This document shows, piece after piece, positions 1-64,000 of a stretch of DNA of 64,000 nt. Source of the DNA: Ensifer sesbaniae. Its GTDB lineage: Bacteria; Pseudomonadota; Alphaproteobacteria; Rhizobiales; Rhizobiaceae. Both the position numbers and the translations under genes were made by a program. Under the pieces are notes generated by a model. That model worked only from the letters and a program-made list of their open reading frames with translations. It had not been told where the DNA came from and searched no databases. The stretch is from positions 558,001-622,000 of the forward strand of contig NZ_JABEKU010000001.1 of the NCBI RefSeq assembly GCF_013283665.1, read 5' to 3'. Positions within the stretch are counted from its first letter, which is position 1; each line of letters begins with the position of its first letter.

Positions 1-865
1 TGGTCTCGAAGCTGGTCCCGGGTTTCGGGTCGAGCTTGCGGATTTCCGCCAGCATGTCGATCAAGTCCTCCTCGTCGACGCCGCAGATCTTCTTGAGCGT
101 TGCGAAATCGCGCCGCGCCAGCAGTTCGAGATTGGCGAGCAGTGCCTCCATCGCCGGATCGAGGCGGTCGCGGGCGCGCAACTGGATCGCGAGGCATTCG
201 CCGAGCGAGCGCGCGAAGACGCCGGGCGGATCGAACTGCTGCAGCGTCAGCAATACCCTCACGACGTCGGCATGGGCGGCACCCAGCCGTTCGGCAACTT
301 CTTCAAGGTCCGCCTGGAGATAGCCGGCCTCGTCGAGCTGGTCGATGAGGTGCTGCGCGATCAGCCGATCCGAGGGGGCCGGCAGCGCGAAGGGCAATTG
401 TTCGGTGAGCGTCTCGCGCAGGCTCTTGCGGCCGGCAACGAAATCGTCGAGGTCGTAGTCTTCGCCCTCGCTACCACCGGGCATCGACTTCCACTGGCCG
501 AGCAGTTCCGGCGCGTCCGCACGCTGCGGCGCCGTGTCGTCCTGATAGACATTGGCGAAATCGGCGTCGAGCTGTTCGCCGAGCCGTTCGCCGTTGGGCG
601 ACGTCGCACTGTCGTAAAGGTCTGCCTGTGCGCCGAAATCGTCACCGGGAGGTTCGTCGCCTGCCGTGTTCTCGCCGCGCTCCGGCGTGACCGGCAGATC
701 GTCATTTGCCTGAAATTCGAGCAGCGGGTTCTTTTCGACCTCCTGGGCGATGAACTGATTGAGCTCGAGATGCGTCATCTGCAGCAGCTGGATCGACTGC
801 ATGAGCTGTGGCGTCATCACCAGGGACTGGGACTGGCGCAGATGAAGGTTGGCGGACAGTGCCAT
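1..865 (-). CDS. rpoN: RNA polymerase sigma-54 factor, N-terminal 288 residues (cut by window edge)
   Basis: RpoN directs RNA polymerase to -24/-12 promoters that need an enhancer-binding ATPase, typically nitrogen, dicarboxylate and fixation genes in rhizobia. The protein starts MALSANLHLRQSQSLVMTPQ, the glutamine- and leucine-rich activator-interacting region I. An acidic region II follows (about residues 50-115) and then the start of the core-binding domain. The ATG at 863-865 is the natural start because region I begins there. The C-terminal HTH and RpoN box lie outside the window. It sits downstream of lptB in the same direction, the usual rhizobial order, with a gap of about 145 bases. 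Confidence 0.95.
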   Translation of the reverse strand, partial: MALSANLHLRQSQSLVMTPQLMQSIQLLQMTHLELNQFIAQEVEKNPLLEFQANDDLPVTPERGENTAGDEPPGDDFGAQADLYDSATSPNGERLGEQLDADFANVYQDDTAPQRADAPELLGQWKSMPGGSEGEDYDLDDFVAGRKSLRETLTEQLPFALPAPSDRLIAQHLIDQLDEAGYLQADLEEVAERLGAAHADVVRVLLTLQQFDPPGVFARSLGECLAIQLRARDRLDPAMEALLANLELLARRDFATLKKICGVDEEDLIDMLAEIRKLDPKPGTSFET

Positions 866-1009
866 GCTGACGCGAAACTCCCGAGAAATCTCCTGGGGCC
901 GCAATGCTTCTCCGATAACCGGACGGACCCTTATCAATTGGCCCAAAAATTGCTTATCAAGAAGGTTTGGTCAAGCGTTGTCGCGGGCGGAATCGCCCGC
1001 GAAGCGCCC

Positions 1010-1828
1010 TCAAAGGCTGAAATTGTCGCCGAGATAGAGCCGGCGCACGTCAGGATTGGTGACGATGTCGTTGGCGCGACCATGGGTCAGTACTTCGCCG
1101 GCATGGATGATGTAGGCGCGGTCGATGAGGCCGAGCGTCTCGCGGACATTGTGGTCGGTGATGAGTACGCCGATGCCGCGCGAGGTGAGGTGACGGACGA
1201 GCGCCTGGATATCGGCGACCGAAATCGGATCGACGCCGGCGAACGGTTCGTCCAGCAGCATGAAGGTCGGATCGGTCGCAAGTGCGCGGGCGATTTCGAG
1301 GCGCCGCCGCTCGCCACCCGAGAGCGCAATCGCCGGGGACTTGCGCAGGTGGCTGATGTTGAACTCGCCGAGCAGATCGTTGAGTTTGCTTTCGCGGCGC
1401 TCCAAATTCTTGTCATGGACCTCGAGCACGGCGCGGATGTTTTCCTCGACCGTCAGTCCGCGAAAGATCGACGCTTCCTGCGGCAGGTAGCCGACGCCAA
1501 GACGCGCGCGGCGGTACATCGGCATGGTCGTGACGTCGTTGCCGTTGATCTCGATCGAGCCTTCGTCGACCGGCACGAGGCCGGTGATCATGTAGAAGCA
1601 GGTGGTCTTGCCGGCGCCGTTTGGTCCAAGCAGGCCCACGGCTTCACCGCGGCGCACCACCAGTGAAACGCCGTTGACGACCCGGCGCTCGCGATAGGCC
1701 TTCGTCAGGCCGCGCGCGATCAGCGTGCCGTCGTAACGCGCCTTGTCGACCGCGTGTCCGGTAACGACCGCGACTGTCGCCGACGGCTTGCGGACCCGTT
1801 TGCGCTTGTGAAGGAAGGGAAAGTGCAC
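1010..1828 (-). CDS. lptB: LPS export ABC transporter ATP-binding protein LptB
   Basis: LptB is the cytoplasmic ATPase of the LptB2FGC machine that extracts lipopolysaccharide from the inner membrane. Walker A GPNGAGKTT lies at residues 68-76, the ABC signature LSGGERRR at about 169-176, Walker B LLDEPF at 191-196 and the H-loop in the segment LITDHNVRE. At 272 residues it is longer than E. coli LptB (241) because of a basic N-terminal extension of about 30 residues, which suggests either a late true start or a rhizobial extension. The annotated start is GTG. It begins 12 bases after the lptA stop, so lptC-lptA-lptB is very probably one operon leading into rpoN. Confidence 0.95.
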   Translation of the reverse strand: MHFPFLHKRKRVRKPSATVAVVTGHAVDKARYDGTLIARGLTKAYRERRVVNGVSLVVRRGEAVGLLGPNGAGKTTCFYMITGLVPVDEGSIEINGNDVTTMPMYRRARLGVGYLPQEASIFRGLTVEENIRAVLEVHDKNLERRESKLNDLLGEFNISHLRKSPAIALSGGERRRLEIARALATDPTFMLLDEPFAGVDPISVADIQALVRHLTSRGIGVLITDHNVRETLGLIDRAYIIHAGEVLTHGRANDIVTNPDVRRLYLGDNFSL

Positions 1829-1840
1829 GAGCGGTCTACG

Positions 1841-2410
1841 TCAGTTTTGCTTGCGGGACTTCGGGTCGAGCTGGATCTGCACGCGGCCGCCACAGGCTTC
1901 GAGTTGAGCCTCTCCGGTTTTCATCTGAACATTGAGTTGGCAGCCGACGAAGACGTTCTTGCCTTCCGACAACACGACCTTGTCGCCCTTGAGCACGAAG
2001 ACCTGCTTCGTCATGTCGAAGGAACCGGTGTCTGCCGTCGCCTGCTGCGTGCCCGAGCTCAGGAAGACCTTTTCGCTGACCTCGATGCGGTCGATGTCCG
2101 CGTCGCCGCTCGAAACCGAGCCGCCGCCGGACTTGTAGAAGACCACCATGTTGCCGGCCTGAAGCGTCGTCGTACCCTGCACGACCTTGACGTTTCCGGT
2201 AAAGATCGCCTTGCTCTCCGGATCCTTGATCTCGAGCTTGTCGCTTTCGATCTGGATCGGCTTGTCGTTGGAGAGTTCAAGGCCCTTCATCTTGCTGGAC
2301 GTGGCCTGCGCCGAAGCGCCGGAGGCAATGATCAAAGCGCCGACGCCGGCAATCGCCAGACTGGCGGAAATCCTGAAAAAAGAGGCGGTTGTGGCCGACA
2401 TGGAGTGCAC
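1841..2410 (-). CDS. lptA: LptA-type LPS transport periplasmic protein (OstA-like)
   Basis: LptA forms the periplasmic bridge that carries LPS from LptC to LptD. The protein opens with a typical Sec signal peptide ending ASGASA (about residues 25-33). A beta-jellyroll OstA domain follows, with the recurrent pattern IFTGNVKVVQGTTTLQAGNM and a second strand pair near 'KQVFVLKGDKVVLSEGKN'. Length 189 is normal. Two starts are possible: GTG at 2410, with AGGA four bases upstream, or the in-frame ATG at 2401. The gap to lptC is six bases, indicating translational coupling. Confidence 0.9.
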   Translation of the reverse strand: MHSMSATTASFFRISASLAIAGVGALIIASGASAQATSSKMKGLELSNDKPIQIESDKLEIKDPESKAIFTGNVKVVQGTTTLQAGNMVVFYKSGGGSVSSGDADIDRIEVSEKVFLSSGTQQATADTGSFDMTKQVFVLKGDKVVLSEGKNVFVGCQLNVQMKTGEAQLEACGGRVQIQLDPKSRKQN

Positions 2411-2416
2411 CGGATC

Positions 2417-3085
2417 CTATTTCGCGTTCTTGCGGATGGCGGTGGGCTCAACGTTCACCCTCACCATGCCCTCAAATATTACAATACGTCCCTTATCCGT
2501 CATTCGCAGCGTCTGCGCAATGATCGAACCGCCCTTCATGCTGATCGCAACGGGCCGCTTCGTTTCCATTTCGCCGGCATTGATGTCCAGATAGGCCGAC
2601 TGGAAGTCGGCGTTCATGCCATTATTGACGGAAATGGTGAACGGGGCGTTCATGTCGAGCGTATTGGCGCCACGGTCATAGATGCCGTTGGTGGCGTCTA
2701 CCGTCGCGACCAACGAATCCTTCATCGGCATTTCCGCATGGATCGTCTGAAGGGTGATGATATCCGGATTGGCGATATCCTGGAGCGCCCGCTGGGCCTT
2801 CATCGAATAGCTGATGCCCTGCTTGTTTCGGCCGGAGATGGCCGGATTCTGCATGACGATCTTGCCGTCCTCGATCGTTGCCGTTTCGAGTTGCAGATCA
2901 ACGGGCATGAAGGCTCTGACGAAGGAAACGGCGGCAAAGATCACGGCAATGATGCCGGCGGCCACGGGCAGGATGACCTTCAGCCGCCGGACGCGCACGG
3001 AGTGCCTCGCGGCGAGCGCATAGGCGTCGGCGGAGCTCTCGCCCGTATCGGCATAAATGCCCGGGGCTGGCGCGTGGTTCAACAT
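2417..3085 (-). CDS. lptC: LPS export ABC transporter periplasmic protein LptC
   Basis: LptC is the bitopic inner-membrane partner of LptB2FG that hands LPS to LptA. The chosen ATG at 3085 gives MLNHAPAPGIYAD..., a short cytoplasmic segment, then one membrane anchor (VILPVAAGIIAVIFAAVSF) and a periplasmic beta-jellyroll with repeated 'GRIVIFEGMVRVNVEP'-like strands. An upstream in-frame GTG at 3127 would add 14 poorly conserved-looking residues. It is the first gene of the lptC-lptA-lptB cluster. The 260 bases up to divergent sppA must hold promoters for both directions. Confidence 0.85.
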   Translation of the reverse strand: MLNHAPAPGIYADTGESSADAYALAARHSVRVRRLKVILPVAAGIIAVIFAAVSFVRAFMPVDLQLETATIEDGKIVMQNPAISGRNKQGISYSMKAQRALQDIANPDIITLQTIHAEMPMKDSLVATVDATNGIYDRGANTLDMNAPFTISVNNGMNADFQSAYLDINAGEMETKRPVAISMKGGSIIAQTLRMTDKGRIVIFEGMVRVNVEPTAIRKNAK

Positions 3086-3347
3086 GAAAGGGCCTGTCGG
3101 TTCTACTGCTTTTTGTCGCTGACCCACGAAGGGTCATATACATACACTGGTGTAAGTCGTCGCAAATATGGATATTTTTTGCTGCTGCACAATGGCGCTG
3201 CAAAAAAACTCGGGTGAAGCACGAAAACGCCAGCCGCGGCTTTCAACCGTGGCCAAGCGCGTTTATGGAATATGCCTCTGCGCGCGCAGATAGCACGTTC
3301 CCGCGGAAACTGACAGAAGCTGCGCCAACAATTCGGGAGAAACCCAC

Positions 3348-4307
3348 ATGGACGAACTCGCCATCGCCGATCGCCGCAGCCTGCGTCGGAAATTGAGTTT
3401 CTGGCGCTGGGTGGTGGCAGGCCTGCTTCTCTTGGCGGCGCTCGCCATCTTCGCCTGGTCCGGCGCTGCGGACGACGTCAGCCGCACCCGCCAGCACGTG
3501 GCGCGTGTCAGCATCAGCGGCTTGATCCAGGACGACCGGGAGCTCCTCGAGCGGCTCCAGAGGATTGCCGACAACGACAGCGTCAAGGCGCTGGTCGTGA
3601 CCATTTCGTCCCCGGGCGGCACCACCTACGGCGGCGAGGTTCTTTATAAGGCGATCCGCAAGGTTGCCGCCAAGAAGCCCGTCGTTTCCAACGTCCGCAC
3701 GCTCGCCGCTTCCGCGGGTTACATGATCGCGCTCGCGGGCGACACGATCGTCGCCGGCGAAAGCTCGATCACCGGCTCCATCGGCGTCATTTTCCAGTAT
3801 CCGCAGATCAAGGACCTGATGGACAAGCTCGGCGTATCGCTGGAATCGATCAAGTCGCGGCCGCTGAAGGCGGAGCCGTCGCCATTCCATCCGGCAAGCG
3901 ACGAGGCCAAATCGATGATCCAGGGAATGATCGACGACAGCTATGCCTGGTTCGTCGACCTGGTCGCCGAGCGCCGCAAGCTGCCGCGTCCCGAGGCGCT
4001 GCTGCTTGCCGACGGCCGCATTTTCACCGGGCGCCAGGCGCTGAAGGCGAAGCTCGTCGACACGCTCGGCGGCGAGGACGAAATCCGCGCCTTCCTCACG
4101 GAGAAAAAGGTATCGAAGGACCTGCCGATCGTCGATTGGGAGGCACCGCGCAAGACCCTGCCTTTTGGCCTCGGCGCGGTGGCCGCGAATTGGATCAAGA
4201 TGTTGGGATATGACGCTTTTCCGGCAATGAGCGGCCTCGAAAAAATTGCGGGCGACAAGTTGTTTCTTGACGGTCTTGTTTCGGTTTGGCAGGTTGATGG
4301 CCAATGA
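3348..4307 (+). CDS. sppA: Signal peptide peptidase SppA (short form)
   Basis: SppA is a membrane-bound serine protease that degrades cleaved signal peptides. One N-terminal signal anchor is visible (residues 19-38, WRWVVAGLLLLAALAIFAW). The nucleophile is Ser122 in LAASAGYMIALAG and the general base Lys174 in SRPLKAEPSPF. Their 52-residue spacing matches the Ser/Lys dyad of the Bacillus-type 36K enzyme. Length 319 fits the short form lacking the N-terminal repeat of E. coli SppA. A GGGAGA Shine-Dalgarno lies just upstream of the ATG. Confidence 0.93.
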   Translation: MDELAIADRRSLRRKLSFWRWVVAGLLLLAALAIFAWSGAADDVSRTRQHVARVSISGLIQDDRELLERLQRIADNDSVKALVVTISSPGGTTYGGEVLYKAIRKVAAKKPVVSNVRTLAASAGYMIALAGDTIVAGESSITGSIGVIFQYPQIKDLMDKLGVSLESIKSRPLKAEPSPFHPASDEAKSMIQGMIDDSYAWFVDLVAERRKLPRPEALLLADGRIFTGRQALKAKLVDTLGGEDEIRAFLTEKKVSKDLPIVDWEAPRKTLPFGLGAVAANWIKMLGYDAFPAMSGLEKIAGDKLFLDGLVSVWQVDGQ

Positions 4308-4436
4308 GGAAGGCGACATATACCCAGCCTGAGCCGTCAGGAGATGCTGGCGTTTTCGTAAGCGTCGGCCAGACCCTTGCGGCAATCACAATGCAGACCG
4401 AAAAAGCAAAACAAACAAGAATTTGAGGGGGCGACA

Positions 4437-4739
4437 GTGATCAAGTCAGAACTGGTGCAGATTGTTGCAGCTCGCAATCCGCATCTCTATCACCGCGATG
4501 TCGAAAACATCGTCAATGCGGTTCTCGATGAGATCACAGACGCGCTCGCGGCAGGCAATCGGGTGGAACTGCGCGGCTTCGGTGCTTTCTCCGTCAAAAA
4601 CCGTCCGTCGCGCTCCGGGCGCAATCCGCGCACCGGCGATTCCGTTTTCGTCGAGGAAAAGTGGGTGCCGTTCTTCAAGACCGGCAAGGAATTGCGTGAG
4701 CGCCTTAATCCCGGGATGAATGGCGACGACGAAGACTGA
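4437..4739 (+). CDS. ihfB: Integration host factor subunit beta
   Basis: IHF-beta pairs with IHF-alpha to bend DNA at sites used in recombination, replication and sigma-54 activation. From GTG at 4437 the product is 100 residues ([20 protein letters not shown]...). It carries the HU/IHF signature [21 protein letters not shown] with the DNA-intercalating proline loop. A GAGGGGG Shine-Dalgarno at 4425-4431 decides this start; the in-frame upstream ATG at 4377 would add 20 residues not expected in the family. It is followed after about 100 bases by a LapA-like gene, a common order. Confidence 0.95.
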
Positions 4740-4836
4740 TCGTCTTTCTCGGTCTCAGCGGTCCGGCGCAATTGACGCCCGTTGTCCCATGTGGCCACCG
4801 GAAACCGTGCGGCTGCCCGCAAGCTGGAGCGATTGA

Positions 4837-5181
4837 ATGTTCAAGAAACTGATCAATATCGTTGTTCTCATCCCGGTTGGCGTGATCCTGATCGTTCTCA
4901 GTGTCGCCAACCGCCAGAGCGTGACGCTGGCGCTGAACCCTTTCCGCCCGGAAGACAGCGTGCTGTCGGTCAGCGCACCCTTCTTCGTCTTCCTGTTTCT
5001 CGCCGTCATCGTCGGCGTAATCCTCGGTGCGGCGGCTACCTGGTTCAGTCAGGGCAAGTATCGCCGCCGCGCACGCACCGAGGCGAACGAGGCGGTGAAA
5101 TGGCACCGCGAAGCCGAGAAGCATCGCAGCCAGGCCGAAAAGCTCGCCACCCAGGTGACCTTGGCCGCCCCTCAGAATTGA
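4837..5181 (+). CDS. LapA-domain (DUF1049) inner-membrane protein
   Basis: Small membrane protein of the LapA/DUF1049 family, linked in E. coli (LapA/LapB) to control of lipopolysaccharide synthesis. Two transmembrane segments are visible (about residues 5-25 and 47-70), joined by a short loop containing the conserved 'ANRQSVTLALNPF'. A basic, coiled-coil-prone cytoplasmic tail follows (about 75-105, rich in Arg, Lys, Glu). Length 114 is usual. The position right after ihfB matches many proteobacteria. The exact role in rhizobia is inferred only from the family. Confidence 0.85.
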   Translation: MFKKLINIVVLIPVGVILIVLSVANRQSVTLALNPFRPEDSVLSVSAPFFVFLFLAVIVGVILGAAATWFSQGKYRRRARTEANEAVKWHREAEKHRSQAEKLATQVTLAAPQN

Positions 5182-5214
5182 GCGTTTGTGTTGATGCTGT
5201 GAAGTGGCGGTCGT

Positions 5215-5676
5215 TCAGCTCGCCGCTTCCGCCTGCTCGCCGCCAACGGCCGCGCAGAAGTTGGTGAAGAACTGCTGCGCCAGCTTCTTTGCGGTCGAAT
5301 CGATGAGGCGCGAGCCGAGCTGGGCGAGCTTGCCGCCGACCTCCGCCTTGACGTCGTAGCGCAGCACCGTTTCGGCGCCATCCTCAGTCAAGGTGACATC
5401 GGCGCCGCCCTTGGCGAAACCGGCGATGCCGCCCTTTCCTTCGCCCGAGATCGTATAGCTTTCCGGCGGGTTGAGATTGGAGAGCACGACGTTGCCGGTG
5501 AAGGAAGCCGAGACGGGGCCGATCTTGATCTTCACGACCGCTGCAAGTTCGGTCGGCGAAGTCATCTCCAGCGACTGACAGCCGGGGATGCACCGTTTCA
5601 GGATTTCCGGATCGTTGAGGCTGCGCCACACTGCGTCGCGCCCAGCCGAAATCCGTTCTTCGCAGGTCATGTCCAT
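5215..5676 (-). CDS. CoxG-like SRPBCC-fold protein
   Basis: Belongs to the carbon monoxide dehydrogenase subunit G (CoxG) family, small START/SRPBCC-fold proteins that help recruit Mo-hydroxylase CO dehydrogenase to the membrane or carry quinone in some systems. Recognised from 'AVWRSLNDPEILKRCIPGC' and the later 'GKGGIAGFAKGGADVTL' and 'GSRLIDSTAKKLAQQFF' blocks. The ATG at 5676 is preferred because GGGAGGA lies seven bases upstream; an earlier in-frame ATG at 5691 overlaps that ribosome site. No coxSML genes are nearby, so it is an orphan and its client is unknown. Confidence 0.85.
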   Translation of the reverse strand: MDMTCEERISAGRDAVWRSLNDPEILKRCIPGCQSLEMTSPTELAAVVKIKIGPVSASFTGNVVLSNLNPPESYTISGEGKGGIAGFAKGGADVTLTEDGAETVLRYDVKAEVGGKLAQLGSRLIDSTAKKLAQQFFTNFCAAVGGEQAEAAS

Positions 5677-5983
5677 GCGCTTTCCTCCCATTGCACGCCG
5701 CGCGTCGGCCTCGACGCGCCAAGGTCGCTGTCACATATTAGGCCTGCTGCCAGAATCTTGTCCCCAAGCCGGTTCCGACCCAAGGAAATTCGCGGCGGGT
5801 TCTCCCGTGCTGATCTTCGCAAAACGGAAACGACTTTGCCAAGTGCATCAGCGATGCTATTTGCACGTTTAATGGATGCCGTGGCTTCAGGCTGCGGCAA
5901 CAAACCTCATGACGCCTGCCCGTCCGCGCTCGATGTTGCGGAGGGCAGGCGGCACATGTTCTAACAAGCCCAGGGATTTCAGC
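5677..5983. other. Intergenic region between coxG-like gene and the methyltransferase
   Basis: About 300 bases between divergently transcribed genes. I see no convincing terminator, repeat or conserved ORF. Several in-frame upstream ATGs for the methyltransferase lie here (for example 5876), but the encoded residues look unlike protein of that family. Confidence 0.5.
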
Positions 5984-7138
5984 GTGAAGGAAAAGGACCG
6001 GCGGTCGAAGAATGCCTCCGTGACGACGGCCAAGGGCCGTGGCGCCGAGGCGCGTGGCGGCGGCCGTCATGATCAGAAGCGTCCGGTTCCGCCGAAGGGC
6101 AGCGGCTTCAAGGAACGGCCGCCGCGGCCAGCGACCGCGCCGGGTGCGGAGACGCGCGACAAGCCCGTCCGGCAGGCTCCCGCGCAGGAAGCACCGGCGC
6201 GGGTGATCGCCCGGCGAACCGGCGAAAAGCCGGCCGAGCGCGTGCCGCTCATCCTGGAGACATCAGGCGCTTCGGGTTACCATCTGATCGACAGCGGCGC
6301 CGGCGAGAAGCTCGAGCAATACGGCCCCTATCGCATCGTGCGCCCGGAGGCGCAGGCGCTCTGGCCGCGCAGCCTGCCCGATCACATCTGGGAGAAGGCC
6401 GACGCGATTTTCACCGGCGACACTGATGAGGACGGCATGGGCCGCTGGCGCTTTCCGGGTGCCGTGCTCGGCGAAACCTGGCCGATGCAGCTGCTCGGAA
6501 CCGATTTCCACGGCCGCTTTACCTCGTTCCGTCATGTCGGCGTCTTTCCGGAACAATTGGCGCACTGGAGCTGGGTCAAGGACCAAGTGGAAGCTGCCGG
6601 GCGCCCGCTCAAGGTCCTGAACCTCTTCGGCTATACCGGGGTCGCCTCACTGATCGCCGCCAAGGCCGGGGCCGAGGTCACCCATGTCGACGCTTCGAAG
6701 AAGGCGATCGGCTGGGCGCGCGAGAACCAGCAACTGGCGCGCGCCGAAAAGCTGCCGATCCGCTGGATCTGCGACGACGCAATGAAGTTCATCCAGCGGG
6801 AAGAGCGCCGCGGCAGCCGTTACGACATCATCCTCACCGACCCGCCGAAGTTCGGCCGGGGTCCGAATGGCGAAGTCTGGCAGCTCTTCGATCACCTGGC
6901 GGCAATGCTCGACATCTGCCGCGAGATCCTCTCGCCGGAAGCGCGCGGCCTGGTGCTGACCGCCTATTCGATCCGGGCGAGCTTCTATTCGATCCATGAA
7001 CTGATGCGCGAGACGATGCGCGGCCGCGGCGGCCGGGTGGAATCGGGCGAGCTCATCATCCGCGAGGGCGGACTTGACGGCCGCGAGCCGGGCAGGGCGC
7101 TTTCGACCTCTCTCTTCAGCCGCTGGGTACCGCAATGA
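5984..7138 (+). CDS. Class I SAM-dependent (rRNA-type) methyltransferase, COG1092-like
   Basis: Predicted RNA cytosine methyltransferase related to RlmI/RlmK. The catalytic half has the SAM-binding motif LNLFGYTGVASLIAAKAGA, the acidic motif 'VTHVDASKKAIGWARENQ' and the active-site-type motif ILTDPPKFGRG. The N-terminal ~90 residues are basic, rich in Arg, Lys, Pro and Gly, probably disordered and RNA-binding; I do not see the PUA domain of RlmI. The GTG at 5984 (VKEKDRRSKN...) is preferred to the ATG at 5876. The stop codon overlaps the next gene's ATG (ATGA), so the two methyltransferases are translationally coupled. Confidence 0.85.
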   Translation: MKEKDRRSKNASVTTAKGRGAEARGGGRHDQKRPVPPKGSGFKERPPRPATAPGAETRDKPVRQAPAQEAPARVIARRTGEKPAERVPLILETSGASGYHLIDSGAGEKLEQYGPYRIVRPEAQALWPRSLPDHIWEKADAIFTGDTDEDGMGRWRFPGAVLGETWPMQLLGTDFHGRFTSFRHVGVFPEQLAHWSWVKDQVEAAGRPLKVLNLFGYTGVASLIAAKAGAEVTHVDASKKAIGWARENQQLARAEKLPIRWICDDAMKFIQREERRGSRYDIILTDPPKFGRGPNGEVWQLFDHLAAMLDICREILSPEARGLVLTAYSIRASFYSIHELMRETMRGRGGRVESGELIIREGGLDGREPGRALSTSLFSRWVPQ

Positions 7139-7995
7139 GCAATGACAGAAGCGAACACGGCACCGGTCGTGTCGGTCAGGTGAAGGAGGTCACGAGCCTC
7201 ACCAACCCGATCATCAAGGACATCCGTGCGCTGGCGCAGAAGAAGCACCGCGACGAAACGCGTTCCTTCATGGCCGAGGGCCTGAAGCTGGTGATCGACG
7301 CGCTCGATCTCGGCTGGAAGATCAAGACGCTGATCTATGGCAAGGCTGCCAAGGGCAAGCCGCATGTCGAACAGGTGGCAGCGAAGACCTTCGCCAAGGG
7401 CGGCCTCGTGCTCGAAGTCAGCGAGAAGGTGCTCTCGACGATCACCCGGCGCGACAACCCGCAGATGGTCGTCGGCATCTTCGAGCAGCGCTATCAGTCG
7501 CTGAAGGATCTGAAGCCGCAACTGGGCGAAACCTATGTGGCGCTCGATCGGGTCCGCGACCCCGGCAACCTCGGCACCATCATCCGCACCGCCGATGCAG
7601 CCGGCGCCTCCGGCATCATACTCGTCGGCGAGACCACCGATCCGTTTTCGCTCGAAACCGTACGCGCCACCATGGGCTCGGTCTTCGCGATGCCGGTGGC
7701 ACGCGCGAGCGCCGAAGATTTCATCCGCTGGCAGAAATCCGCCGGTGCGAAGGTGGTTGCGACCCATCTTGCCGGTGCCGTCGACTACCGCACCATCGAT
7801 TACAAGTCGAAGCCCGTGGTGATCCTGATGGGCAACGAACAGGCGGGTCTGCCGGAAGAGCTTGCCCGTGAGGCCGGTGCGCTTGCACGCATCCCGCAGG
7901 CCGGGCGCGCCGATTCGCTGAACCTCGCGATCGCCACCGGCATCATGCTGTTCGAGGCACGCCGTCATCTGCTGACATTGGACGCGCGCGCATGA
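7135..7995 (+). CDS. TrmH/SpoU-family RNA 2'-O-methyltransferase
   Basis: SPOUT-fold enzyme predicted to methylate a ribose 2'-OH in rRNA or tRNA. All three SpoU motifs are present: motif 1 '[19 protein letters not shown]', motif 2 '[16 protein letters not shown]' and motif 3 '[18 protein letters not shown]'. An N-terminal substrate-binding domain (about residues 15-110, L30e-like) begins '[21 protein letters not shown]', resembling TsnR/RlmB-type proteins. It overlaps the methyltransferase upstream by four bases and lspA downstream by four bases, forming a three-gene operon. The target nucleotide cannot be told from sequence. Confidence 0.9.
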
Positions 7996-8483
7996 GCGAG
8001 AAGCAGGTGCTGTTTTCCCGGCCGCTGCCGATCGCGGTCTTCATCCTTCTCGCACTCATCACCGACCAGGTGATCAAGTATCTGGTCGAGCTCTATCTGC
8101 CCTTCAACCAGGCGGTCCGCGTCGTGCCGATGCTGGCGCTCTACCGCACCTATAATTACGGCGTTGCCTTCTCGATGCTGTCGGGCATGGAGGGCTGGTT
8201 CATCGTCGGCATGCGGCTTGCCGTCGTCGCCTTCGTGCTCTGGCTCTGGAAGCGCACGCCGAAGGACCGGTTCTTCGCGCATTTCGGCTACGCGCTGATC
8301 ATCGCCGGTGCGCTCGGAAACCTCGTCGACCGGCTGATCTTCGGCTACGTGATCGACTACATCCTCTTCTATACGGAGACCTGGTCCTTCGCCGTCTTCA
8401 ATCTGGCCGATACTTTCATCACCATCGGTGCCGGCGCCATCATCCTTGACGAGCTGTTGCACGCGAAAAAGGCCGATCGTTAA
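7992..8483 (+). CDS. lspA: Lipoprotein signal peptidase (signal peptidase II)
   Basis: LspA cleaves the signal peptide of prolipoproteins after Lgt has lipidated the cysteine. Four membrane helices are evident in 163 residues. The conserved blocks are '[10 protein letters not shown]', '[10 protein letters not shown]', '[19 protein letters not shown]' and '[19 protein letters not shown]', and the last two hold the two catalytic aspartates (VDR and LAD). Its start overlaps the SpoU gene stop (ATGA). With lnt in the same window, two of the three lipoprotein maturation enzymes are here; lgt is not. Confidence 0.97.
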
Positions 8484-8538
8484 GATTTTACCGGTGCATT
8501 GAAGCCATTCGGAACGCTTGTCGTGTTAGCCGGATCGC

Positions 8539-10815
8539 ATGAGCGAACCGTCACGATTGCTGGAGCGGATCGAATCCGGCTTCCGCACAGGAAGCCGGAC
8601 GGGTGATGTGCCGCCGGTGGCTCCGCTCCCGGTCGAGATGCCGCCTCCGGTCCCCGGGCAGGAAGCGCCCGTCGACGGCAAGCGCCATGCGGTCGGTCAG
8701 GCCTCGCTGGCCTTGCTCGGCCTGATCGCTTCCGGGCTCATTCTCGTCATCGGCATGAGTGCCGGCTTCTACCTGTTCTCCGCGGTGGTTGCGGCGGCAG
8801 GCTCGGTCGGCGTGCTCCTGCTCGTCGTCGAAGCCATACGGTCTCTCGATGGCAGGCAGGCACGCGACGAAGCGGACAGGGATGGCGATTGGCACCGCTC
8901 CGAAACGTCCGCATTGCTCTCGACCATTCATGATGCATTGGGTGACCTCGCGATCATGCGCGGCATGGACGGAAAGATCGTTCATGCCAATGCAGTCTTC
9001 CATCAGATCTGCGGCCGCTCCGATGTCCGCGGCCTCGATTGCGCGACGCTTGGCCTGAGCTTCGAGCCGAAGATCGCGCCCAATCACTACCTTGTGCGGA
9101 TTGCGGTATCGGATGGCGTGCGTCTTTACGACTGGCACGACGTGATCGCCCGCGATCCGGCCAGCGGCAAGCTCATGCGCCACAGCATCGCCCGAGACGT
9201 CACCGAGGAGGCGAAGGCGGCGCGCGAACGCGAAGCGGCGCGCCGGCGGGCGGAGGAGGCGAGCAAGGCGAAGTCGAGGCTGCTTGCCACCGTCAGCCAT
9301 GAGATCCGCACGCCGCTTTCCGGCATCCTCGGCATGAGCCATCTGCTCGGCCAGACCCGGCTGTCGAGCGAGCAGAAGAACTACCTCGCCGGCATGCAGC
9401 AGTCCGGCCATGCGCTGGTCCAGCTCGTCGAGGACCTGATCGATTTCTCGTCGCTTTCGGCCGGCCGGTTCCAGTTTCGCCCGACCCGGCAGGATCCGCG
9501 CGGCGTCGTCGAGAGCGTGGTGGAGATGCTCTCCAACCGCGCGCATGAGAAAGGCATCGAGATCGGCGCGACGGTCGCCGTCGACGTGCCCGCCGAGATG
9601 GCCTTCGACGCGGCGCGTCTGCGCCAGGTGCTATTCAACGTGATCGGCAACGCGGTCAAATTCACCGAGGTCGGCGGCGTCTTCGTCAGTGCCGATACGG
9701 TCGACGAATGCGTGCGAATCCGGATCGACGACACCGGTCCGGGCATGTCGCCGGAGGATCTGAAACGCATCTTCGAGGAGTTCGAGCAGGCCGGCAACGA
9801 CGAGCAGCGGGCGAAGGGGACCGGGCTCGGCCTCGCGATCTCGCGGCGGATCATGCAGGCCTGCGGCGGCAGCCTCACGGCGGCAAGCGCGCCGGGGCGC
9901 GGTAGTCGCTTTGAAATTCGCCTGCCCTTTGCCGAGATCGAGCCGGTGGCGCCGGAGCGCCGGTCGTGCCTTGCCGGCTCGCATGTCCTGGTGATGGCGC
10001 CGGATGGTCCAGCCTCGGCGGCGCTCGCCGCGACGATCGCCACACTCGGCGGTCGGTGCCATCGCGCGACCACGCTTGCCGCGGCCCAGCATGTTCTTGC
10101 GGACGTGCTCGCCGGCGGCGCAGCCCTGACCGACGTGATCGTCGACCACCGCCACGCCCAGCAATACAAGCAGTTGCTTTCGCTGCAGCCGGCGATCGCG
10201 CGGTTGGACGTGCGGCGCACCTACCTGATCAACCCGGAGGAGCGCAACAGCCATCCCGTCAACCAGATGGACGGCTACGAGGCCTGGCTGATCCGGCCGC
10301 TGCGCGAAAAATCCCTGGTCGAGGTGCTGCTCGGTCGCCTGAAGGGCATCGAGAAGCGCGACGCGATCAATGACAACCGGCCCGTCCTGCGGGAGGAGCC
10401 GGCGACCGCTCCCGTCCGCAACCGGGCGAATGGAATCCTTCTGGCCGAAGACGATCCGGTCAACGCGCTGATCGTTCGCACCGTGCTCCAACGGTCCGGG
10501 CATTCGGTCCGCGTCGTCAGCGACTTCGGCGCCGTTGCCGAGGCCCTGCATGCGCCCGGCGAGCGTCCGCTTCCGGAACTGCTGGTGACCGATCTCAACA
10601 TGCCGGGTGGCGACGGGCTTTCGCTGCTGCAGCACCTGCGCGCCGACGAGACCGCGCGTTCGGCGCCACGCTTGCCCGTGATCATCCTGACGTCGGATGT
10701 GCGCGCCGATACGCGCGACAAACTGATGGGCGCCGGTGCGGACGCCGTGTTGTCGAAGCCCGCCGATCCGCAACTGCTGACTTCGGAGATCGACCGCCTG
10801 CTGCGCAAACGGTAA
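8539..10815 (+). CDS. Hybrid sensor histidine kinase with PAS and C-terminal receiver
   Basis: Membrane-attached hybrid kinase of 758 residues. Order: proline-rich cytoplasmic start (1-52), two membrane helices (about 55-72 and 75-98) with almost no periplasmic loop, PAS-like domain (about 125-220), HisKA with His254 in TVSHEIRTPLSG, HATPase with N box 'LFNVIGNAVKFTE', G1 'DDTGPGMS' and G2 'GTGLGLAISRR'. A degenerate receiver-like region (about 478-605) follows, then a canonical receiver with phospho-acceptor Asp685 (VTDLNMPGG) and Lys740 (LSKPAD). The near lack of a periplasmic part suggests a cytoplasmic or membrane signal. No partner regulator is adjacent. Confidence 0.9.
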   Translation: MSEPSRLLERIESGFRTGSRTGDVPPVAPLPVEMPPPVPGQEAPVDGKRHAVGQASLALLGLIASGLILVIGMSAGFYLFSAVVAAAGSVGVLLLVVEAIRSLDGRQARDEADRDGDWHRSETSALLSTIHDALGDLAIMRGMDGKIVHANAVFHQICGRSDVRGLDCATLGLSFEPKIAPNHYLVRIAVSDGVRLYDWHDVIARDPASGKLMRHSIARDVTEEAKAAREREAARRRAEEASKAKSRLLATVSHEIRTPLSGILGMSHLLGQTRLSSEQKNYLAGMQQSGHALVQLVEDLIDFSSLSAGRFQFRPTRQDPRGVVESVVEMLSNRAHEKGIEIGATVAVDVPAEMAFDAARLRQVLFNVIGNAVKFTEVGGVFVSADTVDECVRIRIDDTGPGMSPEDLKRIFEEFEQAGNDEQRAKGTGLGLAISRRIMQACGGSLTAASAPGRGSRFEIRLPFAEIEPVAPERRSCLAGSHVLVMAPDGPASAALAATIATLGGRCHRATTLAAAQHVLADVLAGGAALTDVIVDHRHAQQYKQLLSLQPAIARLDVRRTYLINPEERNSHPVNQMDGYEAWLIRPLREKSLVEVLLGRLKGIEKRDAINDNRPVLREEPATAPVRNRANGILLAEDDPVNALIVRTVLQRSGHSVRVVSDFGAVAEALHAPGERPLPELLVTDLNMPGGDGLSLLQHLRADETARSAPRLPVIILTSDVRADTRDKLMGAGADAVLSKPADPQLLTSEIDRLLRKR

Positions 10816-10926
10816 CTTCGGCAGTGGTAACGGTATCCATCCGGGAGCGGGGGTTGTGCGCCGTCTTCATGTCACTATGTTGTTGCAGAAACGTGGTCTA
10901 AGCCCGGCAGACGGAATTGATTCGGG

Positions 10927-11826
10927 ATGACGCGGATGGCCATCGAGCTACTGGATTCGGCGAACGTGGTAGACACTTCTCAGGCTTGCATCGGCAAGAA
11001 GGCCGCCGTTCCGACGACCGACGTTCTTGGCCGGATCGCCAATCTCGAGACGCGCCTGGCGCGCACGGCATCGGAAATCGATGCTGCCCAGGCCGTCCGC
11101 TACAAGGTTTTCGTCGAGGAGATGAAGGCGCAGGTTGGCGCCGAAGCCGATCGCCGCAAGCGCGACGTCGACAGCTGGGACGCGATCTGCGATCACCTCC
11201 TGGTTCTCGACACCTCGATCGAGGGCGATGCCGAGGATCAGATCGTCGGCACCTATCGCTTGTTGCGCCAGGATGTGGCCGAGCGGGCCGGCGGCTTCTA
11301 TTCGGCTTCCGAATTTGCGATCGATCAGCTTCTTGCGCGCCACCCGACCAAGCGCTTCATGGAACTCGGCCGCTCCTGCGTGTTGCCGGACTACCGCACC
11401 AAGCGGACGGTGGAACTGCTTTGGCAGGGAAACTGGGCCTATGCCCTTAAATACGGCATGGACGCCATGTTCGGCTGCGGCTCCTTCCCCGGTGTCGTGC
11501 CGGCGGAGCACGCGCTGGCGCTCTCCTTCCTGCATCACAACATTCGCGCCCGTGACGAATGGGCGGTGACCGCCCGTCCGGAGCTGCATCGGACCATGGA
11601 CCTGATGCCGGCCGAGGCGATTAATGCGAAAAAGGCTCTCGCCGCCCTGCCGCCATTGATCAAGGGCTACATGCGCCTTGGCGCAATGGTTGGCGACGGC
11701 GCGGTGGTCGATCATGCCTTCCATACGACGGATGTTTTGATCGTGCTGCCGATCAGCAATATTTCCGGCCGCTATCTCAATTATTATGGCGCCGATGCCG
11801 GGCGGTTCGCGACGTCCGTCTCCTGA
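10927..11826 (+). CDS. olsB: Ornithine lipid synthesis: 3-hydroxyacyl-ACP-dependent ornithine N-acyltransferase
   Basis: OlsB makes lyso-ornithine lipid by transferring a 3-hydroxyacyl group from ACP to the alpha-amino group of ornithine. The GNAT-like N-acyltransferase fold is seen in 'AQAVRYKVFVEEMKAQVG', the acid block 'RDVDSWDAICDHLLVLD' and 'RFMELGRSCVLPDYRTKRTVELLW'-type strands (the last split by a Lys). Length 299 matches rhizobial OlsB. Gene order hybrid kinase-olsB-tme-mutS agrees with the Sinorhizobium locus as I remember it. ATG at 10927 or the in-frame ATG at 10936 are both possible starts. The second enzyme, olsA, lies 15 kb downstream. Confidence 0.88.
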   Translation: MTRMAIELLDSANVVDTSQACIGKKAAVPTTDVLGRIANLETRLARTASEIDAAQAVRYKVFVEEMKAQVGAEADRRKRDVDSWDAICDHLLVLDTSIEGDAEDQIVGTYRLLRQDVAERAGGFYSASEFAIDQLLARHPTKRFMELGRSCVLPDYRTKRTVELLWQGNWAYALKYGMDAMFGCGSFPGVVPAEHALALSFLHHNIRARDEWAVTARPELHRTMDLMPAEAINAKKALAALPPLIKGYMRLGAMVGDGAVVDHAFHTTDVLIVLPISNISGRYLNYYGADAGRFATSVS

Positions 11827-11924
11827 CGGGATTAACCAAATATTAATGACCAGTTTGACTTTCTAGCCTGAAAGAGAGATTTGTATTGTCAAGTTCTTCT
11901 CTAATTTCATGACGATAGAATAGA

Positions 11925-12070
11925 GAAAATAACGGAGGAATGGCCGATCATTTCCGGAGATCGGTCGGCATAGAGACCAAAATCCTCCGTCTTTCATTAC
12001 CTGAAACGTAGTACGGTTGCCTGATTCTGAGCTCGCCTCTTCTCTCCAGGAGGTGCGAGCTCATCTTTTT
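11925..12070 (+). ncRNA. Candidate small regulatory RNA (or long olsB 3' UTR)
   Basis: Two structured elements end in a strong terminator. Hairpin 1: ACGGAGGA at 11932-11939 pairs perfectly with TCCTCCGT at 11983-11990, enclosing an inner stem CCGATC (11944-11949) with GATCGG (11959-11964). A single-stranded AT-rich linker follows, then the terminator hairpin with TCTTTTT. The terminator is about 200 bases beyond the olsB stop, further than needed for simple termination. No good -35/-10 pair could be assigned, so processing from the olsB mRNA is equally possible. Boundaries are approximate. Confidence 0.45.
12028..12070 (+). terminator. Rho-independent terminator downstream of olsB
   Basis: TGAGCTCGC (12028-12036) pairs perfectly with GCGAGCTCA (12055-12063), followed directly by TCTTTTT (12064-12070). 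Confidence 0.85.
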
Positions 12071-12124
12071 ATAAGTTGTGCCGATTTGTTACTATTCCGG
12101 CAGGCCTGGCGACTTTGATTGCTA

Positions 12125-12232
12125 CTGCATGTCTTTGTCCTTAAATCGACCTCGATTTAAGGACAAAGACATGCAGCAAATCAAAGTGCTACAGCGACCT
12201 TTGCGCGTCTCATAAGACGCGCGGCGCTGTAG
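12125..12232 (+). repeat. RIME1-like intergenic mosaic element, full length
   Basis: Two palindromes. Arm CTGCATGTCTTTGTCCTTAA.. (12125-12148) is matched perfectly over 24 bases by 12153-12176. A second hairpin, CTACAGCG (12189-12196) with CGCTGTAG (12225-12232), contains an inner stem GCGCGTCT/AGACGCGC. Total length is 108 bases. Four related copies occur in this window. Sequence and two-palindrome design fit the Rhizobium-specific intergenic mosaic elements. Confidence 0.85.
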
Positions 12233-12263
12233 GCCTGCGCCAAAATAGTACATTCGCCGGTGG

Positions 12264-14549
12264 TCACATGCTGGCGTTGTAGGCGGCAATCGCTGCCATG
12301 TTGACGATGTCGGAATCCTTGGCCGACATCGAAACAATCTGGATCGACTTGTCGAAGCCGACGAGCAGCGGACCGATTACGGTTGAACCGCCGAGCTCCT
12401 GCAACATCTTGGTCGAGATCGATGCCGAGTGGAACGCCGGCATGACGAGCACATTGGCCGTGCCCGAGAGGCGGCAGAACGGATATTGCTCCATGACGCG
12501 GGCATTGAGCGCCACGTCCGCCGCCATTTCGCCGTCATACTCGAAGTCGACGCGACGCTTGTCGAGGATGTTGACCGCTTCGCGCACCCGCTCGGAGCGC
12601 TCGCCCTTAGGATGGCCAAAGGTGGAGTAGGCGAGCATCGCCACCCGCGGCATGTAGCCGAGTCGCTTGGCGAGGCCGGCGGCTTCCTCGGCGATATCGG
12701 CAAGCTCTTCCGAAGAGGGCATGTCGTGAACCGCCGTGTCGGCGACAAGCACGGTACGGCCGCGGCAGAGCGCGATCGAGACGCCGATGACGCGATGGCC
12801 CGGCTTCGGATCGATGCAGCGACGCACGTCTTCGAGCGCCGTCGAATAGTTGCGGGTAGTACCCGTGACCATGCCGTCGGCATCGCCGAGTGCCACCATG
12901 CAGGCGGCGAAGTGGTTGCGGTCGTTGTTGATCAGGCGCTGGGCGTCGCGGAAAAGGAAGCCTTTCCGCTGCAGACGGGCATAGAGATAGTCGGTATAGG
13001 CGCCGACGCGCTTGGACAGCCGTGCATTGACGATCTGGATGCCGGGGCGGTCGAGGTCGATGCCCTCGCGCTCCGCCGTCTCGCGCATGCGTTCCTCGCG
13101 GCCGAGCAGGATGGCGGTGCCGAGCTGCTGGTTGGCATAGGCGATCGCCGAGCGCATGACCTGCACCTCTTCGCCTTCGGCAAAGACGATGCGCTTCGGC
13201 TGGCGCCGGACGCGTTCGTAGATACGCTGCAGCGTCGAAGCGATCGGGTCGCGCCGGGCGGAGAGCTGGCGGCCATAGGCTTCGAGGTCGGTGATCGGTT
13301 TGCGGGCGACGCCACTCTCCATTGCCGCTTTCGCAACGGCCATCGGGATCGCCGAGATCAGGCGCGGATCGAAGGGGACCGGAATGATGTATTGCGGGCC
13401 GAAGCGCGGGCGGTTGCCCTGATAGGCTGCCGCGACGTCGTCAGGCACATCTTCCTTGGCAAGGCTCGCCAGCGCTTGCGCGGCGGCGATCTTCATCGTG
13501 TCGTTGATCGTCGTCGCGCGCACGTCGAGCGCGCCGCGGAAGATGTAGGGGAAGCCGAGCACGTTGTTGACCTGGTTCGGATAGTCCGAGCGGCCGGTGG
13601 CGACGATTGCGTCGTCGCGAATGCGGGCGACCTCTTCCGGCGTGATTTCCGGATCCGGATTGGCCATGGCGAAGATGATCGGGCGCGGCGCCATCGAGCG
13701 GACCATGTCTTCCGACAGCGCACCCTTGGCCGACAGGCCGAAGACCACGTCGGCGCCATCGAGCGCTTCGGCGAGCGTGCGGCGGTCGGTCTTGACCGCA
13801 TGCGCCGACTTCCACTGGTTCATGCCCTCGGTGCGGCCCTCGAAGATGACGCCCTTGGTGTCGCAGAGGATGACATTATCCGAGTTGAAGCCCATCGACT
13901 TGATGAGCTCGATACAGGCGATGGCGGCAGCGCCGGCGCCGTTGCAGACGAGCTTGGTGGTCTTGAAGTCGCGACCCGTCAGTGCCAGCGCGTTGATGAG
14001 GCCGGCGGCGGCGATGATCGCGGTGCCGTGCTGGTCGTCATGGAACACCGGAATGTCCATGACCTCGCGCAGCTTCTGCTCGATGATGAAACAGTCCGGC
14101 GCCTTGATGTCTTCGAGGTTGATGCCGCCGAAGGAGGGGCCGAGGAAGCGCACGCAGTTGATGAATTCGTCGACATTCTCGGTATCGACCTCGAGGTCGA
14201 TGGAATCGACGTCGGCGAAGCGCTTGAACAGCACCGACTTGCCTTCCATGACGGGCTTGGAGGCGAGCGCCCCGAGATTGCCGAGACCGAGAATGGCGGT
14301 GCCGTTCGAGATCACGGCCACCATGTTGCCGCGCGTCGTATAGTCATAGGCGGTGTTCGGATCCTCGGCGATGGCTTTCACCGGCACGGCGACACCGGGC
14401 GAATAGGCGAGCGAAAGGTCGCGCTGCGTCGCCATGGCCTTGGTGGGAGAAATCTCCAGCTTTCCGGGACGGCCCTGCGAGTGAAAGTCGAGCGCTTCCT
14501 GCGCGGTGACGGTCGTCACGGCGCGATCGGTCTTGTCGGTAGCCGGCAT
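12264..14549 (-). CDS. tme: NADP-dependent malic enzyme with C-terminal phosphotransacetylase-like domain
   Basis: Oxidative decarboxylation of malate to pyruvate with NADP. The N-terminal malic-enzyme half has 'SLAYSPGVAVPVKAI', 'DDQHGTAIIAAAGL' and the Rossmann block 'LVCNGAGAAAIACIE'. The C-terminal ~320 residues resemble phosphotransacetylase ('RIVFAEGEEVQVMRSA', 'TRNYSTALEDVRR'), the fused form typical of rhizobia. The ATG at 14549 gives 761 residues, with GGAG five bases upstream; the open frame continues to 14780 but would overlap mutS. Position between olsB and mutS suggests tme rather than the NAD-linked dme, which is essential for fixation in S. meliloti. Confidence 0.9.
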   Translation of the reverse strand: MPATDKTDRAVTTVTAQEALDFHSQGRPGKLEISPTKAMATQRDLSLAYSPGVAVPVKAIAEDPNTAYDYTTRGNMVAVISNGTAILGLGNLGALASKPVMEGKSVLFKRFADVDSIDLEVDTENVDEFINCVRFLGPSFGGINLEDIKAPDCFIIEQKLREVMDIPVFHDDQHGTAIIAAAGLINALALTGRDFKTTKLVCNGAGAAAIACIELIKSMGFNSDNVILCDTKGVIFEGRTEGMNQWKSAHAVKTDRRTLAEALDGADVVFGLSAKGALSEDMVRSMAPRPIIFAMANPDPEITPEEVARIRDDAIVATGRSDYPNQVNNVLGFPYIFRGALDVRATTINDTMKIAAAQALASLAKEDVPDDVAAAYQGNRPRFGPQYIIPVPFDPRLISAIPMAVAKAAMESGVARKPITDLEAYGRQLSARRDPIASTLQRIYERVRRQPKRIVFAEGEEVQVMRSAIAYANQQLGTAILLGREERMRETAEREGIDLDRPGIQIVNARLSKRVGAYTDYLYARLQRKGFLFRDAQRLINNDRNHFAACMVALGDADGMVTGTTRNYSTALEDVRRCIDPKPGHRVIGVSIALCRGRTVLVADTAVHDMPSSEELADIAEEAAGLAKRLGYMPRVAMLAYSTFGHPKGERSERVREAVNILDKRRVDFEYDGEMAADVALNARVMEQYPFCRLSGTANVLVMPAFHSASISTKMLQELGGSTVIGPLLVGFDKSIQIVSMSAKDSDIVNMAAIAAYNASM

Positions 14550-14652
14550 GTTTACTCCATCCTCCTGTGGGCGAGCCTTGCGACGCGCCTCTTTATGGTT
14601 GTCGTCTATAATTGCTTGGGGATAGTGTGCCATCTCTTTTTTCGGAACAATC

Positions 14653-17406
14653 ATGAATTTCGTGACAGACCAATCGAACCGCGCCGGCGAGGTGTTGTCC
14701 GCAGCCGATCTGGCGACCGAGGAGAGCCGCTCCTCGGCGACGCCGATGATGGAACAGTTCATCGAGATCAAGGCGAACAACCCGGATTCGCTCCTGTTTT
14801 ATCGCATGGGCGACTTCTACGAGCTGTTCTTCCAGGACGCGGTCGAGGCATCGCGGGCGCTCGGCATCACGCTTACCAAGCGTGGCCAGCACATGGGCCA
14901 GGAGATCCCGATGTGCGGCGTACCGGTGCATGCCGCCGACGACTACCTGCAGAAACTGATCGGGCTCGGCTTCCGTGTTGCTGTCTGCGAGCAGGTGGAA
15001 GATCCGGCGGAAGCGAAGAAGCGCGGCAGCAAGTCGGTGGTGCGCCGCGACGTAGTGCGCCTGGTGACACCTGGCACGATCACCGAGGAGAAGCTGCTGT
15101 CGCCGTCGGAGACGAACTATCTGATGGCGCTGGCGCGGATCAAGAGCGGGTCCGAGCCGGCATATGCGCTCGCCTGGATCGATATCTCCACCGGCATCTT
15201 CCGCTTGGCCGAGACCGCGGAAAGCCGGCTTCTCGCCGATATCCTGCGCATCGAGCCGCGCGAACTGATCCTTGCCGATACGGTCTTCCACGACCCGGAG
15301 CTGAGGCCAGTCTTCGATGTGCTCGGCCGCGTGGCCGTGCCGCAGCCGGCGGTGCTGTTCGACAGCGCGACGGCCGAGGGGCGTATCGCCCGCTATTTCG
15401 GCGTGAAGACGCTCGACGGCTTCGGCACGTTCTCGCGTGCGGAACTGGCGGCTGCCTCGGCAGCGATCTCCTATGTCGAGAAGACCCAGCTTGCCGAGCG
15501 TCCGGCGCTCGGCATCCCCGAGCGCGAAAGTGCCGCCTCGACGCTGTTCATCGATCCGGCGACCCGCGCCAACCTCGAACTGGTCAAGACCCTGTCGGGC
15601 GCGCGCGAAGGGACGCTTCTGAAGGCGCTCGACCGGACGGTGACAAGCGGCGGCGCGCGGCTTCTCGCCGAGCGGCTAATGTCGCCGCTGACCGATCCGG
15701 ATCGCATCAACCGGCGCCTCGACTCGATCGAGATTCTTGCGGACCAACCTTCCTTCGCAGGCGACCTGCGCGATGCGCTGCGGCGGGCGCCGGATATGCC
15801 GCGCGCCCTGTCGCGGCTGGCGCTCGGCCGAGGCGGCCCGCGAGACCTCGGCGCCATTCAGGCCGGCCTGCATGCCTCCGCTTCGATTTCACGGTTGATG
15901 GCGGCAGGTACGCTGTCGGATGAGCTGAAGGATGCGCGGGCGGCGATCGACGCACTGCCGGCCGGTCTGCTCGGCCTGCTCGATGCCATGCTTGGCGAGG
16001 AACTTCCGCTCCTGAAACGCGACGGCGGTTTCCTGCGCGAAGGCGCCAATGCCGAGCTCGACGAAGTCCGTGCGCTGCGCGACCAGTCGCGCCGGGTGAT
16101 CGCCGGCCTGCAGCTGCAATATTCCGAAGAGACCGGCATCAAGTCGCTGAAGATCAAGCACAACAACGTGCTTGGCTATTTCATCGAGGTAACCGCCGGC
16201 AATGCCGGCTCGATGACCGACACGGATGCCGGCCGTGCCCGTTTCATCCACCGCCAGACCATGGCGAACGCCATGCGCTTCACCACGACGGAGCTGGCCG
16301 AGCTCGAAAGCAAGATCGCCAACGCCGCCGACCGGGCACTGTCGATCGAGATCGAGGCTTTCGACCAGATGGCGGCCGAGGTCGTCGCCGCTGCCGAGAC
16401 GCTCAAGGCGGCGGCCTTGGCGCTTGCGACGGTCGACGTCTCGGTCGGTCTCGCCGTGCTTGCCGAGGAGCAGGCCTATGCCCGCCCGACCGTCGACCGC
16501 TCGCGCATGTTCGCGATCGACGGCGGCCGCCATCCGGTGGTCGAGCAGGCGCTGAAGCGTCAGGCGGCCAATGCCTTCGTCGCCAATGGCTGCGATCTCT
16601 CGCCGCCCGACGGTGAGGAGGGTGGCGCGATCTGGCTGCTCACCGGTCCCAACATGGGCGGTAAATCGACCTTCCTGCGCCAGAACGCGCTGATCGCGAT
16701 CATGGCGCAGATGGGCACTTTCGTTCCTGCCGCGAGCGCCCATATCGGCATCGTCGATCGGCTGTTCTCCCGCGTCGGCGCATCCGACGATCTGGCGCGT
16801 GGGCGCTCGACCTTCATGGTCGAGATGGTTGAGACGGCGGCAATCCTCAACCAGGCGACCGACCGTTCCCTGGTGATCCTCGACGAGATCGGCCGCGGCA
16901 CCGCCACCTTCGACGGCCTGTCGATCGCCTGGGCGGCGGTCGAGCATCTGCACGAGGCGAACCGCTGCCGTGGCCTGTTCGCCACCCACTTCCATGAGCT
17001 GACCGTGCTTTCGGAAAAGCTCGGACGACTTTCAAACGCGACCATGCGCGTCAAGGAATGGCACGGCGACGTGATCTTCCTGCACGAGGTGGGGCCGGGC
17101 GCTGCCGACCGCTCCTACGGTATTCAGGTCGCCCGCCTTGCCGGCCTGCCGGCCTCGGTCGTGGCACGCGCCAAGGACGTGCTCGCCAAGCTCGAGGACG
17201 CCGACCGCAAGAACCCGGCGAGCCAATTGATCGACGACCTGCCGCTGTTCCAGGTGGCGATCCGCCGCGAAGAGGTGAAGGCCGCAGGTCCGTCCAAGGT
17301 CGAGGAGGCGCTGAAGGCGCTGAACCCGGACGACATGACGCCGCGCGAAGCACTCGACGCGCTCTACGCGCTGAAGAAGGAACTGAGCGCCGCCAAGGCG
17401 GGATGA
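14653..17406 (+). CDS. mutS: DNA mismatch repair ATPase MutS
   Basis: MutS recognises base mismatches and small loops and recruits MutL. Domain I has the mismatch-reading motif '[12 protein letters not shown]' with the Phe-X-Glu type residues. Walker [10 protein letters not shown] is at about residue 665-673, and Walker B with the D-loop reads '[16 protein letters not shown]'. A C-terminal helix-turn-helix dimer region is present. At 917 residues it is the usual rhizobial length. It is divergent from tme with about 100 bases between the starts. Its stop codon falls inside a palindromic repeat (17398-17441), so the last two codons derive from the repeat. Confidence 0.97.
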
Positions 17407-17441
17407 GGAAAGGTGTGCGCGGTTTTCCGGCCGCATCCCGC
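17398..17441 (+). repeat. Palindromic repeat (GCGGGATG...GGTTTTCCG...CATCCCGC type)
   Basis: Left arm GCGGGATG at 17398-17405 and right arm CATCCCGC at 17434-17441 are exact reverse complements, with the family core GCGGTTTTCCG between them. The mutS TGA (17404-17406) lies in the left arm. It may act as the mutS terminator structure, although no T-run follows. Confidence 0.75.
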
Positions 17442-17644
17442 CAACCGTTAAAATGGGCTGAGGCGGTGCGCGCCTTTTTCCTGTGCAGGTGCCGGTAAAA
17501 AGGCTATACAGCGCCGCGCGCCTTTGCCGGCGCGGCGATTGAAATGCTGTGTGGTCCTTTTTCGGCCTCGGTCGCAAGGATCATGCAGGAGCGCTCGCTA
17601 GAGCGACCACGCAACCAGTCGGACAGGACGCCCCTCGGCACTTC

Positions 17645-20488
17645 ATGGGCAGACACGAAATATCTTTCCCCGAGATCCTCGACGTCGCAGCGCTGCGTGC
17701 GAAATGCGACTTCATCGCCTCGGCCCATGCCGAGCAGCGCGAGCCGATGCGCCAGGCGCTGCTTGCCGCCTTCAAGCAGGCGAATACCGCTGGCCGGACG
17801 AAGGCGCGCGAGCTGTTCAACGCCAACGGCGCCGGCATTCTCTGCGCCGAGCGCATTTCCTGGCTGCAGGATCAACTAATCACCGTGCTGCACGATTTCG
17901 TGCTGAACGAGATCTTCGACGCAGCCAATGCGCCGCCGGCCTCGCGCATCGCGGTGGCTGCAGTCGGCGGTTATGGCCGCGGCACGCTGGCGCCGGGTTC
18001 GGATATCGATCTTCTGTTCCTGCTACCGGTCAAGAAGGCCGTCTGGGCGGAGCCGGCGATCGAGTTCATGCTCTACATCCTCTGGGATCTGGGCTTCAAG
18101 GTCGGCCACGCCACCCGCACCATCGACGAATGCATCCGCCTGTCGCGCGCCGACATGACGATCCGCACGGCCATTCTGGAGACGCGTTACATTTGCGGCT
18201 CCGAGGCGCTGAGCACCGAGCTCGAAACGCGTTTCGACCACGAGATCGTGCGCAATACCGGCCCGGACTTCATCGCCGCAAAGCTTGCCGAGCGTGACGA
18301 GCGCCACCGCAAGGCGGGCGATACGCGCTATCTCGTCGAGCCGAATGTCAAGGAGGGCAAGGGCGGCCTTCGCGACCTGCACACGCTGTTCTGGATCGCC
18401 AAGTATTTCTACCGGCTCAAGGATACCGCCGACCTCGTGAAGCTTGGGGTCTTGTCGCGGCAGGAATACAAGCTCTTCCAGAAGGCCGAGGACTTCCTCT
18501 GGGCCGTGCGCTGCCACATGCATTTCCTGACCGGCAAGGCGGAAGAGCGGCTTTCCTTCGACATCCAGCGCGAGATCGCAGAAGCGCTCGGCTATCACGA
18601 CCACCCCGGCCTCTCTGCCGTCGAACGCTTTATGAAGCACTACTTCCTGGTGGCGAAAGATGTCGGCGACCTGACGCGCATCTTCTGCGCAGCACTCGAA
18701 GACCAGCAGGCGAAGGAAGCACCCGGCATTTCCGGGATCATCGGCCGTTTCACCCATCGCAGCCGCAAGATCGCCGGCACGCTCGATTTCGTCGACGACG
18801 GCGGCCGCATCGCGCTCGCAAGCCCCGATGTCTTCAAGCGCGATCCGGTCAACCTGCTGCGCTTCTTCCACATCGCCGATATCAACGGACTCGAGTTTCA
18901 TCCGGCGGCTCTGCGCCAGGTGACGCGCTCGCTGAGCCTGATCACGCCGCACCTGCGCGAGAACGAGGAGGCGAACCGTCTGTTCCTGTCGATCCTCACC
19001 TCGCGCCGCAAGCCGGAACTGATCCTCAGGCGCATGAACGAGGCGGGTGTGCTTGGCCGCTTCATTCCGGATTTCGGCAAGATCGTCTCGATGATGCAGT
19101 TCAACATGTATCATCACTATACGGTCGATGAGCACCTGCTGCGCACCGTCGACGTTCTCTCGCGCATCGAAGGCGGCATCGAGGAAGAGGCGCATCCGCT
19201 GGTCGCCAAGCTGATGCCGGGGATCGAGGATCGCGAGGCGCTCTATGTCGCCGTGCTGCTGCACGATATCGCCAAGGGCCGGCCCGAGGACCATTCGGTC
19301 GCCGGCGCCAAGGTGGCCCGGCGTCTCTGCCCGCGCTTCGGACTTTCGCCGAAACAGACCGAACTCGTCGCCTGGCTGATCGAGGAACATCTGACGATGT
19401 CGATGGTCGCCCAGACGCGCGACCTCAACGACCGCAAGACGATCGTCGACTTTGCCGAACGGGTGCAGTCGCTCGAGCGGCTGAAGATGCTGCTGGTGCT
19501 GACGGTCTGCGATATCCGTGCCGTCGGCCCCGGTGTCTGGAACGGCTGGAAAGGCCAGCTTCTGCGCACGCTCTATTACGAGACCGAGCTGCTGTTGTCG
19601 GGCGGTTTCTCCGAATTGTCGCGCAAGGAGCGCGCGGCCCATGCCGCGACGATGCTGGGCGAGGCACTGACGGACTGGTCCGAGAAGGAGCGCGACGCCT
19701 ATGTCCGCCTGCATTATCAGCCCTATCTTCTGACCGTGGCACTGGAAGACCAGGTGCGGCATGCGCGTTTCGTCCGCGAGGCCGATGCCGCCGGCAAGCC
19801 ATTGGCGACCATGGTGCGCACGCACCAGTTCCATGCGATCACCGAAATCACGGTGCTCTCACCGGACCATCCGCGTCTCCTGACCGTGATTGCCGGCGCC
19901 TGCGCGGCTGCGGGCGCCAACATCGTCGACGCCCAGATCTTCACGACGTCGGACGGTCGGGCGCTGGATACGATCCTGGTCAACCGTGAGTTCGCCGTGG
20001 ACGAGGACGAGATGCGGCGCGCTGCCAGCATCGGCAAGCTGATCGAGGATGTGCTTGCCGGCCGCAAGCGCCTGCCGGAAGTGATCGCCAGCAGAACCAA
20101 GGTGAAGAAGCGCACCAAGGCCTTCACCGTGACGCCCGAGGTGACGATCAGCAATACGCTGTCGAACAAGTTCACGGTGATCGAGGTCGAGGGCCTCGAC
20201 CGTCCGGGCCTCTTGTCCGAGATCACCGCCGTGCTTTCCGATCTCTCGCTCGATATCGCCTCGGCGCACATCACCACCTTCGGCGAGAAGGTGATCGACA
20301 CCTTCTACGTCACCGACCTCGTCGGCCAGAAGGTGACGAGCGAAAACCGTCAGATGAACATTGCCGCCCGCCTCAAGGCCGTGATGGCCGGTGAGGGTGA
20401 CGAAGCTCGCGATCGCATGCCCTCCGGCATCATCGCGCCGTCGCCGGGCGTCTCCTCCGCTCAAAGAACGACAAAAGCCGAAACATGA
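17645..20488 (+). CDS. glnD: PII uridylyltransferase/uridylyl-removing enzyme
   Basis: GlnD senses glutamine and modifies the PII proteins GlnB and GlnK, thereby controlling nitrogen assimilation. Visible domains: nucleotidyltransferase '[20 protein letters not shown]', HD-type hydrolase '[16 protein letters not shown]', and two C-terminal ACT domains (starting '[18 protein letters not shown]' and '[18 protein letters not shown]'). The ATG at 17645 gives 947 residues, close to known rhizobial GlnD. The frame is open to a GTG at 17549, but those 32 residues look non-conserved. Its stop overlaps the murJ start (ATGA). The distal chromosomal regulation of NtrBC and RpoN genes links it functionally to rpoN at the window start. 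Confidence 0.95.
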
Positions 20489-22089
20489 GTCTGGTCAAGA
20501 AATTTGCAACCGTCGGCGGCGCGACCCTTGGAAGCCGCCTGTTCGGCTTCATCCGCGAAACCTTCATGGCCGCCGCGCTCGGCACCGGTCCGGTCGCCGA
20601 CGCCTTCAATACCGCCTTTCGCCTGCCCAACACCTTCCGCCGGCTGTTTGCCGAGGGGGCCTTCAACTCCGCTTTCGTGCCGCTCTTTGCCAAGGAGATC
20701 GAGGCGAACGGCATGGAGGGCGCGCGGCGGTTCTCCGAGGAAGTCTTCGGCGTTCTCTTCACCGTCCTGTTGTTCCTGACGATCGCAATGGAACTGACGA
20801 TGCCCTTCATCGTCAGCAACCTGATCGCCCCGGGCTTTGCTGGCGATCCCGAAAAGCTCGGCAACACCATCGTCTTTGCAGGCATCATGTTCCCCTATCT
20901 CGCCTGCATGTCGCTGGCGGCGATGATGGGCGGCATGCTGAATTCGCTGCACCGCTTCTTCGCGGCAGCGATTGCACCGGTGTTCCTCAACGTCATCCTG
21001 ATCGGGGTTTTGGCCTATGCCTGGTTTGCGGGCCAGGATCCGGTGGCCGTCGGCTATGCCCTTTCCTGGGGCGTCATGGCAGCCGGTCTGGTGCAGCTTG
21101 CCATCGTCTGGTTCGCCGTGCGCGACGCCGGCATCAAGATCGGCCTCCGACGGCCGAAGATGACGGCCAGCGTCAGGCGCCTGCTGGTGCTCGCCTTGCC
21201 GGCGGCGATCACGGGCGGCATCACCCAGATCAACCTGCTGATCAACACCAACATCGCTTCGGCGAGCGAAGGCGCGGTCTCGTCTCTGGTTTATGCCGAC
21301 CGCATCTACCAGCTTCCGCTGGGTGTCGTCGGTATCGCGGTCGCAACCGTGCTTCTGCCGGAACTCGCCCGGGCGCTGCGTTCCGGCAATCTCGCTGAAG
21401 CGTCGAACCTGCAGAACCGCTCGGTCGAGTTCACGCTGTTCCTGACGCTTCCGGCTGCGGCCGCGCTGTTGGTCATGTCCGAGCCGATCGTCCGGCTGCT
21501 CTTCGAGCGCGGCAAGTTCTCACCGGAATCGACTGTCATCGTCGGTCACATCCTGGCGATCTACGGCCTTGGCCTGCCGGCTTTCGTGCTGATCAAGGCC
21601 TTCATTCCCGGCTTCTTCGCGCGCGAGGATACGCGCACGCCGATGATCTTCGCAGCCATCTCCGTCGTTGTGAACGTGTCGCTCGCGCTCACTCTGTTTC
21701 CGCGGCTCGGCGCCAGTGGGATCGCGACGGCCGAGATCGTTGCCGGCTGGGTGAACGCCGTCCTGCTCTTTGCGACGCTCGTCTGGCGCGGTCATTGGGG
21801 CAGGGACATGCCGTTGCTCACCCGTATCCCGCGCCTCGTCATCGCGGCGGCGGGCATGGCCGCGGCGCTCTATTTTGCCATCGACTGGTTTGCCTTCGAG
21901 CTCTCCTCTGCTGCGTCGCTGCTCACCCGGGCCGTGACACTATCGGGTCTGGTCGCGGTTGCCATGGTCATCTACTTCGCGCTTGCTTTCGGCCTTGGCG
22001 GTGCCAGCCTCGGCATGATCCGTCGCAATCTCAAACGCGGGGCGAAAGCGCCTGCGGCGCCCGTCGCCGCACCGGAGGCAGGGGACTGA
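20485..22089 (+). CDS. murJ: Lipid II flippase MurJ (MviN)
   Basis: MurJ flips the peptidoglycan precursor lipid II across the inner membrane. The protein has about 14 hydrophobic helices in 534 residues. It begins with the family motif '[20 protein letters not shown]' and '[28 protein letters not shown]', which holds the conserved central-cavity arginines. It overlaps glnD by four bases and is followed by a VOC gene whose ATG overlaps the murJ TGA, so glnD-murJ-VOC is one transcription unit. Confidence 0.96.
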
Positions 22090-22481
22090 TGCGCCAGACC
22101 ATCGCACGCATTGCCCTGGTCGTGCCGGACTACGACGCCGGCATCGCCTTCTATTGCGGCAAGCTCGGCTTCGACCTCGTCGAGGACACTGCCCTCGACG
22201 CAGGCAAGCGTTGGGTCGTCGTGCGTCCGAAAGGTGCGGTTGAAACTGCGCTTCTGCTTGCCAAGGCCGATGGCGAACGCCAGCGGGCGGCGATCGGCAA
22301 CCAGACCGGAGGCCGCGTCGGCTTCTTCCTGTTCACCGACGATTTTGCCCGAGACCATGCGGCGATGCTGGCCGAAGGCGTCGTCTTTCTGGAAGAGCCG
22401 CGCCACGAACCTTACGGTGTCGTCGCGGTTTTCAGCGACCCGTTCGGCAACCATTGGGACCTGCTGCAGCCGGCCGAGTAG
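22089..22481 (+). CDS. VOC-family (glyoxalase/dioxygenase superfamily) protein
   Basis: A 130-residue single-module pair (two beta-alpha-beta-beta-beta repeats) of the vicinal oxygen chelate superfamily. The N-terminal half reads 'ARIALVVPDYDAGIAFYCGKLGF' and the C-terminal half 'YGVVAVFSDPFGNHWDLLQP', with the usual metal-ligand Glu position occupied by Asp/His-rich sequence 'FGNHWDL'. The substrate cannot be assigned; the family covers glyoxalase I, bleomycin/fosfomycin resistance and ring-cleavage enzymes. TGATG overlap with murJ shows coupling. Confidence 0.85.
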   Translation: MRQTIARIALVVPDYDAGIAFYCGKLGFDLVEDTALDAGKRWVVVRPKGAVETALLLAKADGERQRAAIGNQTGGRVGFFLFTDDFARDHAAMLAEGVVFLEEPRHEPYGVVAVFSDPFGNHWDLLQPAE

Positions 22482-22561
22482 ACCGCGTTTCGCCCCTCTT
22501 GATTGCCTCCCGTGACCCGTGCATAAGCCATGCCGTTAGCAACATGGGCCAAGCCGGCCCC

Positions 22562-22660
22562 ACAGCGCCGCGCGTCTCAGACGCGCAAAGGTCGCTGTAA
22601 TACTTTGAATGGCTGCATGTTTTTATCCTTAAATCGGTGACGATTTAAGGAAACATGCAG
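22562..22660 (-). repeat. RIME1-like element (reverse orientation)
   Basis: Same two modules as the 12.1 kb copy but inverted: ACAGCG/CGCTGT hairpin with GCGCGTCT-type inner stem first (22562-22598), then CTGCATG...CTTAAATCG/CGATTTAAGG...CATGCAG (22613-22660). Located directly upstream of trpS. Confidence 0.82.
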
Positions 22661-22690
22661 TAGGCCCTCCACCAGCCTATTGAGGACGAC

Positions 22691-23755
22691 ATGAACGAAT
22701 TCAAGCCGCTCGTATTTTCCGGCGTTCAGCCAACGGGCAATCTCCATCTCGGCAACTATCTCGGCGCGATCTGCAAGTTCGTGGCGCTGCAGGAAAACAA
22801 CGACTGCATCTATTGCGTCGTCGACCTGCATTCGATCACCGCCCAGCTCGTGCACGAGGACCTGAAGGGGCAGATCCGCTCGATCGCCGCCGCCTTCATC
22901 GCTTCGGGCATCGATCCGAAGAAACATATCGTCTTCAATCAGTCGGCCGTGCCGCAGCATGCGGAACTCGCCTGGATCTTCAACTGCGTCGCCCGCATCG
23001 GCTGGATGAGCCGGATGACCCAGTTCAAGGACAAGGCCGGCAAGGACCGCGAGAACGCCTCGCTCGGCCTGCTCGCCTATCCGAGCCTGATGGCCGCCGA
23101 CATCCTCGTCTATCGCGCCACCCATGTGCCCGTTGGCGACGACCAGAAGCAGCACCTGGAGCTGACGCGCGACATCGCTCAGAAGTTCAACATCGACTTC
23201 ATGGAGCACATCCGTCGCGGCGGCTACGGTGTCGATATCGTCGTCGGCGAAGAGCCGATCCATGCCTATTTCCCGCCGGTCGAGCCGCTGATCGGCGGCG
23301 CCACGACGCGCGTCATGTCGCTCAGAGACGGCACCAAGAAGATGTCGAAGTCCGATCCGTCCGACCTCTCGCGTATCAACCTGATGGACGATGCCGAGAC
23401 GATCTCGAAGAAGATCCGCAAGGCCAAGACCGATCCGGATGCGCTTCCGAGCGAACTCGATGGCCTGAAGGGTCGTCCTGAGGCCGAGAACCTCGTCGGC
23501 ATCTACGCCGCGCTGTCGGACAAGACGAAGGAGCAGGTGCTTGCCGAGTTCGGCGGGCAGCAGTTCTCGGTCTTCAAGCCGGCGCTCGTCGACCTCGCGG
23601 TCGAGGTCCTGTCGCCGATCACCGGCGAGATGCGCCGCCTGATGGGCGACACCGCCCATATCGACGCGATTCTCCGCGATGGCGGCGAGCGTGCGCGGGT
23701 GCGCGCGGAAAAGACGATGAGCGAAGTACGCGAGATCATCGGTTTTCTGCAGTAA
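22691..23755 (+). CDS. trpS: Tryptophanyl-tRNA synthetase
   Basis: Class Ic aminoacyl-tRNA synthetase charging tRNA-Trp. The ATP-binding HIGH equivalent is '[12 protein letters not shown]' at about residues 17-25. The KMSKS loop is '[15 protein letters not shown]' at about 217-231. The tRNA-binding C-terminal helices end '[11 protein letters not shown]'. Length 354 is typical. The region upstream is occupied by a RIME-like element, which leaves only about 30 bases between repeat and start codon, so the promoter must lie within or beyond the repeat. Confidence 0.97.
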
Positions 23756-23757
23756 TC

Positions 23758-23791
23758 CGGTGATTTAGGGTCCCGCGAGCCAAAATCACCG
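23758..23791 (+). terminator. Hairpin after trpS, possible terminator
   Basis: CGGTGATTT (23758-23766) pairs with AAATCACCG (23783-23791), starting just after the trpS stop. The following T-run is weak (TTGTC). Confidence 0.45.
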
Positions 23792-23813
23792 TTGTCATCG
23801 ATCCTCACGGATC

Positions 23814-23861
23814 GGAGCGGGACGGGTGGAAAACCGTGTGCACTTTTCCTCGTCCCGCTCC
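23814..23861 (-). repeat. Palindromic repeat (GGAGCGGGACG type, reverse orientation)
   Basis: Perfect 11-base arms GGAGCGGGACG (23814-23824) and CGTCCCGCTCC (23851-23861), with the core GGAAAACCG between them, the reverse complement of the GGTTTTCC core of other copies. Confidence 0.8.
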
Positions 23862-23915
23862 AAAACGCCAAAATGAGACCTTGCGGCGGCACGCCCGCGA
23901 TGTAATGTTCACCCT

Positions 23916-24407
23916 ATGGTCTCGACCCGACTCTCTCGACTTGAAGGTCACCGCCGCAAATTCATGGCGGTGATAGACGATACCCCGGAATGCGGCCGCG
24001 CCGTGCACTATGCGGGCATGCGCGCGAAGAATTCCAATGGCGGTCTCGTCCTGCTCTATGTGATCGCCGATGCCGACTTCCAGCAATGGCTGGGGGTCGA
24101 GGAAATCATGCGTGCGGAAGCGCGCGAGGAAGCCGAGGCGACGCTCGCAAAGGTGGCTCAGTCGGTTCGCGAGCGGATCGGTATCGAACCCGAGATCGTC
24201 ATCCGCGAGGGCACTGCCACGGAGCAGATCCATGCGGCGATCGAAGAGGACCGCGACATCGCCATTCTGGTGCTGGCCGCCGGATCGGCGAAAGAGGGCC
24301 CGGGTCCCCTCGTGTCGTCGATCGCGGGCAAGGCTGCAGCCTTCCCGATTCCCGTCACCGTCATCCCTGATGCGCTGACGGACGAGGAGATCGACGCGCT
24401 CAGTTGA
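23916..24407 (+). CDS. Universal stress protein (UspA) family
   Basis: Single UspA domain of 163 residues. It begins with the strand 'HRRKFMAVIDDTPECGRAVHYAG' and continues with 'LVLLYVIADADF'. The ATP-site region near the end, expected as G-2x-G-9x-G-S/T, appears here as 'VLAAGSAKEGPGPLVSSIAGKAA', a loose match, so nucleotide binding is uncertain. Family members help survival in growth arrest, oxidative or oxygen-limitation stress. Flanked by a palindromic repeat upstream and the iron-box promoter of the Nfu gene downstream. Confidence 0.85.
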   Translation: MVSTRLSRLEGHRRKFMAVIDDTPECGRAVHYAGMRAKNSNGGLVLLYVIADADFQQWLGVEEIMRAEAREEAEATLAKVAQSVRERIGIEPEIVIREGTATEQIHAAIEEDRDIAILVLAAGSAKEGPGPLVSSIAGKAAAFPIPVTVIPDALTDEEIDALS

Positions 24408-24426
24408 TCTGCGTCGCTATGTGCCC

Positions 24427-24455
24427 TTGCGGCCGCAGGGCCATGCCCTTATATT
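24427..24455 (+). promoter_or_regulatory. Probable sigma-70 promoter of the Nfu gene
   Basis: -35 TTGCGG (24427-24432), exactly 17 bases, then -10 TATATT (24450-24455). It lies 59 bases before the Nfu-gene ATG and abuts the iron box. Confidence 0.6.
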
Positions 24456-24456
24456 C

Positions 24457-24473
24457 TTTTGAATTATTCTAAA
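24457..24473 (+). promoter_or_regulatory. Irr/ICE-type iron control box
   Basis: TTTTGAATTATTCTAAA is a 7-3-7 inverted repeat with one mismatch to the rhizobial Irr box (ICE) pattern TTTAGAANNNTTCTAAA as I recall it. It starts one base after the -10, overlapping the expected transcription start, where Irr normally represses under iron limitation. Confidence 0.65.
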
Positions 24474-24513
24474 GAGCTGGGCGAATGCCGCTTCCGGCGA
24501 AACGGAGACAGAC

Positions 24514-25080
24514 ATGTTCATTCAGACCGAAGCCACGCCGAACCCGGCCACGCTGAAGTTTTTGCCGGGCAAGGTTGTTCTGGAAAACGGCACCGCCGAG
24601 TTCCGTGACGAGGAAGAAGCGCGCGCCGGCTCGCCGCTGGCGGCACGGCTGTTTTCGATCCCGGGCGTCACCGGCGTTTATTTCGGTTATGATTTCATCA
24701 CCGTCAGCAAGGAAGGCCAGGAATGGCAGCATCTGAAGCCGGCGATCCTCGGTTCGATCATGGAGCACTTCATGTCGGGCCAGGCGATCATGGCCGGAAG
24801 CGGCCGCGCCGAGCAGTCCGACCAGGAAGGCGAGTTCTTCGACGAGGGTGACGAGACGATCGTCGCGACGATCAAGGAACTCCTGGAAACCCGCGTGCGC
24901 CCGGCCGTTGCCCAGGATGGTGGCGACATCACCTTCCGCGGCTTCAAGGACGGCACCGTCTTCCTCAACATGAAGGGCGCCTGCTCCGGTTGCCCGTCGT
25001 CGACGGCGACGCTGAAGCATGGCGTGCAGAACCTGCTGCGCCATTTCGTTCCCGAGGTGGAAGCCGTCGAGTCCGTCTGA
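24514..25080 (+). CDS. Nfu-type iron-sulfur cluster scaffold/carrier
   Basis: Carrier that assembles or transfers [Fe-S] clusters to target apoproteins. Residues 1-90 form an Nfu N-terminal domain ('MFIQTEATPNPATLKFLPGK'). Residues about 110-188 form the NifU C-terminal domain with the cluster-binding CxxC in 'GACSGCPSSTATL'. Length 188 is standard for alphaproteobacterial and mitochondrial Nfu1-like proteins. A promoter overlapped by an Irr-type box precedes it, so iron-dependent expression is expected. It is not linked to suf or nif genes here. Confidence 0.92.
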   Translation: MFIQTEATPNPATLKFLPGKVVLENGTAEFRDEEEARAGSPLAARLFSIPGVTGVYFGYDFITVSKEGQEWQHLKPAILGSIMEHFMSGQAIMAGSGRAEQSDQEGEFFDEGDETIVATIKELLETRVRPAVAQDGGDITFRGFKDGTVFLNMKGACSGCPSSTATLKHGVQNLLRHFVPEVEAVESV

Positions 25081-25124
25081 CCCCGGACGTCGTCCGGCAT
25101 TTCGTGAACGAAGGCGGGGTGGGG

Positions 25125-25158
25125 AAGGAGTGTGCGCGGTTTTCCGCCTGTATCCGGA
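25125..25158 (+). repeat. Degenerate copy of the GGTTTTCC palindromic repeat
   Basis: Contains the core GTGTGCGCGGTTTTCCGCC but only imperfect flanking arms (GGGGAAGG and TATCC). Directly followed by a RIME-like copy. Confidence 0.55.
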
Positions 25159-25168
25159 CCCAACCTGG

Positions 25169-25271
25169 TGCATGTTTCCTTTGATCCTAGCCGTTTAAGG
25201 GCAAAGACATGCAGCGTTTCAAAAGTGCTGCGGCGACCATTGCGCGTCTGCTAAGACGCGCGGCACTGTAG
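25169..25271 (+). repeat. RIME1-like element, degenerate first palindrome
   Basis: TGCATGTTTCC...GGGCAAAGACATGCAG forms an imperfect first hairpin. The second module is well kept: GCGCGTCT and AGACGCGC flanking a short loop, then CGGCACTGTAG at the end. Located upstream of tsaB. Confidence 0.75.
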
Positions 25272-25338
25272 TAGTATTGATTTGCCGCAAAACCGGTCGG
25301 CTTTGCGGCCTGTGGCGTCTGAAAGATCCAGCGTTGAA

Positions 25339-25998
25339 ATGATTGTACTTGCGATCGACACGTCCGGCTCCGGCTGCTCCGCTGCCGTCTACGACAGCGA
25401 AACGGCCGTTGTGCTCGGGCGCTCCGGTGCCGATCTCGGCAAGGGCCATGCCGAACGGCTGATGGAGTTCGTCGACGAGGCGCTGGTCTTGGCCGGCCGC
25501 GCGCTTCCCGATATCGATCGCATCGCGGTCACCGTAGGTCCGGGTTCGTTCACAGGCATTCGTGTCGGCGTGGCGACTGCCCGCGGGCTGGCGCTGGCGC
25601 TCGGCAAACCCGCAGTCGGCGTCTCGACGCTCGCAGCTCTGGCGGAAGGATTGCGGGCGTCTGCGCCCGGAAAACCTGTTCTCGTCGCCATCGATGCCAA
25701 GCGCGATGAAGTCTATCTCCAGGCTTTCGACGCAGCCGGCGTTGCGACGGGCGAGCCGGAAGCGCTCTCCGTCGAAGCGGCGTGCGAGCGCTACTCCGGT
25801 TTTGATGGTGTCATCGGCGGTTCCGGCGCGCATTTGGTCGCGGCAGACATGCAGCCCAAGCCCCCCGAACTCATCGATGTTGCCTTTGTCGCGGCGCTCG
25901 GCGCCGCTGCTGATCCAGCCTCGGCCAAGCCGCGACCGCTATATCTGAGAGGCCCCGATGCCAAGCCGCAGGCGGGCTTCGCGATTGCCCGAGCGTAG
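25339..25998 (+). CDS. tsaB: tRNA threonylcarbamoyladenosine biosynthesis protein TsaB
   Basis: TsaB is the non-catalytic ASKHA-fold partner of TsaD in making t6A37 in tRNAs that read ANN codons. It starts 'MIVLAIDTSGSGCSAAVYD' and has the family blocks 'KGHAERLMEFVDEAL' and 'VTVGPGSFTGIRVGVATARGLAL'. The ATG at 25339 gives 219 residues; the frame upstream opens at a TTG inside the flank of the repeat and is not expected to be used. It is followed six bases later by rimI, the usual pairing. Confidence 0.95.
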   Translation: MIVLAIDTSGSGCSAAVYDSETAVVLGRSGADLGKGHAERLMEFVDEALVLAGRALPDIDRIAVTVGPGSFTGIRVGVATARGLALALGKPAVGVSTLAALAEGLRASAPGKPVLVAIDAKRDEVYLQAFDAAGVATGEPEALSVEAACERYSGFDGVIGGSGAHLVAADMQPKPPELIDVAFVAALGAAADPASAKPRPLYLRGPDAKPQAGFAIARA

Positions 25999-26004
25999 AC
26001 CGAG

Positions 26005-26502
26005 ATGAGCTTCACCGATTACTTCACCCGCCGCACCGAATTCGACATCTTCCCGTTGGAGGAAGCCGACCTGCTCGCAGCGGCGGCGCTGCATCGCCAG
26101 CGCTTTGCTTCTCCTTGGAGCGATGGCGAAATTCACGCGCTGCTGGTTCAGGACACGGTGTTCGGCTTCGTCGCGCGGCAGACCAATGGCAGCTTCCGCC
26201 CGGCCTTTGGCGGCTTCGTCCTGTCGCGCGCCGTCGCCGGCGAGGCCGAAATCCTGACGATCGGCGTCGAGCCGCGTTATGCACGCTCCGGTCTCGGCTG
26301 GCGGCTGATGCAGGCGGCCATGCGCGAGGCGCTGGTCAAGGGCTCGGAGGCGTTGTTCCTCGAAGTGGACGAGACCAATCAGGCGGCGATCGGGCTCTAT
26401 CGCAAGCTCGGTTTCAACAAGGTCGGCGAACGTCGCGCCTATTATCAGGACAAGGCCGGTCATCGGACCGCCGCGCTTGTCATGCGGCTCGATCTTCGCT
26501 AG
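26005..26502 (+). CDS. rimI: GNAT N-acetyltransferase, RimI-like
   Basis: Predicted N-alpha-acetyltransferase related to the enzyme that acetylates ribosomal protein S18. Acetyl-CoA-binding motif A is 'ILTIGVEPRYARSGLGWRLMQAAM' (R-X-X-G-X-G/A type) and motif B 'LFLEVDETNQAAIGLYRKLGF'. Length is 165. It lies six bases after tsaB, which favours the RimI assignment over a general GNAT enzyme. A palindromic repeat follows its stop. Confidence 0.88.
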   Translation: MSFTDYFTRRTEFDIFPLEEADLLAAAALHRQRFASPWSDGEIHALLVQDTVFGFVARQTNGSFRPAFGGFVLSRAVAGEAEILTIGVEPRYARSGLGWRLMQAAMREALVKGSEALFLEVDETNQAAIGLYRKLGFNKVGERRAYYQDKAGHRTAALVMRLDLR

Positions 26503-26516
26503 TCCCAAGCGCACAA

Positions 26517-26564
26517 GAGCGGGATGAGGAAAAGTGTATGCGGTTTTCCGCCCGCATCCCGCTT
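26517..26564 (+). repeat. Palindromic repeat (AGCGGGATG...CATCCCGCT)
   Basis: Arms AGCGGGATG and CATCCCGCT surround AGGAAAAGTGTATGCGGTTT, with core GCGGTTTTCCGCCCG. A clean copy of the repeat family located between rimI and olsA; the T-rich end may help termination. Confidence 0.8.
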
Positions 26565-26600
26565 TAACTTTCTAAGGTCGCGCGCGGGAACTCTTTCCGG

Positions 26601-27392
26601 ATGATCAATTGGCTACGGATTGCGATCTTCGCAGCGCTTCTGGCGCTGGTTTCGCTCGTGCTGATGCCGGTCCAGGTCGCCTGCCTCTGGCTTGATCTGA
26701 AGCCCCGCCGCCGTTTGCCGCGATACTGGCATCGGCTCGCCTGCTACACTCTCGGCATCAAGGTGCGGGTCCACGGCGAGGTCGAGCGCCGGCGCCCGCT
26801 GCTCATCTGCGCCAATCACGCCTCCTGGAAGGACATTCTGGTGCTCTCCTCGGTCGCCGACGTCGTCTTCGTCGCGAAGTCCGAAGTGAAGAGCTGGCCG
26901 GTCTTCGGCATTCTCGCACGGCTGCAGGCGTCAATCTTCGTCGAGCGCGAGCAGAAGCGCTCGACCGGCAAGCAGGTCAACGAGATGGGCGGGCGCATGG
27001 CGGCAGGAGAGATCGTCGTGCTCTTTCCGGAGGGAACGACGTCGGACGGCAATCGCCTGCTGGAGATCAAGACCTCCCTCTTCGGCGCGGCGGCCTCGGC
27101 CGTGCCGCACTCGCCGACCGGTCTGGTGCACGTGCAGCCGGTCGCCATTTCCTATACCGGCATCCATGGCATGCCCATGGGGCGCTACAACAGACCCATT
27201 GCCGCATGGCCGGGCGATATCGGCCTGGTTCCGCATCTGCTCGGCATACTGCGAGAGGGCGCGATCGAGGTCGACGTCGATTTCGGCGAAGCGGTCGATT
27301 ACGACCGGCACACCAATCGCAAGGAAGTGAGCCGCAAGATCGAGCAGCGCATTCGCAGCATGCTGTCGGATCGCTTGCGCGGGCGCGCATGA
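26601..27392 (+). CDS. olsA: Lyso-ornithine lipid acyltransferase OlsA (PlsC family)
   Basis: OlsA adds the second fatty acyl chain to lyso-ornithine lipid. PlsC-family motifs are clear: an N-terminal membrane anchor (residues 5-30), HX4D motif in 'CANHASWKDILVL', and 'VVLFPEGTTSDGNRLLEIK'. The sequence alone cannot separate it from a phosphatidic-acid-forming 1-acylglycerol-phosphate acyltransferase. The position between rimI and miaB matches the S. meliloti olsA locus as I remember it, and olsB is present 15 kb upstream. Length 263. Confidence 0.78.
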   Translation: MINWLRIAIFAALLALVSLVLMPVQVACLWLDLKPRRRLPRYWHRLACYTLGIKVRVHGEVERRRPLLICANHASWKDILVLSSVADVVFVAKSEVKSWPVFGILARLQASIFVEREQKRSTGKQVNEMGGRMAAGEIVVLFPEGTTSDGNRLLEIKTSLFGAAASAVPHSPTGLVHVQPVAISYTGIHGMPMGRYNRPIAAWPGDIGLVPHLLGILREGAIEVDVDFGEAVDYDRHTNRKEVSRKIEQRIRSMLSDRLRGRA

Positions 27393-27462
27393 CGTCCGCC
27401 GGCAAAGGCAGTCTTACTGAAAATACTTCAACTTCGGGCCGCTTTGCACTAAGTAACCGGCC

Positions 27463-28863
27463 ATGACCCAGGAAACAGCCCTTCTGTCGACCACGCCCGC
27501 CACGGGCGACGAGCGCGCACCGGCCCGCAAGGTCTTTGTCAAGACCTACGGCTGCCAGATGAACGTCTATGATTCCGACCGCATGTCGGATGCCTTGTCG
27601 CGCGATGGCTATGTCTCCACCGACGTGCTCGAGGATGCCGACTTCGTTCTCCTCAACACTTGCCATATTCGCGAGAAGGCGGCGGAAAAGGTCTATTCCG
27701 AGCTCGGCCGCCTGCGTGAGCTGAAGAAGGCGAAGGCCAAGGAAGGCCGCGAGATGGTGATCGGCGTTGCCGGCTGCGTCGCGCAGGCCGAAGGCGACGA
27801 GATCCTCAGGCGCGCACCGGCGGTCGATCTCGTGATCGGCCCGACCACCTATCACCGCCTGCCGGAGGCGCTGAAGCGTGCCCGCGGCGGCGAACGCGTC
27901 GTCCAGACGGACTATGCGGTCGAGGACAAGTTCGAACACCTGCCGGCGCCCGACAAGGCAAAGACCCGCGCGCGCGGCGTCACCGCCTTCCTGACGGTGC
28001 AGGAGGGGTGCGACAAGTTCTGCACCTTCTGCGTCGTGCCCTATACGCGTGGGTCGGAAGTCTCCCGCCCGGTCGCCCAGATCGTCTCGGAAGCGGAAAA
28101 GCTGGTCGACGGCGGCGTGCGTGAAATCACCCTGCTCGGCCAGAACGTCAATGCCTGGCACGGCGTCGGGCCCGATGGCCGCGAATGGGGACTTGGCGAT
28201 CTGCTGAGGCGGCTTGGCGAGATCGAAGGCCTCGCCCGGCTGCGCTACACGACGAGCCACCCGCGGGACATGGACGACAGCCTGATCGAAGCGCACCGCT
28301 CGATGGCGAAGCTGATGCCCTATCTGCATCTGCCGGTACAGTCCGGCTCCGACCGCATCCTCAAGGCGATGAACCGGAGGCATACGGCGGCCGAGTATCT
28401 GGCGCTGATCGAGCGTATCCGCACCGTCCAGCCGGACCTTGCTCTGTCAGGCGATTTCATTGTCGGCTTCCCCGGCGAGACCGCCGAGGACTTCGAAGAC
28501 ACGATGCGCCTCGTCGAGGCCGTGGGTTATGCACAGGCATTTTCGTTCAAATATTCGACGCGTCCCGGCACGCCCGGCGCCGAACTCGGTGGCCAGATTC
28601 CCGAGGACGTGAAAGCCAAGCGCTTGGAAAGATTGCAGGCTTTGCTGTTTTCGCAGCAGCGCGCCTTTGCCGAATCCTGCGTCGGCCGCGAAATCGACCT
28701 ACTTTTGGAGAAAGTAGGACGCATGCCGGGCCAGCTCGTCGGGCGTTCCCCTTGGCTGCAGCCCGTGAATGTTGATGCAAAAGCATCGCAAATCGGTGAC
28801 ATTATCAAGGTGCGAATCATCAAGGCCGGGCCGAACAGCCTGTTTGCGGAGATGATCGGGTAA
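27463..28863 (+). CDS. miaB: tRNA-2-methylthio-N6-dimethylallyladenosine synthase
   Basis: Radical-SAM methylthiotransferase that adds the 2-methylthio group to i6A37 in tRNAs reading UNN codons. The N-terminal UPF0004 domain carries three cluster cysteines ('[15 protein letters not shown]', '[14 protein letters not shown]', '[11 protein letters not shown]'). The radical-SAM CxxxCxxC is '[15 protein letters not shown]'. A C-terminal TRAM domain starts around '[15 protein letters not shown]'. Length 466 is standard. It leads a compact run miaB-phoH-ybeY-corC-lnt. Confidence 0.97.
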
Positions 28864-28890
28864 GGACCGAAAACAAGGAGCCTGAACCGC

Positions 28891-29946
28891 TTGAACGGAC
28901 ACGAATTGATCTCTTCATCCTCGCGCCAGTCGAAAACCTCTGCGACAGACGCCAATCACTTCGTGCTGACATTCGAGAACAATCGGTTCGCCAGCGAGCT
29001 CTTCGGCCAGTTCGACCAGAACTTGAAGCTTCTCGAGGAGCGCCTGCGCATCGACGCCCGGCCGCGCGGCAATTCCGTCGCCATTTCCGGTGACGTCGTC
29101 GCCACCAATCAGGCGCGCCGTGCCCTCGATTATCTCTATGGGCGGTTGCAGAGTGGCGCGTCGATTGATCCTTCGGATGTCGAGGGCGCGATCCGTATGG
29201 CGGTTGCGGCCGACGATCAGCTACAATTGCCGACCATGGAGCGTAAAGCCAAATTGACAATGGCGCAGATTTCGACGCGCAAGAAGACAATTGCGGCGCG
29301 CACACCGACACAGGATGCCTATATCCGCGCGATGGAGCGTGCTGAGCTCGTCTTCGGCGTCGGCCCGGCCGGTACCGGCAAGACCTATCTCGCCGTTGCC
29401 CATGCCGCGCAGTTGTTGGAACGCGGCGCCGTCGATCGCATCATCCTGTCGCGTCCCGCAGTCGAGGCTGGCGAGCGCTTGGGCTTCCTGCCTGGTGACA
29501 TGAAGGAGAAGGTCGATCCCTATCTCCGGCCGCTTTATGATGCACTCTACGACATGATGCCGGGCGACAAGGTCGAACGGGCGATTACCGCCGGCGTCAT
29601 CGAAATCGCGCCGCTCGCCTTCATGCGCGGCCGCACGCTTGCCAATGCCGCCGTCATCCTCGACGAGGCGCAGAACACGACATCGATGCAGATGAAGATG
29701 TTCCTGACCCGTCTCGGCGAAAACGGCCGCATGATCGTCACCGGCGATCCGAGCCAGGTCGACCTGCCACGCGGCGTCAAGTCGGGCCTCGTCGAGGCTC
29801 TGCAGATCCTGAGGGGCGTCGAGGGCGTTTCGGTGGTCCGCTTCAAGGACGTCGACGTCGTCCGTCATCCGATGGTGGCGCGGATCGTCAGGGCTTACGA
29901 GTCGCACACGGCCGTTCACGACGAAAGCGAGCAGAGCGACCGCTGA
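28891..29946 (+). CDS. PhoH-family ATPase (PhoH-like)
   Basis: Cytoplasmic P-loop ATPase of the PhoH/YbeZ group, associated with RNA metabolism and ribosome maturation together with YbeY. Walker A is 'GPAGTGKTYLAVAHA' and Walker B 'AAVILDEAQNTTSMQMKMFLTR'. The start is TTG at 28891, supported by AAGGAG ten bases upstream, giving a 351-residue product that begins NGHELISSS. ybeY follows 18 bases later, so the functional pair is preserved. Confidence 0.94.
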   Translation: MNGHELISSSSRQSKTSATDANHFVLTFENNRFASELFGQFDQNLKLLEERLRIDARPRGNSVAISGDVVATNQARRALDYLYGRLQSGASIDPSDVEGAIRMAVAADDQLQLPTMERKAKLTMAQISTRKKTIAARTPTQDAYIRAMERAELVFGVGPAGTGKTYLAVAHAAQLLERGAVDRIILSRPAVEAGERLGFLPGDMKEKVDPYLRPLYDALYDMMPGDKVERAITAGVIEIAPLAFMRGRTLANAAVILDEAQNTTSMQMKMFLTRLGENGRMIVTGDPSQVDLPRGVKSGLVEALQILRGVEGVSVVRFKDVDVVRHPMVARIVRAYESHTAVHDESEQSDR

Positions 29947-29964
29947 TCGGCGGTCGTTGCGATC

Positions 29965-30471
29965 ATGACGGCATTGGACATTCAAATCAGCGTGGAAGAA
30001 GGCAATTGGCCCGAGGAAGAGTCATTGCTTGCCTTCTGCGCGCCCGTTCTCGAAGCGGCGGCAGCTTATCTCGCGGCCGAAGAGAAGCAGCCGCTGCCAA
30101 TAACGCCGCCGGAACTTTCCCTTGTCTTCACCGACGACGCTTCCATGCGGGCGATCAACGCCGAATGGCGCAACCAGGACAAGCCGACGAATGTGCTGTC
30201 CTTTCCTGCCTTTCCGGTGACGCCGGGTGCGATGCCCGGGCCGATGCTCGGCGACATCATCGTCGCTCGTGAGACGCTCGAACGCGAGGCCGTGGACCTC
30301 GAGAAATCCTTCGATGCGCATCTGACGCATCTTCTCGTGCATGGATTCCTGCATCTTTTCGGTTATGATCATATGGAAGATGACGAAGCCGAAAGAATGG
30401 AAAGCCTGGAGACTCGCATTTTGGCGCGTCTTGGCTTATCTGACCCCTACGGGGACCGTACCCCGGATTAA
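29965..30471 (+). CDS. ybeY: Endoribonuclease YbeY
   Basis: Metal-dependent single-strand RNase needed for 16S rRNA 3'-end maturation and ribosome quality control; in S. meliloti it is also linked to sRNA regulation. The zinc-binding motif is [11 protein letters not shown] in '[17 protein letters not shown]'. The family block '[15 protein letters not shown]' is present. Length 168. It is preceded by a PhoH-family gene and followed by a CorC-type gene, the widely conserved phoH-ybeY-corC-lnt order. Confidence 0.96.
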
Positions 30472-30483
30472 CAGTTTGGACCG

Positions 30484-31653
30484 ATGAGCGATTACAAAAC
30501 ACAGCCCGTCGCGCTCGCGACCGAGGAGGCAGAAGCCTCTGGAGAGGCGGAGGCGGGCAGTAGTAGCACCGCCACTCGACACGAGGGCACGAAATCCACT
30601 TCTTCCTTCTGGAGCCGGGCCGCGCGCTTGTTGCGCGGCGCAAGTCCATCGAGCCTGCGCGAGGATCTTGCCGACGCGCTTCAGACCGATGCCGACAGCA
30701 ACACGGCCTTCTCGCCCGGCGAACGGGCGATGCTCAACAACATCCTGCGCTTCCGCGAGATCCGGGTCGAGGACGTCATGGTCCCGCGTGCCGACATCGA
30801 AGCGGTCGACCAGAGCATCACCATCGGCGAATTGATGGTGATCTTCGAGGAGTCCGGCCGCTCGCGCATGCCGGTCTATAACGACGGCCTCGATGATCCG
30901 CGCGGCATGGTGCATATCCGCGACCTGCTTTCCTACGTCACCAAGCAGGCCCGCAACCGTCGCCGCAACGGCAAGGCGCCGGCTGCCGTGACGGCCCCGG
31001 GCGAAAAGACCGAGAAGACACCGCGGTCGCCGAAGGCGAACTTCGACCTTTCCCGCGTCGATCTCGGCAAGTCTCTGGAAGAGGCGGGCATCGTCCGCCA
31101 GCTCCTGTTCGTGCCGCCTTCGATGCTGGCCTCGGACCTGATGCAGCGCATGCAGGCCGCCCGCATCCAGATGGCCCTCGTCATCGACGAATATGGCGGC
31201 ACCGATGGTCTCGTCTCGCTCGAAGACATCGTGGAGATGGTCGTCGGCGACATCGAGGACGAACACGACGACGACGAAGTCATGTTCGCCCGCACCTCGG
31301 ACGATGTCTTCGTCGCCGATGCCCGCGTCGAGCTGGAAGAGATCGCCACGGCGATCGGCCCGGATTTCGACGTGCGCGAGCAGCTCGAAGACGTCGACAC
31401 GCTCGGCGGTCTGATCTTCGCCTCGCTTGGCCGCATCCCGGTGCGCGGCGAGCTCGTCCAGGCCATTCCGGGCTTCGAGTTCCAGATCCTCGATGCGGAC
31501 CCGCGTCGCGTGAAACGTGTTCGCATCATGCGCAAGCGTCCGCCGGCTCGCCGCCGCGTGTCGCGGCCGGAGGGCGAAACCGGTTCGGAGTCGGCGGCAG
31601 GCAATCGTGCCAACGGCGCAGCCCCTACCGAAGCGACGGCCGACGAACAATGA
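30484..31653 (+). CDS. CorC/HlyC (TlyC)-family CBS-domain protein
   Basis: Cytoplasmic protein with two CBS domains (about residues 90-150 and 200-255) and a C-terminal CorC_HlyC FAD-binding-like domain ('FDVREQLEDVDTLGGLIFASLGRIPVRGE'). Family members affect magnesium and cobalt efflux or are annotated as hemolysins. The block 'RVEDVMVPRADIEAVD' is the usual start of CBS1. Low-complexity extensions occur at both ends: an Ala/Ser/Glu-rich start and an Arg-rich tail. There is no DUF21 membrane domain, so this is the soluble CorC type, fitting its place before lnt. Confidence 0.9.
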   Translation: MSDYKTQPVALATEEAEASGEAEAGSSSTATRHEGTKSTSSFWSRAARLLRGASPSSLREDLADALQTDADSNTAFSPGERAMLNNILRFREIRVEDVMVPRADIEAVDQSITIGELMVIFEESGRSRMPVYNDGLDDPRGMVHIRDLLSYVTKQARNRRRNGKAPAAVTAPGEKTEKTPRSPKANFDLSRVDLGKSLEEAGIVRQLLFVPPSMLASDLMQRMQAARIQMALVIDEYGGTDGLVSLEDIVEMVVGDIEDEHDDDEVMFARTSDDVFVADARVELEEIATAIGPDFDVREQLEDVDTLGGLIFASLGRIPVRGELVQAIPGFEFQILDADPRRVKRVRIMRKRPPARRRVSRPEGETGSESAAGNRANGAAPTEATADEQ

Positions 31654-31908
31654 TCGCTCGGCCCCCGCGCACGTTTCCACATGCGCGGGTAGATGCCTCC
31701 GACCCATCCTCTTGACGTCTACCGGCTTCAACGGGGCCCCGTGAGGGCCGTGACCTGTTGCCGACCGAACCGGAAGACAGGACTTCCGCACCCAATTCCG
31801 CCCCTGGCGGGGACAAGTAGCCCGTTTTTTGGAAGACTGGCGCCGATTGATTCGGTTGTTGTTTCGCTCCGGCGCCGTGTCCGGCGGCCGGAATCGACGG
31901 GAGGCTGC

Positions 31909-33504
31909 ATGGTAAGACTGGCTGGCAGGGTGATGCTTCTCTCCGGGCTCCCCAGGGCATTGCTCGCGTTCCTCGCAGGGCTCCTCGCGGTTCTGGCGCA
32001 GCCGCCCTTCGGCATCTTCGCCTTCGCTTTCGTCGCTTTCCCCATCCTCGTCTGGCTGCTCGACGGCGCGACCGGAAATCCGGATGGCGGCATCGTCAGG
32101 CGGCTCTGGCCGGCGGCGGCGATCGGCTGGTGGTTCGGTTTCGGCTACTTCCTCGGGGGCCTCTGGTGGCTCGGCAATGCGCTCCTGGTGGAGGCCGACG
32201 AATTCGCCTGGGCGTTGCCGCTCGCCGTCGTCGGTCTTCCAGCCTTCCTGGCGCTCTTCTATGCGCTTGCGACGCTGATCGCGCGCCTGTTCTGGTCCGA
32301 TGGCGTGGGGCGAATCGCGGCGCTGGCGCTGGCCTTCGGTCTTTGCGAGTGGCTGCGTAGCGTCCTCTTCACCGGCTTTCCCTGGAATGCCATCGGCTAC
32401 GCGGCGACGCCGATGCCGCTGATGATGCAGTCGGCAAGTGTCGTCAACCTGGCGACCATCAACATGCTGGCGGTCTTCGTCTTCGCGGCGCCCGCGCTCA
32501 TCGCCACCGGCCGGGGGAGCCGGATCGGCCTGGCGGCAGCGCTCGTCCTCCTGACGGCTCATGTAGGCTTCGGCTTCTATCGCCTGGCGCAGCCGGCCCC
32601 GCCTGTGGGCGAACCGCCGCTGACGGTCCGTCTCGTCCAGCCGGTGATCGACCAGGCGAAGAAGCTCGACGACCGCGAGCGTGCGGCGGTCTTCGAGGAG
32701 CATCTTTCGCTCACTGCCGCCGCGCCCGAAAACGGCGGCAAGCGACCGGACATCGTCGTCTGGCCCGAGACGTCGATCCCCTTCATCCTCACCGACAATC
32801 CGGACGCCCTGGCGCGCATCGCCGAGGTGCTCGACGACGATCAGATCCTGATCGCCGGCGCTGTGCGCGCCGAGGATGCGGGCTCCGGACTGCCGCCGCG
32901 CTATTACAACTCGATCTATGTCATCGACGGCCGCGGCCAGATCGTTGGTGCTGCCGACAAGGTGCATCTCGTCCCGTTTGGCGAATATCTGCCGTTCGAG
33001 GAGGTGCTGTCATCCTGGGGCTTGAGTTCCGTTGCCGCTTCGATGCCTGGCGGCTTCTCCTCTGCAAAGACCCGCTCGCTGCTGACGTTGCCCGGCGGAA
33101 AGATGCTTTATCCGCTGGTCTGCTACGAGGCGATCTTCCCCGACGAAGTCGACGGCGCCGCCCGCCGAACGGATGCACTTCTCAACATCACCAACGATGC
33201 CTGGTTCGGCGATACGCCCGGTCCGCGCCAGCATTTCCATCAGGCGCAGCTGCGCGCCGTCGAGACCGGAACCCCGCTTATCCGCGCAGCCAATAGCGGT
33301 ATATCAGCAATTGTTGATGCACGTGGGGTTTTAATGGTAGGATTGTCCTACAATTATAGGGGAGTGGTCGACACACTTCTGCCGGGAAAGATGCCTACGC
33401 TTTTGGACGACGCTATGCGAAGCCGAATCTTCTGGCTGGCTGCACTCTTCCTCCTTCTGGTTGCAGTGTTTTCGCGTTTTGGTTTTAATATTAGGAAGAA
33501 TTGA
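31909..33504 (+). CDS. lnt: Apolipoprotein N-acyltransferase
   Basis: Lnt completes lipoprotein maturation by N-acylating the diacylated cysteine. About seven hydrophobic segments (residues 10-230) precede a nitrilase-like periplasmic domain. The catalytic triad is visible as Glu in 'VWPETSIPFI', Lys in 'ADKVHLVPFGEYLPFE' and Cys in 'PLVCYEAIFPDEV'. The ATG at 31909, with GGGAGG just upstream, gives 531 residues. A longer open frame reaching 31693 would add 72 Arg/Pro-rich residues and is unlikely. Last gene of the miaB-lnt run. Confidence 0.95.
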   Translation: MVRLAGRVMLLSGLPRALLAFLAGLLAVLAQPPFGIFAFAFVAFPILVWLLDGATGNPDGGIVRRLWPAAAIGWWFGFGYFLGGLWWLGNALLVEADEFAWALPLAVVGLPAFLALFYALATLIARLFWSDGVGRIAALALAFGLCEWLRSVLFTGFPWNAIGYAATPMPLMMQSASVVNLATINMLAVFVFAAPALIATGRGSRIGLAAALVLLTAHVGFGFYRLAQPAPPVGEPPLTVRLVQPVIDQAKKLDDRERAAVFEEHLSLTAAAPENGGKRPDIVVWPETSIPFILTDNPDALARIAEVLDDDQILIAGAVRAEDAGSGLPPRYYNSIYVIDGRGQIVGAADKVHLVPFGEYLPFEEVLSSWGLSSVAASMPGGFSSAKTRSLLTLPGGKMLYPLVCYEAIFPDEVDGAARRTDALLNITNDAWFGDTPGPRQHFHQAQLRAVETGTPLIRAANSGISAIVDARGVLMVGLSYNYRGVVDTLLPGKMPTLLDDAMRSRIFWLAALFLLLVAVFSRFGFNIRKN

Positions 33505-33650
33505 CCTAAAACCCCTAAAATTGCATAGTGGTCCACACCATCGTCCTTGTTGTGGCGGCTTTGCCCTATCACCGTGGCGGTCGCTCCGGTGAGCGTTGCC
33601 CGCGTGTCAGGCGATGGATCAAACGAAACAGCGTGTTTGGGAACGCAGAT

Positions 33651-34070
33651 ATGATCGAAAACAAAAAGAAGCCGAACCCGATCGACATTCATGTCGGTAG
33701 TCGGATTCGTCTTCGCCGCACGATGCTTGGCATGAGCCAGGAGAAGCTCGGCGAAAGTCTGGGGATCACCTTTCAGCAGATTCAGAAGTACGAGAAGGGC
33801 ACGAACCGTGTCGGCGCCAGCCGGTTGCAGAACATTTCGAGCATTCTGAACGTACCGGTTTCCTTCTTCTTCGAAGATGCGCCGGGTGAAGGCACCAGCG
33901 GCCAGTCGGGCATGGCGGAAGCCTCCAGTTCCAACTACGTTGTGGATTTCCTTTCGTCCTCCGAGGGGCTGCAACTCAACCGTGCCTTCGTCAAGATCAC
34001 GGACCCGAAGGTTCGTCGCCGCCTCGTCGATCTCGTCAAGGCGCTCGCTGCGGAAGCGGAAAGCGAATAG
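33651..34070 (+). CDS. XRE-family transcriptional regulator, PraR-like
   Basis: A 139-residue repressor-like protein with an N-terminal Cro/CI helix-turn-helix ('HVGSRIRLRRTMLGMSQEKL' through 'ITFQQIQKYEKGTNRVGASRL'). The C-terminal half ends in a helix 'RRRLVDLVKALAAEAES'. The ATG at 33651 is the sensible start; the frame runs open upstream to 33528 without family-like sequence. Size, HTH and position before metK resemble rhizobial PraR, which controls quorum-sensing, adhesin and (in Azorhizobium) R-body genes. That functional link is inference from recollection. A terminator follows. Confidence 0.8.
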   Translation: MIENKKKPNPIDIHVGSRIRLRRTMLGMSQEKLGESLGITFQQIQKYEKGTNRVGASRLQNISSILNVPVSFFFEDAPGEGTSGQSGMAEASSSNYVVDFLSSSEGLQLNRAFVKITDPKVRRRLVDLVKALAAEAESE

Positions 34071-34100
34071 TTCCAACGTTCCCCGTCGGGACTTGAAAAC

Positions 34101-34126
34101 AAAGCGGCCCTTTGTGCCGCTTTTTT
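34101..34126 (+). terminator. Rho-independent terminator after the PraR-like gene
   Basis: AAAGCGGC (34101-34108), seven-base loop, GCCGCTTT (34116-34123), with the T-run reaching 34126. It separates the regulator from metK, so metK needs its own promoter in 34127-34272. Confidence 0.88.
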
Positions 34127-34272
34127 CATGCGCGCTTTTTTTGCCAGGCGCCTCAAAGTGATTGGTGCCGATGGTGATATAAAGATATATTTATGTCGTT
34201 GTGCGCTTGTTTTTCGGACGCAAAACCACTAACACCATGCCAGCGCTTTTCTTCATTGAGGGGACTTCCCGC

Positions 34273-35541
34273 ATGCGTGCAAACTACCTGTTCACGAGTG
34301 AATCCGTAGCCGAAGGTCATCCGGACAAGGTGTGTGACCGTATCTCCGACGAGATCGTGGATCTGGTCTACCGCGAAGCGGCCAAGACCGGTGTCGACCC
34401 GTGGGGCGTTCGCATCGCATGCGAAACCCTGGCGACCACCAACCGCGTCGTCATCGCCGGCGAAGTGCGCCTGCCGCCGAGCCTTCTGAAGAAGGACAAG
34501 GACGGCAACGACGTCATCAACCCCTCGAAGTTCAAGTCCGCCGCCCGCAAGGCGATCCGCGAGATCGGCTATGAGCAGGACGGCTTCCACTGGAAGACGG
34601 CCAAGATCGACGTGCTTCTGCACTTCCAGTCCGCCCACATCGCTCAGGGTGTCGACAGCGCTTCCGACAAGCAGGGTGAAGAAGGTGCCGGCGACCAGGG
34701 CATCATGTTCGGCTACGCCTGCCGCGAAACCGCCGAACTCATGCCGGCGCCGATCTATTACTCGCACCGCATCCTCAATCTGCTCGCCGCCGCCCGCAAG
34801 AAGGGCGAAGGCGAAGTCGCCAAGCTCGGCCCGGACGCCAAGAGCCAGGTTACCGTGCGCTACGTCGACGGCAAGCCGACGGAAGTCACCTCGATCGTTC
34901 TGTCGACGCAGCATCTCGATGACACCTGGGATTCGGCCAAGGTTCGCTCGGTCGTCGAGCCCTACATCCGCGAAGCCCTCGATGATCTGAAGATCGCCGA
35001 CGATTGCACCTGGTACATCAACCCGACCGGCAAGTTCGTCATCGGCGGTCCGGACGGCGACGCCGGCCTCACCGGTCGCAAGATCATCGTCGACACCTAT
35101 GGCGGTGCGGCACCCCATGGCGGCGGCGCCTTCTCGGGCAAGGACACGACCAAGGTCGACCGTTCGGCCGCCTATGCCGCGCGGTACCTGGCGAAGAACG
35201 TCGTTGCTGCCGGCCTTTCGGATCGTTGCACGATCCAGCTGTCCTACGCCATCGGCGTTGCTCAGCCGCTGTCGATCTATGTCGACCTGCACGGCACCGG
35301 CAAGGTCTCGGAAGATCAGGTCGAGCAGGCGATCCGCAAGACGATGGACCTGTCGCCGTCTGGCATCCGCCGTCACCTGGACCTCAACAAGCCGATCTAT
35401 GCCAAGACGTCCGCCTACGGTCACTTCGGCCGCAAGGCTGGTCGCGACGGTTCCTTCTCCTGGGAGAAGCTCGATCTGGTGAAGCCGCTGAAGGCAGCGA
35501 TCGAGCAGAGCGGCGCCGTCAACGGCCGGGCCGCTGCCTGA
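34273..35541 (+). CDS. metK: S-adenosylmethionine synthetase
   Basis: Makes SAM from methionine and ATP; SAM is the substrate of the several methyltransferases and MiaB coded nearby. Signature motifs: '[21 protein letters not shown]' (split here only for length), '[15 protein letters not shown]' and '[19 protein letters not shown]'. The ATG at 34273 is selected because GAGGGG lies eight bases upstream and the family starts there. The product is 422 residues, longer than E. coli MetK (384), as usual for alphaproteobacteria with an extra loop. A terminator follows. Confidence 0.96.
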
Positions 35542-35621
35542 GCGTGCAACTGGCGCGGCGTCGAAGGCCGTGCATTGAAGATAGCGCAGCGGCCTGCTAT
35601 CAGGCGCTTGCGATATTCAGG

Positions 35622-35660
35622 GCGGGCGCTCCGGCAAGGAGCGCCCGCTTCGTTCATTTT
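35622..35660 (+). terminator. Rho-independent terminator after metK
   Basis: Perfect 11-base stem GCGGGCGCTCC (35622-35632) with GGAGCGCCCGC (35638-35648), followed by TTCGTTCATTTT. Confidence 0.85.
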
Positions 35661-35668
35661 GATTTTGG

Positions 35669-35701
35669 GTCCCTTGACCCGGATCAGCGTGACCAAGGGA
35701 C
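35669..35701 (+). promoter_or_regulatory. Hairpin immediately upstream of trmB start
   Basis: GTCCCTTG (35669-35676) pairs with CAAGGGAC (35694-35701), ending seven bases before the trmB ATG. It may mask the weak ribosome site; no known regulator is recognised. Confidence 0.4.
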
Positions 35702-35708
35702 AAACGAC

Positions 35709-36407
35709 ATGACTGAACCGCGCCGCGCCAGAGCAACCGAGGCCTTCTTCGGCCGCCGCAAGGGCAAGCCGTTGCGCGAGCGGCAGGCGGCGCATCTGGA
35801 AACCGTGCTGCCGACGCTGAAGCTCGATCTTTCGAGTGCGGCTCCGGCCGAACTGAAGGCATTGTTTCCCGGGGATGTCGAACGCATCCGGCTGGAGATC
35901 GGTTTCGGTGGTGGCGAACACCTGATTCACCGCGCCGCCGAGGCGCCGTCGACCGGCTTCATCGGCGTCGAACCCTTCGTCAATTCCATGGCCAAACTCG
36001 TCGGCCACATCGAGGATCGCGGCGTCAACAACATTCGTCTCTATGATGACGACGCCACCCAGGTTCTCGACTGGCTGCCGGCCGCTTCCGTCGACCAGAT
36101 CGACCTGCTCTATCCGGACCCGTGGCCGAAGCGCAAACATTGGAAGCGCCGCTTCGTCTCCAAGGTCAATCTCGACCGGTTTGCGCGCGTGCTGAAGCCG
36201 GGCGGGCTGTTCTGCTTCGCCTCGGATATCGACACCTATGTCAATTGGACGCTGTTGCATTGCCGCGATCACGCGGCCTTCGAATGGACGGCGGAGAAGG
36301 CAGCCGACTGGCTGACGCCGTACGCGGGATGGCCGAGCACACGCTACGAGGCCAAGGCGCGCCGGGAAGGGCGCAGTTCCGCCTATCTCACTTTCCGCCG
36401 CGTCTAA
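35709..36407 (+). CDS. trmB: tRNA (guanine-N7-)-methyltransferase
   Basis: Methylates G46 in the tRNA variable loop using SAM. SAM-binding region '[17 protein letters not shown]' and the characteristic '[17 protein letters not shown]' tRNA-binding/catalytic motif are visible. The ATG at 35709 gives 232 residues; the longer reading frame upstream overlaps metK and is a shadow. It sits directly behind metK, the source of its cofactor. The stop is followed by three tandem palindromic repeats. Confidence 0.96.
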
Positions 36408-36408
36408 A

Positions 36409-36566
36409 GCAAATCCAGGAAAAGTGCGAAGCGGTTTTCCGTTCGGAATTGCGTGCACTGAAAAGCCAATTCCAGGAAAAGTGCGAAGCGGTTTTCCGTC
36501 CGGAATTGCGGGCACCGGAAGCCAATTCCAGGAAAAGTGCGAAGCGGTCTTCCGTCCGGAATTGCG
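36409..36566 (+). repeat. Three tandem copies of a 45-base palindromic repeat
   Basis: Core CCAGGAAAAGTGCGAAGCGG begins at 36415, 36472 and 36528, giving a period of 57 then 56 bases. Each unit ends CCGTCCGGAATTGCG (first unit GTTCGG), and units 2 and 3 start CCAATTCC, so each folds into a hairpin with AATTCC/GGAATT arms. Copies are almost identical. They lie between convergent trmB and the DUF1150 gene. Single copies of the same element occur at 44.4 kb and, degenerate, at 62.9 kb. Confidence 0.9.
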
Positions 36567-36630
36567 GGGTCACCAGAGCGGCGGCGTCATCCCGTTCGAT
36601 CGCAGCGCACCGTCAAAGACGGGCGTGCGA

Positions 36631-36888
36631 TCAATGCAGGGTGACCGTCTTCAGGTCATCCTCGGCAGCCTTGAAGAAGGTGCTGGAACGATTGTCGGTC
36701 AGGAGGATCGGCGTGCCGTCGGCGCCGAACAGGGCCCAGAGATCGATGCCCGGTCCCATCTCGGGTGCTTCCGGGAAGCAGCGCGAGACTTCGTCCGAAC
36801 GCATTTTCCGGATGTAGCCGATTTCGCCTTCGCCGAGATGTGCGAGGTCGTTTTTTGACAGTGACGAGCTGATGGCTTTCAGTCCCAT
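36631..36888 (-). CDS. DUF1150 family small protein
   Basis: 85-residue acidic protein of the alphaproteobacterial DUF1150 family, recognised from 'LGEGEIGYIRKMRSDEVSR' and 'GIDLWALFGADGTPILLTDN'. No membrane segment or signal peptide. It lies 47 bases downstream of the small heat-shock gene on the same strand, the usual pairing, so co-expression under heat stress is likely. The biochemical role is unknown. Confidence 0.85.
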   Translation of the reverse strand: MGLKAISSSLSKNDLAHLGEGEIGYIRKMRSDEVSRCFPEAPEMGPGIDLWALFGADGTPILLTDNRSSTFFKAAEDDLKTVTLH

Positions 36889-36935
36889 GGTGATACTCCG
36901 TGGTCGCCGGCCAGGGGAAAATCCCGCCGGTTATC

Positions 36936-37367
36936 CTACTCTGGGACCGAAATGTTAATTTTCTTTACCATACGTACCGGTTCGGGACGGACGAGGTCGA
37001 CGGACAGCAGGCCGTTGCGCAGCTCGGCGCCGAGCACTTTCATGCCGTCCGCCAGCACGAAGGTACGTTGGAACTGGCGCGCGGCGATGCCGCGGTGCAG
37101 ATAGTCGCGATCGCCGTTGTCGACCTGGCGGCCGCGAATGACGAGCTGATTCTCTTCGGTGGTGACTTCGAGGTCTTCTTCGGAGAACCCGGCCACCGCG
37201 AGCGTGATCCTGAGCCGCTCCGGTGCGTCAACGGCTGCATCGCCGCGGATGCGCTCGATATTGTAGGGCGGGTATCCGTCATTGCCCTTGGCGATGCGCT
37301 CAAGGGTCTTTTCCATCGTGTCGAAACCCAGCAGCAGCGGGCTCGTAAAGGGCGTAATTCGGCTCAT
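36936..37367 (-). CDS. Hsp20/alpha-crystallin small heat-shock protein
   Basis: IbpA-type holdase of 143 residues. The N-terminal arm 'SPLLLGFDTMEKTLERIA' precedes the alpha-crystallin domain (about 38-130) with 'LRITLAVAGFSEEDLEVT', 'LVIRGRQVD' and the block around 'YLHRGIAARQFQRTFVLAD'. The C-terminal anchoring I-X-I/V motif is in 'KINISVPE'. A probable RpoH-type promoter lies 70 bases upstream. I see no clear ROSE thermometer in the leader. It pairs with a DUF1150 gene downstream. Confidence 0.94.
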   Translation of the reverse strand: MSRITPFTSPLLLGFDTMEKTLERIAKGNDGYPPYNIERIRGDAAVDAPERLRITLAVAGFSEEDLEVTTEENQLVIRGRQVDNGDRDYLHRGIAARQFQRTFVLADGMKVLGAELRNGLLSVDLVRPEPVRMVKKINISVPE

Positions 37368-37431
37368 TCCTCAAGTCCTTGCGAGATCAAGCGACCGTTC
37401 TTCGGACCTGCCCAGCAGCATCCTCGCCGCA

Positions 37432-37460
37432 ATATGGTAGCTGTGCGCAACGAGTGCAAG
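37432..37460 (-). promoter_or_regulatory. Probable RpoH (heat-shock sigma) promoter of hsp20
   Basis: On the minus strand CTTGCA (37460-37455), exactly 17 bases, CCATAT (37437-37432). The fit is to the CTTGAA-N17-CCATNT-like pattern of rhizobial RpoH promoters as I recall it, with one mismatch in the -35. It would give a leader of roughly 60 bases. Confidence 0.55.
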
Positions 37461-37585
37461 CCGCTTGCCTCCGACGTGCACGCAAATCATAGTCCGCTCT
37501 CGCAGAATCCAAGAGTGAGGCGAGCAGCGCGTCGCAGACGTTGCCTCGTTTCCGCTCCGGAACATTGAAATCGATCGCGCCCACC

Positions 37586-37666
37586 GCATGTTCCCTTTAT
37601 CGGAACATGCAGCGCTTCAAAGTGCAACAGCGGCCCTTGCGCGTCCGATCGGACGCGCGGCGCTGT
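37586..37666 (+). repeat. RIME1-like element, shortened
   Basis: First hairpin reduced to GCATGTTCC (37586-37594) with GGAACATGC (37602-37610). The second module is intact: ACAGCG...GCGCGTCC/GGACGCGC...CGCTGT ending at 37666. Confidence 0.75.
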
Positions 37667-37718
37667 CGGCTTTGGGCCGGGTCGACCCAAACGAACGTGA
37701 CCCAGGGAGGACGAAAGA

Positions 37719-38663
37719 GTGCCCGCGCCGAGAAAGATAATCATAGACACCGATCCCGGGCAGGACGATGCCGCCGCCATCATGCTTGCCTTCGGCAGCC
37801 CGGAAGAGATCGACCTGCTCGGCATCACCACCGTTGCCGGCAACGTGCCGCTGGCCTTGACGGCCCGCAACGCGCGCATTCTCTGCGAGCTCTGCGACCG
37901 GCCGAAGGTTCGGGTTTTTTCCGGTGCCGACAAGCCGATCGCCCGCGCGCTGGTGACCGCCGAACACGTGCACGGCAAGACCGGCCTCGACGGCCCGACG
38001 CTCGACGAACCCAAGATGAAGCTCGAGGAGCAGCACGCCGTCGACTTCATCGTCGAGACGCTCCGCAACGAGGCGGAGGGCACGGTGACGCTCTGCACGC
38101 TGGGGCCGCTCACCAACATTGCGCTTGCGCTTCAGAAGGCGCCCGAGATCGCGTTGCGGGTCAAGGAACTGGTGATGATGGGCGGCGGCTTCTTCGAGGG
38201 GGGCAACATTACCCCGGCGGCCGAGTTCAATATCTATGTCGATCCGGAAGCCGCCGACATCGTCTTCCGCTCGGGCATTCCGATCGTGATGATGCCGCTC
38301 GACGTCACTCATCGCGTGCTCACGCACAAGGCGCGCGTGCAGAAGATCCGCGACATCGGCAGCCGCCCGGCGATCGCCATGGCCGAAATGCTCGAATTCT
38401 TCGAGCGCTTCGACATCGAGAAATACGGCACCGATGGCGGCCCGCTGCACGACCCGACGGTCATTGCCTATCTGCTGCGGCCGGAGCTCTTCACCGGCCG
38501 GGATTGCAACGTCGAGATAGAAATCAAATCGCCGCTGACGGCGGGCATGACCGTGGTCGACTGGTGGCAGGTCACCGGCCGGCCGCACAATGCCAAGGTC
38601 ATGCGCTTCGTCGACGACCAGGGCTTCTTCGATCTCTTGACCGAGCGCCTGGCGCGCATTTGA
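37719..38663 (+). CDS. Inosine/uridine-preferring nucleoside hydrolase
   Basis: Hydrolyses the N-glycosidic bond of ribonucleosides for purine/pyrimidine salvage. The calcium-binding signature is 'IIIDTDPGQDDAAAIMLAF' at residues about 7-25. Other family blocks are 'VTLCTLGPLTNIALAL', 'VMMGGGFFEGGNITPAAEFNIYVDPEA' (shown here in part only) and the active-site 'LHDPTVIAYLL'. The start is GTG with GGGAGG upstream. Length 314 is normal. Substrate specificity (IunH, RihA or RihC) cannot be set from sequence alone. Confidence 0.9.
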   Translation: MPAPRKIIIDTDPGQDDAAAIMLAFGSPEEIDLLGITTVAGNVPLALTARNARILCELCDRPKVRVFSGADKPIARALVTAEHVHGKTGLDGPTLDEPKMKLEEQHAVDFIVETLRNEAEGTVTLCTLGPLTNIALALQKAPEIALRVKELVMMGGGFFEGGNITPAAEFNIYVDPEAADIVFRSGIPIVMMPLDVTHRVLTHKARVQKIRDIGSRPAIAMAEMLEFFERFDIEKYGTDGGPLHDPTVIAYLLRPELFTGRDCNVEIEIKSPLTAGMTVVDWWQVTGRPHNAKVMRFVDDQGFFDLLTERLARI

Positions 38664-38693
38664 GCCTGCGGTCGATCATCATGCTCCAAACAG

Positions 38694-38720
38694 AAACGGC
38701 GCCCCGGGAGGCGCCGTTTT
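38694..38720. terminator. Bidirectional terminator between nucleoside hydrolase and chemoreceptor genes
   Basis: AAACGGCGCC (38694-38703), six-base loop, GGCGCCGTTT (38710-38719). It serves the converging genes; the T-run on the plus strand is short. Confidence 0.75.
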
Positions 38721-38740
38721 CGTTTGGTCCGATCCGTTGA

Positions 38741-41530
<2,790 letters not shown>

Positions 41531-42430
41531 CTAGAGGCGCGCCGCGACTTCCGAAGCAAGCGGGATCGAGGGCTGTGCGCCGCGCTTCAGGCAGGCGAGC
41601 GAACCGGCAACGGCCGCACGGCGCAGCGCATCGGGGAAGGCGATGCCGGCATCGAGGCTGGCGGCGAGGTAGCCACAAAAGGTATCGCCGGCGCCGACGG
41701 TGTCGACCGGCTCGATCTTCAGGCCCTTGGCTCGCTGGATCTCGCCCTCATGCACGGCGACGACGCCTTCGGCGCCGAGCGTGACGATGACCGTCTGCCC
41801 CGTTTCGGCATGGAGCGCCTTCATCGCCTCCTCGCGTTCGGCGCTGTTGATGCCGCTCCTGCCGGCGAGCAGTTCGAACTCGGTCTCGTTGGCAATGACG
41901 ATATCGGCCATGCGGCCGAGGCGGGCTGCGTCCGGCGTCAGCGGGGCGATGTTGATGACCGAGCGCACGCCCTTCTGTTTGGCTGCGGTGAGCGCCTTCT
42001 CGACAGATGCCGCCGGAATTTCGAGCTGCAGCATCAGCGTGTCGCCGGGCTTCATGCCGTCGACGGCCTTCACCGCATCGGCCTCGTCGACCGTCGCATT
42101 GGCGCTGGCGACGACGACGATGACGTTTTCACCGTCGCCACCGACGAGGATGTGCGCGGTGCCGGTCGGCCCGTTTACCGTCTTGGTCAGCGACAGGTCG
42201 GTGCCGGCGCCCTTCAGCAGCTCCAGCGCGCCGTCGGCGAAACTGTCGGCGCCAACTGCGCCCGCCATCTGCACCGTCGCGCCGGCCCGTCGTGCGGCAA
42301 GCGCCTGATTGGCGCCCTTGCCGCCGGCGGCGGTCGAGAAGCCCGTTCCGGCGACGGTCTCGCCGGGCTTTGGAAGGCGTGCGGTGGTGGCGATCAGGTC
42401 CATGTTGATGGACCCAAAAACAGTGATCAT
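41531..42430 (-). CDS. rbsK: Ribokinase
   Basis: PfkB-family sugar kinase that phosphorylates ribose at O5. It begins 'MITVFGSINMDLIATTARLP' and has the PfkB signature 1 region 'GFSTAAGGKGANQALAARRAG' (given only in part as key residues GGKGANQA). The anion-hole/catalytic motif is 'DTVGAGDTFCGYLAASL', with catalytic Asp in GAGD. Length 299. No ribose ABC transporter is adjacent, so it is probably used with transporters elsewhere or with nucleoside-derived ribose; the nucleoside hydrolase at 37.7 kb would release ribose. Confidence 0.93.
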   Translation of the reverse strand: MITVFGSINMDLIATTARLPKPGETVAGTGFSTAAGGKGANQALAARRAGATVQMAGAVGADSFADGALELLKGAGTDLSLTKTVNGPTGTAHILVGGDGENVIVVVASANATVDEADAVKAVDGMKPGDTLMLQLEIPAASVEKALTAAKQKGVRSVINIAPLTPDAARLGRMADIVIANETEFELLAGRSGINSAEREEAMKALHAETGQTVIVTLGAEGVVAVHEGEIQRAKGLKIEPVDTVGAGDTFCGYLAASLDAGIAFPDALRRAAVAGSLACLKRGAQPSIPLASEVAARL

Positions 42431-42478
42431 GTGAACATCCTGTTGGCTGGCAAAGTGGGCGGAGAGTGCCCGACTGCG

Positions 42479-43672
42479 TCAGTCCTCGTCAACCACCCGC
42501 AGGCGCAATTGCCCGACGCGGTTGTCGACAGCGGCACGCTCACCGCTTGCTTCCCGCGTGCCACCCTCGGCCTCGAGCTCGAGTGCCTCGATCTTGGCGC
42601 CGCGGCGCGTCAGCTTGCTGGAGGAAACCAGAATGTCCTCGACATCCTTCTGGCTCATGGCGAAGTGGCCCTGAAGCTTGCGCACGCGCTCGTCAAGACG
42701 GCCCAGATCCTCCATCAACCTGGCGACTTCGCCCTGGATCAGATGCGCTTGCTCACGCATGCGCGCATCCTTGAGGATCGCCTGGATCACCTGGATCGAG
42801 AGCAGCAGCAGCGATGGCGAAACGATGACGACCCGCTGGCGATGCGCCTTCTGCACGATCGCTTCGAAGTGCTCGTGGATGTCGGCGAAGATCGATTCCG
42901 ACGGCACGAAGAGAAAGGCGGTGTCCTGCGTTTCTCCTGATATCAGATATTTGCTGGCGATATCGCGTATGTGCGTTTCCATGTCGCGGCGGAAGAGCAG
43001 GGCGATCTGCTGGCGACGCTCCGAGGTTTCTGCATCGCGCATCGCATTCCAGGCCTCCAGCGGAAACTTGGCGTCGATGACGAGCGGCGGCTGGCCGTTC
43101 GGCATGCGGATGGTGCAGTCGGGTCGTGCGCCGTTCGACAACGTCGTCTGGAATTCAAAGGCGCCCATCGGCAGCCCGTCGGCGATGATCGCCTCCATGC
43201 GGGACTGGCCAAAGGCGCCACGCGTCTGCTTGTTCGACAGGATCGCCTGCAAACCGGCCATGTCCTTGGCCAGCGACTGGATGTTGTTCTGGGCGGTGTC
43301 GATGACCGCCAGCCGCTCCTGAAGGCGCCTGAGGTTCTCGTGCGTCGCCTTCGTCTGCTCGGTGATCGATGCGCCGATGCGGTGCGTCATGCCGTCGATG
43401 CGCTGGCTGAGCGTCTGGTTGAGCTCCGCCTGGCGCGCGCCGAAAACCTCGGCCATGGCGGCGACCCGTCCCTGCATCTCCGTTTGCGCCGCAAGCAGCA
43501 TCGCCATCTGTTCCTGACGCTCCTCGTCGCGGGTATCCCGCCGCCGCGCAAGCGCCATCAGCGCAGCGACGATCATCACAAGCCCGGCGGCAATCGCGAG
43601 ATGGCCCAGGGCGATCGGCAAAGTGCCGACGAAAAACAGCGGTTGGGCAAGAGGGAGGGGCGCAGGTTCCAT
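42479..43672 (-). CDS. rmuC: DNA recombination protein RmuC homologue
   Basis: RmuC proteins limit inversions at short repeats and have a PD-(D/E)XK nuclease-like domain. One N-terminal membrane helix (about 18-40) is followed by a coiled coil (about 50-130, rich in Glu, Gln, Arg). The nuclease-like core (about 150-330) contains 'RPDCTIRMPNGQPPLVIDAKFPLEAW' in key part 'LVIDAKFPLE', plus 'FLFVPSESIFADI'. Length 397. A C-terminal charged tail is present. It lies next to def, divergently oriented. Confidence 0.9.
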   Translation of the reverse strand: MEPAPLPLAQPLFFVGTLPIALGHLAIAAGLVMIVAALMALARRRDTRDEERQEQMAMLLAAQTEMQGRVAAMAEVFGARQAELNQTLSQRIDGMTHRIGASITEQTKATHENLRRLQERLAVIDTAQNNIQSLAKDMAGLQAILSNKQTRGAFGQSRMEAIIADGLPMGAFEFQTTLSNGARPDCTIRMPNGQPPLVIDAKFPLEAWNAMRDAETSERRQQIALLFRRDMETHIRDIASKYLISGETQDTAFLFVPSESIFADIHEHFEAIVQKAHRQRVVIVSPSLLLLSIQVIQAILKDARMREQAHLIQGEVARLMEDLGRLDERVRKLQGHFAMSQKDVEDILVSSSKLTRRGAKIEALELEAEGGTREASGERAAVDNRVGQLRLRVVDED

Positions 43673-43823
43673 GCGCCAAACCTAACAGATTCTCTCGTGA
43701 AGTGTAGATCAAAACGAGAACATTTGCGTGTAGCGGTTAACGCCACGCGAAGCGCGAGCGGGTGGCGCAGGCAGCAAGGCAATTTCCTTGCGCGCCGATG
43801 GAAAGATCGGCTATGGGAGCAGC

Positions 43824-44348
43824 ATGACGATCAAGCCGCTTATCATCCTTCCCGATCCTGTGCTTCGGCAGGTTTCCACGCCGATCGAAACCATCGACGC
43901 GGACATCCGCCGTCTGGCCGATGACATGCTCGAGACCATGTACGACGCCCCCGGCATCGGTCTTGCCGCGATCCAGATCGGTGTCGCCAAGCGCATGCTG
44001 GTGCTCGACGTATCGAAGGAGGGCGAGGAGAAGACGCCGTTGGTCTTCATCAACCCCGAGATCGTGGCTTCGTCCGATGCGCGTTCGGTTTACGAGGAAG
44101 GCTGCCTGTCGATCCCGGATTATTACGCCGAGGTCGAGCGCCCGGCCTCGATCACCGTCAAGCATCTCGATCGTGACGGCAAGGAGCAGACGATCGAGGC
44201 CGATGGCCTGCTCGCCACCTGCCTGCAGCACGAGATCGATCACCTGAACGGCGTGCTGTTCATCGATCACATCTCCAAGCTCAAGCGCGACATGGTGATC
44301 CGCAAGTTTACCAAGGCTGCCAAGACCCGCGGCGCGAAAGCGATCTGA
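43824..44348 (+). CDS. def: Peptide deformylase
   Basis: Removes the formyl group from nascent proteins using an active-site metal. The three motifs are motif I '[10 protein letters not shown]', motif II '[11 protein letters not shown]' (metal-binding Cys) and motif III '[18 protein letters not shown]' (HEXXH). The ATG at 43824 gives 174 residues, with GGGAGC upstream; an in-frame upstream start at 43788 is unlikely. def-fmt-truA run in the same direction, so formylation and deformylation enzymes are co-located. Confidence 0.97.
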
Positions 44349-44436
44349 GCCGCCGAACGGGCAGCGGCCGAAACATATCGCGCCGAGGGCTTGATTTGCA
44401 GGCGGGAAACCCGTTTGAAGGGGCCTGAATCTCTGG

Positions 44437-44482
44437 AGCAATTCCGGGAAAAGTGTGAAACGGTTTTCCGTCCGGAATTGCG
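44437..44482 (+). repeat. Palindromic repeat (GCAATTCC...GGAATTGC type), single copy
   Basis: GCAATTCC and GGAATTGC arms enclose GGGAAAAGTGTGAAACGGTT and TTCCGTCC. Same family as the tandem array at 36.4 kb. Located between def and fmt, ending about 33 bases before the fmt start. Confidence 0.82.
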
Positions 44483-44514
44483 CAATTTGAACTGAGAGGA
44501 CGGAGTTCAACGCC

Positions 44515-45450
44515 TTGTCGCTTCGCATCATCTTCATGGGCACGCCGGAGTTTTCGGTGCCGACGCTGGCAGCACTCGCCGAAGCCGGCCATGAGATCGT
44601 CGCCGTCTACACGCAGCCGCCGCGACCGGGCGGTCGCCGCGGGCTCGATTTGCAGAAATCGCCGGTACACCAGGCGGCGGAGCTGCTGGGCGTTCCCGTG
44701 CTGACGCCGGTCAACTTCAAGGACGAAGCGGATCGTCAGACCTTCCGCGACTTCGACGCCGATGTCGCCGTGGTCGTCGCCTATGGTCTGCTTTTGCCAG
44801 AGGCGATTCTCACCGGCACCAAATACGGCTGCTACAACGGCCACGCCTCGCTTCTGCCGCGCTGGCGCGGGGCGGCTCCCATCCAGCGCGCGATCATGGC
44901 CGGCGATCATGAGACCGGCATGATGGTGATGAAGATGGACAAGGGGCTCGACACCGGCCCGGTCGCGCTGACCAAGGCGGTCCAGATCGGCGAGACGATG
45001 ACGGCGGGCGAGTTGCACGACCGGCTGATGCAGGTCGGCGCTACCCTGATGCGGGAGGCGATGGCGAAGCTCGCGGCCGGCGATCTGCCGCTGACGGAGC
45101 AAGCCGAAAAAGGCGTCGTCTACGCCCAGAAGATCAGCAAGGCGGAAACCCACATCGACTTCGCCCGTCCTGCCCGCGAGGTGCACGACCATATCCGCGG
45201 CCTGTCGCCCTTCCCGGGCGCCTGGTTCGAGCTCGGGATCGCCGGCAAGCCGGAACGCATAAAGGTGCTGAACACCGAGCCGGCTCCAGGCTCCGGCGAG
45301 CCCGGCACGGTGCTCGACGACAACCTCACGATTGCGTGCTCCGAAGGTGCGGTGCGGCTTACACGACTGCAGCGCGCCGGCGGCAAGGCGCTCAGTGCCG
45401 CCGACTTCCTGCGTGGAACGCCGGTGGCCGCCGGTACGAGGGTCGGCTGA
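44515..45450 (+). CDS. fmt: Methionyl-tRNA formyltransferase
   Basis: Formylates initiator Met-tRNA using 10-formyl-THF. Catalytic-domain motifs are '[17 protein letters not shown]' and '[20 protein letters not shown]' (formyl-transfer Asn/His region), followed by a C-terminal OB-like domain. The start is TTG at 44515, giving SLRIIFMG at the family N-terminus, with GAGAGGACGGAG upstream. Length 311. Its stop overlaps the truA ATG (TGATG). Confidence 0.96.
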
Positions 45451-46193
45451 TGCCGCGGTTCAAGCTGACCGTCGAATATGACGGCTCGGACTATGTCGGC
45501 TGGCAGCGGCAGGACAACGGTCAATCCGTGCAGGGAGCGATCGAAAAGGCGATCCTGTCCTTGACCGGCGAGACCGTCTCGATCCGCGGCGCGGGCCGTA
45601 CGGATTCTGGCGTCCACGCCAGCGGCCAGGTCATGCATGCCGATCTCACGCGGCCATGGAAACCCTATACGCTGCGCAACGCGCTGAACGCACATCTGGG
45701 GCTTGCCGGCGAGCGGGTGGCGATCCTGGAAGCCGAAGAAGTGTCGCCGGAGTTCGACGCGCGCTTCTCGGCGCTGCGCCGACACTATCTCTACCGGATC
45801 ATTTCACGACCGGCGCCGCTGGCGCTCGAAGCCAGGCGGGCCTGGTGGGTGCCGAAGCCGCTCGACCACGAGGCGATGCACGAGGGTGCGCAGCGCCTCG
45901 TCGGTCATCACGATTTCACCACCTTCCGCTCCGCCCATTGCCAGGCGACGAGCCCGGTGCGCACGCTCGACCGGCTCGACGTTGCGCTTGTCGGCGGCGT
46001 CATCGAGATCCGCGCGACGGCGCAGAGCTTCCTGCACAACCAGATCCGTTCCTTCGCAGGATCTCTGAAGCTGGTCGGTGAGGGAAAGTGGACGCCGGAC
46101 GACTTGCAGGCGGCGCTGGAAGCGCGCGACCGCAAGGCCTGCGGCCCCGTGGCACCGCCCGAGGGGCTTTATTTCCTTCAGGTGGATTATTGA
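45450..46193 (+). CDS. truA: tRNA pseudouridine(38-40) synthase
   Basis: Isomerises uridines 38-40 of the tRNA anticodon arm. It starts '[20 protein letters not shown]' and has the catalytic-aspartate motif '[17 protein letters not shown]'. The late block '[21 protein letters not shown]' matches the family, although the usual Met-V-R reads I-R-S here. Length 247 from the ATG at 45450, which overlaps the fmt stop. Confidence 0.96.
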
Positions 46194-46233
46194 CTGACGG
46201 CCGAGGTCCCTGAGGGCATCTCCCAGACCGCGA

Positions 46234-46830
46234 TCAGCCCGGAATGAGGCCGAAGACGCCCAGCAATAGTCGGCCGATCATCAGCGAAGGCAATAGGAAG
46301 AGCGCCGTCAGCGCCGAGGCCAGCAAGGTCTGATTGCCCGTCACCATGCGCAGTAGCCGGAAGAGGACACCGACGTTGACGACGAGCAACATGAGTTCGA
46401 TCAGGCCCGTCAGCCCCTCGCTTCCCGGAATGACCAGGCGCAGTGCCGCCGGAACCGCCATCGCATAGGATAAGGGCACATACAGCCAGTTTGTTGTGAC
46501 GATGACCGGCACCACTGCTGGGGCAAAGCCCAGCGGGCGGGAGAGCACGGCGATCAGCACCAGCGGCAGAAGCCAACCGGTGAGATCGACCAGCACCAGC
46601 TTGAAGATAGCGTCTATGCCGACGGTCGTGCCGGTCGGCATGGCGGAGAGATAATAGAGCCGCCAGGACGCCCAGGTGACGGCGATCGCCGGCAGGCACC
46701 AGAGCATCGTCGTGAACGATCGCCACAGGCCGCTCTCGCTGAAGTCGAACCAGCGGAATCCCTCCTCGTTGCCCTGCGCCAAGAGCCAGATGCCCTTGAT
46801 ATAGGCAAGCACCTCGTCAAGCAGCGGCAT
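46234..46830 (-). CDS. Hypothetical multi-pass inner-membrane protein
   Basis: 198 residues with about five hydrophobic helices (near 40-60, 75-100, 105-128, 135-160 and 170-195) and no recognised motif. It starts within the last codons of dapE on the same strand (overlap of 14 bases), so the two are translationally coupled. Conserved association with dapE is likely in rhizobia, but a role in lysine or peptidoglycan metabolism is only a guess from position. Confidence 0.75.
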
Positions 46831-48010
46831 GATCGAACCAGCTGGAGATGAAGGTCTCGTAGATATTGGTCAGGGTTTCAAGGTCGGCGACGGCGACGCG
46901 CTCGTCGACCATGTGCATGGTCTGGCCGACCAGGCCGAATTCGACCACCGGGCAATAGTCCTTGATGAAGCGCGCATCCGAGGTGCCGCCTGTCGTCGAC
47001 AGCTTCGGCTGCCGGCCGGTGACCGCCTCGACCGCACCGGAAAGCGAATCGATCAATGCGTTGTTGCGCGTCAGGAACACGTGGCTCGGCCGCTCGGCCC
47101 AGGTGATCTCGTAGCGGACGGGCGCACGATCCGGCCGCAGGCTGCCGGCAGCGGCAGCGCGATCGAGCCGCGCAATGATCTCCGCCATCAGGCTTTCCGC
47201 GGTCCAGGTGTCGTTGAAACGGATGTTGAAGGCGGCAGTGGCCTTGGCCGGAATGACGTTGACCGCGCCGTTGCCGACGTCGATCGTCGTCACTTCCAGG
47301 TTCGATGCCTGAAAACTCTCGGTGCCGTTGTCGAAAGGCGGATCCATCAGCGCCTGCGTCAATTGCAGGATGCCGCGCACCGGATTGTCGGCGAGATGCG
47401 GATAGGCGGCATGTCCTTGCACGCCGTTGACGGTGATGCGGCCGGAGAGCGAGCCGCGCCGGCCGATCTTGATCATGTCGCCGAGGCTCTCCGGGTTGGT
47501 CGGTTCGCCGACGAGGCAGGCGTCCCAGCGCTCGCCCTTGTCAGCCGCCCATTGCAACAGTTTGGTGGTGCCGTTGATCGCCGGGCCTTCTTCGTCGCCG
47601 GTGATCAGGAAAGATACCGAGCCCTTCGGCGCGCCATGTTTCTCAATGTGGCGGGCGATCGCCGCGACGAAGCAGGCGATGCCGCCCTTCATGTCGACGG
47701 CGCCGCGGCCGTACATTTCGCCGCCGGCGATCTCGGCCGCGAATGGTCCGTGGCTCCAGGCGGCTTCGTCGCCGACGGGAACCACATCCGTATGACCGGC
47801 GAACATCAGATGCGGGCCTTCGGTGCCGAGCCGCGCATAGAGGTTCTCGATGTCGGGCGTGCCGACGTCCTTGGCCACCACGCGGTCGACCGAAAAGCCG
47901 AGCGGCTTCAGCATGGCTTCGAGGGCGGCAAGCGCTCCGCCTTCGGCCGGGGTGACCGAGGGGCAGCGAATGAGGGTGGCGAGATTGGCGATCGGATCGG
48001 TGGGGGTCAT
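46817..48010 (-). CDS. dapE: Succinyl-diaminopimelate desuccinylase
   Basis: Zn-dependent M20-family hydrolase that makes LL-diaminopimelate for lysine and cell wall. First metal motif '[15 protein letters not shown]', second '[17 protein letters not shown]', catalytic Glu in '[14 protein letters not shown]', and late ligand His in '[12 protein letters not shown]'. Length 397 is slightly above E. coli DapE (375). The partner enzyme DapD lies about 10 kb further on the same strand. Confidence 0.96.
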
Positions 48011-48164
48011 CTAACGCTATGCCGTCTGCATGGCCGCTGGGCCTATGGAATGGAGGCTGCTGGTTTATCCGATCGCCAAGGAACTGTCACGCGCGATGCG
48101 AACTGTCACACGGGCCGCAAAACGGCGCCGCGCCTGGGCGGAGGCGCAGCGCCGCAGCTTCGAC

Positions 48165-48184
48165 GGGCCGGAGTGATCCGGCCC
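48165..48184. other. Perfect hairpin GGGCCGGA-GTGA-TCCGGCCC
   Basis: Eight-base perfect stem with a GTGA tetraloop in the 201-base gap between dapE (starts at 48010, minus) and the end of the RND gene (48212). No T-run on either side, so a factor-dependent end or processing structure rather than a classical terminator. Confidence 0.5.
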
Positions 48185-48211
48185 GCCTGAAGATCGCGAA
48201 AGGAGGGAGCC

Positions 48212-51200
48212 CTACTCGCCGGGCGCGAGATGCGGCGCTTCGATATGGGCTCCGGCGTGCTTCAACGGCCGCTCGCCGGTGAGCTTGCGGATCAGCACGT
48301 AGAAGACCGGGGTCATGAAGATGCCGAAGGCGGTGACGCCGATCATGCCGGCAAAGACCGCGACACCCATGGCCGAGCGCATTTCCGCACCGGCGCCGGT
48401 GGACGTCACCAGCGGCACCACACCCATGATGAAGGCCATCGAGGTCATCAGGATCGGGCGGAGACGCAGCCGGCTTGCCTCGATCGCAGCCTTGACCGGC
48501 GTGCTGCCCGACAGTTCCAGTTCGCGGGCGAACTCGACGATCAGGATGGCGTTCTTCGCCGACAGGCCGACCAGCACGATCAGACCGATCTGGGTGAAGA
48601 CGTTGTTGTCGCCTCCCGTCAGCCAGACGCCTATGAGAGCCGCCATGATGCCCATCGGCACGATCAGGATGATCGAGATCGGCAGCGTCAGGCTTTCATA
48701 CTGGGCAGCGAGCACGAGATAGACGAGCAGCAGCGCCAGCGGGAAGACCAGGATGCCGGAGTTGCCCGCGAGAATCTGCTGGTAGGTGAGATCCGTCCAC
48801 TCGTAGCCGATGCCCGGCGGCAGCGTTTCGGCGGCGATCTTTTCGATGGCGGCCTGGGCCTGGCCGGAGGAGAAGCCCGGTGCCGGGCCGCCGTTGATGT
48901 CGGCGGAGAGGAAGCCGTTGTAGCGGATCGCCCGCTCGGCGCCGACCGTCTGCTCGACCTTCAAGAGCGCCGACAGCGGGATCATCTCGCCGGACTGCGA
49001 GCGGACCTTCAGCTTGCCGATGTCGTCGGCATGGCTGCGGTAGTTGGCGTCCGCCTGGATGCGCACGCTGTAGGTACGGCCGAAGGCGTTGAAGTCGTTG
49101 ACGTAGAGCGAGCCCAGGTAGATCTGCAGCGTCTCGAAGACGTCGGTGACGGCCACGCCGAGTTGGCGCGCCTTGACGCGGTCGAGGTCGGCATAGAGCT
49201 GCGGCACGTTGATCTGGTAGCTCGAATAGAGCCCGGCCAGTTCCGGCGTCTGGTAGGCCTTGGCGAGGAAAGCCTTGGCTGCCTCGTCGAGTGCCTGATA
49301 GCCGAGGCCATTCTTGTCCTCGATCTGCAGCTTGAAGCCGCCGGTCGTGCCAAGACCCTGGACGGGCGGCGGCGGGAACATGGCGATGAAGGCATCCTGG
49401 ATCGCGCCGAATTCCTGGTTGAGCTGCATGGCGATCGCGCCACCTGACAGTTCGGGCGTCTTGCGTTCCTCGAAGGGTTTGAGGGCGACGAAGACGATGC
49501 CGGAGTTCGACGAGTTGGTGAAGCCGTTGATCGACAGGCCCGGGAAGGCGATGGCGTTTTCGACGCCCGGGTGCTTCAGCGCGATTTCGCTCATGCGCTT
49601 GATCACGTCTTCCGAGCGGTCGAGTGTGGCTGCATCCGGAAGCTGGGCGAAGCCGATCAGGTACTGCTTGTCCTGAGCCGGCACGAAGCCGCCGGGGATG
49701 GCGCGGAACAGCGTGAAGGTGACGCCGAGGAGCACGACATAGACGACCATGATCAGCGACTTGCGCGTTAGGATCCGGCCGACGCCGCGGCCATAGGCTT
49801 CCGAGCTTGCTCCGAAGAAGCGGTTGAACCCGCGGAAGAACCAGCCGAAGAGCTTGTCCATCGCCCGGGTCAGCCAATCCTTCGGCGCATGATGGTCCTT
49901 GAGCAGAAGGGCGGCCAGCGCCGGAGAGAGCGTCAGCGAGTTAAGCGCCGAGATGACGGTCGAGATCGCGATCGTCAGCGCGAACTGGCGGTAGAACTGG
50001 CCGGTGAGGCCGGTGATGAAGGCAAGCGGCACGAAGACGGCGACGAGCACCAGCGCGATGGCGATGATCGGACCGGAGACTTCCTGCATGGCGCGATAGG
50101 TCGCCTGGACCGGCGACAGCCCCTGTTCGATATTGCGTTCGACGTTTTCCACCACCACGATCGCGTCATCGACGACGATGCCGATCGCCAGCACCAGACC
50201 GAAGAGGCTGAGCGCGTTGATCGAGAAGCCGAAGACATACATCACCGCGAAGGTGCCGACGATCGAGACCGGCACGGCGACGAGCGGAATGATCGAGGCG
50301 CGCCAGGTCTGCAGGAAGACGATGACGACGATGACGACGAGGGCGATCGCCTCGAGCAGGGTATGGATGACCGACTCGATCGAGGCGCGCACGAACTGGG
50401 TGGTGTCGTAGACGATCTCGTAGTCGACGCCCTCGGGCATGGTGAGCTTCAGCTCGGCCATGGCCTTGTGCACGTTTTCCGAGATCTGGATCGCGTTCGA
50501 GCCCGGCGCCTGGAAAATGCCCATGCCGACGGCCGGCTTGTTGTCGAGCAGCGAGCGCAGCGAATAATCGGCCGCACCCATCTCGACACGCGCGACGTCG
50601 CCGAGGCGGGTGACTTCGCCATTGGCGCCGGACTTGACGACGATGTTGGCGAAATCCTCAGGCGTCTGCAGGCGGCCTTGCGCGTTGACGGAAAGCTGCA
50701 GGTCGAGGCCGGGGACGGACGGCGAGGCACCGATGACGCCAGCGGCCGCCTGGACGTTCTGGCCGCGGACGGCAAGGGCGATGTCGCTTGCCGCCAGGCC
50801 GCGTTCGGCGGCCTTCTGCGGGTCGATCCAGACGCGCATCGAATAGTCGCCGCCGCCGAAGATCTGGACCTGGCCGACGCCTTCGATGCGGGCCAGCCGA
50901 TCCTTGACGTTCAACACACCGTAGTTGCGCAGATAGTTGATGTCATATTGTCCGTTCGGCGAGATCAGGTGCACCACCAGCGTCAGGTCGGGCGAGCTCT
51001 TGACGGTGGTGACGCCGAGGCGGCGCACCTCCTCGGGCAGTCGCGGTTCGGCCTGCGAGACGCGGTTCTGCACGAGCTGCTGGGCCTGGTCCGGATCGGT
51101 GCCGAGCTCGAAGGTGACGGTCAGCGTCATCAGGCCGTCGGCGGTCGCCTGGCTCTGCATGTAGAGCATGCCTTCGACGCCGTTGATCTGTTCTTCGAGC

Positions 51201-51397
51201 GGTGTCGCCACCGTTTCGGCGATGACCGCCGGGTTGGCGCCCGGATATTGTGCACGCACGACGATCTGCGGCGGCACGACTTCGGGATATTCCGAGATCG
51301 GCAGACCGGTCATGCCGATCAGGCCGGCCACGAAGATCAGGACCGAAAGAACGCCCGCGAAGACCGGGCGGTCGACGAAGAAGCGTGAGAAATTCAT
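48212..51397 (-). CDS. RND-family multidrug efflux inner-membrane transporter (AcrB/HAE1 type)
   Basis: Proton-driven trimeric drug exporter of 1061 residues. It starts 'MNFSRFFVDRPVFAGVLSVL', the usual cytoplasmic helix and TM1. The proton-relay aspartates are Asp410 and Asp411 in 'LAIGIVVDDAIVVVENVERN' (TM4), equivalent to E. coli AcrB D407/D408. Two large periplasmic loops and a second set of six helices end 'GIFMTPVFYVLIRKLTGE'. It lies 129 bases downstream of its adaptor gene. No outer-membrane TolC-like gene is in the window. The drug spectrum cannot be predicted. Confidence 0.95.
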   Translation of the reverse strand: MNFSRFFVDRPVFAGVLSVLIFVAGLIGMTGLPISEYPEVVPPQIVVRAQYPGANPAVIAETVATPLEEQINGVEGMLYMQSQATADGLMTLTVTFELGTDPDQAQQLVQNRVSQAEPRLPEEVRRLGVTTVKSSPDLTLVVHLISPNGQYDINYLRNYGVLNVKDRLARIEGVGQVQIFGGGDYSMRVWIDPQKAAERGLAASDIALAVRGQNVQAAAGVIGASPSVPGLDLQLSVNAQGRLQTPEDFANIVVKSGANGEVTRLGDVARVEMGAADYSLRSLLDNKPAVGMGIFQAPGSNAIQISENVHKAMAELKLTMPEGVDYEIVYDTTQFVRASIESVIHTLLEAIALVVIVVIVFLQTWRASIIPLVAVPVSIVGTFAVMYVFGFSINALSLFGLVLAIGIVVDDAIVVVENVERNIEQGLSPVQATYRAMQEVSGPIIAIALVLVAVFVPLAFITGLTGQFYRQFALTIAISTVISALNSLTLSPALAALLLKDHHAPKDWLTRAMDKLFGWFFRGFNRFFGASSEAYGRGVGRILTRKSLIMVVYVVLLGVTFTLFRAIPGGFVPAQDKQYLIGFAQLPDAATLDRSEDVIKRMSEIALKHPGVENAIAFPGLSINGFTNSSNSGIVFVALKPFEERKTPELSGGAIAMQLNQEFGAIQDAFIAMFPPPPVQGLGTTGGFKLQIEDKNGLGYQALDEAAKAFLAKAYQTPELAGLYSSYQINVPQLYADLDRVKARQLGVAVTDVFETLQIYLGSLYVNDFNAFGRTYSVRIQADANYRSHADDIGKLKVRSQSGEMIPLSALLKVEQTVGAERAIRYNGFLSADINGGPAPGFSSGQAQAAIEKIAAETLPPGIGYEWTDLTYQQILAGNSGILVFPLALLLVYLVLAAQYESLTLPISIILIVPMGIMAALIGVWLTGGDNNVFTQIGLIVLVGLSAKNAILIVEFARELELSGSTPVKAAIEASRLRLRPILMTSMAFIMGVVPLVTSTGAGAEMRSAMGVAVFAGMIGVTAFGIFMTPVFYVLIRKLTGERPLKHAGAHIEAPHLAPGE

Positions 51398-51526
51398 GGT
51401 ATCCCCCTTGGGACGAGTTCAAGCAGACCTCAGGCGTGCGCGGCGAGAGGCGTCGCCACGCGGCCATGTCTGCTGAGTGATGCCTTGGTTGGCGAACCCT
51501 TCGCACCAGGCGAAGGGTCGACTAAA

Positions 51527-52729
51527 TCATTTGGCGATCGAGGCGGTCGTTTCCTCGACCTGCTGTGGCGCAACGACGACGCCGGGGCGGACCCGCTGCA
51601 GGCCGTTGACGACGATGTTCTCGCCGGACTTCAGACCGCTTTCGACGATGCGCAGACCGTCGGAATTCGGCCCGAGCTTCACCTGGCGATACTCGACCTT
51701 GTTGTCGGTGCCGACGACGAAGACGAACTTCTTGTCCTGGTCGGAGCCGATGGCGCGGTCGCTGATCACGAGCTTTTCCTCGGGGTCCGGTTCGCCGATG
51801 CGGATGCGGACGAACTGTCCGGGGATCAGCTTGCCGTCGGCGTTTTCGAGCGCCGCGCGTACGCGGATCGTACCGGTTGCCGCATCCACCTCGTTGTTGA
51901 TGAGCTGGATATGGCCCGTGATCGGCGTGCCCTCGTCGGCGGCGGTGCCGACCTGGACCGGAAGACGTTCGATCGCGTTGCCGCCGGCCGAGGCCGCGAG
52001 CTTGGCGAGCGCCGTCGTGACGACCTCTTCGCTGGCGTTGAAGCTCGCATAGATCGGGTCGACCGAGACGAGCGTCGTCAGCACGGGCGAGGCGGAACCG
52101 GCGGCGACCAGGTTGCCGGCGGTCACGTCGAGCCGGCCGACGCGGCCGGAGATCGGCGCCCGCACCTCGGTATATTGCAGGTCGAGTTCGGCCGTGCGCA
52201 GCGCCGCCTTGGCCGAGCGTACCTCTGCCTGGGCTTCGTCATAGGCGCTGGCGCGCTGGTCGACGCCGCTCTGCGGAATGGCGCTGGTGGTCACCAGCTT
52301 GCGGCCGCGCTCGAGTTCGATCTTGGCAAGCGCGACGCGCGCTTCGGCCGCTTCGACCTGGGCCTTCGCCCGTTCGACGGCGGCGGCATAGGGCTCCGGA
52401 TCGATCGTCACCAGGAGATCGCCCCGTTTGACGAGCGCGCCTTCGCGGAAGTACGCCTTGAGGATGGCGCCGCCGACGCGCGGGCGAACCTCGACACGCT
52501 CGATCGCTTCGAGCCTGCCGGAGAATTCTTCCCAGGTGGTGATGCGCTTGGACTGCGCCCGCGCCACCGAAACCGGCACGGCCGGAGGTGGCGCCGCGGC
52601 GGTCTCGGTGGCGGCGTCGGCCTCGAAATGCTGCGGCAGGCCGAGCATGACGGCACCACCGCCGGCGACAGACAAAAGGATACTCAGGCCGGCGCCCCAG
52701 AGGGCCCGACGGGTCACTGTCGATGTCAT
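51527..52729 (-). CDS. RND efflux periplasmic adaptor (membrane fusion protein)
   Basis: Joins the RND pump to the outer-membrane channel. Domains in order: N-terminal anchor (about 8-30), lipoyl halves around 'RVEVRPRVGGAILKAYFREG' and 'TEVRAPISGRVGRLDV', alpha-hairpin (about 110-165), beta-barrel and membrane-proximal domains. Length 400. There is no lipobox cysteine, so it is anchored by its N-terminal helix or is a cleaved periplasmic protein, unlike lipidated AcrA. AAGGAGAG lies just upstream of the start. It is preceded on the same strand, 81 bases away, by the hydrolase-like gene. Confidence 0.93.
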   Translation of the reverse strand: MTSTVTRRALWGAGLSILLSVAGGGAVMLGLPQHFEADAATETAAAPPPAVPVSVARAQSKRITTWEEFSGRLEAIERVEVRPRVGGAILKAYFREGALVKRGDLLVTIDPEPYAAAVERAKAQVEAAEARVALAKIELERGRKLVTTSAIPQSGVDQRASAYDEAQAEVRSAKAALRTAELDLQYTEVRAPISGRVGRLDVTAGNLVAAGSASPVLTTLVSVDPIYASFNASEEVVTTALAKLAASAGGNAIERLPVQVGTAADEGTPITGHIQLINNEVDAATGTIRVRAALENADGKLIPGQFVRIRIGEPDPEEKLVISDRAIGSDQDKKFVFVVGTDNKVEYRQVKLGPNSDGLRIVESGLKSGENIVVNGLQRVRPGVVVAPQQVEETTASIAK

Positions 52730-52810
52730 CTTTTCTCTCCTTGCCGGTTGGGAGCCGGCGCTTTGCTTTCGATGTCAGATCGAGGGAATGGGCTAGGTGA
52801 CCGCCCTCGT

Positions 52811-53635
52811 CTAACGCACCGTCATTTCCGCCGGCTTTGCCCCTGCCTTCTGGAAGAAGCGGGAGAAGATGCCGGTAATTTCCTTCTGCTGCGCCGACCA
52901 GCCTTCGCCGGAAGCCGCATTCTGCGGCAGCCATCCGGCTCGTCCGGGCAGGACATGGGACTCAACCATCACGCCGGCCTTGCGCAGACGCTCGGCATAG
53001 GCTTCAGCCTCGTCGCGCATCGGACACTCTTCGCTGGTCACGATCAGCGAAGGCACGAGGCCGGCAAGCCGCGTGCAGTGGGCCGGCGCGGCGTAGGGAT
53101 GGGTGAAGCCACCGCTTTGCCCGAGGTAACGCTGCCAGCCATCGGCGATCGATTGCGCCGAGGACTGCGGACAGTATTGCCGGAACGATTCCGTCGCCAG
53201 GCAAGGGTCGAGCATCGGCGACAGCAGGATCTGGCCCTTGAGATCGGTCAGATACTGGTCACGCGCCATCAAAGCGGCGCCGGCGGCAACATTGCCGCCT
53301 GCCTCTTCGCCGGCCACGAACAGCGACGACTTCTTGTGCGCGAACTGCGGGCAGCGCGAGCGCATCGACGACAGCATGGCGTAGGCGACATCGAGCGCCG
53401 CGGGAAATGGATTGAGGCAGGCCGCGGAATATTCCGGAGAGATCACCACCGCTCCAGCCGCCGCAAGCGCCTCGGCGACGCGCTCGCCGGCGGCGATCGT
53501 TCCGCCGACGAAGGAGCCGCCGTGCAGGTGCAACACGACCGGCGGCGGATTGAGCAAAGCTTCGCCGCGGTAGACGCGTGCCGTGCAGCAGCCTTGGCCG
53601 GTCTGCATCGTCTCCACTTTGAACAGTTCGCCCAT
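52811..53635 (-). CDS. Alpha/beta-hydrolase-fold protein of the HSL type lacking the catalytic triad
   Basis: Clearly related to hormone-sensitive-lipase-type esterases: oxyanion-hole motif 'VVLHLHGGSFVGG' (HGG at 38-40), 'VVISPEYSAACLNPFPAALD' and 'MRDEAEAYAERLRKAGV'. But the nucleophile elbow G-D-S-A-G-G is G-E-E-A-G-G (109-114), so Ser is Glu111. The acid position (xxDPLRDE) is Cys204, and the His-Gly-Phe position reads R-A-G-W, with Gly234 aligned to His. All three residues were checked against the DNA. The ATG at 53635 (AGAGAG upstream) is used; in-frame starts at 53668 and 53686 exist. First gene before the RND pair, divergent from a LysR gene. Confidence 0.8.
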   Translation of the reverse strand: MGELFKVETMQTGQGCCTARVYRGEALLNPPPVVLHLHGGSFVGGTIAAGERVAEALAAAGAVVISPEYSAACLNPFPAALDVAYAMLSSMRSRCPQFAHKKSSLFVAGEEAGGNVAAGAALMARDQYLTDLKGQILLSPMLDPCLATESFRQYCPQSSAQSIADGWQRYLGQSGGFTHPYAAPAHCTRLAGLVPSLIVTSEECPMRDEAEAYAERLRKAGVMVESHVLPGRAGWLPQNAASGEGWSAQQKEITGIFSRFFQKAGAKPAEMTVR

Positions 53636-53715
53636 CTCTCTTGCCTTCGGCCAGAGGTCAACCCACATGTGGCGGCGACACGCCACGGTAGGAGAATAGC
53701 ATTGTCTTCTGTCTG

Positions 53716-53746
53716 GAATAGTATTTTCAAACTGACTACACTATTC
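53716..53746. promoter_or_regulatory. Inverted repeat in the LysR/hydrolase divergent promoter region
   Basis: GAATAGT (53716-53722) and ACTATTC (53740-53746) are exact inverted repeats 17 bases apart. They sit about 30 bases upstream of the LysR ATG in the AT-rich divergent promoter region, where a LysR-type regulator would bind. Confidence 0.55.
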
Positions 53747-53775
53747 GTATTCTCGAACAATCACGGCTCTTGAAA

Positions 53776-54687
53776 ATGGACCAGCTCACGGCCATGCGCG
53801 CGTTCCTCCGGGTCGTCGAAACCGGAAATTTCACCCGCGCCTCCGCTTCGCTGAATATGCCCAAGGCGACGCTGACCAATCTCATTCAGGGATTGGAGGC
53901 GCATTTGCGCACAAAACTTTTGAACCGCACCACCCGCCGCGTGCTGGTGACGCCCGATGGTGCGCTCTATTACGAACGCGCCGCACGCCTTTTGACCGAT
54001 CTCGACGAACTCGACGGCAGCCTTTCCAGCGCCCAGACCTTGCCGAAGGGGCGTTTGCGGGTGGAAATGGCCAGTGCGATTGCCAATCTGATCGTCATTC
54101 CGGCCTTGCCCGAGTTCCATAAGCGCTATCCGGATATCCAGATCGATCTCGGTGTTTCCGACAGAACCGTCGACTATGTCGCGGAGAACGTCGATTGCGC
54201 CATCCGTGTCGGCACGCTCACCGACCAGTCGCTGATCGCCCGCCGCATTACCGAGATGAGCTTCGTTGCCTGCGCCGCACCGGACTATCTCCAGCGTCAC
54301 GCAATGCCGCAGCACCCGTCCGATCTGTCGAAGAACTGCTACGTCGTCGGTTACTTCCGGCCGCAGACCGGACAGCAGATGCCGTTCTATTTCAAGCGCG
54401 GCAATGAGGAGATCGAGGTGAACGGCCGCTACGCTGTGGCGGCCAATGAAGTGACGACCTATCTCGCCGCTGCTCGCGCCGGCCTGGGCGTCATCCAGGC
54501 GCCTCGTTTCATGGTGCGCGACGATCTGGTGTCCGGCGCCATGCGGCCGGTCCTCGAGGACTGGGAGGTCGAACCCATGCCGATCTATCTGGTCTATCCG
54601 CCGAACCGGCACCTCAGCAGCCGCCTGCGCGTCTTTGCCGATTGGGTGGTCAAGGTCGTTGCCCAGTCGCAGCTCGATGCCGCCTGA
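53776..54687 (+). CDS. LysR-family transcriptional regulator
   Basis: 303-residue LTTR. Winged HTH: '[20 protein letters not shown]' then '[29 protein letters not shown]'-type recognition helix (quoted in part as [12 protein letters not shown]). The C-terminal two-lobe effector domain (about 90-295) is of the CrgA/DsdC-like group that often regulates a neighbouring divergent gene. The ATG at 53776 is preferred to the TTG two codons earlier. Divergent from the pseudo-hydrolase and RND genes, which are its most likely targets. Confidence 0.9.
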
Positions 54688-54690
54688 TCC

Positions 54691-55086
54691 TCACCGGTTC
54701 CGATCGGCGTCGTAGCGCTCGCGTGCCGCATCCAGTGCGCCGAAATGAGTCTCCGCCCAGCGGTCGAGTACCAGCAGCGTTTCGCTGAGCGAACGGCCGA
54801 GCGGGCTCAGGCTGTATTCCACATGCGGCGGCACCGTCTTCTTGTCTTCGCGGATGACCAGGCCGTTGCGCTCCAGCTCCTTCAGCGTCTGCGTCAGCAT
54901 CTTCTGCGAAATGTCGCCGAGCCTGCGCATCAGCGCGGCATTGCGCATCGGCCCGCCTTCGAGGGCCGAGAGGATCAGCATCGGCCACTTGCCGGCGATC
55001 AGTTCCAGCGCATGGCGTGACGAACAGGTCGGATCGAAGACGTCGGGGACGGACGTGGCGGATGTCCGCGTGTCGGGATTATTCAT
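54691..55086 (-). CDS. HxlR-family winged-helix regulator
   Basis: 131-residue DUF24/HxlR-type regulator. Family features: Cys near the N-terminus in 'DPTCSSRHALELIAGKWPML', then 'GPMRNAALMRRLGDISQKML' and the wing 'VPPHVEYSLSPLGRSL'. The usual conserved Cys of redox-sensing members may be the single Cys here. The ATG at 55086 (MNNPDTRTSA...) is preferred to 55113. It is divergent from the SMR exporter gene, with an inverted repeat in the shared promoter. Confidence 0.9.
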   Translation of the reverse strand: MNNPDTRTSATSVPDVFDPTCSSRHALELIAGKWPMLILSALEGGPMRNAALMRRLGDISQKMLTQTLKELERNGLVIREDKKTVPPHVEYSLSPLGRSLSETLLVLDRWAETHFGALDAARERYDADRNR

Positions 55087-55089
55087 GGT

Positions 55090-55119
55090 TACCAAAAGGT
55101 GCGTAATTGTCATTTGGTA
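55090..55119. promoter_or_regulatory. Inverted repeat TACCAAA-N16-TTTGGTA in HxlR/SMR promoter
   Basis: TACCAAA (55090-55096) and TTTGGTA (55113-55119) are exact inverted repeats. The site immediately precedes the HxlR start and is about 50 bases before the SMR start, consistent with an HxlR operator controlling both. Confidence 0.6.
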
Positions 55120-55169
55120 CCTATGCTACCAGCTTGTTTGTCATGTGAGAATTCCCAACGGAGACGAAC

Positions 55170-55487
55170 ATGGCATGGATCCTTCTGATAGCGGCGAGCC
55201 TCATCGAGATCGTCATGGGGCTGGCGCTGAAATATGCTGACGGCTGGACGAAGCTGGTGCCGAGCGCAGTCGGCATCGCCGCTGCTCTCGGCAGCGTCTA
55301 TCTTCTGACGATTGCGATGCGTGACCTGCCGGCGGGCACGGCCTATGCCGCCTGGACCGGCATCGGCTCGGTCGGCATCACGGTGCTCGGCATCGTGCTC
55401 TTCGGGGATCCGGTCTCCTGGCTGCGCGTCACCTGTATCGCGATGATCATCGTCGCCGTCGCCGGCCTGCGCTTTCTGGAGGCCTGA
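55170..55487 (+). CDS. Small multidrug resistance exporter, SugE/Gdx-like
   Basis: 105 residues with four helices. The essential membrane glutamate is Glu13 in 'ASLIEIVMGLALKYADGW'. The segment 'AGTAYAAWTGIGSVGITVLG' resembles the Gdx (guanidinium exporter, formerly SugE) subtype rather than EmrE. A single gene, not a paired SMR, implying a dual-topology homodimer. No guanidine riboswitch is seen upstream; control is probably by the divergent HxlR protein, which leaves the physiological substrate open. Confidence 0.85.
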   Translation: MAWILLIAASLIEIVMGLALKYADGWTKLVPSAVGIAAALGSVYLLTIAMRDLPAGTAYAAWTGIGSVGITVLGIVLFGDPVSWLRVTCIAMIIVAVAGLRFLEA

Positions 55488-55518
55488 GCCGACAGCGCCC
55501 CGAACCCTGTTCACGAAA

Positions 55519-55547
55519 AAAGCGCCGCGATCGGCTCGCGGCGCTTT
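55519..55547. terminator. Bidirectional terminator between SMR and helicase genes
   Basis: Perfect 12-base stem AAAGCGCCGCGA (55519-55530) with TCGCGGCGCTTT (55536-55547), loop TCGGC. The minus strand has a following run of six T, so it mainly ends the helicase transcript. Confidence 0.85.
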
Positions 55548-55590
55548 GACTGGCTGTGAACTCGCCGTGTCGGCTCAGATCACGATGATA

Positions 55591-55609
55591 TTGGGTCAGG
55601 TTGACCCAA
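55591..55609. repeat. Inverted repeat TTGGGTCA-GGT-TGACCCAA
   Basis: Exact eight-base arms. Related GGGTC...GACCC strings occur before trmB (35666-35690) and before the nucleoside hydrolase (37678-37700), so it may be a module of the intergenic repeats. Confidence 0.5.
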
Positions 55610-55638
55610 ATCCTAAACGTGATCGATTCTAATAAGTT

Positions 55639-55688
55639 GGAGCGGGATGCGGGCGGAAAACCGCACACACTTTTCCTCATCCCGCTCT
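55639..55688 (-). repeat. Palindromic repeat (GGAGCGGGATG...CATCCCGCTCT, reverse orientation)
   Basis: Arms GGAGCGGGATG (55639-55649) and CATCCCGCTC (55678-55687), core CGGAAAACCGCACACACTTT. It abuts and overlaps the stop codon of the helicase gene (55687-55689). Confidence 0.8.
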
Positions 55689-57606
55689 AGCCCTGGCGGT
55701 TCTTGGCGTTGCCCTTGGACTTGGATTTGGGCTTGAAGCCGCCGTCCTTGCCGGCATCCGGCTTGCCCTTCTTCTTGTTGCTCCAGGGCTTGTCGGCGCG
55801 CTTTTCCGGCGGCCGATCTTCGGTATAGGCCGGTCCGTCGGAGTAGGCAGGCTTCTTGTCGAACTTGCGTTTCGGCTTGAAGTCCTTGCGCTCGTCGCGC
55901 GGGCCATCCTCTGGCCGCGGGCGCTTCTTGGCGAAGGCCGGCTTTTCCTGACGCTGCTGCGAAAGATCGGGCGCACCCGCCAGCGGCTTCACCCGGATAC
56001 CCTTCTCCAGCGTCTTGTCCTTGCCGATCGCCGACAGGAACCGCTCGGCGCCCTCGGCCGTCATTTCGACGAAGGTCTCTTCCTGCTGCATGCGGATTGC
56101 GCCGATGTCGCGCTTGGTCAGCTTGCCATGACGGCAGAGCATCGGGATCAGCCAGCGCGGCTCGGCGCTCTGCTTGCGGCCGACGGACAGCGAGAACCAG
56201 CTGCCGTCGCTGAAATCGGCGCGCTCGGCGCCGAAATCCTCACGCGGACCCGACCGCTCGTCGCGGCGCGTCTTGGCACGATTGTCGCCGACGGCAACCT
56301 CGACCAGGTCCTCCGGGGCCGAACGTCCCGAGCGGAACTGGCGCACGAAGGCGGCGGCCATCTGTTCGGCGCCGTGCCGTTCGAGCAAGGCGCGCACGAT
56401 CGCCTGTTCGTCTTCGCGGATCGGCTCGGCAAAGCTCGTGTCGGCAAGCAGGCGCTCGTCGTCACGCTGGCTGACTTCGTCGGCCGACGGTGGCCGCGCC
56501 CAGGTCGCGGTGATCCGGCCGCCGTCGAGCAGCCGCTCGGCCTTGCGGCGCTGGTTGACCGGTACGATCAGTGCGCTGATGCCCTTCTGGCCCGCGCGTC
56601 CGGTGCGGCCGCTGCGGTGAAGCAGCGTCTCGGAGTTGGTCGGGAGATCCGCGTGAATGACCAGTTCCAGGCCCGGCAGGTCGATGCCGCGGGCGGCGAC
56701 GTCGGTGGCGATGCAGACTCGGGCGCGGCCGTCGCGCATGGCCTGCAGCGCATGGGTGCGCTCGTTCTGGCTGAGTTCGCCGGAGAGTGCCACCACCGAG
56801 AAGCCGCGATTGTTGAAGCGAGCCGTCAGATGGTTGACAGCGGCGCGCGTCGAACAGAAGACGATCGCGTTTCTGGCCTCGTAGTAGCGCAGCACGTTGA
56901 TGATCGCGTTTTCGCGATCGTTCGGCGCCACCGTCAGGGCGCGATACTCGATATCGACATGCTGCTTCTGTTCGGAAGCGGTGCTGATGCGCACGGCATC
57001 GCGCTGGTAGTTCTTGGCAAGGGTGGCGATCGATTTCGGAACGGTTGCCGAGAACATCAGCGTGCGACGATCGTCAGGCGATTCCTCGAGAATGAATTCG
57101 AGGTCCTCGCGGAAGCCGAGGTCGAGCATCTCGTCGGCCTCGTCGAGCACGATGGCGCGGAGCGACGAAATGTCGAGCGAATTGCGGCGGATATGGTCGC
57201 AGAGACGTCCGGGCGTGCCGACGACGATGTGGGCGCCGCGCTCCAGCGCCCGCTTCTCGGTGCGCATGTCCATGCCGCCGACGCAGGAAGCGATGGTCGC
57301 GCCGGTCTCACCGTAGAGCCATTCGAGCTCGCGCTTGACCTGCAGCGCCAGCTCGCGTGTCGGCGCGATCGCCAGCGCCAGCGGTGCGCCGGCCGGGCCG
57401 AAGCGGCGCCCGTCACCGAGCAAGGTCGGCGCCAGCGCCAGGCCGAAGGCGACGGTCTTGCCGGAACCGGTCTGCGCCGAGACGAGCGCGTCCCTGTCGG
57501 CGAGTTCCGGATCGCGCATCGCCTTTTGAACGGGCGTCAATTCATTGTAACCGCGTTTTGCCAACGCCTCGGCGATCGCAGGCGCGATCCCTTCGAACTC
57601 AATCAT
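55687..57606 (-). CDS. DEAD-box RNA helicase with DbpA-type C-terminal domain
   Basis: ATP-dependent RNA helicase of 639 residues, similar to cold-shock helicase CsdA/DeaD. Motifs: Q motif 'YNELTPVQKAMRDPEL', Walker A 'SAQTGSGKTVAFGL', DEAD in 'VLDEADEMLDLGF', SAT in 'LMFSATVPKSIATL', and motif VI 'HRSGRTGRAGQKG'. A DbpA-like RNA-binding domain spans about 455-545. A Lys/Arg/Gly-rich disordered tail of about 80 residues ends it. The stop codon lies in a palindromic repeat. Confidence 0.93.
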   Translation of the reverse strand: MIEFEGIAPAIAEALAKRGYNELTPVQKAMRDPELADRDALVSAQTGSGKTVAFGLALAPTLLGDGRRFGPAGAPLALAIAPTRELALQVKRELEWLYGETGATIASCVGGMDMRTEKRALERGAHIVVGTPGRLCDHIRRNSLDISSLRAIVLDEADEMLDLGFREDLEFILEESPDDRRTLMFSATVPKSIATLAKNYQRDAVRISTASEQKQHVDIEYRALTVAPNDRENAIINVLRYYEARNAIVFCSTRAAVNHLTARFNNRGFSVVALSGELSQNERTHALQAMRDGRARVCIATDVAARGIDLPGLELVIHADLPTNSETLLHRSGRTGRAGQKGISALIVPVNQRRKAERLLDGGRITATWARPPSADEVSQRDDERLLADTSFAEPIREDEQAIVRALLERHGAEQMAAAFVRQFRSGRSAPEDLVEVAVGDNRAKTRRDERSGPREDFGAERADFSDGSWFSLSVGRKQSAEPRWLIPMLCRHGKLTKRDIGAIRMQQEETFVEMTAEGAERFLSAIGKDKTLEKGIRVKPLAGAPDLSQQRQEKPAFAKKRPRPEDGPRDERKDFKPKRKFDKKPAYSDGPAYTEDRPPEKRADKPWSNKKKGKPDAGKDGGFKPKSKSKGNAKNRQG

Positions 57607-57746
57607 ATCTTGTCTTTCGGATTTCGGTCGTCATGCCCTGGACGAGGAGGATCGTCACAGGCGCCAATTGCCGCGGCCAACACGTCGCGGGCCTGTCATG
57701 GCGCGCTACATACGCGGTCGCGCGGTTCTTGTACAGGGGGCGAACG

Positions 57747-58130
57747 TCAGGGGCCGGGTTCGTCGCTATGGGCGCCGAACTCGTTCGGTCCCGGCTCTCC
57801 CGGCCACAGGCAGAGCGCAATGAAAACCACGGGGCTCAGGACGGGAATGAACAGGCAGAGGGACAGCGGGCCAGGGTAGCCGATATCGTGCAGGCGCTTG
57901 ATCGCCAGCATGGCGATCGACGGCAGCGAAATGAGAGCCGAGACGACGAACGCCAGCGTCCAGAGGGCCAGCGCCGTCTCGTGTTCTTCGTTGGCGACCA
58001 TCCTGGCGACGACGAAACCGCCGATCAGGAACCAGAACAGCCACGACAGAAAGAAGGGCAGGCGGCCGATGCGACCGGAGGGGCTGAAGAACAGCCAGGT
58101 CATGCTCGGCTGTGGCCCCTCCGGTGTCAT
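57747..58130 (-). CDS. DUF805 family membrane protein
   Basis: 127 residues with three to four hydrophobic segments. It starts near 'SMTWLFFSPSGRIGRLPFFL', the usual DUF805 opening (Gly-Arg-Ile/Gly-Arg), and has 'IKRLHDIGYPG', the family signature (KR-hDxG). Function is unknown; members are often small inner-membrane proteins. It starts four bases after the dapD stop on the same strand, so it is co-transcribed with dapD. Confidence 0.85.
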   Translation of the reverse strand: MTPEGPQPSMTWLFFSPSGRIGRLPFFLSWLFWFLIGGFVVARMVANEEHETALALWTLAFVVSALISLPSIAMLAIKRLHDIGYPGPLSLCLFIPVLSPVVFIALCLWPGEPGPNEFGAHSDEPGP

Positions 58131-58134
58131 CGCA

Positions 58135-58992
58135 TCAGTCTCGAAGCAGTTCGTTGATGCCGGTCTTCGAGCGCGTCTTCTCGTCGACGCGCTTGACGAT
58201 GACAGCGCAATAGAGGTTGGGCGCCGGCTGGCCGTTGGCCATGGTCGAGCCCGACGGCATCGAACCGGCGACGACGACGGAGTAGGGTGGAACCTCGCCG
58301 TAGGTCACTTCGCCGGTGGCGCGGTCGACGATCTTGGTCGATTTGCCGATGAAGACACCCATGCCGAGAACGGAGCCCTCACGCACGATGCAGCCTTCGA
58401 CGACCTCCGAGCGGGCGCCGATGAAGCAATTGTCCTCGATGATCGTCGGGCCGGCCTGCATCGGCTCCAGAACGCCGCCAATGCCGACGCCGCCCGAAAG
58501 GTGCACGTTCTTGCCGATCTGGGCGCAGGAGCCGACAGTCGCCCAGGTATCGACCATCGTGCCTTCACCGACATAGGCGCCGAGATTGACGAAGGAAGGC
58601 ATCAGGATCGCATTGGGGGCGATATAGGCCGAGCGGCGTACGACGCAATTCGGAACGGCGCGGAAGCCGGCCTTCTCGAACTCGTTGACGCTCCAGCCGT
58701 CGAACTTCGACGGTACCTTATCCCACCAGACGGACTGGCCCGGGCCACCCTTGACGATCTCCATCGGGTTGAGGCGGAAGGACAGGAGCACTGCTTTTTT
58801 CAGCCATTGATTTACCGTCCACACGCCATCCTCGCCGCGCTGTGCGACACGGGCCTTGCCGCTGTCGAGCAGGTTGAGCGCCGTCTCGACGGCATCGCGC
58901 ACCGGGCCGCGCGTAGCGGTGTTCACGGAATCGCGGTCTTCAAAGGCGGTCTCGATCGTCTGCGACAGGGAGGCGAGGTCGTGGTTGGTCAT
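58135..58992 (-). CDS. dapD: Tetrahydrodipicolinate N-succinyltransferase
   Basis: Committed step of the succinylase branch of lysine/diaminopimelate synthesis. The left-handed parallel beta-helix of hexapeptide repeats is evident from about residue 120 ('[20 protein letters not shown]', '[21 protein letters not shown]', the latter quoted in full family form only in part). N-terminal helical domain '[19 protein letters not shown]'. Length 285. It feeds DapE (46.8-48.0 kb). Confidence 0.97.
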
Positions 58993-59034
58993 CGGAATTC
59001 CTTAAAGTTCGGCGGTTATCCTGCGAAAGCTCTA

Positions 59035-59132
59035 CTGCATAATTCCTTAAATCGGAATCGATTTGAGGACAAAATTGCGCAGCAGATCTGGCCGTTGCGG
59101 CGACCTTGGTGCGTGCAAAAGAACGCGTGGCC
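59035..59132 (+). repeat. RIME1-like element, degenerate
   Basis: CTGCATAATTCCTTAAATCG (from 59035) is matched imperfectly by CGATTTGAGGACAAAATTGC up to 59082. The second module (GTTGCGGCGACCTTGGTGCG onward) is decayed. Confidence 0.65.
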
Positions 59133-59215
59133 CTTAGAGCATGTTCCTGAAAAGTTGAAGGGCTTTTCGGGTCCCTTGGGCCGCAAGGGCTTGGCAAAGT
59201 CGGGCGACTCCGGCA

Positions 59216-59260
59216 CTACAGCGCCGCGCACCTGTGCGAGATGCGCAAGGGCCGCGGCAG
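59216..59260 (-). repeat. Second-module fragment of a RIME-like element, inverted
   Basis: CTACAGCGCCGCGC followed by a short loop and ATGCGCAAGGGCCGCGGCAG is a decayed reverse-orientation copy of the second RIME hairpin seen at 12189-12232. Confidence 0.5.
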
Positions 59261-59393
59261 CGCCTTGGTCTGCTGCGCCATTTCCGGAATCGATCCGGGA
59301 AATGCGCATACGGCCTTCATGATCGAGAAATGAGGATAGGACGCGTCTGGACGAGATGCCGATTGTCCGGAACGCGACGGGAAAGACGACACG

Positions 59394-60293
59394 ATGGCAC
59401 GCATGAAGAAGCGCGCCCTGCGCCGCAAGGACGGGGTCTGGGATCCACTGGCCGACAGCTCGCAGAGCCGGCAGCGAGCGTTGACGGTTCCGGTCACGCC
59501 ACAATCCGCCTCACCGTCCTATCGCCTCGCCTATATCGACGACGATTTCCTTTGCCGCGAGGAGCTGCGCCCGGTGCGGCTGCAGCTCGAACTGCTGAAG
59601 ACCGAGATGATGCTGGAAGAGCGCGGCATCAACTCGACCGTGGTGATGTTCGGTGGCGCCCGCATCCCCGAGCCCGGCGGCGATGCCTGGGCGGCAAAGA
59701 ACGAGACACAGCGCAAGAACCTCGAAGCCGCCTCGGTCTATTACGAGGAAGCGCGCAAGTTCGCGCGGATTTGCTCCGAGCATTCGGCCAAGCTGCACTA
59801 CAAGGAATATGTGGTCGTCACAGGCGGTGGACCGGGCGTGATGGAGGCAGGCAACCGCGGCGCCGACGATGTCGGTGCACCGTCGATCGGCCTGAACATC
59901 GTGCTGCCGCACGAGCAGGCGCCGAACCGCTTCGTGACGCCAGAACTGTCGTTCAACTTCCACTACTTCGCCATCCGCAAGATGCATTTCCTCTTGCGCG
60001 CCAAGGCCGTCACCGTCTTCCCCGGTGGCTTCGGTACGCTCGATGAACTCTTTGAAACGATGACGCTGATGCAGACCGGACGCCTGGCGCTGGTGCCGCT
60101 CGTTCTCTTCGGCGAAAAGTTCTGGCGTTCGATCATCAACTTCGAGGCGCTGGCCGAGTTCGGCACGATCGCGCCCAATGACATCGATCTGGTGCATTTC
60201 GTCGAAACGGCGGACGAGGCCTGGGAGATCATTTCCCGCTTCTATGAAACCGTCGATCCGAAGTCGGTGCCGATGGCGAACGGACGACGCTGA
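59394..60293 (+). CDS. LOG-family (TIGR00730) nucleotide N-glycosidase-like protein
   Basis: 299 residues with the Rossmann-like LOG fold. Key motif 'VFPGGFGTLDELFETMTLMQTGR' holds PGGxGTxxE, the active-site signature of cytokinin-riboside-monophosphate phosphoribohydrolases and nucleosidases such as PpnN; 'VVTGGGPGVMEAGNRGA' is the phosphate-binding part. An N-terminal helical extension of about 90 residues places it with larger bacterial LOG-like proteins. Often mis-annotated as lysine decarboxylase. Whether it acts on AMP-type nucleotides or cytokinin precursors is not deducible. Confidence 0.88.
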   Translation: MARMKKRALRRKDGVWDPLADSSQSRQRALTVPVTPQSASPSYRLAYIDDDFLCREELRPVRLQLELLKTEMMLEERGINSTVVMFGGARIPEPGGDAWAAKNETQRKNLEAASVYYEEARKFARICSEHSAKLHYKEYVVVTGGGPGVMEAGNRGADDVGAPSIGLNIVLPHEQAPNRFVTPELSFNFHYFAIRKMHFLLRAKAVTVFPGGFGTLDELFETMTLMQTGRLALVPLVLFGEKFWRSIINFEALAEFGTIAPNDIDLVHFVETADEAWEIISRFYETVDPKSVPMANGRR

Positions 60294-60318
60294 GCGGCCC
60301 CGCGCTACCTCGGATACG

Positions 60319-60396
60319 CTCATAGCCCCTCGCGGGGGCAAGGGGCTATGAGCCAGGCAGGAGCCTCTCCACCGGGCGGTGGGGAGAGGGGGCTCC
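60319..60396. other. Two strong adjacent hairpins between convergent genes
   Basis: CTCATAGCCCCT (60319-60330) pairs perfectly over 12 bases with AGGGGCTATGAG (60341-60352). Next, GGAGCCTCTCCACC (60360-60373) pairs with GGTGGGGAGAGGGGGCTCC (60378-60396), with bulged G residues. They lie between the stops of the LOG-family gene and the EF-hand gene and probably end both transcripts, though T-runs are missing. Confidence 0.65.
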
Positions 60397-60398
60397 CG

Positions 60399-60920
60399 TC
60401 AGATCTTCCTGGTGAAGTCGGCGGCGTCGATGACGCCGTCGCCGTTCTTGTCGCGGCGCTTGAACATGGCCTCGGCGGCGCTCGAAACTTCGCTGGTGCT
60501 CAGGGAGCCGTTGCCGTCGGTGTCGACACGCTTGAAGGCTTTCGGCCGCAGGCCCGGCAGCATGCCGGGGTGGACTTCCTTAAGCTTGGCAAGTGCCGTT
60601 TCGCGCTCCGTGCCGCTCTTGTCCTTGGCTTCACGCCAGGCTTTGCGCGCCTCGCGGAAGGCTTCGCGCTTTGCCTTCATCTCGTCGGCGCTGATCTGGC
60701 CATCACCGTCGGCGTCGAAGGTCTTGAAGTTGGTGGCGATACGCGCCTGGAACTCGGCAAGCGAAACCTTCTGGTCCTTGTCGGAGTCGAGCCGCTGGAT
60801 CATGCGCTCGGCCCGCTGTTCCGGCGTCATCTTTTCGCGCGCTGCAAAGGAGGGGGCGGCCATTCCGGTGACGGCTACGGCCAGCGCGGTCACACCGAGG
60901 ATCAGGGTCTTCTTCGACAT
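60399..60920 (-). CDS. Periplasmic EF-hand protein with four calcium loops
   Basis: 173 residues from the ATG at 60920 (AAGGA six bases upstream; another ATG directly precedes it at 60923). The signal peptide ends APSFA-A at about 26. Four EF-hand loops: DSDKDQKVSLAE (45-56), DADGDGQISADE (69-80), DTDGNGSLSTSE (133-144) and DKNGDGVIDAAD (157-168, Asp at position 12). Pairs 1-2 and 3-4 are separated by an Arg/Lys/Ala-rich helix. Probably a calcium-binding envelope protein; partner unknown. Such proteins occur in rhizobia, where calsymin is a symbiotic example. Confidence 0.9.
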   Translation of the reverse strand: MSKKTLILGVTALAVAVTGMAAPSFAAREKMTPEQRAERMIQRLDSDKDQKVSLAEFQARIATNFKTFDADGDGQISADEMKAKREAFREARKAWREAKDKSGTERETALAKLKEVHPGMLPGLRPKAFKRVDTDGNGSLSTSEVSSAAEAMFKRRDKNGDGVIDAADFTRKI

Positions 60921-61105
60921 CATGCTTCCTTTCGATCGGGTTGTCCTGATCGAAAGGATAGCCGGAGGCGCGCGCGGCACCAGTTAAACTTTTGTAATTT
61001 AAGTCATTGGCCAAAAGGGGTTTTTCGGCGGCCGAATTGTGTCGAAGCGGGATGGGAATTCTGCTTGCGGGCTTTCGCCCGCGTCCCGTTCCAACCCGCC
61101 GCGGT

Positions 61106-61819
61106 CTAGAGATCGGTGACCAGACGGCGCAGGAAGCTGGTGAGATCTTCCGTCACGTAGTCGATCTGCTCGTCCGTGTCGTTCGATTTTTCCCAGGATT
61201 CGGCAAAGGTGTATTCGAGATTGCGCGGCACCAGCAGCACCGTCGTCATCCCGAGCGCCTTCGGCACCAGGAGGTTGCGCGGCAGATCCTCGAACATCGC
61301 GGCATTCCGGGTGTCGACCCGATGCAGGCTCATGAACTTGTCATAGGTTTCACCGGCCGGCTTCGGTACGAAATCGGCGGCGACGATGTCGAAGATGTCG
61401 TCGAAATGATCGAGGATCCCGAGCGCCCGTGCCGTCATCTCCGCATGGGCGACGCTGCCGTTGGTGAAGATGAACTTGCGGCCGGGAAGCGACCTGATGG
61501 CTTCGCCGAGCGCCGGATCCGGCGGAACGATCGAGTAGTCGATCGCATGCGCCTGCTCGAGGAACTCGTTCGGGTCGACGCCGTGGTTGACCATCAGGCC
61601 TTTGAGCGTCGTGCCGTGGTCGCGGTAGTAGTCTTTCTGCAGCTTCTTCGCATCGGCCGGGTCCAGCGACAAGAGCTTCGCCACATAGGCCGTCATGTTG
61701 CGGTCGATCTGCGCGAACAGATTGACGTGGTGCGGATAGAGTGTGTTGTCGAGGTCGAACACCCAGTCGGTGACATGGGCGAAGTCGGAATGGTTCGGCA
61801 GGCGGTCGAGCTTTTTCAT
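61106..61819 (-). CDS. HAD-family pyrimidine 5'-nucleotidase
   Basis: 237 residues. HAD motif I 'WVFDLDNTLYPHHVNLFAQI' has nucleophile Asp and DxDxT; motif II is 'FIFTNGSVAHAEM', the Lys motif 'VPKPAGETYDKFM', and motif IV 'AAMFEDLPRNLLVPKALGM'. It matches the SDT1/pyrimidine 5'-nucleotidase group, dephosphorylating UMP/CMP-like nucleotides. The ATG at 61819 is preferred; the frame stays open to 61921 with unlike residues. Located next to a di-iron hydroxylase on the opposite strand. Confidence 0.88.
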   Translation of the reverse strand: MKKLDRLPNHSDFAHVTDWVFDLDNTLYPHHVNLFAQIDRNMTAYVAKLLSLDPADAKKLQKDYYRDHGTTLKGLMVNHGVDPNEFLEQAHAIDYSIVPPDPALGEAIRSLPGRKFIFTNGSVAHAEMTARALGILDHFDDIFDIVAADFVPKPAGETYDKFMSLHRVDTRNAAMFEDLPRNLLVPKALGMTTVLLVPRNLEYTFAESWEKSNDTDEQIDYVTEDLTSFLRRLVTDL

Positions 61820-61973
61820 GACCGCCTTATGACATGGGGAAAGGTGACGGCAAATGAGAAAAATGCAGATCGCTGCTCGGGCAGCAATGCCGGCGCATGG
61901 AATTCCACTTTGAATTGTCAAAACGGCGTGGCATCTTCCTGCACGCGGTTTTGGCTCGGGGATGCAGGTGCCA

Positions 61974-62765
61974 ATGTCGGACGAATTGATCTATCTGCTT
62001 TTCCTGTTCGGGTTCTATACGCTCACCGTCGTCACCTATTTTGCCTTTGGCTACGGCCTGACCTGGTTCAACGAACGCAATCACGAGCGAAAGATCCAGA
62101 AAGGGCGCGGCTCCGACAGGCGGCGCAGCGCCGAAATCCGCCAGAGCCTGGCATCGATGTTCAGCGCCTGCCTGCCGCTGACGATCGGCCTCTACGCCCA
62201 GCAGAAGGGCTGGGCACCGGCGCCCTGGGCCCTCAATTGGTGGGCGGCAGTCCCGCTCTTCGTGTCGTGCATGTTCCTCTACGACACCTGGTTCTATTTC
62301 ATGCACCGGTTGCTGCACACCAAGTGGCTCTATCCGCTGCACGCTCTTCACCACAAAAGCGTCGCGCCAACGATCTGGAGCACCTATTCGGAGGATGTCT
62401 TCGACAACTTCCTCTTGCAGAGTTACTCGGCCGTCGTCGTTTTCATCGTCCCGTTTCCGCCCGCGATCCTCATCGGGCACCGGCTGTTCGAACATTTCAA
62501 CGGCATGTTCGGGCATTGCGGCTTCGAGTATTTCGCAGCGTCGACGGCACGTTACCCTTCGCCGCTGTTGTGCACGACGTTCCACGATCAGCACCATTCC
62601 GCGTTCCGCTACAACTACGGCAACTATTTCTCGTTCTGGGACCGCGTGCTGGGAACGATCTCGCCGCACTACGATCAGCGGGTGAAGACGTTTGAAGAAG
62701 AAGCGCCGCCGCTCACCTTCAAGCAGGTCAATCTTCCCGTGGAGGCCGTCGAAAAGGCAGACTGA
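61974..62765 (+). CDS. Sterol desaturase/fatty-acid-hydroxylase superfamily membrane protein
   Basis: 263 residues with about four hydrophobic segments and the histidine clusters of non-heme di-iron membrane hydroxylases: 'FYFMHRLLHTKW' (HX3-4H), 'YPLHALHHKS' (HxxHH) and 'TTFHDQHHSAFRYNYGNY' (HxxHH). The substrate is unknown; the superfamily includes sterol, carotenoid and lipid hydroxylases, among them OlsE of Rhizobium, which modifies the ornithine-lipid head group. The ATG at 61974 has CAGGTG upstream; 61962 is an alternative start. Confidence 0.85.
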   Translation: MSDELIYLLFLFGFYTLTVVTYFAFGYGLTWFNERNHERKIQKGRGSDRRRSAEIRQSLASMFSACLPLTIGLYAQQKGWAPAPWALNWWAAVPLFVSCMFLYDTWFYFMHRLLHTKWLYPLHALHHKSVAPTIWSTYSEDVFDNFLLQSYSAVVVFIVPFPPAILIGHRLFEHFNGMFGHCGFEYFAASTARYPSPLLCTTFHDQHHSAFRYNYGNYFSFWDRVLGTISPHYDQRVKTFEEEAPPLTFKQVNLPVEAVEKAD

Positions 62766-62852
62766 ACGCCGTGAGACGGAGTCCTTGGCAATGGCCGGAC
62801 CCGCGTGTTAGATGGCCCGATCTTCCTTGCAACAGTGAAGTGATCCAACGCT

Positions 62853-62904
62853 CTGAAATTGCGCAATTTCAGGCGAACGACCGTTTCACGCTCTTCCTGA
62901 ATTG
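62853..62904 (-). repeat. Degenerate palindromic repeat containing a perfect 20-base palindrome
   Basis: CTGAAATTGCGCAATTTCAG (62853-62872) is a perfect palindrome. The longer segment to 62904 resembles an inverted, decayed copy of the GCAATTCC...GGAATTGC repeat (reverse complement GCAATTCAGGAAGAGCGTGA). It lies just upstream of the EamA transporter start. Confidence 0.6.
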
Positions 62905-62919
62905 CTCTTCCTCGCAGCC

Positions 62920-63834
62920 ATGGAAACCTGGGTCCTCATCACCGTCGCAGCGGCATTCCTTCAGAATGTCCGCTCCGCAATGCAGAAACATCTGAAAGGC
63001 GTCATGGGAACGACCGGCGCGACCTTCGTGCGCTTCGGCTTCGGCCTGCCCTTCGCCGTCCTCTATCTGTTTCTGCTCTGGCAAGTGGCGGGTCGTCCGC
63101 TCCCGCTACCAAATGGCACCTTCTTCCTCTGGGCCGTCATCGGCGGGCTGGCGCAGATCGCTGCGACCTTCCTGCTCGTCCACCTCTTCTCCTTCCGCAA
63201 TTTTGCCGTCGGCACCGCCTATTCGCGCACCGAGCCGGCGCAGGCGGCAGTGTTTGGCCTCATCTTCCTCGGGGAAAAGGCAAGCCAGGGGACCCTGGTG
63301 GCGATCGCCATCTCGGTGGTCGGCGTGATGCTGATCTCGGTCGCGCGGACGACCCTGAGCCCGCGAACGCTCGTAACCTCGGTGTTCAGCCGCACGGCAG
63401 GCATCGGTCTGCTCTCGGGCACGTTCTTTGGCCTTTCGGCCGTTTCCTATCGTTCGGCCTCACTGGCGCTCGCGCCGAGCCTGCCGGCGCCCGACTATAT
63501 GATGCAGGCGAGCTATACGCTCGGTTTCGTCATCCTGCTGCAGACCGTGATCATGCTGACCTGGATCGTGCTTCGCGAGCGAGACGAACTGCCGCGCATC
63601 GCCGCCGCCTGGAAACCGGCCTTCGTCGTCGGCTTCGTCGGTGCCTCCGCCTCCTTCGGCTGGTTCATGGCGATGACGCTGCAGCAGGCCGCCGTCGTCA
63701 AGGTGGTGGCTCAGGTGGAAATGCTCTTCACCTTCGCCTCGTCCTTCTTCATCTTCCGCGAATGGATCAACCGGCTCGAACTTTTCGGCTGCCTGTTGAT
63801 CGTGCTCGGCGTCGTGATGCTCGTACTGATCTGA
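62920..63834 (+). CDS. EamA-family (DMT) transporter
   Basis: 304 residues from the ATG at 62920 with about ten helices in two EamA repeats. The first includes 'FVRFGFGLPFAVLYLFLLW' and 'RTEPAQAAVFGLIFLGEKAS', the second 'FGWFMAMTLQQAAVVKVVAQ' and 'FIFREWINRLELFGCLLIVL'. Likely an exporter of metabolites or amino acids; no specific substrate is visible. Shine-Dalgarno is poor, and a TTG at 62902 lies inside the upstream repeat, so expression may be low or leaderless. Confidence 0.85.
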   Translation: METWVLITVAAAFLQNVRSAMQKHLKGVMGTTGATFVRFGFGLPFAVLYLFLLWQVAGRPLPLPNGTFFLWAVIGGLAQIAATFLLVHLFSFRNFAVGTAYSRTEPAQAAVFGLIFLGEKASQGTLVAIAISVVGVMLISVARTTLSPRTLVTSVFSRTAGIGLLSGTFFGLSAVSYRSASLALAPSLPAPDYMMQASYTLGFVILLQTVIMLTWIVLRERDELPRIAAAWKPAFVVGFVGASASFGWFMAMTLQQAAVVKVVAQVEMLFTFASSFFIFREWINRLELFGCLLIVLGVVMLVLI

Positions 63835-63910
63835 AAACTCGTGCTGATCTGAAAAAATAGGCGCCCGAAAACCGGCGCCCCATCGGATCCAGGCATGGTA
63901 GAACGGCGGC

Positions 63911-64000
63911 ATGTTGTTCGATCTTCCCTCCGACGAAACGCTTTACGACGCCCTGATTGCGCGAAGCACCGAATACGAAGGCGCAGCCTTCGTTTGCGTC
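63911..64000 (+). CDS. Probable Ada/AdaA-type DNA repair regulator, first 30 codons
   Basis: The open frame starts ATG at 63911 and runs off the window. The 30 residues begin MLFDLPSDETLYDALIARST and end EGAAFVCV. The pattern 'LYDAL-x-RS-xx-YEG-x-AFV-x-V' matches the start of Ada proteins, just before the zinc-binding Cys cluster that accepts methyl groups from methylphosphotriesters. With so little sequence this is tentative. Confidence 0.4.
   Translation, partial: MLFDLPSDETLYDALIARSTEYEGAAFVCV

What the first reader, a model, noticed from the sequence alone, without database searches (positions are those of the whole stretch)
52811..53635. Hydrolase-fold protein with all three catalytic residues replaced, next to an RND pump
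The sequence shows an HSL-type alpha/beta hydrolase scaffold (HGG oxyanion motif, FPAAL and RDEAEAYAERL blocks), but Ser of GDSAGG is Glu111, the acid position is Cys204 and the His position is Gly234. Losing the whole triad while keeping the fold and a continuous 275-codon frame suggests selection for binding rather than catalysis, for example ligand sensing or delivery to the pump 81 bases downstream. Known precedent: plant GID1 gibberellin receptors are HSL-type proteins that lost catalysis.
Basis: partly seen in the sequence, partly recalled or inferred. Interest (0 to 1): 0.72.

Follow-up and report, generated by a model that had tools for sequence, protein, structure and literature searches.

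The report
Dead esterase beside a drug pump
A gene that looks like an ordinary ester-splitting enzyme has lost the chemistry that such enzymes need, yet bacteria keep it in front of one kind of multidrug pump, so it probably recognises a compound rather than cutting it.

Summary
Confirmed and widened. The gene (minus strand, 52811-53635) is a hormone-sensitive-lipase (HSL)-type alpha/beta hydrolase with Ser->Glu111, Asp->Cys204, His->Gly234. It is not decaying: dN/dS about 0.12, frame open in 16 of 16 genus genomes. It is the rhizobial form of LlpE, the "lipase-like" protein encoded between a LysR regulator and a MexEF/CeoAB-type RND pump in Burkholderia. Of 265 relatives examined, 163 lie directly before an RND adaptor gene, and none of these has the serine (147 Glu, 15 Asp, 1 Gln). 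Of the other 102, 100 have an intact Ser-Asp-His triad; one stray Glu-type copy and one Gly variant are exceptions. On a tree of 94 without the trait columns the groups part at one branch. Asp-type members, B. cenocepacia LlpE included, keep acid and mostly His, so acid-nucleophile catalysis is not excluded there. No signal peptide is visible, the N-terminal cap is short, and a conserved inverted repeat lies in the divergent promoter. Best reading: a cytoplasmic, catalytically dead ligand-binding accessory of the LysR/pump circuit. Ligand and mechanism are inferred; delivery to the pump is weakly supported.

The parts
52811..53635 (-). LlpE-type pseudo-hydrolase (HSL fold, E111/C204/G234), 274 aa
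51527..52729 (-). RND periplasmic adaptor (MFP, MexE-like), 81 bases downstream
   Evidence: NCBIfam MexE model is the best hit at 356.5 bits, below its cut-off of 714; RND_mfp 289.6 bits, above its cut-off of 94.9
48212..51397 (-). RND permease (OqxB/MexF-like)
   Evidence: ACR_tran E 0; NCBIfam RND_permease_1 1473.8 bits, above its cut-off of 1250; OqxB model 1417.1, below its cut-off of 2200
53776..54687 (+). divergent LysR-type regulator
   Evidence: Pfam HTH_1 and LysR_substrate; same place in 70 of 70 loci
53716..53746 (.). perfect inverted repeat GAATAGT-N17-ACTATTC, candidate operator in the divergent promoter
   Evidence: one match in the window, 0 of 100 shuffles with a match; present with spacer 14-20 in 30 of 30 loci L040-L069

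Best explanation
The protein is the rhizobial, Glu-type member of the LlpE family: an HSL-fold protein that sits next to a LysR-controlled MexEF/CeoAB-type RND pump, whose catalytic serine became an acid and which, in the Glu type, also lacks the catalytic His (and in Ensifer the acid). SHOWN by sequence: loss of the triad, purifying selection, near-exclusive association with the pump operon, Glu111 conserved, short N-terminus, no visible signal peptide, conserved inverted repeat in the shared promoter. INFERRED: it has no esterase activity; the former active-site pocket, with Glu111 and perhaps the group-specific His179, Tyr181, Arg189 and Trp235, binds a small cytoplasmic compound; this binding tunes the induction of the operon (holding or presenting the LysR co-inducer) rather than transport itself.
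For: Residues. Partition: 0 of 163 pump-linked relatives have Ser; 100 of 102 others have Ser, Asp and His. One branch, 100/96 support, trait columns left out, 94 rows. Glu111 in 64 of 64 rows of A1. His179, Tyr181, Arg189 at 1.00 in the 147 Glu-type and 15 Asp-type members against 0.15, 0.15, 0.00 in 41 Ser types. dN/dS 0.120, against MFP 0.087, RND 0.055, LysR 0.091. Fold intact: pLDDT 87; HSL esterases top the PDB matches. Upper bound of residues before the oxyanion motif under 80 in 120 of 163 pump-linked members and in 0 of 41 Ser types. No hydrophobic N-terminus in 64 of 64. Divergent LysR and operator-like repeat. In print (passages): BpeT binds the bpeT-llpE intergenic region; llpE is cotranscribed with bpeEF-oprC; deletion does not affect export of known antibiotics.
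Against: No ligand, binding or regulation was tested. Asp-type members keep acid (15 of 15) and His (14 of 15), which suggests chemistry rather than binding in that branch. One Glu-type copy, L298, has no adaptor, permease or LysR match within 3.5 kb, so the tie to the pump is not absolute. PMC1557404 calls LlpE periplasmic (passage). The window gene has the highest dN/dS of the four genes. PCR in two Burkholderia sequence types found no llpE (PMC5461758, passage), so the gene may be dispensable.
Confidence: 0.45

Rival explanations
1. The LlpE proteins are enzymes with an acid nucleophile: Asp (Asp-His-Asp, as in haloalkane dehalogenases and epoxide hydrolases, recalled) in the Burkholderia/Azospirillum branch, and a reduced or altered activity in the Glu type. 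They would clear the inducer or a pump substrate, as the MexS oxidoreductase is thought to do beside mexEF (recalled).
For: 15 Asp-type members: acid Asp 15 of 15, His 14 of 15, HGG 15 of 15; B. cenocepacia LlpE (L198) shows GHDAGGQ, NDVLH, DITHAAL. LlpE is described in print as probably an enzyme (PMC4396416, passage).
Against: The window protein has neither His nor acid partner; 145 of 147 Glu-type members lack His at that column. I know of no alpha/beta hydrolase with a Glu nucleophile (recalled).
Confidence: 0.2
2. It is a structural or assembly partner of the adaptor or permease, with no small ligand.
For: The gene lies directly before the adaptor in 163 of the 164 relatives that carry Glu, Asp or Gln at position 111; cotranscription in Burkholderia.
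Against: No visible signal peptide; efflux reported unaffected by llpE deletion in Burkholderia. Interfaces were not modelled here.
Confidence: 0.15
3. It is a decaying former esterase carried along in the operon.
For: All three catalytic residues are replaced in the window protein; the oxyanion HGG is not kept in 42 of 147 Glu-type relatives.
Against: dN/dS 0.120; open frame in 16 of 16 genus genomes; Glu111, His179, Tyr181, Arg189, Phe260 conserved.
Confidence: 0.03

Closest known systems
LlpE of Burkholderia (llpE-ceoA-ceoB-opcM; llpE-bpeE-bpeF-oprC)
   Same: HSL-type fold, LysR beside it, gene directly before MFP and RND (L198; PMC5587915 passage), no catalytic Ser, His179/Tyr181/Arg189 signature; on the same side of one branch
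   Different: Burkholderia LlpE has Asp at the nucleophile position and keeps Asp and His; its operon ends in an outer-membrane channel gene, whereas here dapE follows
Bacterial HSL (family IV) esterases such as EstE1, EST2, EstS1, and chloramphenicol hydrolase EstDL136
   Same: Fold (query TM-score 0.74-0.84) and 23-31% identity in the 50 rows listed
   Different: They are active esterases with a Ser-Asp-His triad and a longer N-terminal cap (recalled); the window protein has no residue of the triad and a short N-terminus
Plant gibberellin receptor GID1
   Same: HSL-derived; sequence match E about 4e-16; a receptor, not an enzyme (recalled)
   Different: GID1 keeps Ser and Asp, lost only His, and uses a long N-terminal lid (recalled); here all three residues are changed and the lid region is short
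mexT-mexS-mexEF-oprN of Pseudomonas
   Same: LysR, an accessory gene and a MexEF-type pump side by side (mexT: PMC5587915 passage; mexS recalled)
   Different: MexS is an oxidoreductase, unrelated in fold (recalled)

Membership tests
HSL / Abhydrolase_3 esterase (as an active serine hydrolase) | Pfam PF07859 and alpha/beta hydrolase fold | tested here: met
   E 5.6e-49; pLDDT 87, HSL esterases as top PDB matches
HSL / Abhydrolase_3 esterase (as an active serine hydrolase) | HGG oxyanion motif | tested here: met
   HLHGG at residues 36-40; 105 of 147 in the Glu type
HSL / Abhydrolase_3 esterase (as an active serine hydrolase) | Ser in GxSxG | tested here: not met
   Glu111; 0 of 163 pump-linked members have Ser
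HSL / Abhydrolase_3 esterase (as an active serine hydrolase) | acid (Asp) and His of the triad | tested here: not met
   Cys204 and Gly234 in the window protein
HSL / Abhydrolase_3 esterase (as an active serine hydrolase) | N-terminal cap | tested here: not met
   Query residue 10 aligns with residue 60 of EstS1; at most 72 residues can precede the HGG in the window frame (309-aa open frame); 0 of 41 Ser types are under 80
LlpE family | LysR, then hydrolase, MFP, RND | tested here: met
LlpE family | common descent with Burkholderia LlpE to the exclusion of Ser-type HSLs | tested here: met
   one branch, 100/96, trait columns left out, 94 rows; B. cenocepacia LlpE is represented by its 95%-identical relative L247. 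Root not inferred: one clade only if the root is on the Ser side
LlpE family | outer-membrane channel gene in the operon | tested here: not met
   dapE follows the permease
LlpE family | cotranscription with the pump genes | not testable with these tools
   gap of 81 bases, same strand; no RNA data
GID1-type receptor | ligand binding in the former active site | not testable with these tools
   no ligand or binding data
GID1-type receptor | Ser and Asp kept, His lost (recalled) | tested here: not met
   all three changed in the window protein

The most novel reading that the evidence does not exclude
The whole LlpE group is a bacterial counterpart of the plant hydrolase-derived receptors: an esterase fold whose nucleophile was replaced, as a group, by a carboxylate and that now reads a plant or self-made small molecule for a LysR regulator driving an RND pump. 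The Asp-His-Asp branch would be either a true acid-nucleophile HSL enzyme, a chemistry I do not know in this family (recalled, not searched exhaustively), or a stage at which catalysis is being given up.
Probability: 0.25. Interest if true: 0.8.

Novelty: new variant of a known kind. Interest (0 to 1): 0.6.

Why it matters
LlpE has stood as an unexplained "lipase" in front of a clinically important pump; a 2015 review says its role warrants further study (PMC4396416, passage). If the family is non-serine throughout, assays for lipase activity look for the wrong thing, and the question becomes what it binds and whether it sets pump induction. It also offers a natural series (Ser-Asp-His; Asp with Asp and His; Glu with Asp, no His; Glu with neither) for studying how an enzyme becomes a binding protein. 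A Root70 gene named llpE is among the genes most induced on plant roots (log2FC 15.2, PMC10719396, table passage), which points to plant compounds as possible inducers.

Tried and rejected
Pseudogene or decay: rejected. Intact triad at shifted positions: rejected. "Cys204 is a conserved new residue": no, 46 of 147. "His lost without exception": no, 2 of 147 Glu-type members (L167, L171) have His in that column and a third (L249) has His nearby. I had first examined 204 relatives; 61 weaker matches (18 listed, 43) had no DNA held. Fetched and read, they gave 58 Ser-Asp-His, a Glu-type copy (L298) and a Gly variant with Asp and His kept (L327) without the pump, and one row (L314) that the script misaligned and that by eye is Ser-Asp-His. 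None of the 61 has an adaptor or permease match in the stretch held; 7 have some LysR-like match. The genome of L298 has a permease 71% identical to the window's about 270 kb away; whether a second hydrolase stands there was not looked at. L298 and L327 are not on the tree. Delivery to the pump: kept only as a weak rival. His179 as a replacement catalytic base: not favoured, because 14 of 15 Asp-type members have both His179 and the usual His. Order of the Ser->Asp and Ser->Glu changes: not resolved; forks around the Asp group are open. The pdb_via fold comparison was not available. Model coordinates were not at hand, so no pocket was measured.

Papers: searches gave listings only; passages were read in PMC5587915, PMC1557404, PMC10719396, PMC4396416, PMC2891726 and PMC5461758. 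None that I saw says that LlpE lacks the serine, but the primary LlpE papers (Nair 2004, Nair 2005) are not held, so prior notice there cannot be excluded.

Rows and limits: L038 was left out of A1 because my script ran past its stop codon; the same gene in locus L112 shows Glu. drop identical envelopes (263 hits to 204, from loci L001-L263). Pump linkage means an adaptor match directly downstream on the same strand: by BLASTP for 156, by TBLASTN for 6 more, and for L180 in the longer locus L264 with about 1.5 kb between. A permease was also seen in 143 of the 163, the other stretches mostly being short, and a LysR match in 157 of 163. 34 of the first 41 Ser-type loci are under 5 kb. Of the plasmid records matched (630, 280) only four were opened. 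Sampling started from the hydrolase, so a Ser-type HSL beside such a pump elsewhere is not excluded. The signal-peptide statement rests on a hydropathy scan, not on a dedicated predictor.

Full report
What is there. On the minus strand, complement 53635-52811 encodes a 274-residue protein of the HSL-type alpha/beta hydrolase family (Pfam Abhydrolase_3, E 5.6e-49). Where active relatives have GDSAGG it has GEEAGG (Glu111); where they have the acid Asp it has Cys204; where they have the His it has Gly234. It is followed after 81 bases by an RND adaptor (complement 52729-51527, MexE-like) and an RND permease (complement 51397-48212, OqxB/MexF-like), and faces a divergent LysR regulator starting at 53776. 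The permease is followed by dapE; no outer-membrane channel gene lies between.

It is a maintained gene. All 16 genomes searched in the genus carry it, 81-100% identical, frame open. Pairwise dN/dS (Nei-Gojobori, own script) over 11 sequences, 55 of 55 pairs, has a median of 0.120; the neighbours give 0.087 (MFP), 0.055 (RND) and 0.091 (LysR). So it is constrained, though less than its neighbours.

Relatives. At E <= 1e-40, 92 of 394 genomes of the family have a match; the DNA of all 92 places was read. In the 70 loci L030-L039 and L070-L129 position 111 is Glu throughout, the LysR is divergent and the adaptor follows on the same strand; the permease was seen in 63 and the other seven stretches are short. 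In alignment A1 (64 rows) Glu111 is one of 37 invariant columns. Cys204 is confined to Ensifer/Sinorhizobium-type sequences, a neighbouring genus coded g17 and one outlier (46 of 147 Glu-type); the other 101 have Asp. So the changes at the serine and at the acid are separate events.

The partition. 163 lie directly before an RND adaptor: Glu 147, Asp 15, Gln 1, Ser 0. Of the other 102, 100 have Ser, Asp and His (41 of 41; 58; L314 by eye). The two exceptions are L298, a Glu-type copy with the His179/Tyr181/Arg189 signature but no pump gene in the stretch held, and L327, an HSL with Gly for Ser and Asp and His kept. On a tree of 94 representatives built before that check, without the oxyanion, nucleophile, acid and His columns, pump-linked and Ser-type rows are separated by one branch (bootstrap 100, SH-aLRT 96); the quick tree with all columns says the same (SH-aLRT 97). 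The root is not inferred; if Ser-Asp-His is ancestral, as in the family at large (recalled), the pump-linked hydrolases are one clade that left serine chemistry once.

Two types. The Glu type (rhizobia, other Hyphomicrobiales, Comamonas and others) has no His at the catalytic column in 145 of 147 and has Trp directly after it in 140 of 147. The Asp type keeps the acid in 15 of 15 and the His in 14 of 15. It includes genuine LlpE of Burkholderia cenocepacia (L198, followed by ceoA and ceoB, predicted at 98.8% and 99.1% identity) and an Azospirillum argentinense copy (L200, where the LysR gene is in tandem, not divergent). Both types share His179, Tyr181 and Arg189 (1.00), which Ser types mostly lack (0.15, 0.15, 0.00 of 41). 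This is a signature independent of the triad.

Link to the literature. llpE is the first gene of the ceoAB-opcM and bpeEF-oprC operons (PMC1557404 and PMC5587915, passages) and in B. cenocepacia J2315 it is drawn in only the CeoB operon among 16 RND clusters (PMC2891726, figure legend). It is reported as cotranscribed and as not needed for export of known antibiotics, and described as probably an enzyme, putative lipase/carboxyl esterase (PMC4396416, passages). CeoAB-OpcM is inducible by salicylate and chloramphenicol (same passages). Two Burkholderia sequence types were PCR-negative for llpE (PMC5461758, passage). I saw no statement that LlpE lacks the catalytic serine; the primary papers (Nair 2004, 2005) are not held. 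A Root70 gene named llpE is among the genes most induced on roots against matrix (log2FC 15.2; PMC10719396, table passage). NCBI lists an Acidovorax sp. Root70, Comamonadaceae; that it is the same isolate is my inference, and its sequence was not examined. The one named Comamonadaceae member examined, Comamonas endophytica L201, is Glu-type.

How it may work. The predicted fold is intact (pLDDT 87, pTM 0.89) and closest to HSL esterases, EstDL136 with chloramphenicol among them. The N-terminal region that caps the pocket in HSL esterases is short: under 80 residues can precede the HGG in 120 of 163 pump-linked members against 0 of 41 Ser types. No hydrophobic N-terminus is present in 64 of 64 rows (largest 15-residue mean 1.08; adaptor as control 2.08; the Asp-type L198 and L200 frames 1.3 and 1.43), so the protein is probably cytoplasmic; this is against delivery to a pump loaded from the periplasm and against the word periplasmic in PMC1557404. 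The intergenic region holds a perfect inverted repeat, GAATAGT-N17-ACTATTC (53716-53746; no match in 100 shuffles), present with a spacer of 14-20 in 30 of 30 loci L040-L069; BpeT is reported to bind the corresponding region in Burkholderia (PMC5587915, passage). I therefore favour a cytoplasmic ligand-binding accessory that tunes LysR-driven induction of the pump. Ligand, binding site and regulatory effect are inferred, none is shown.

Verdict. It is a new variant of a known kind: a pseudoenzyme branch of the LlpE family, with the added result that none of the pump-linked relatives examined has the catalytic serine.

Noticed in passing
window 53716-53746: Perfect inverted repeat GAATAGT-N17-ACTATTC between LysR and the hydrolase, kept (spacer 14-20) in 30 of 30 loci L040-L069; a further GAATAG lies at 53694-53699.
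   Followed up: partly
window 46817-48010 and 58135-58992: dapE directly follows the permease and dapD lies upstream, both on the minus strand: the pump operon sits inside a dap gene neighbourhood, as in S. meliloti Ak57 pSymB (L199).
   Followed up: partly
window 54691-55113 (-) and 55170-55487 (+): An HxlR-type regulator beside a small multidrug resistance (SMR) gene, a second divergent regulator/efflux pair next to the LysR/RND one.
   Followed up: no
L198:4501-5442, L200:4441-5292: Asp at the nucleophile position with His and Asp kept in B. cenocepacia LlpE and an Azospirillum relative.
   Followed up: partly
L298:3345-4334: A Glu-type LlpE relative without pump genes in the 7.7 kb held; its genome has a permease 71% identical to the window's about 270 kb away.
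   Followed up: partly
L327:3408-4496: An HSL relative away from the pump with Gly in place of the catalytic Ser (GDGAGG) but acid and His kept.
   Followed up: no
L256:3893-4696: The one pump-linked hydrolase with Gln at the nucleophile position (GDQAGG) and Glu at the acid column.
   Followed up: no
L264, between about 3523 and 4992: About 1.5 kb separate hydrolase and adaptor in this genome, room for another gene.
   Followed up: no
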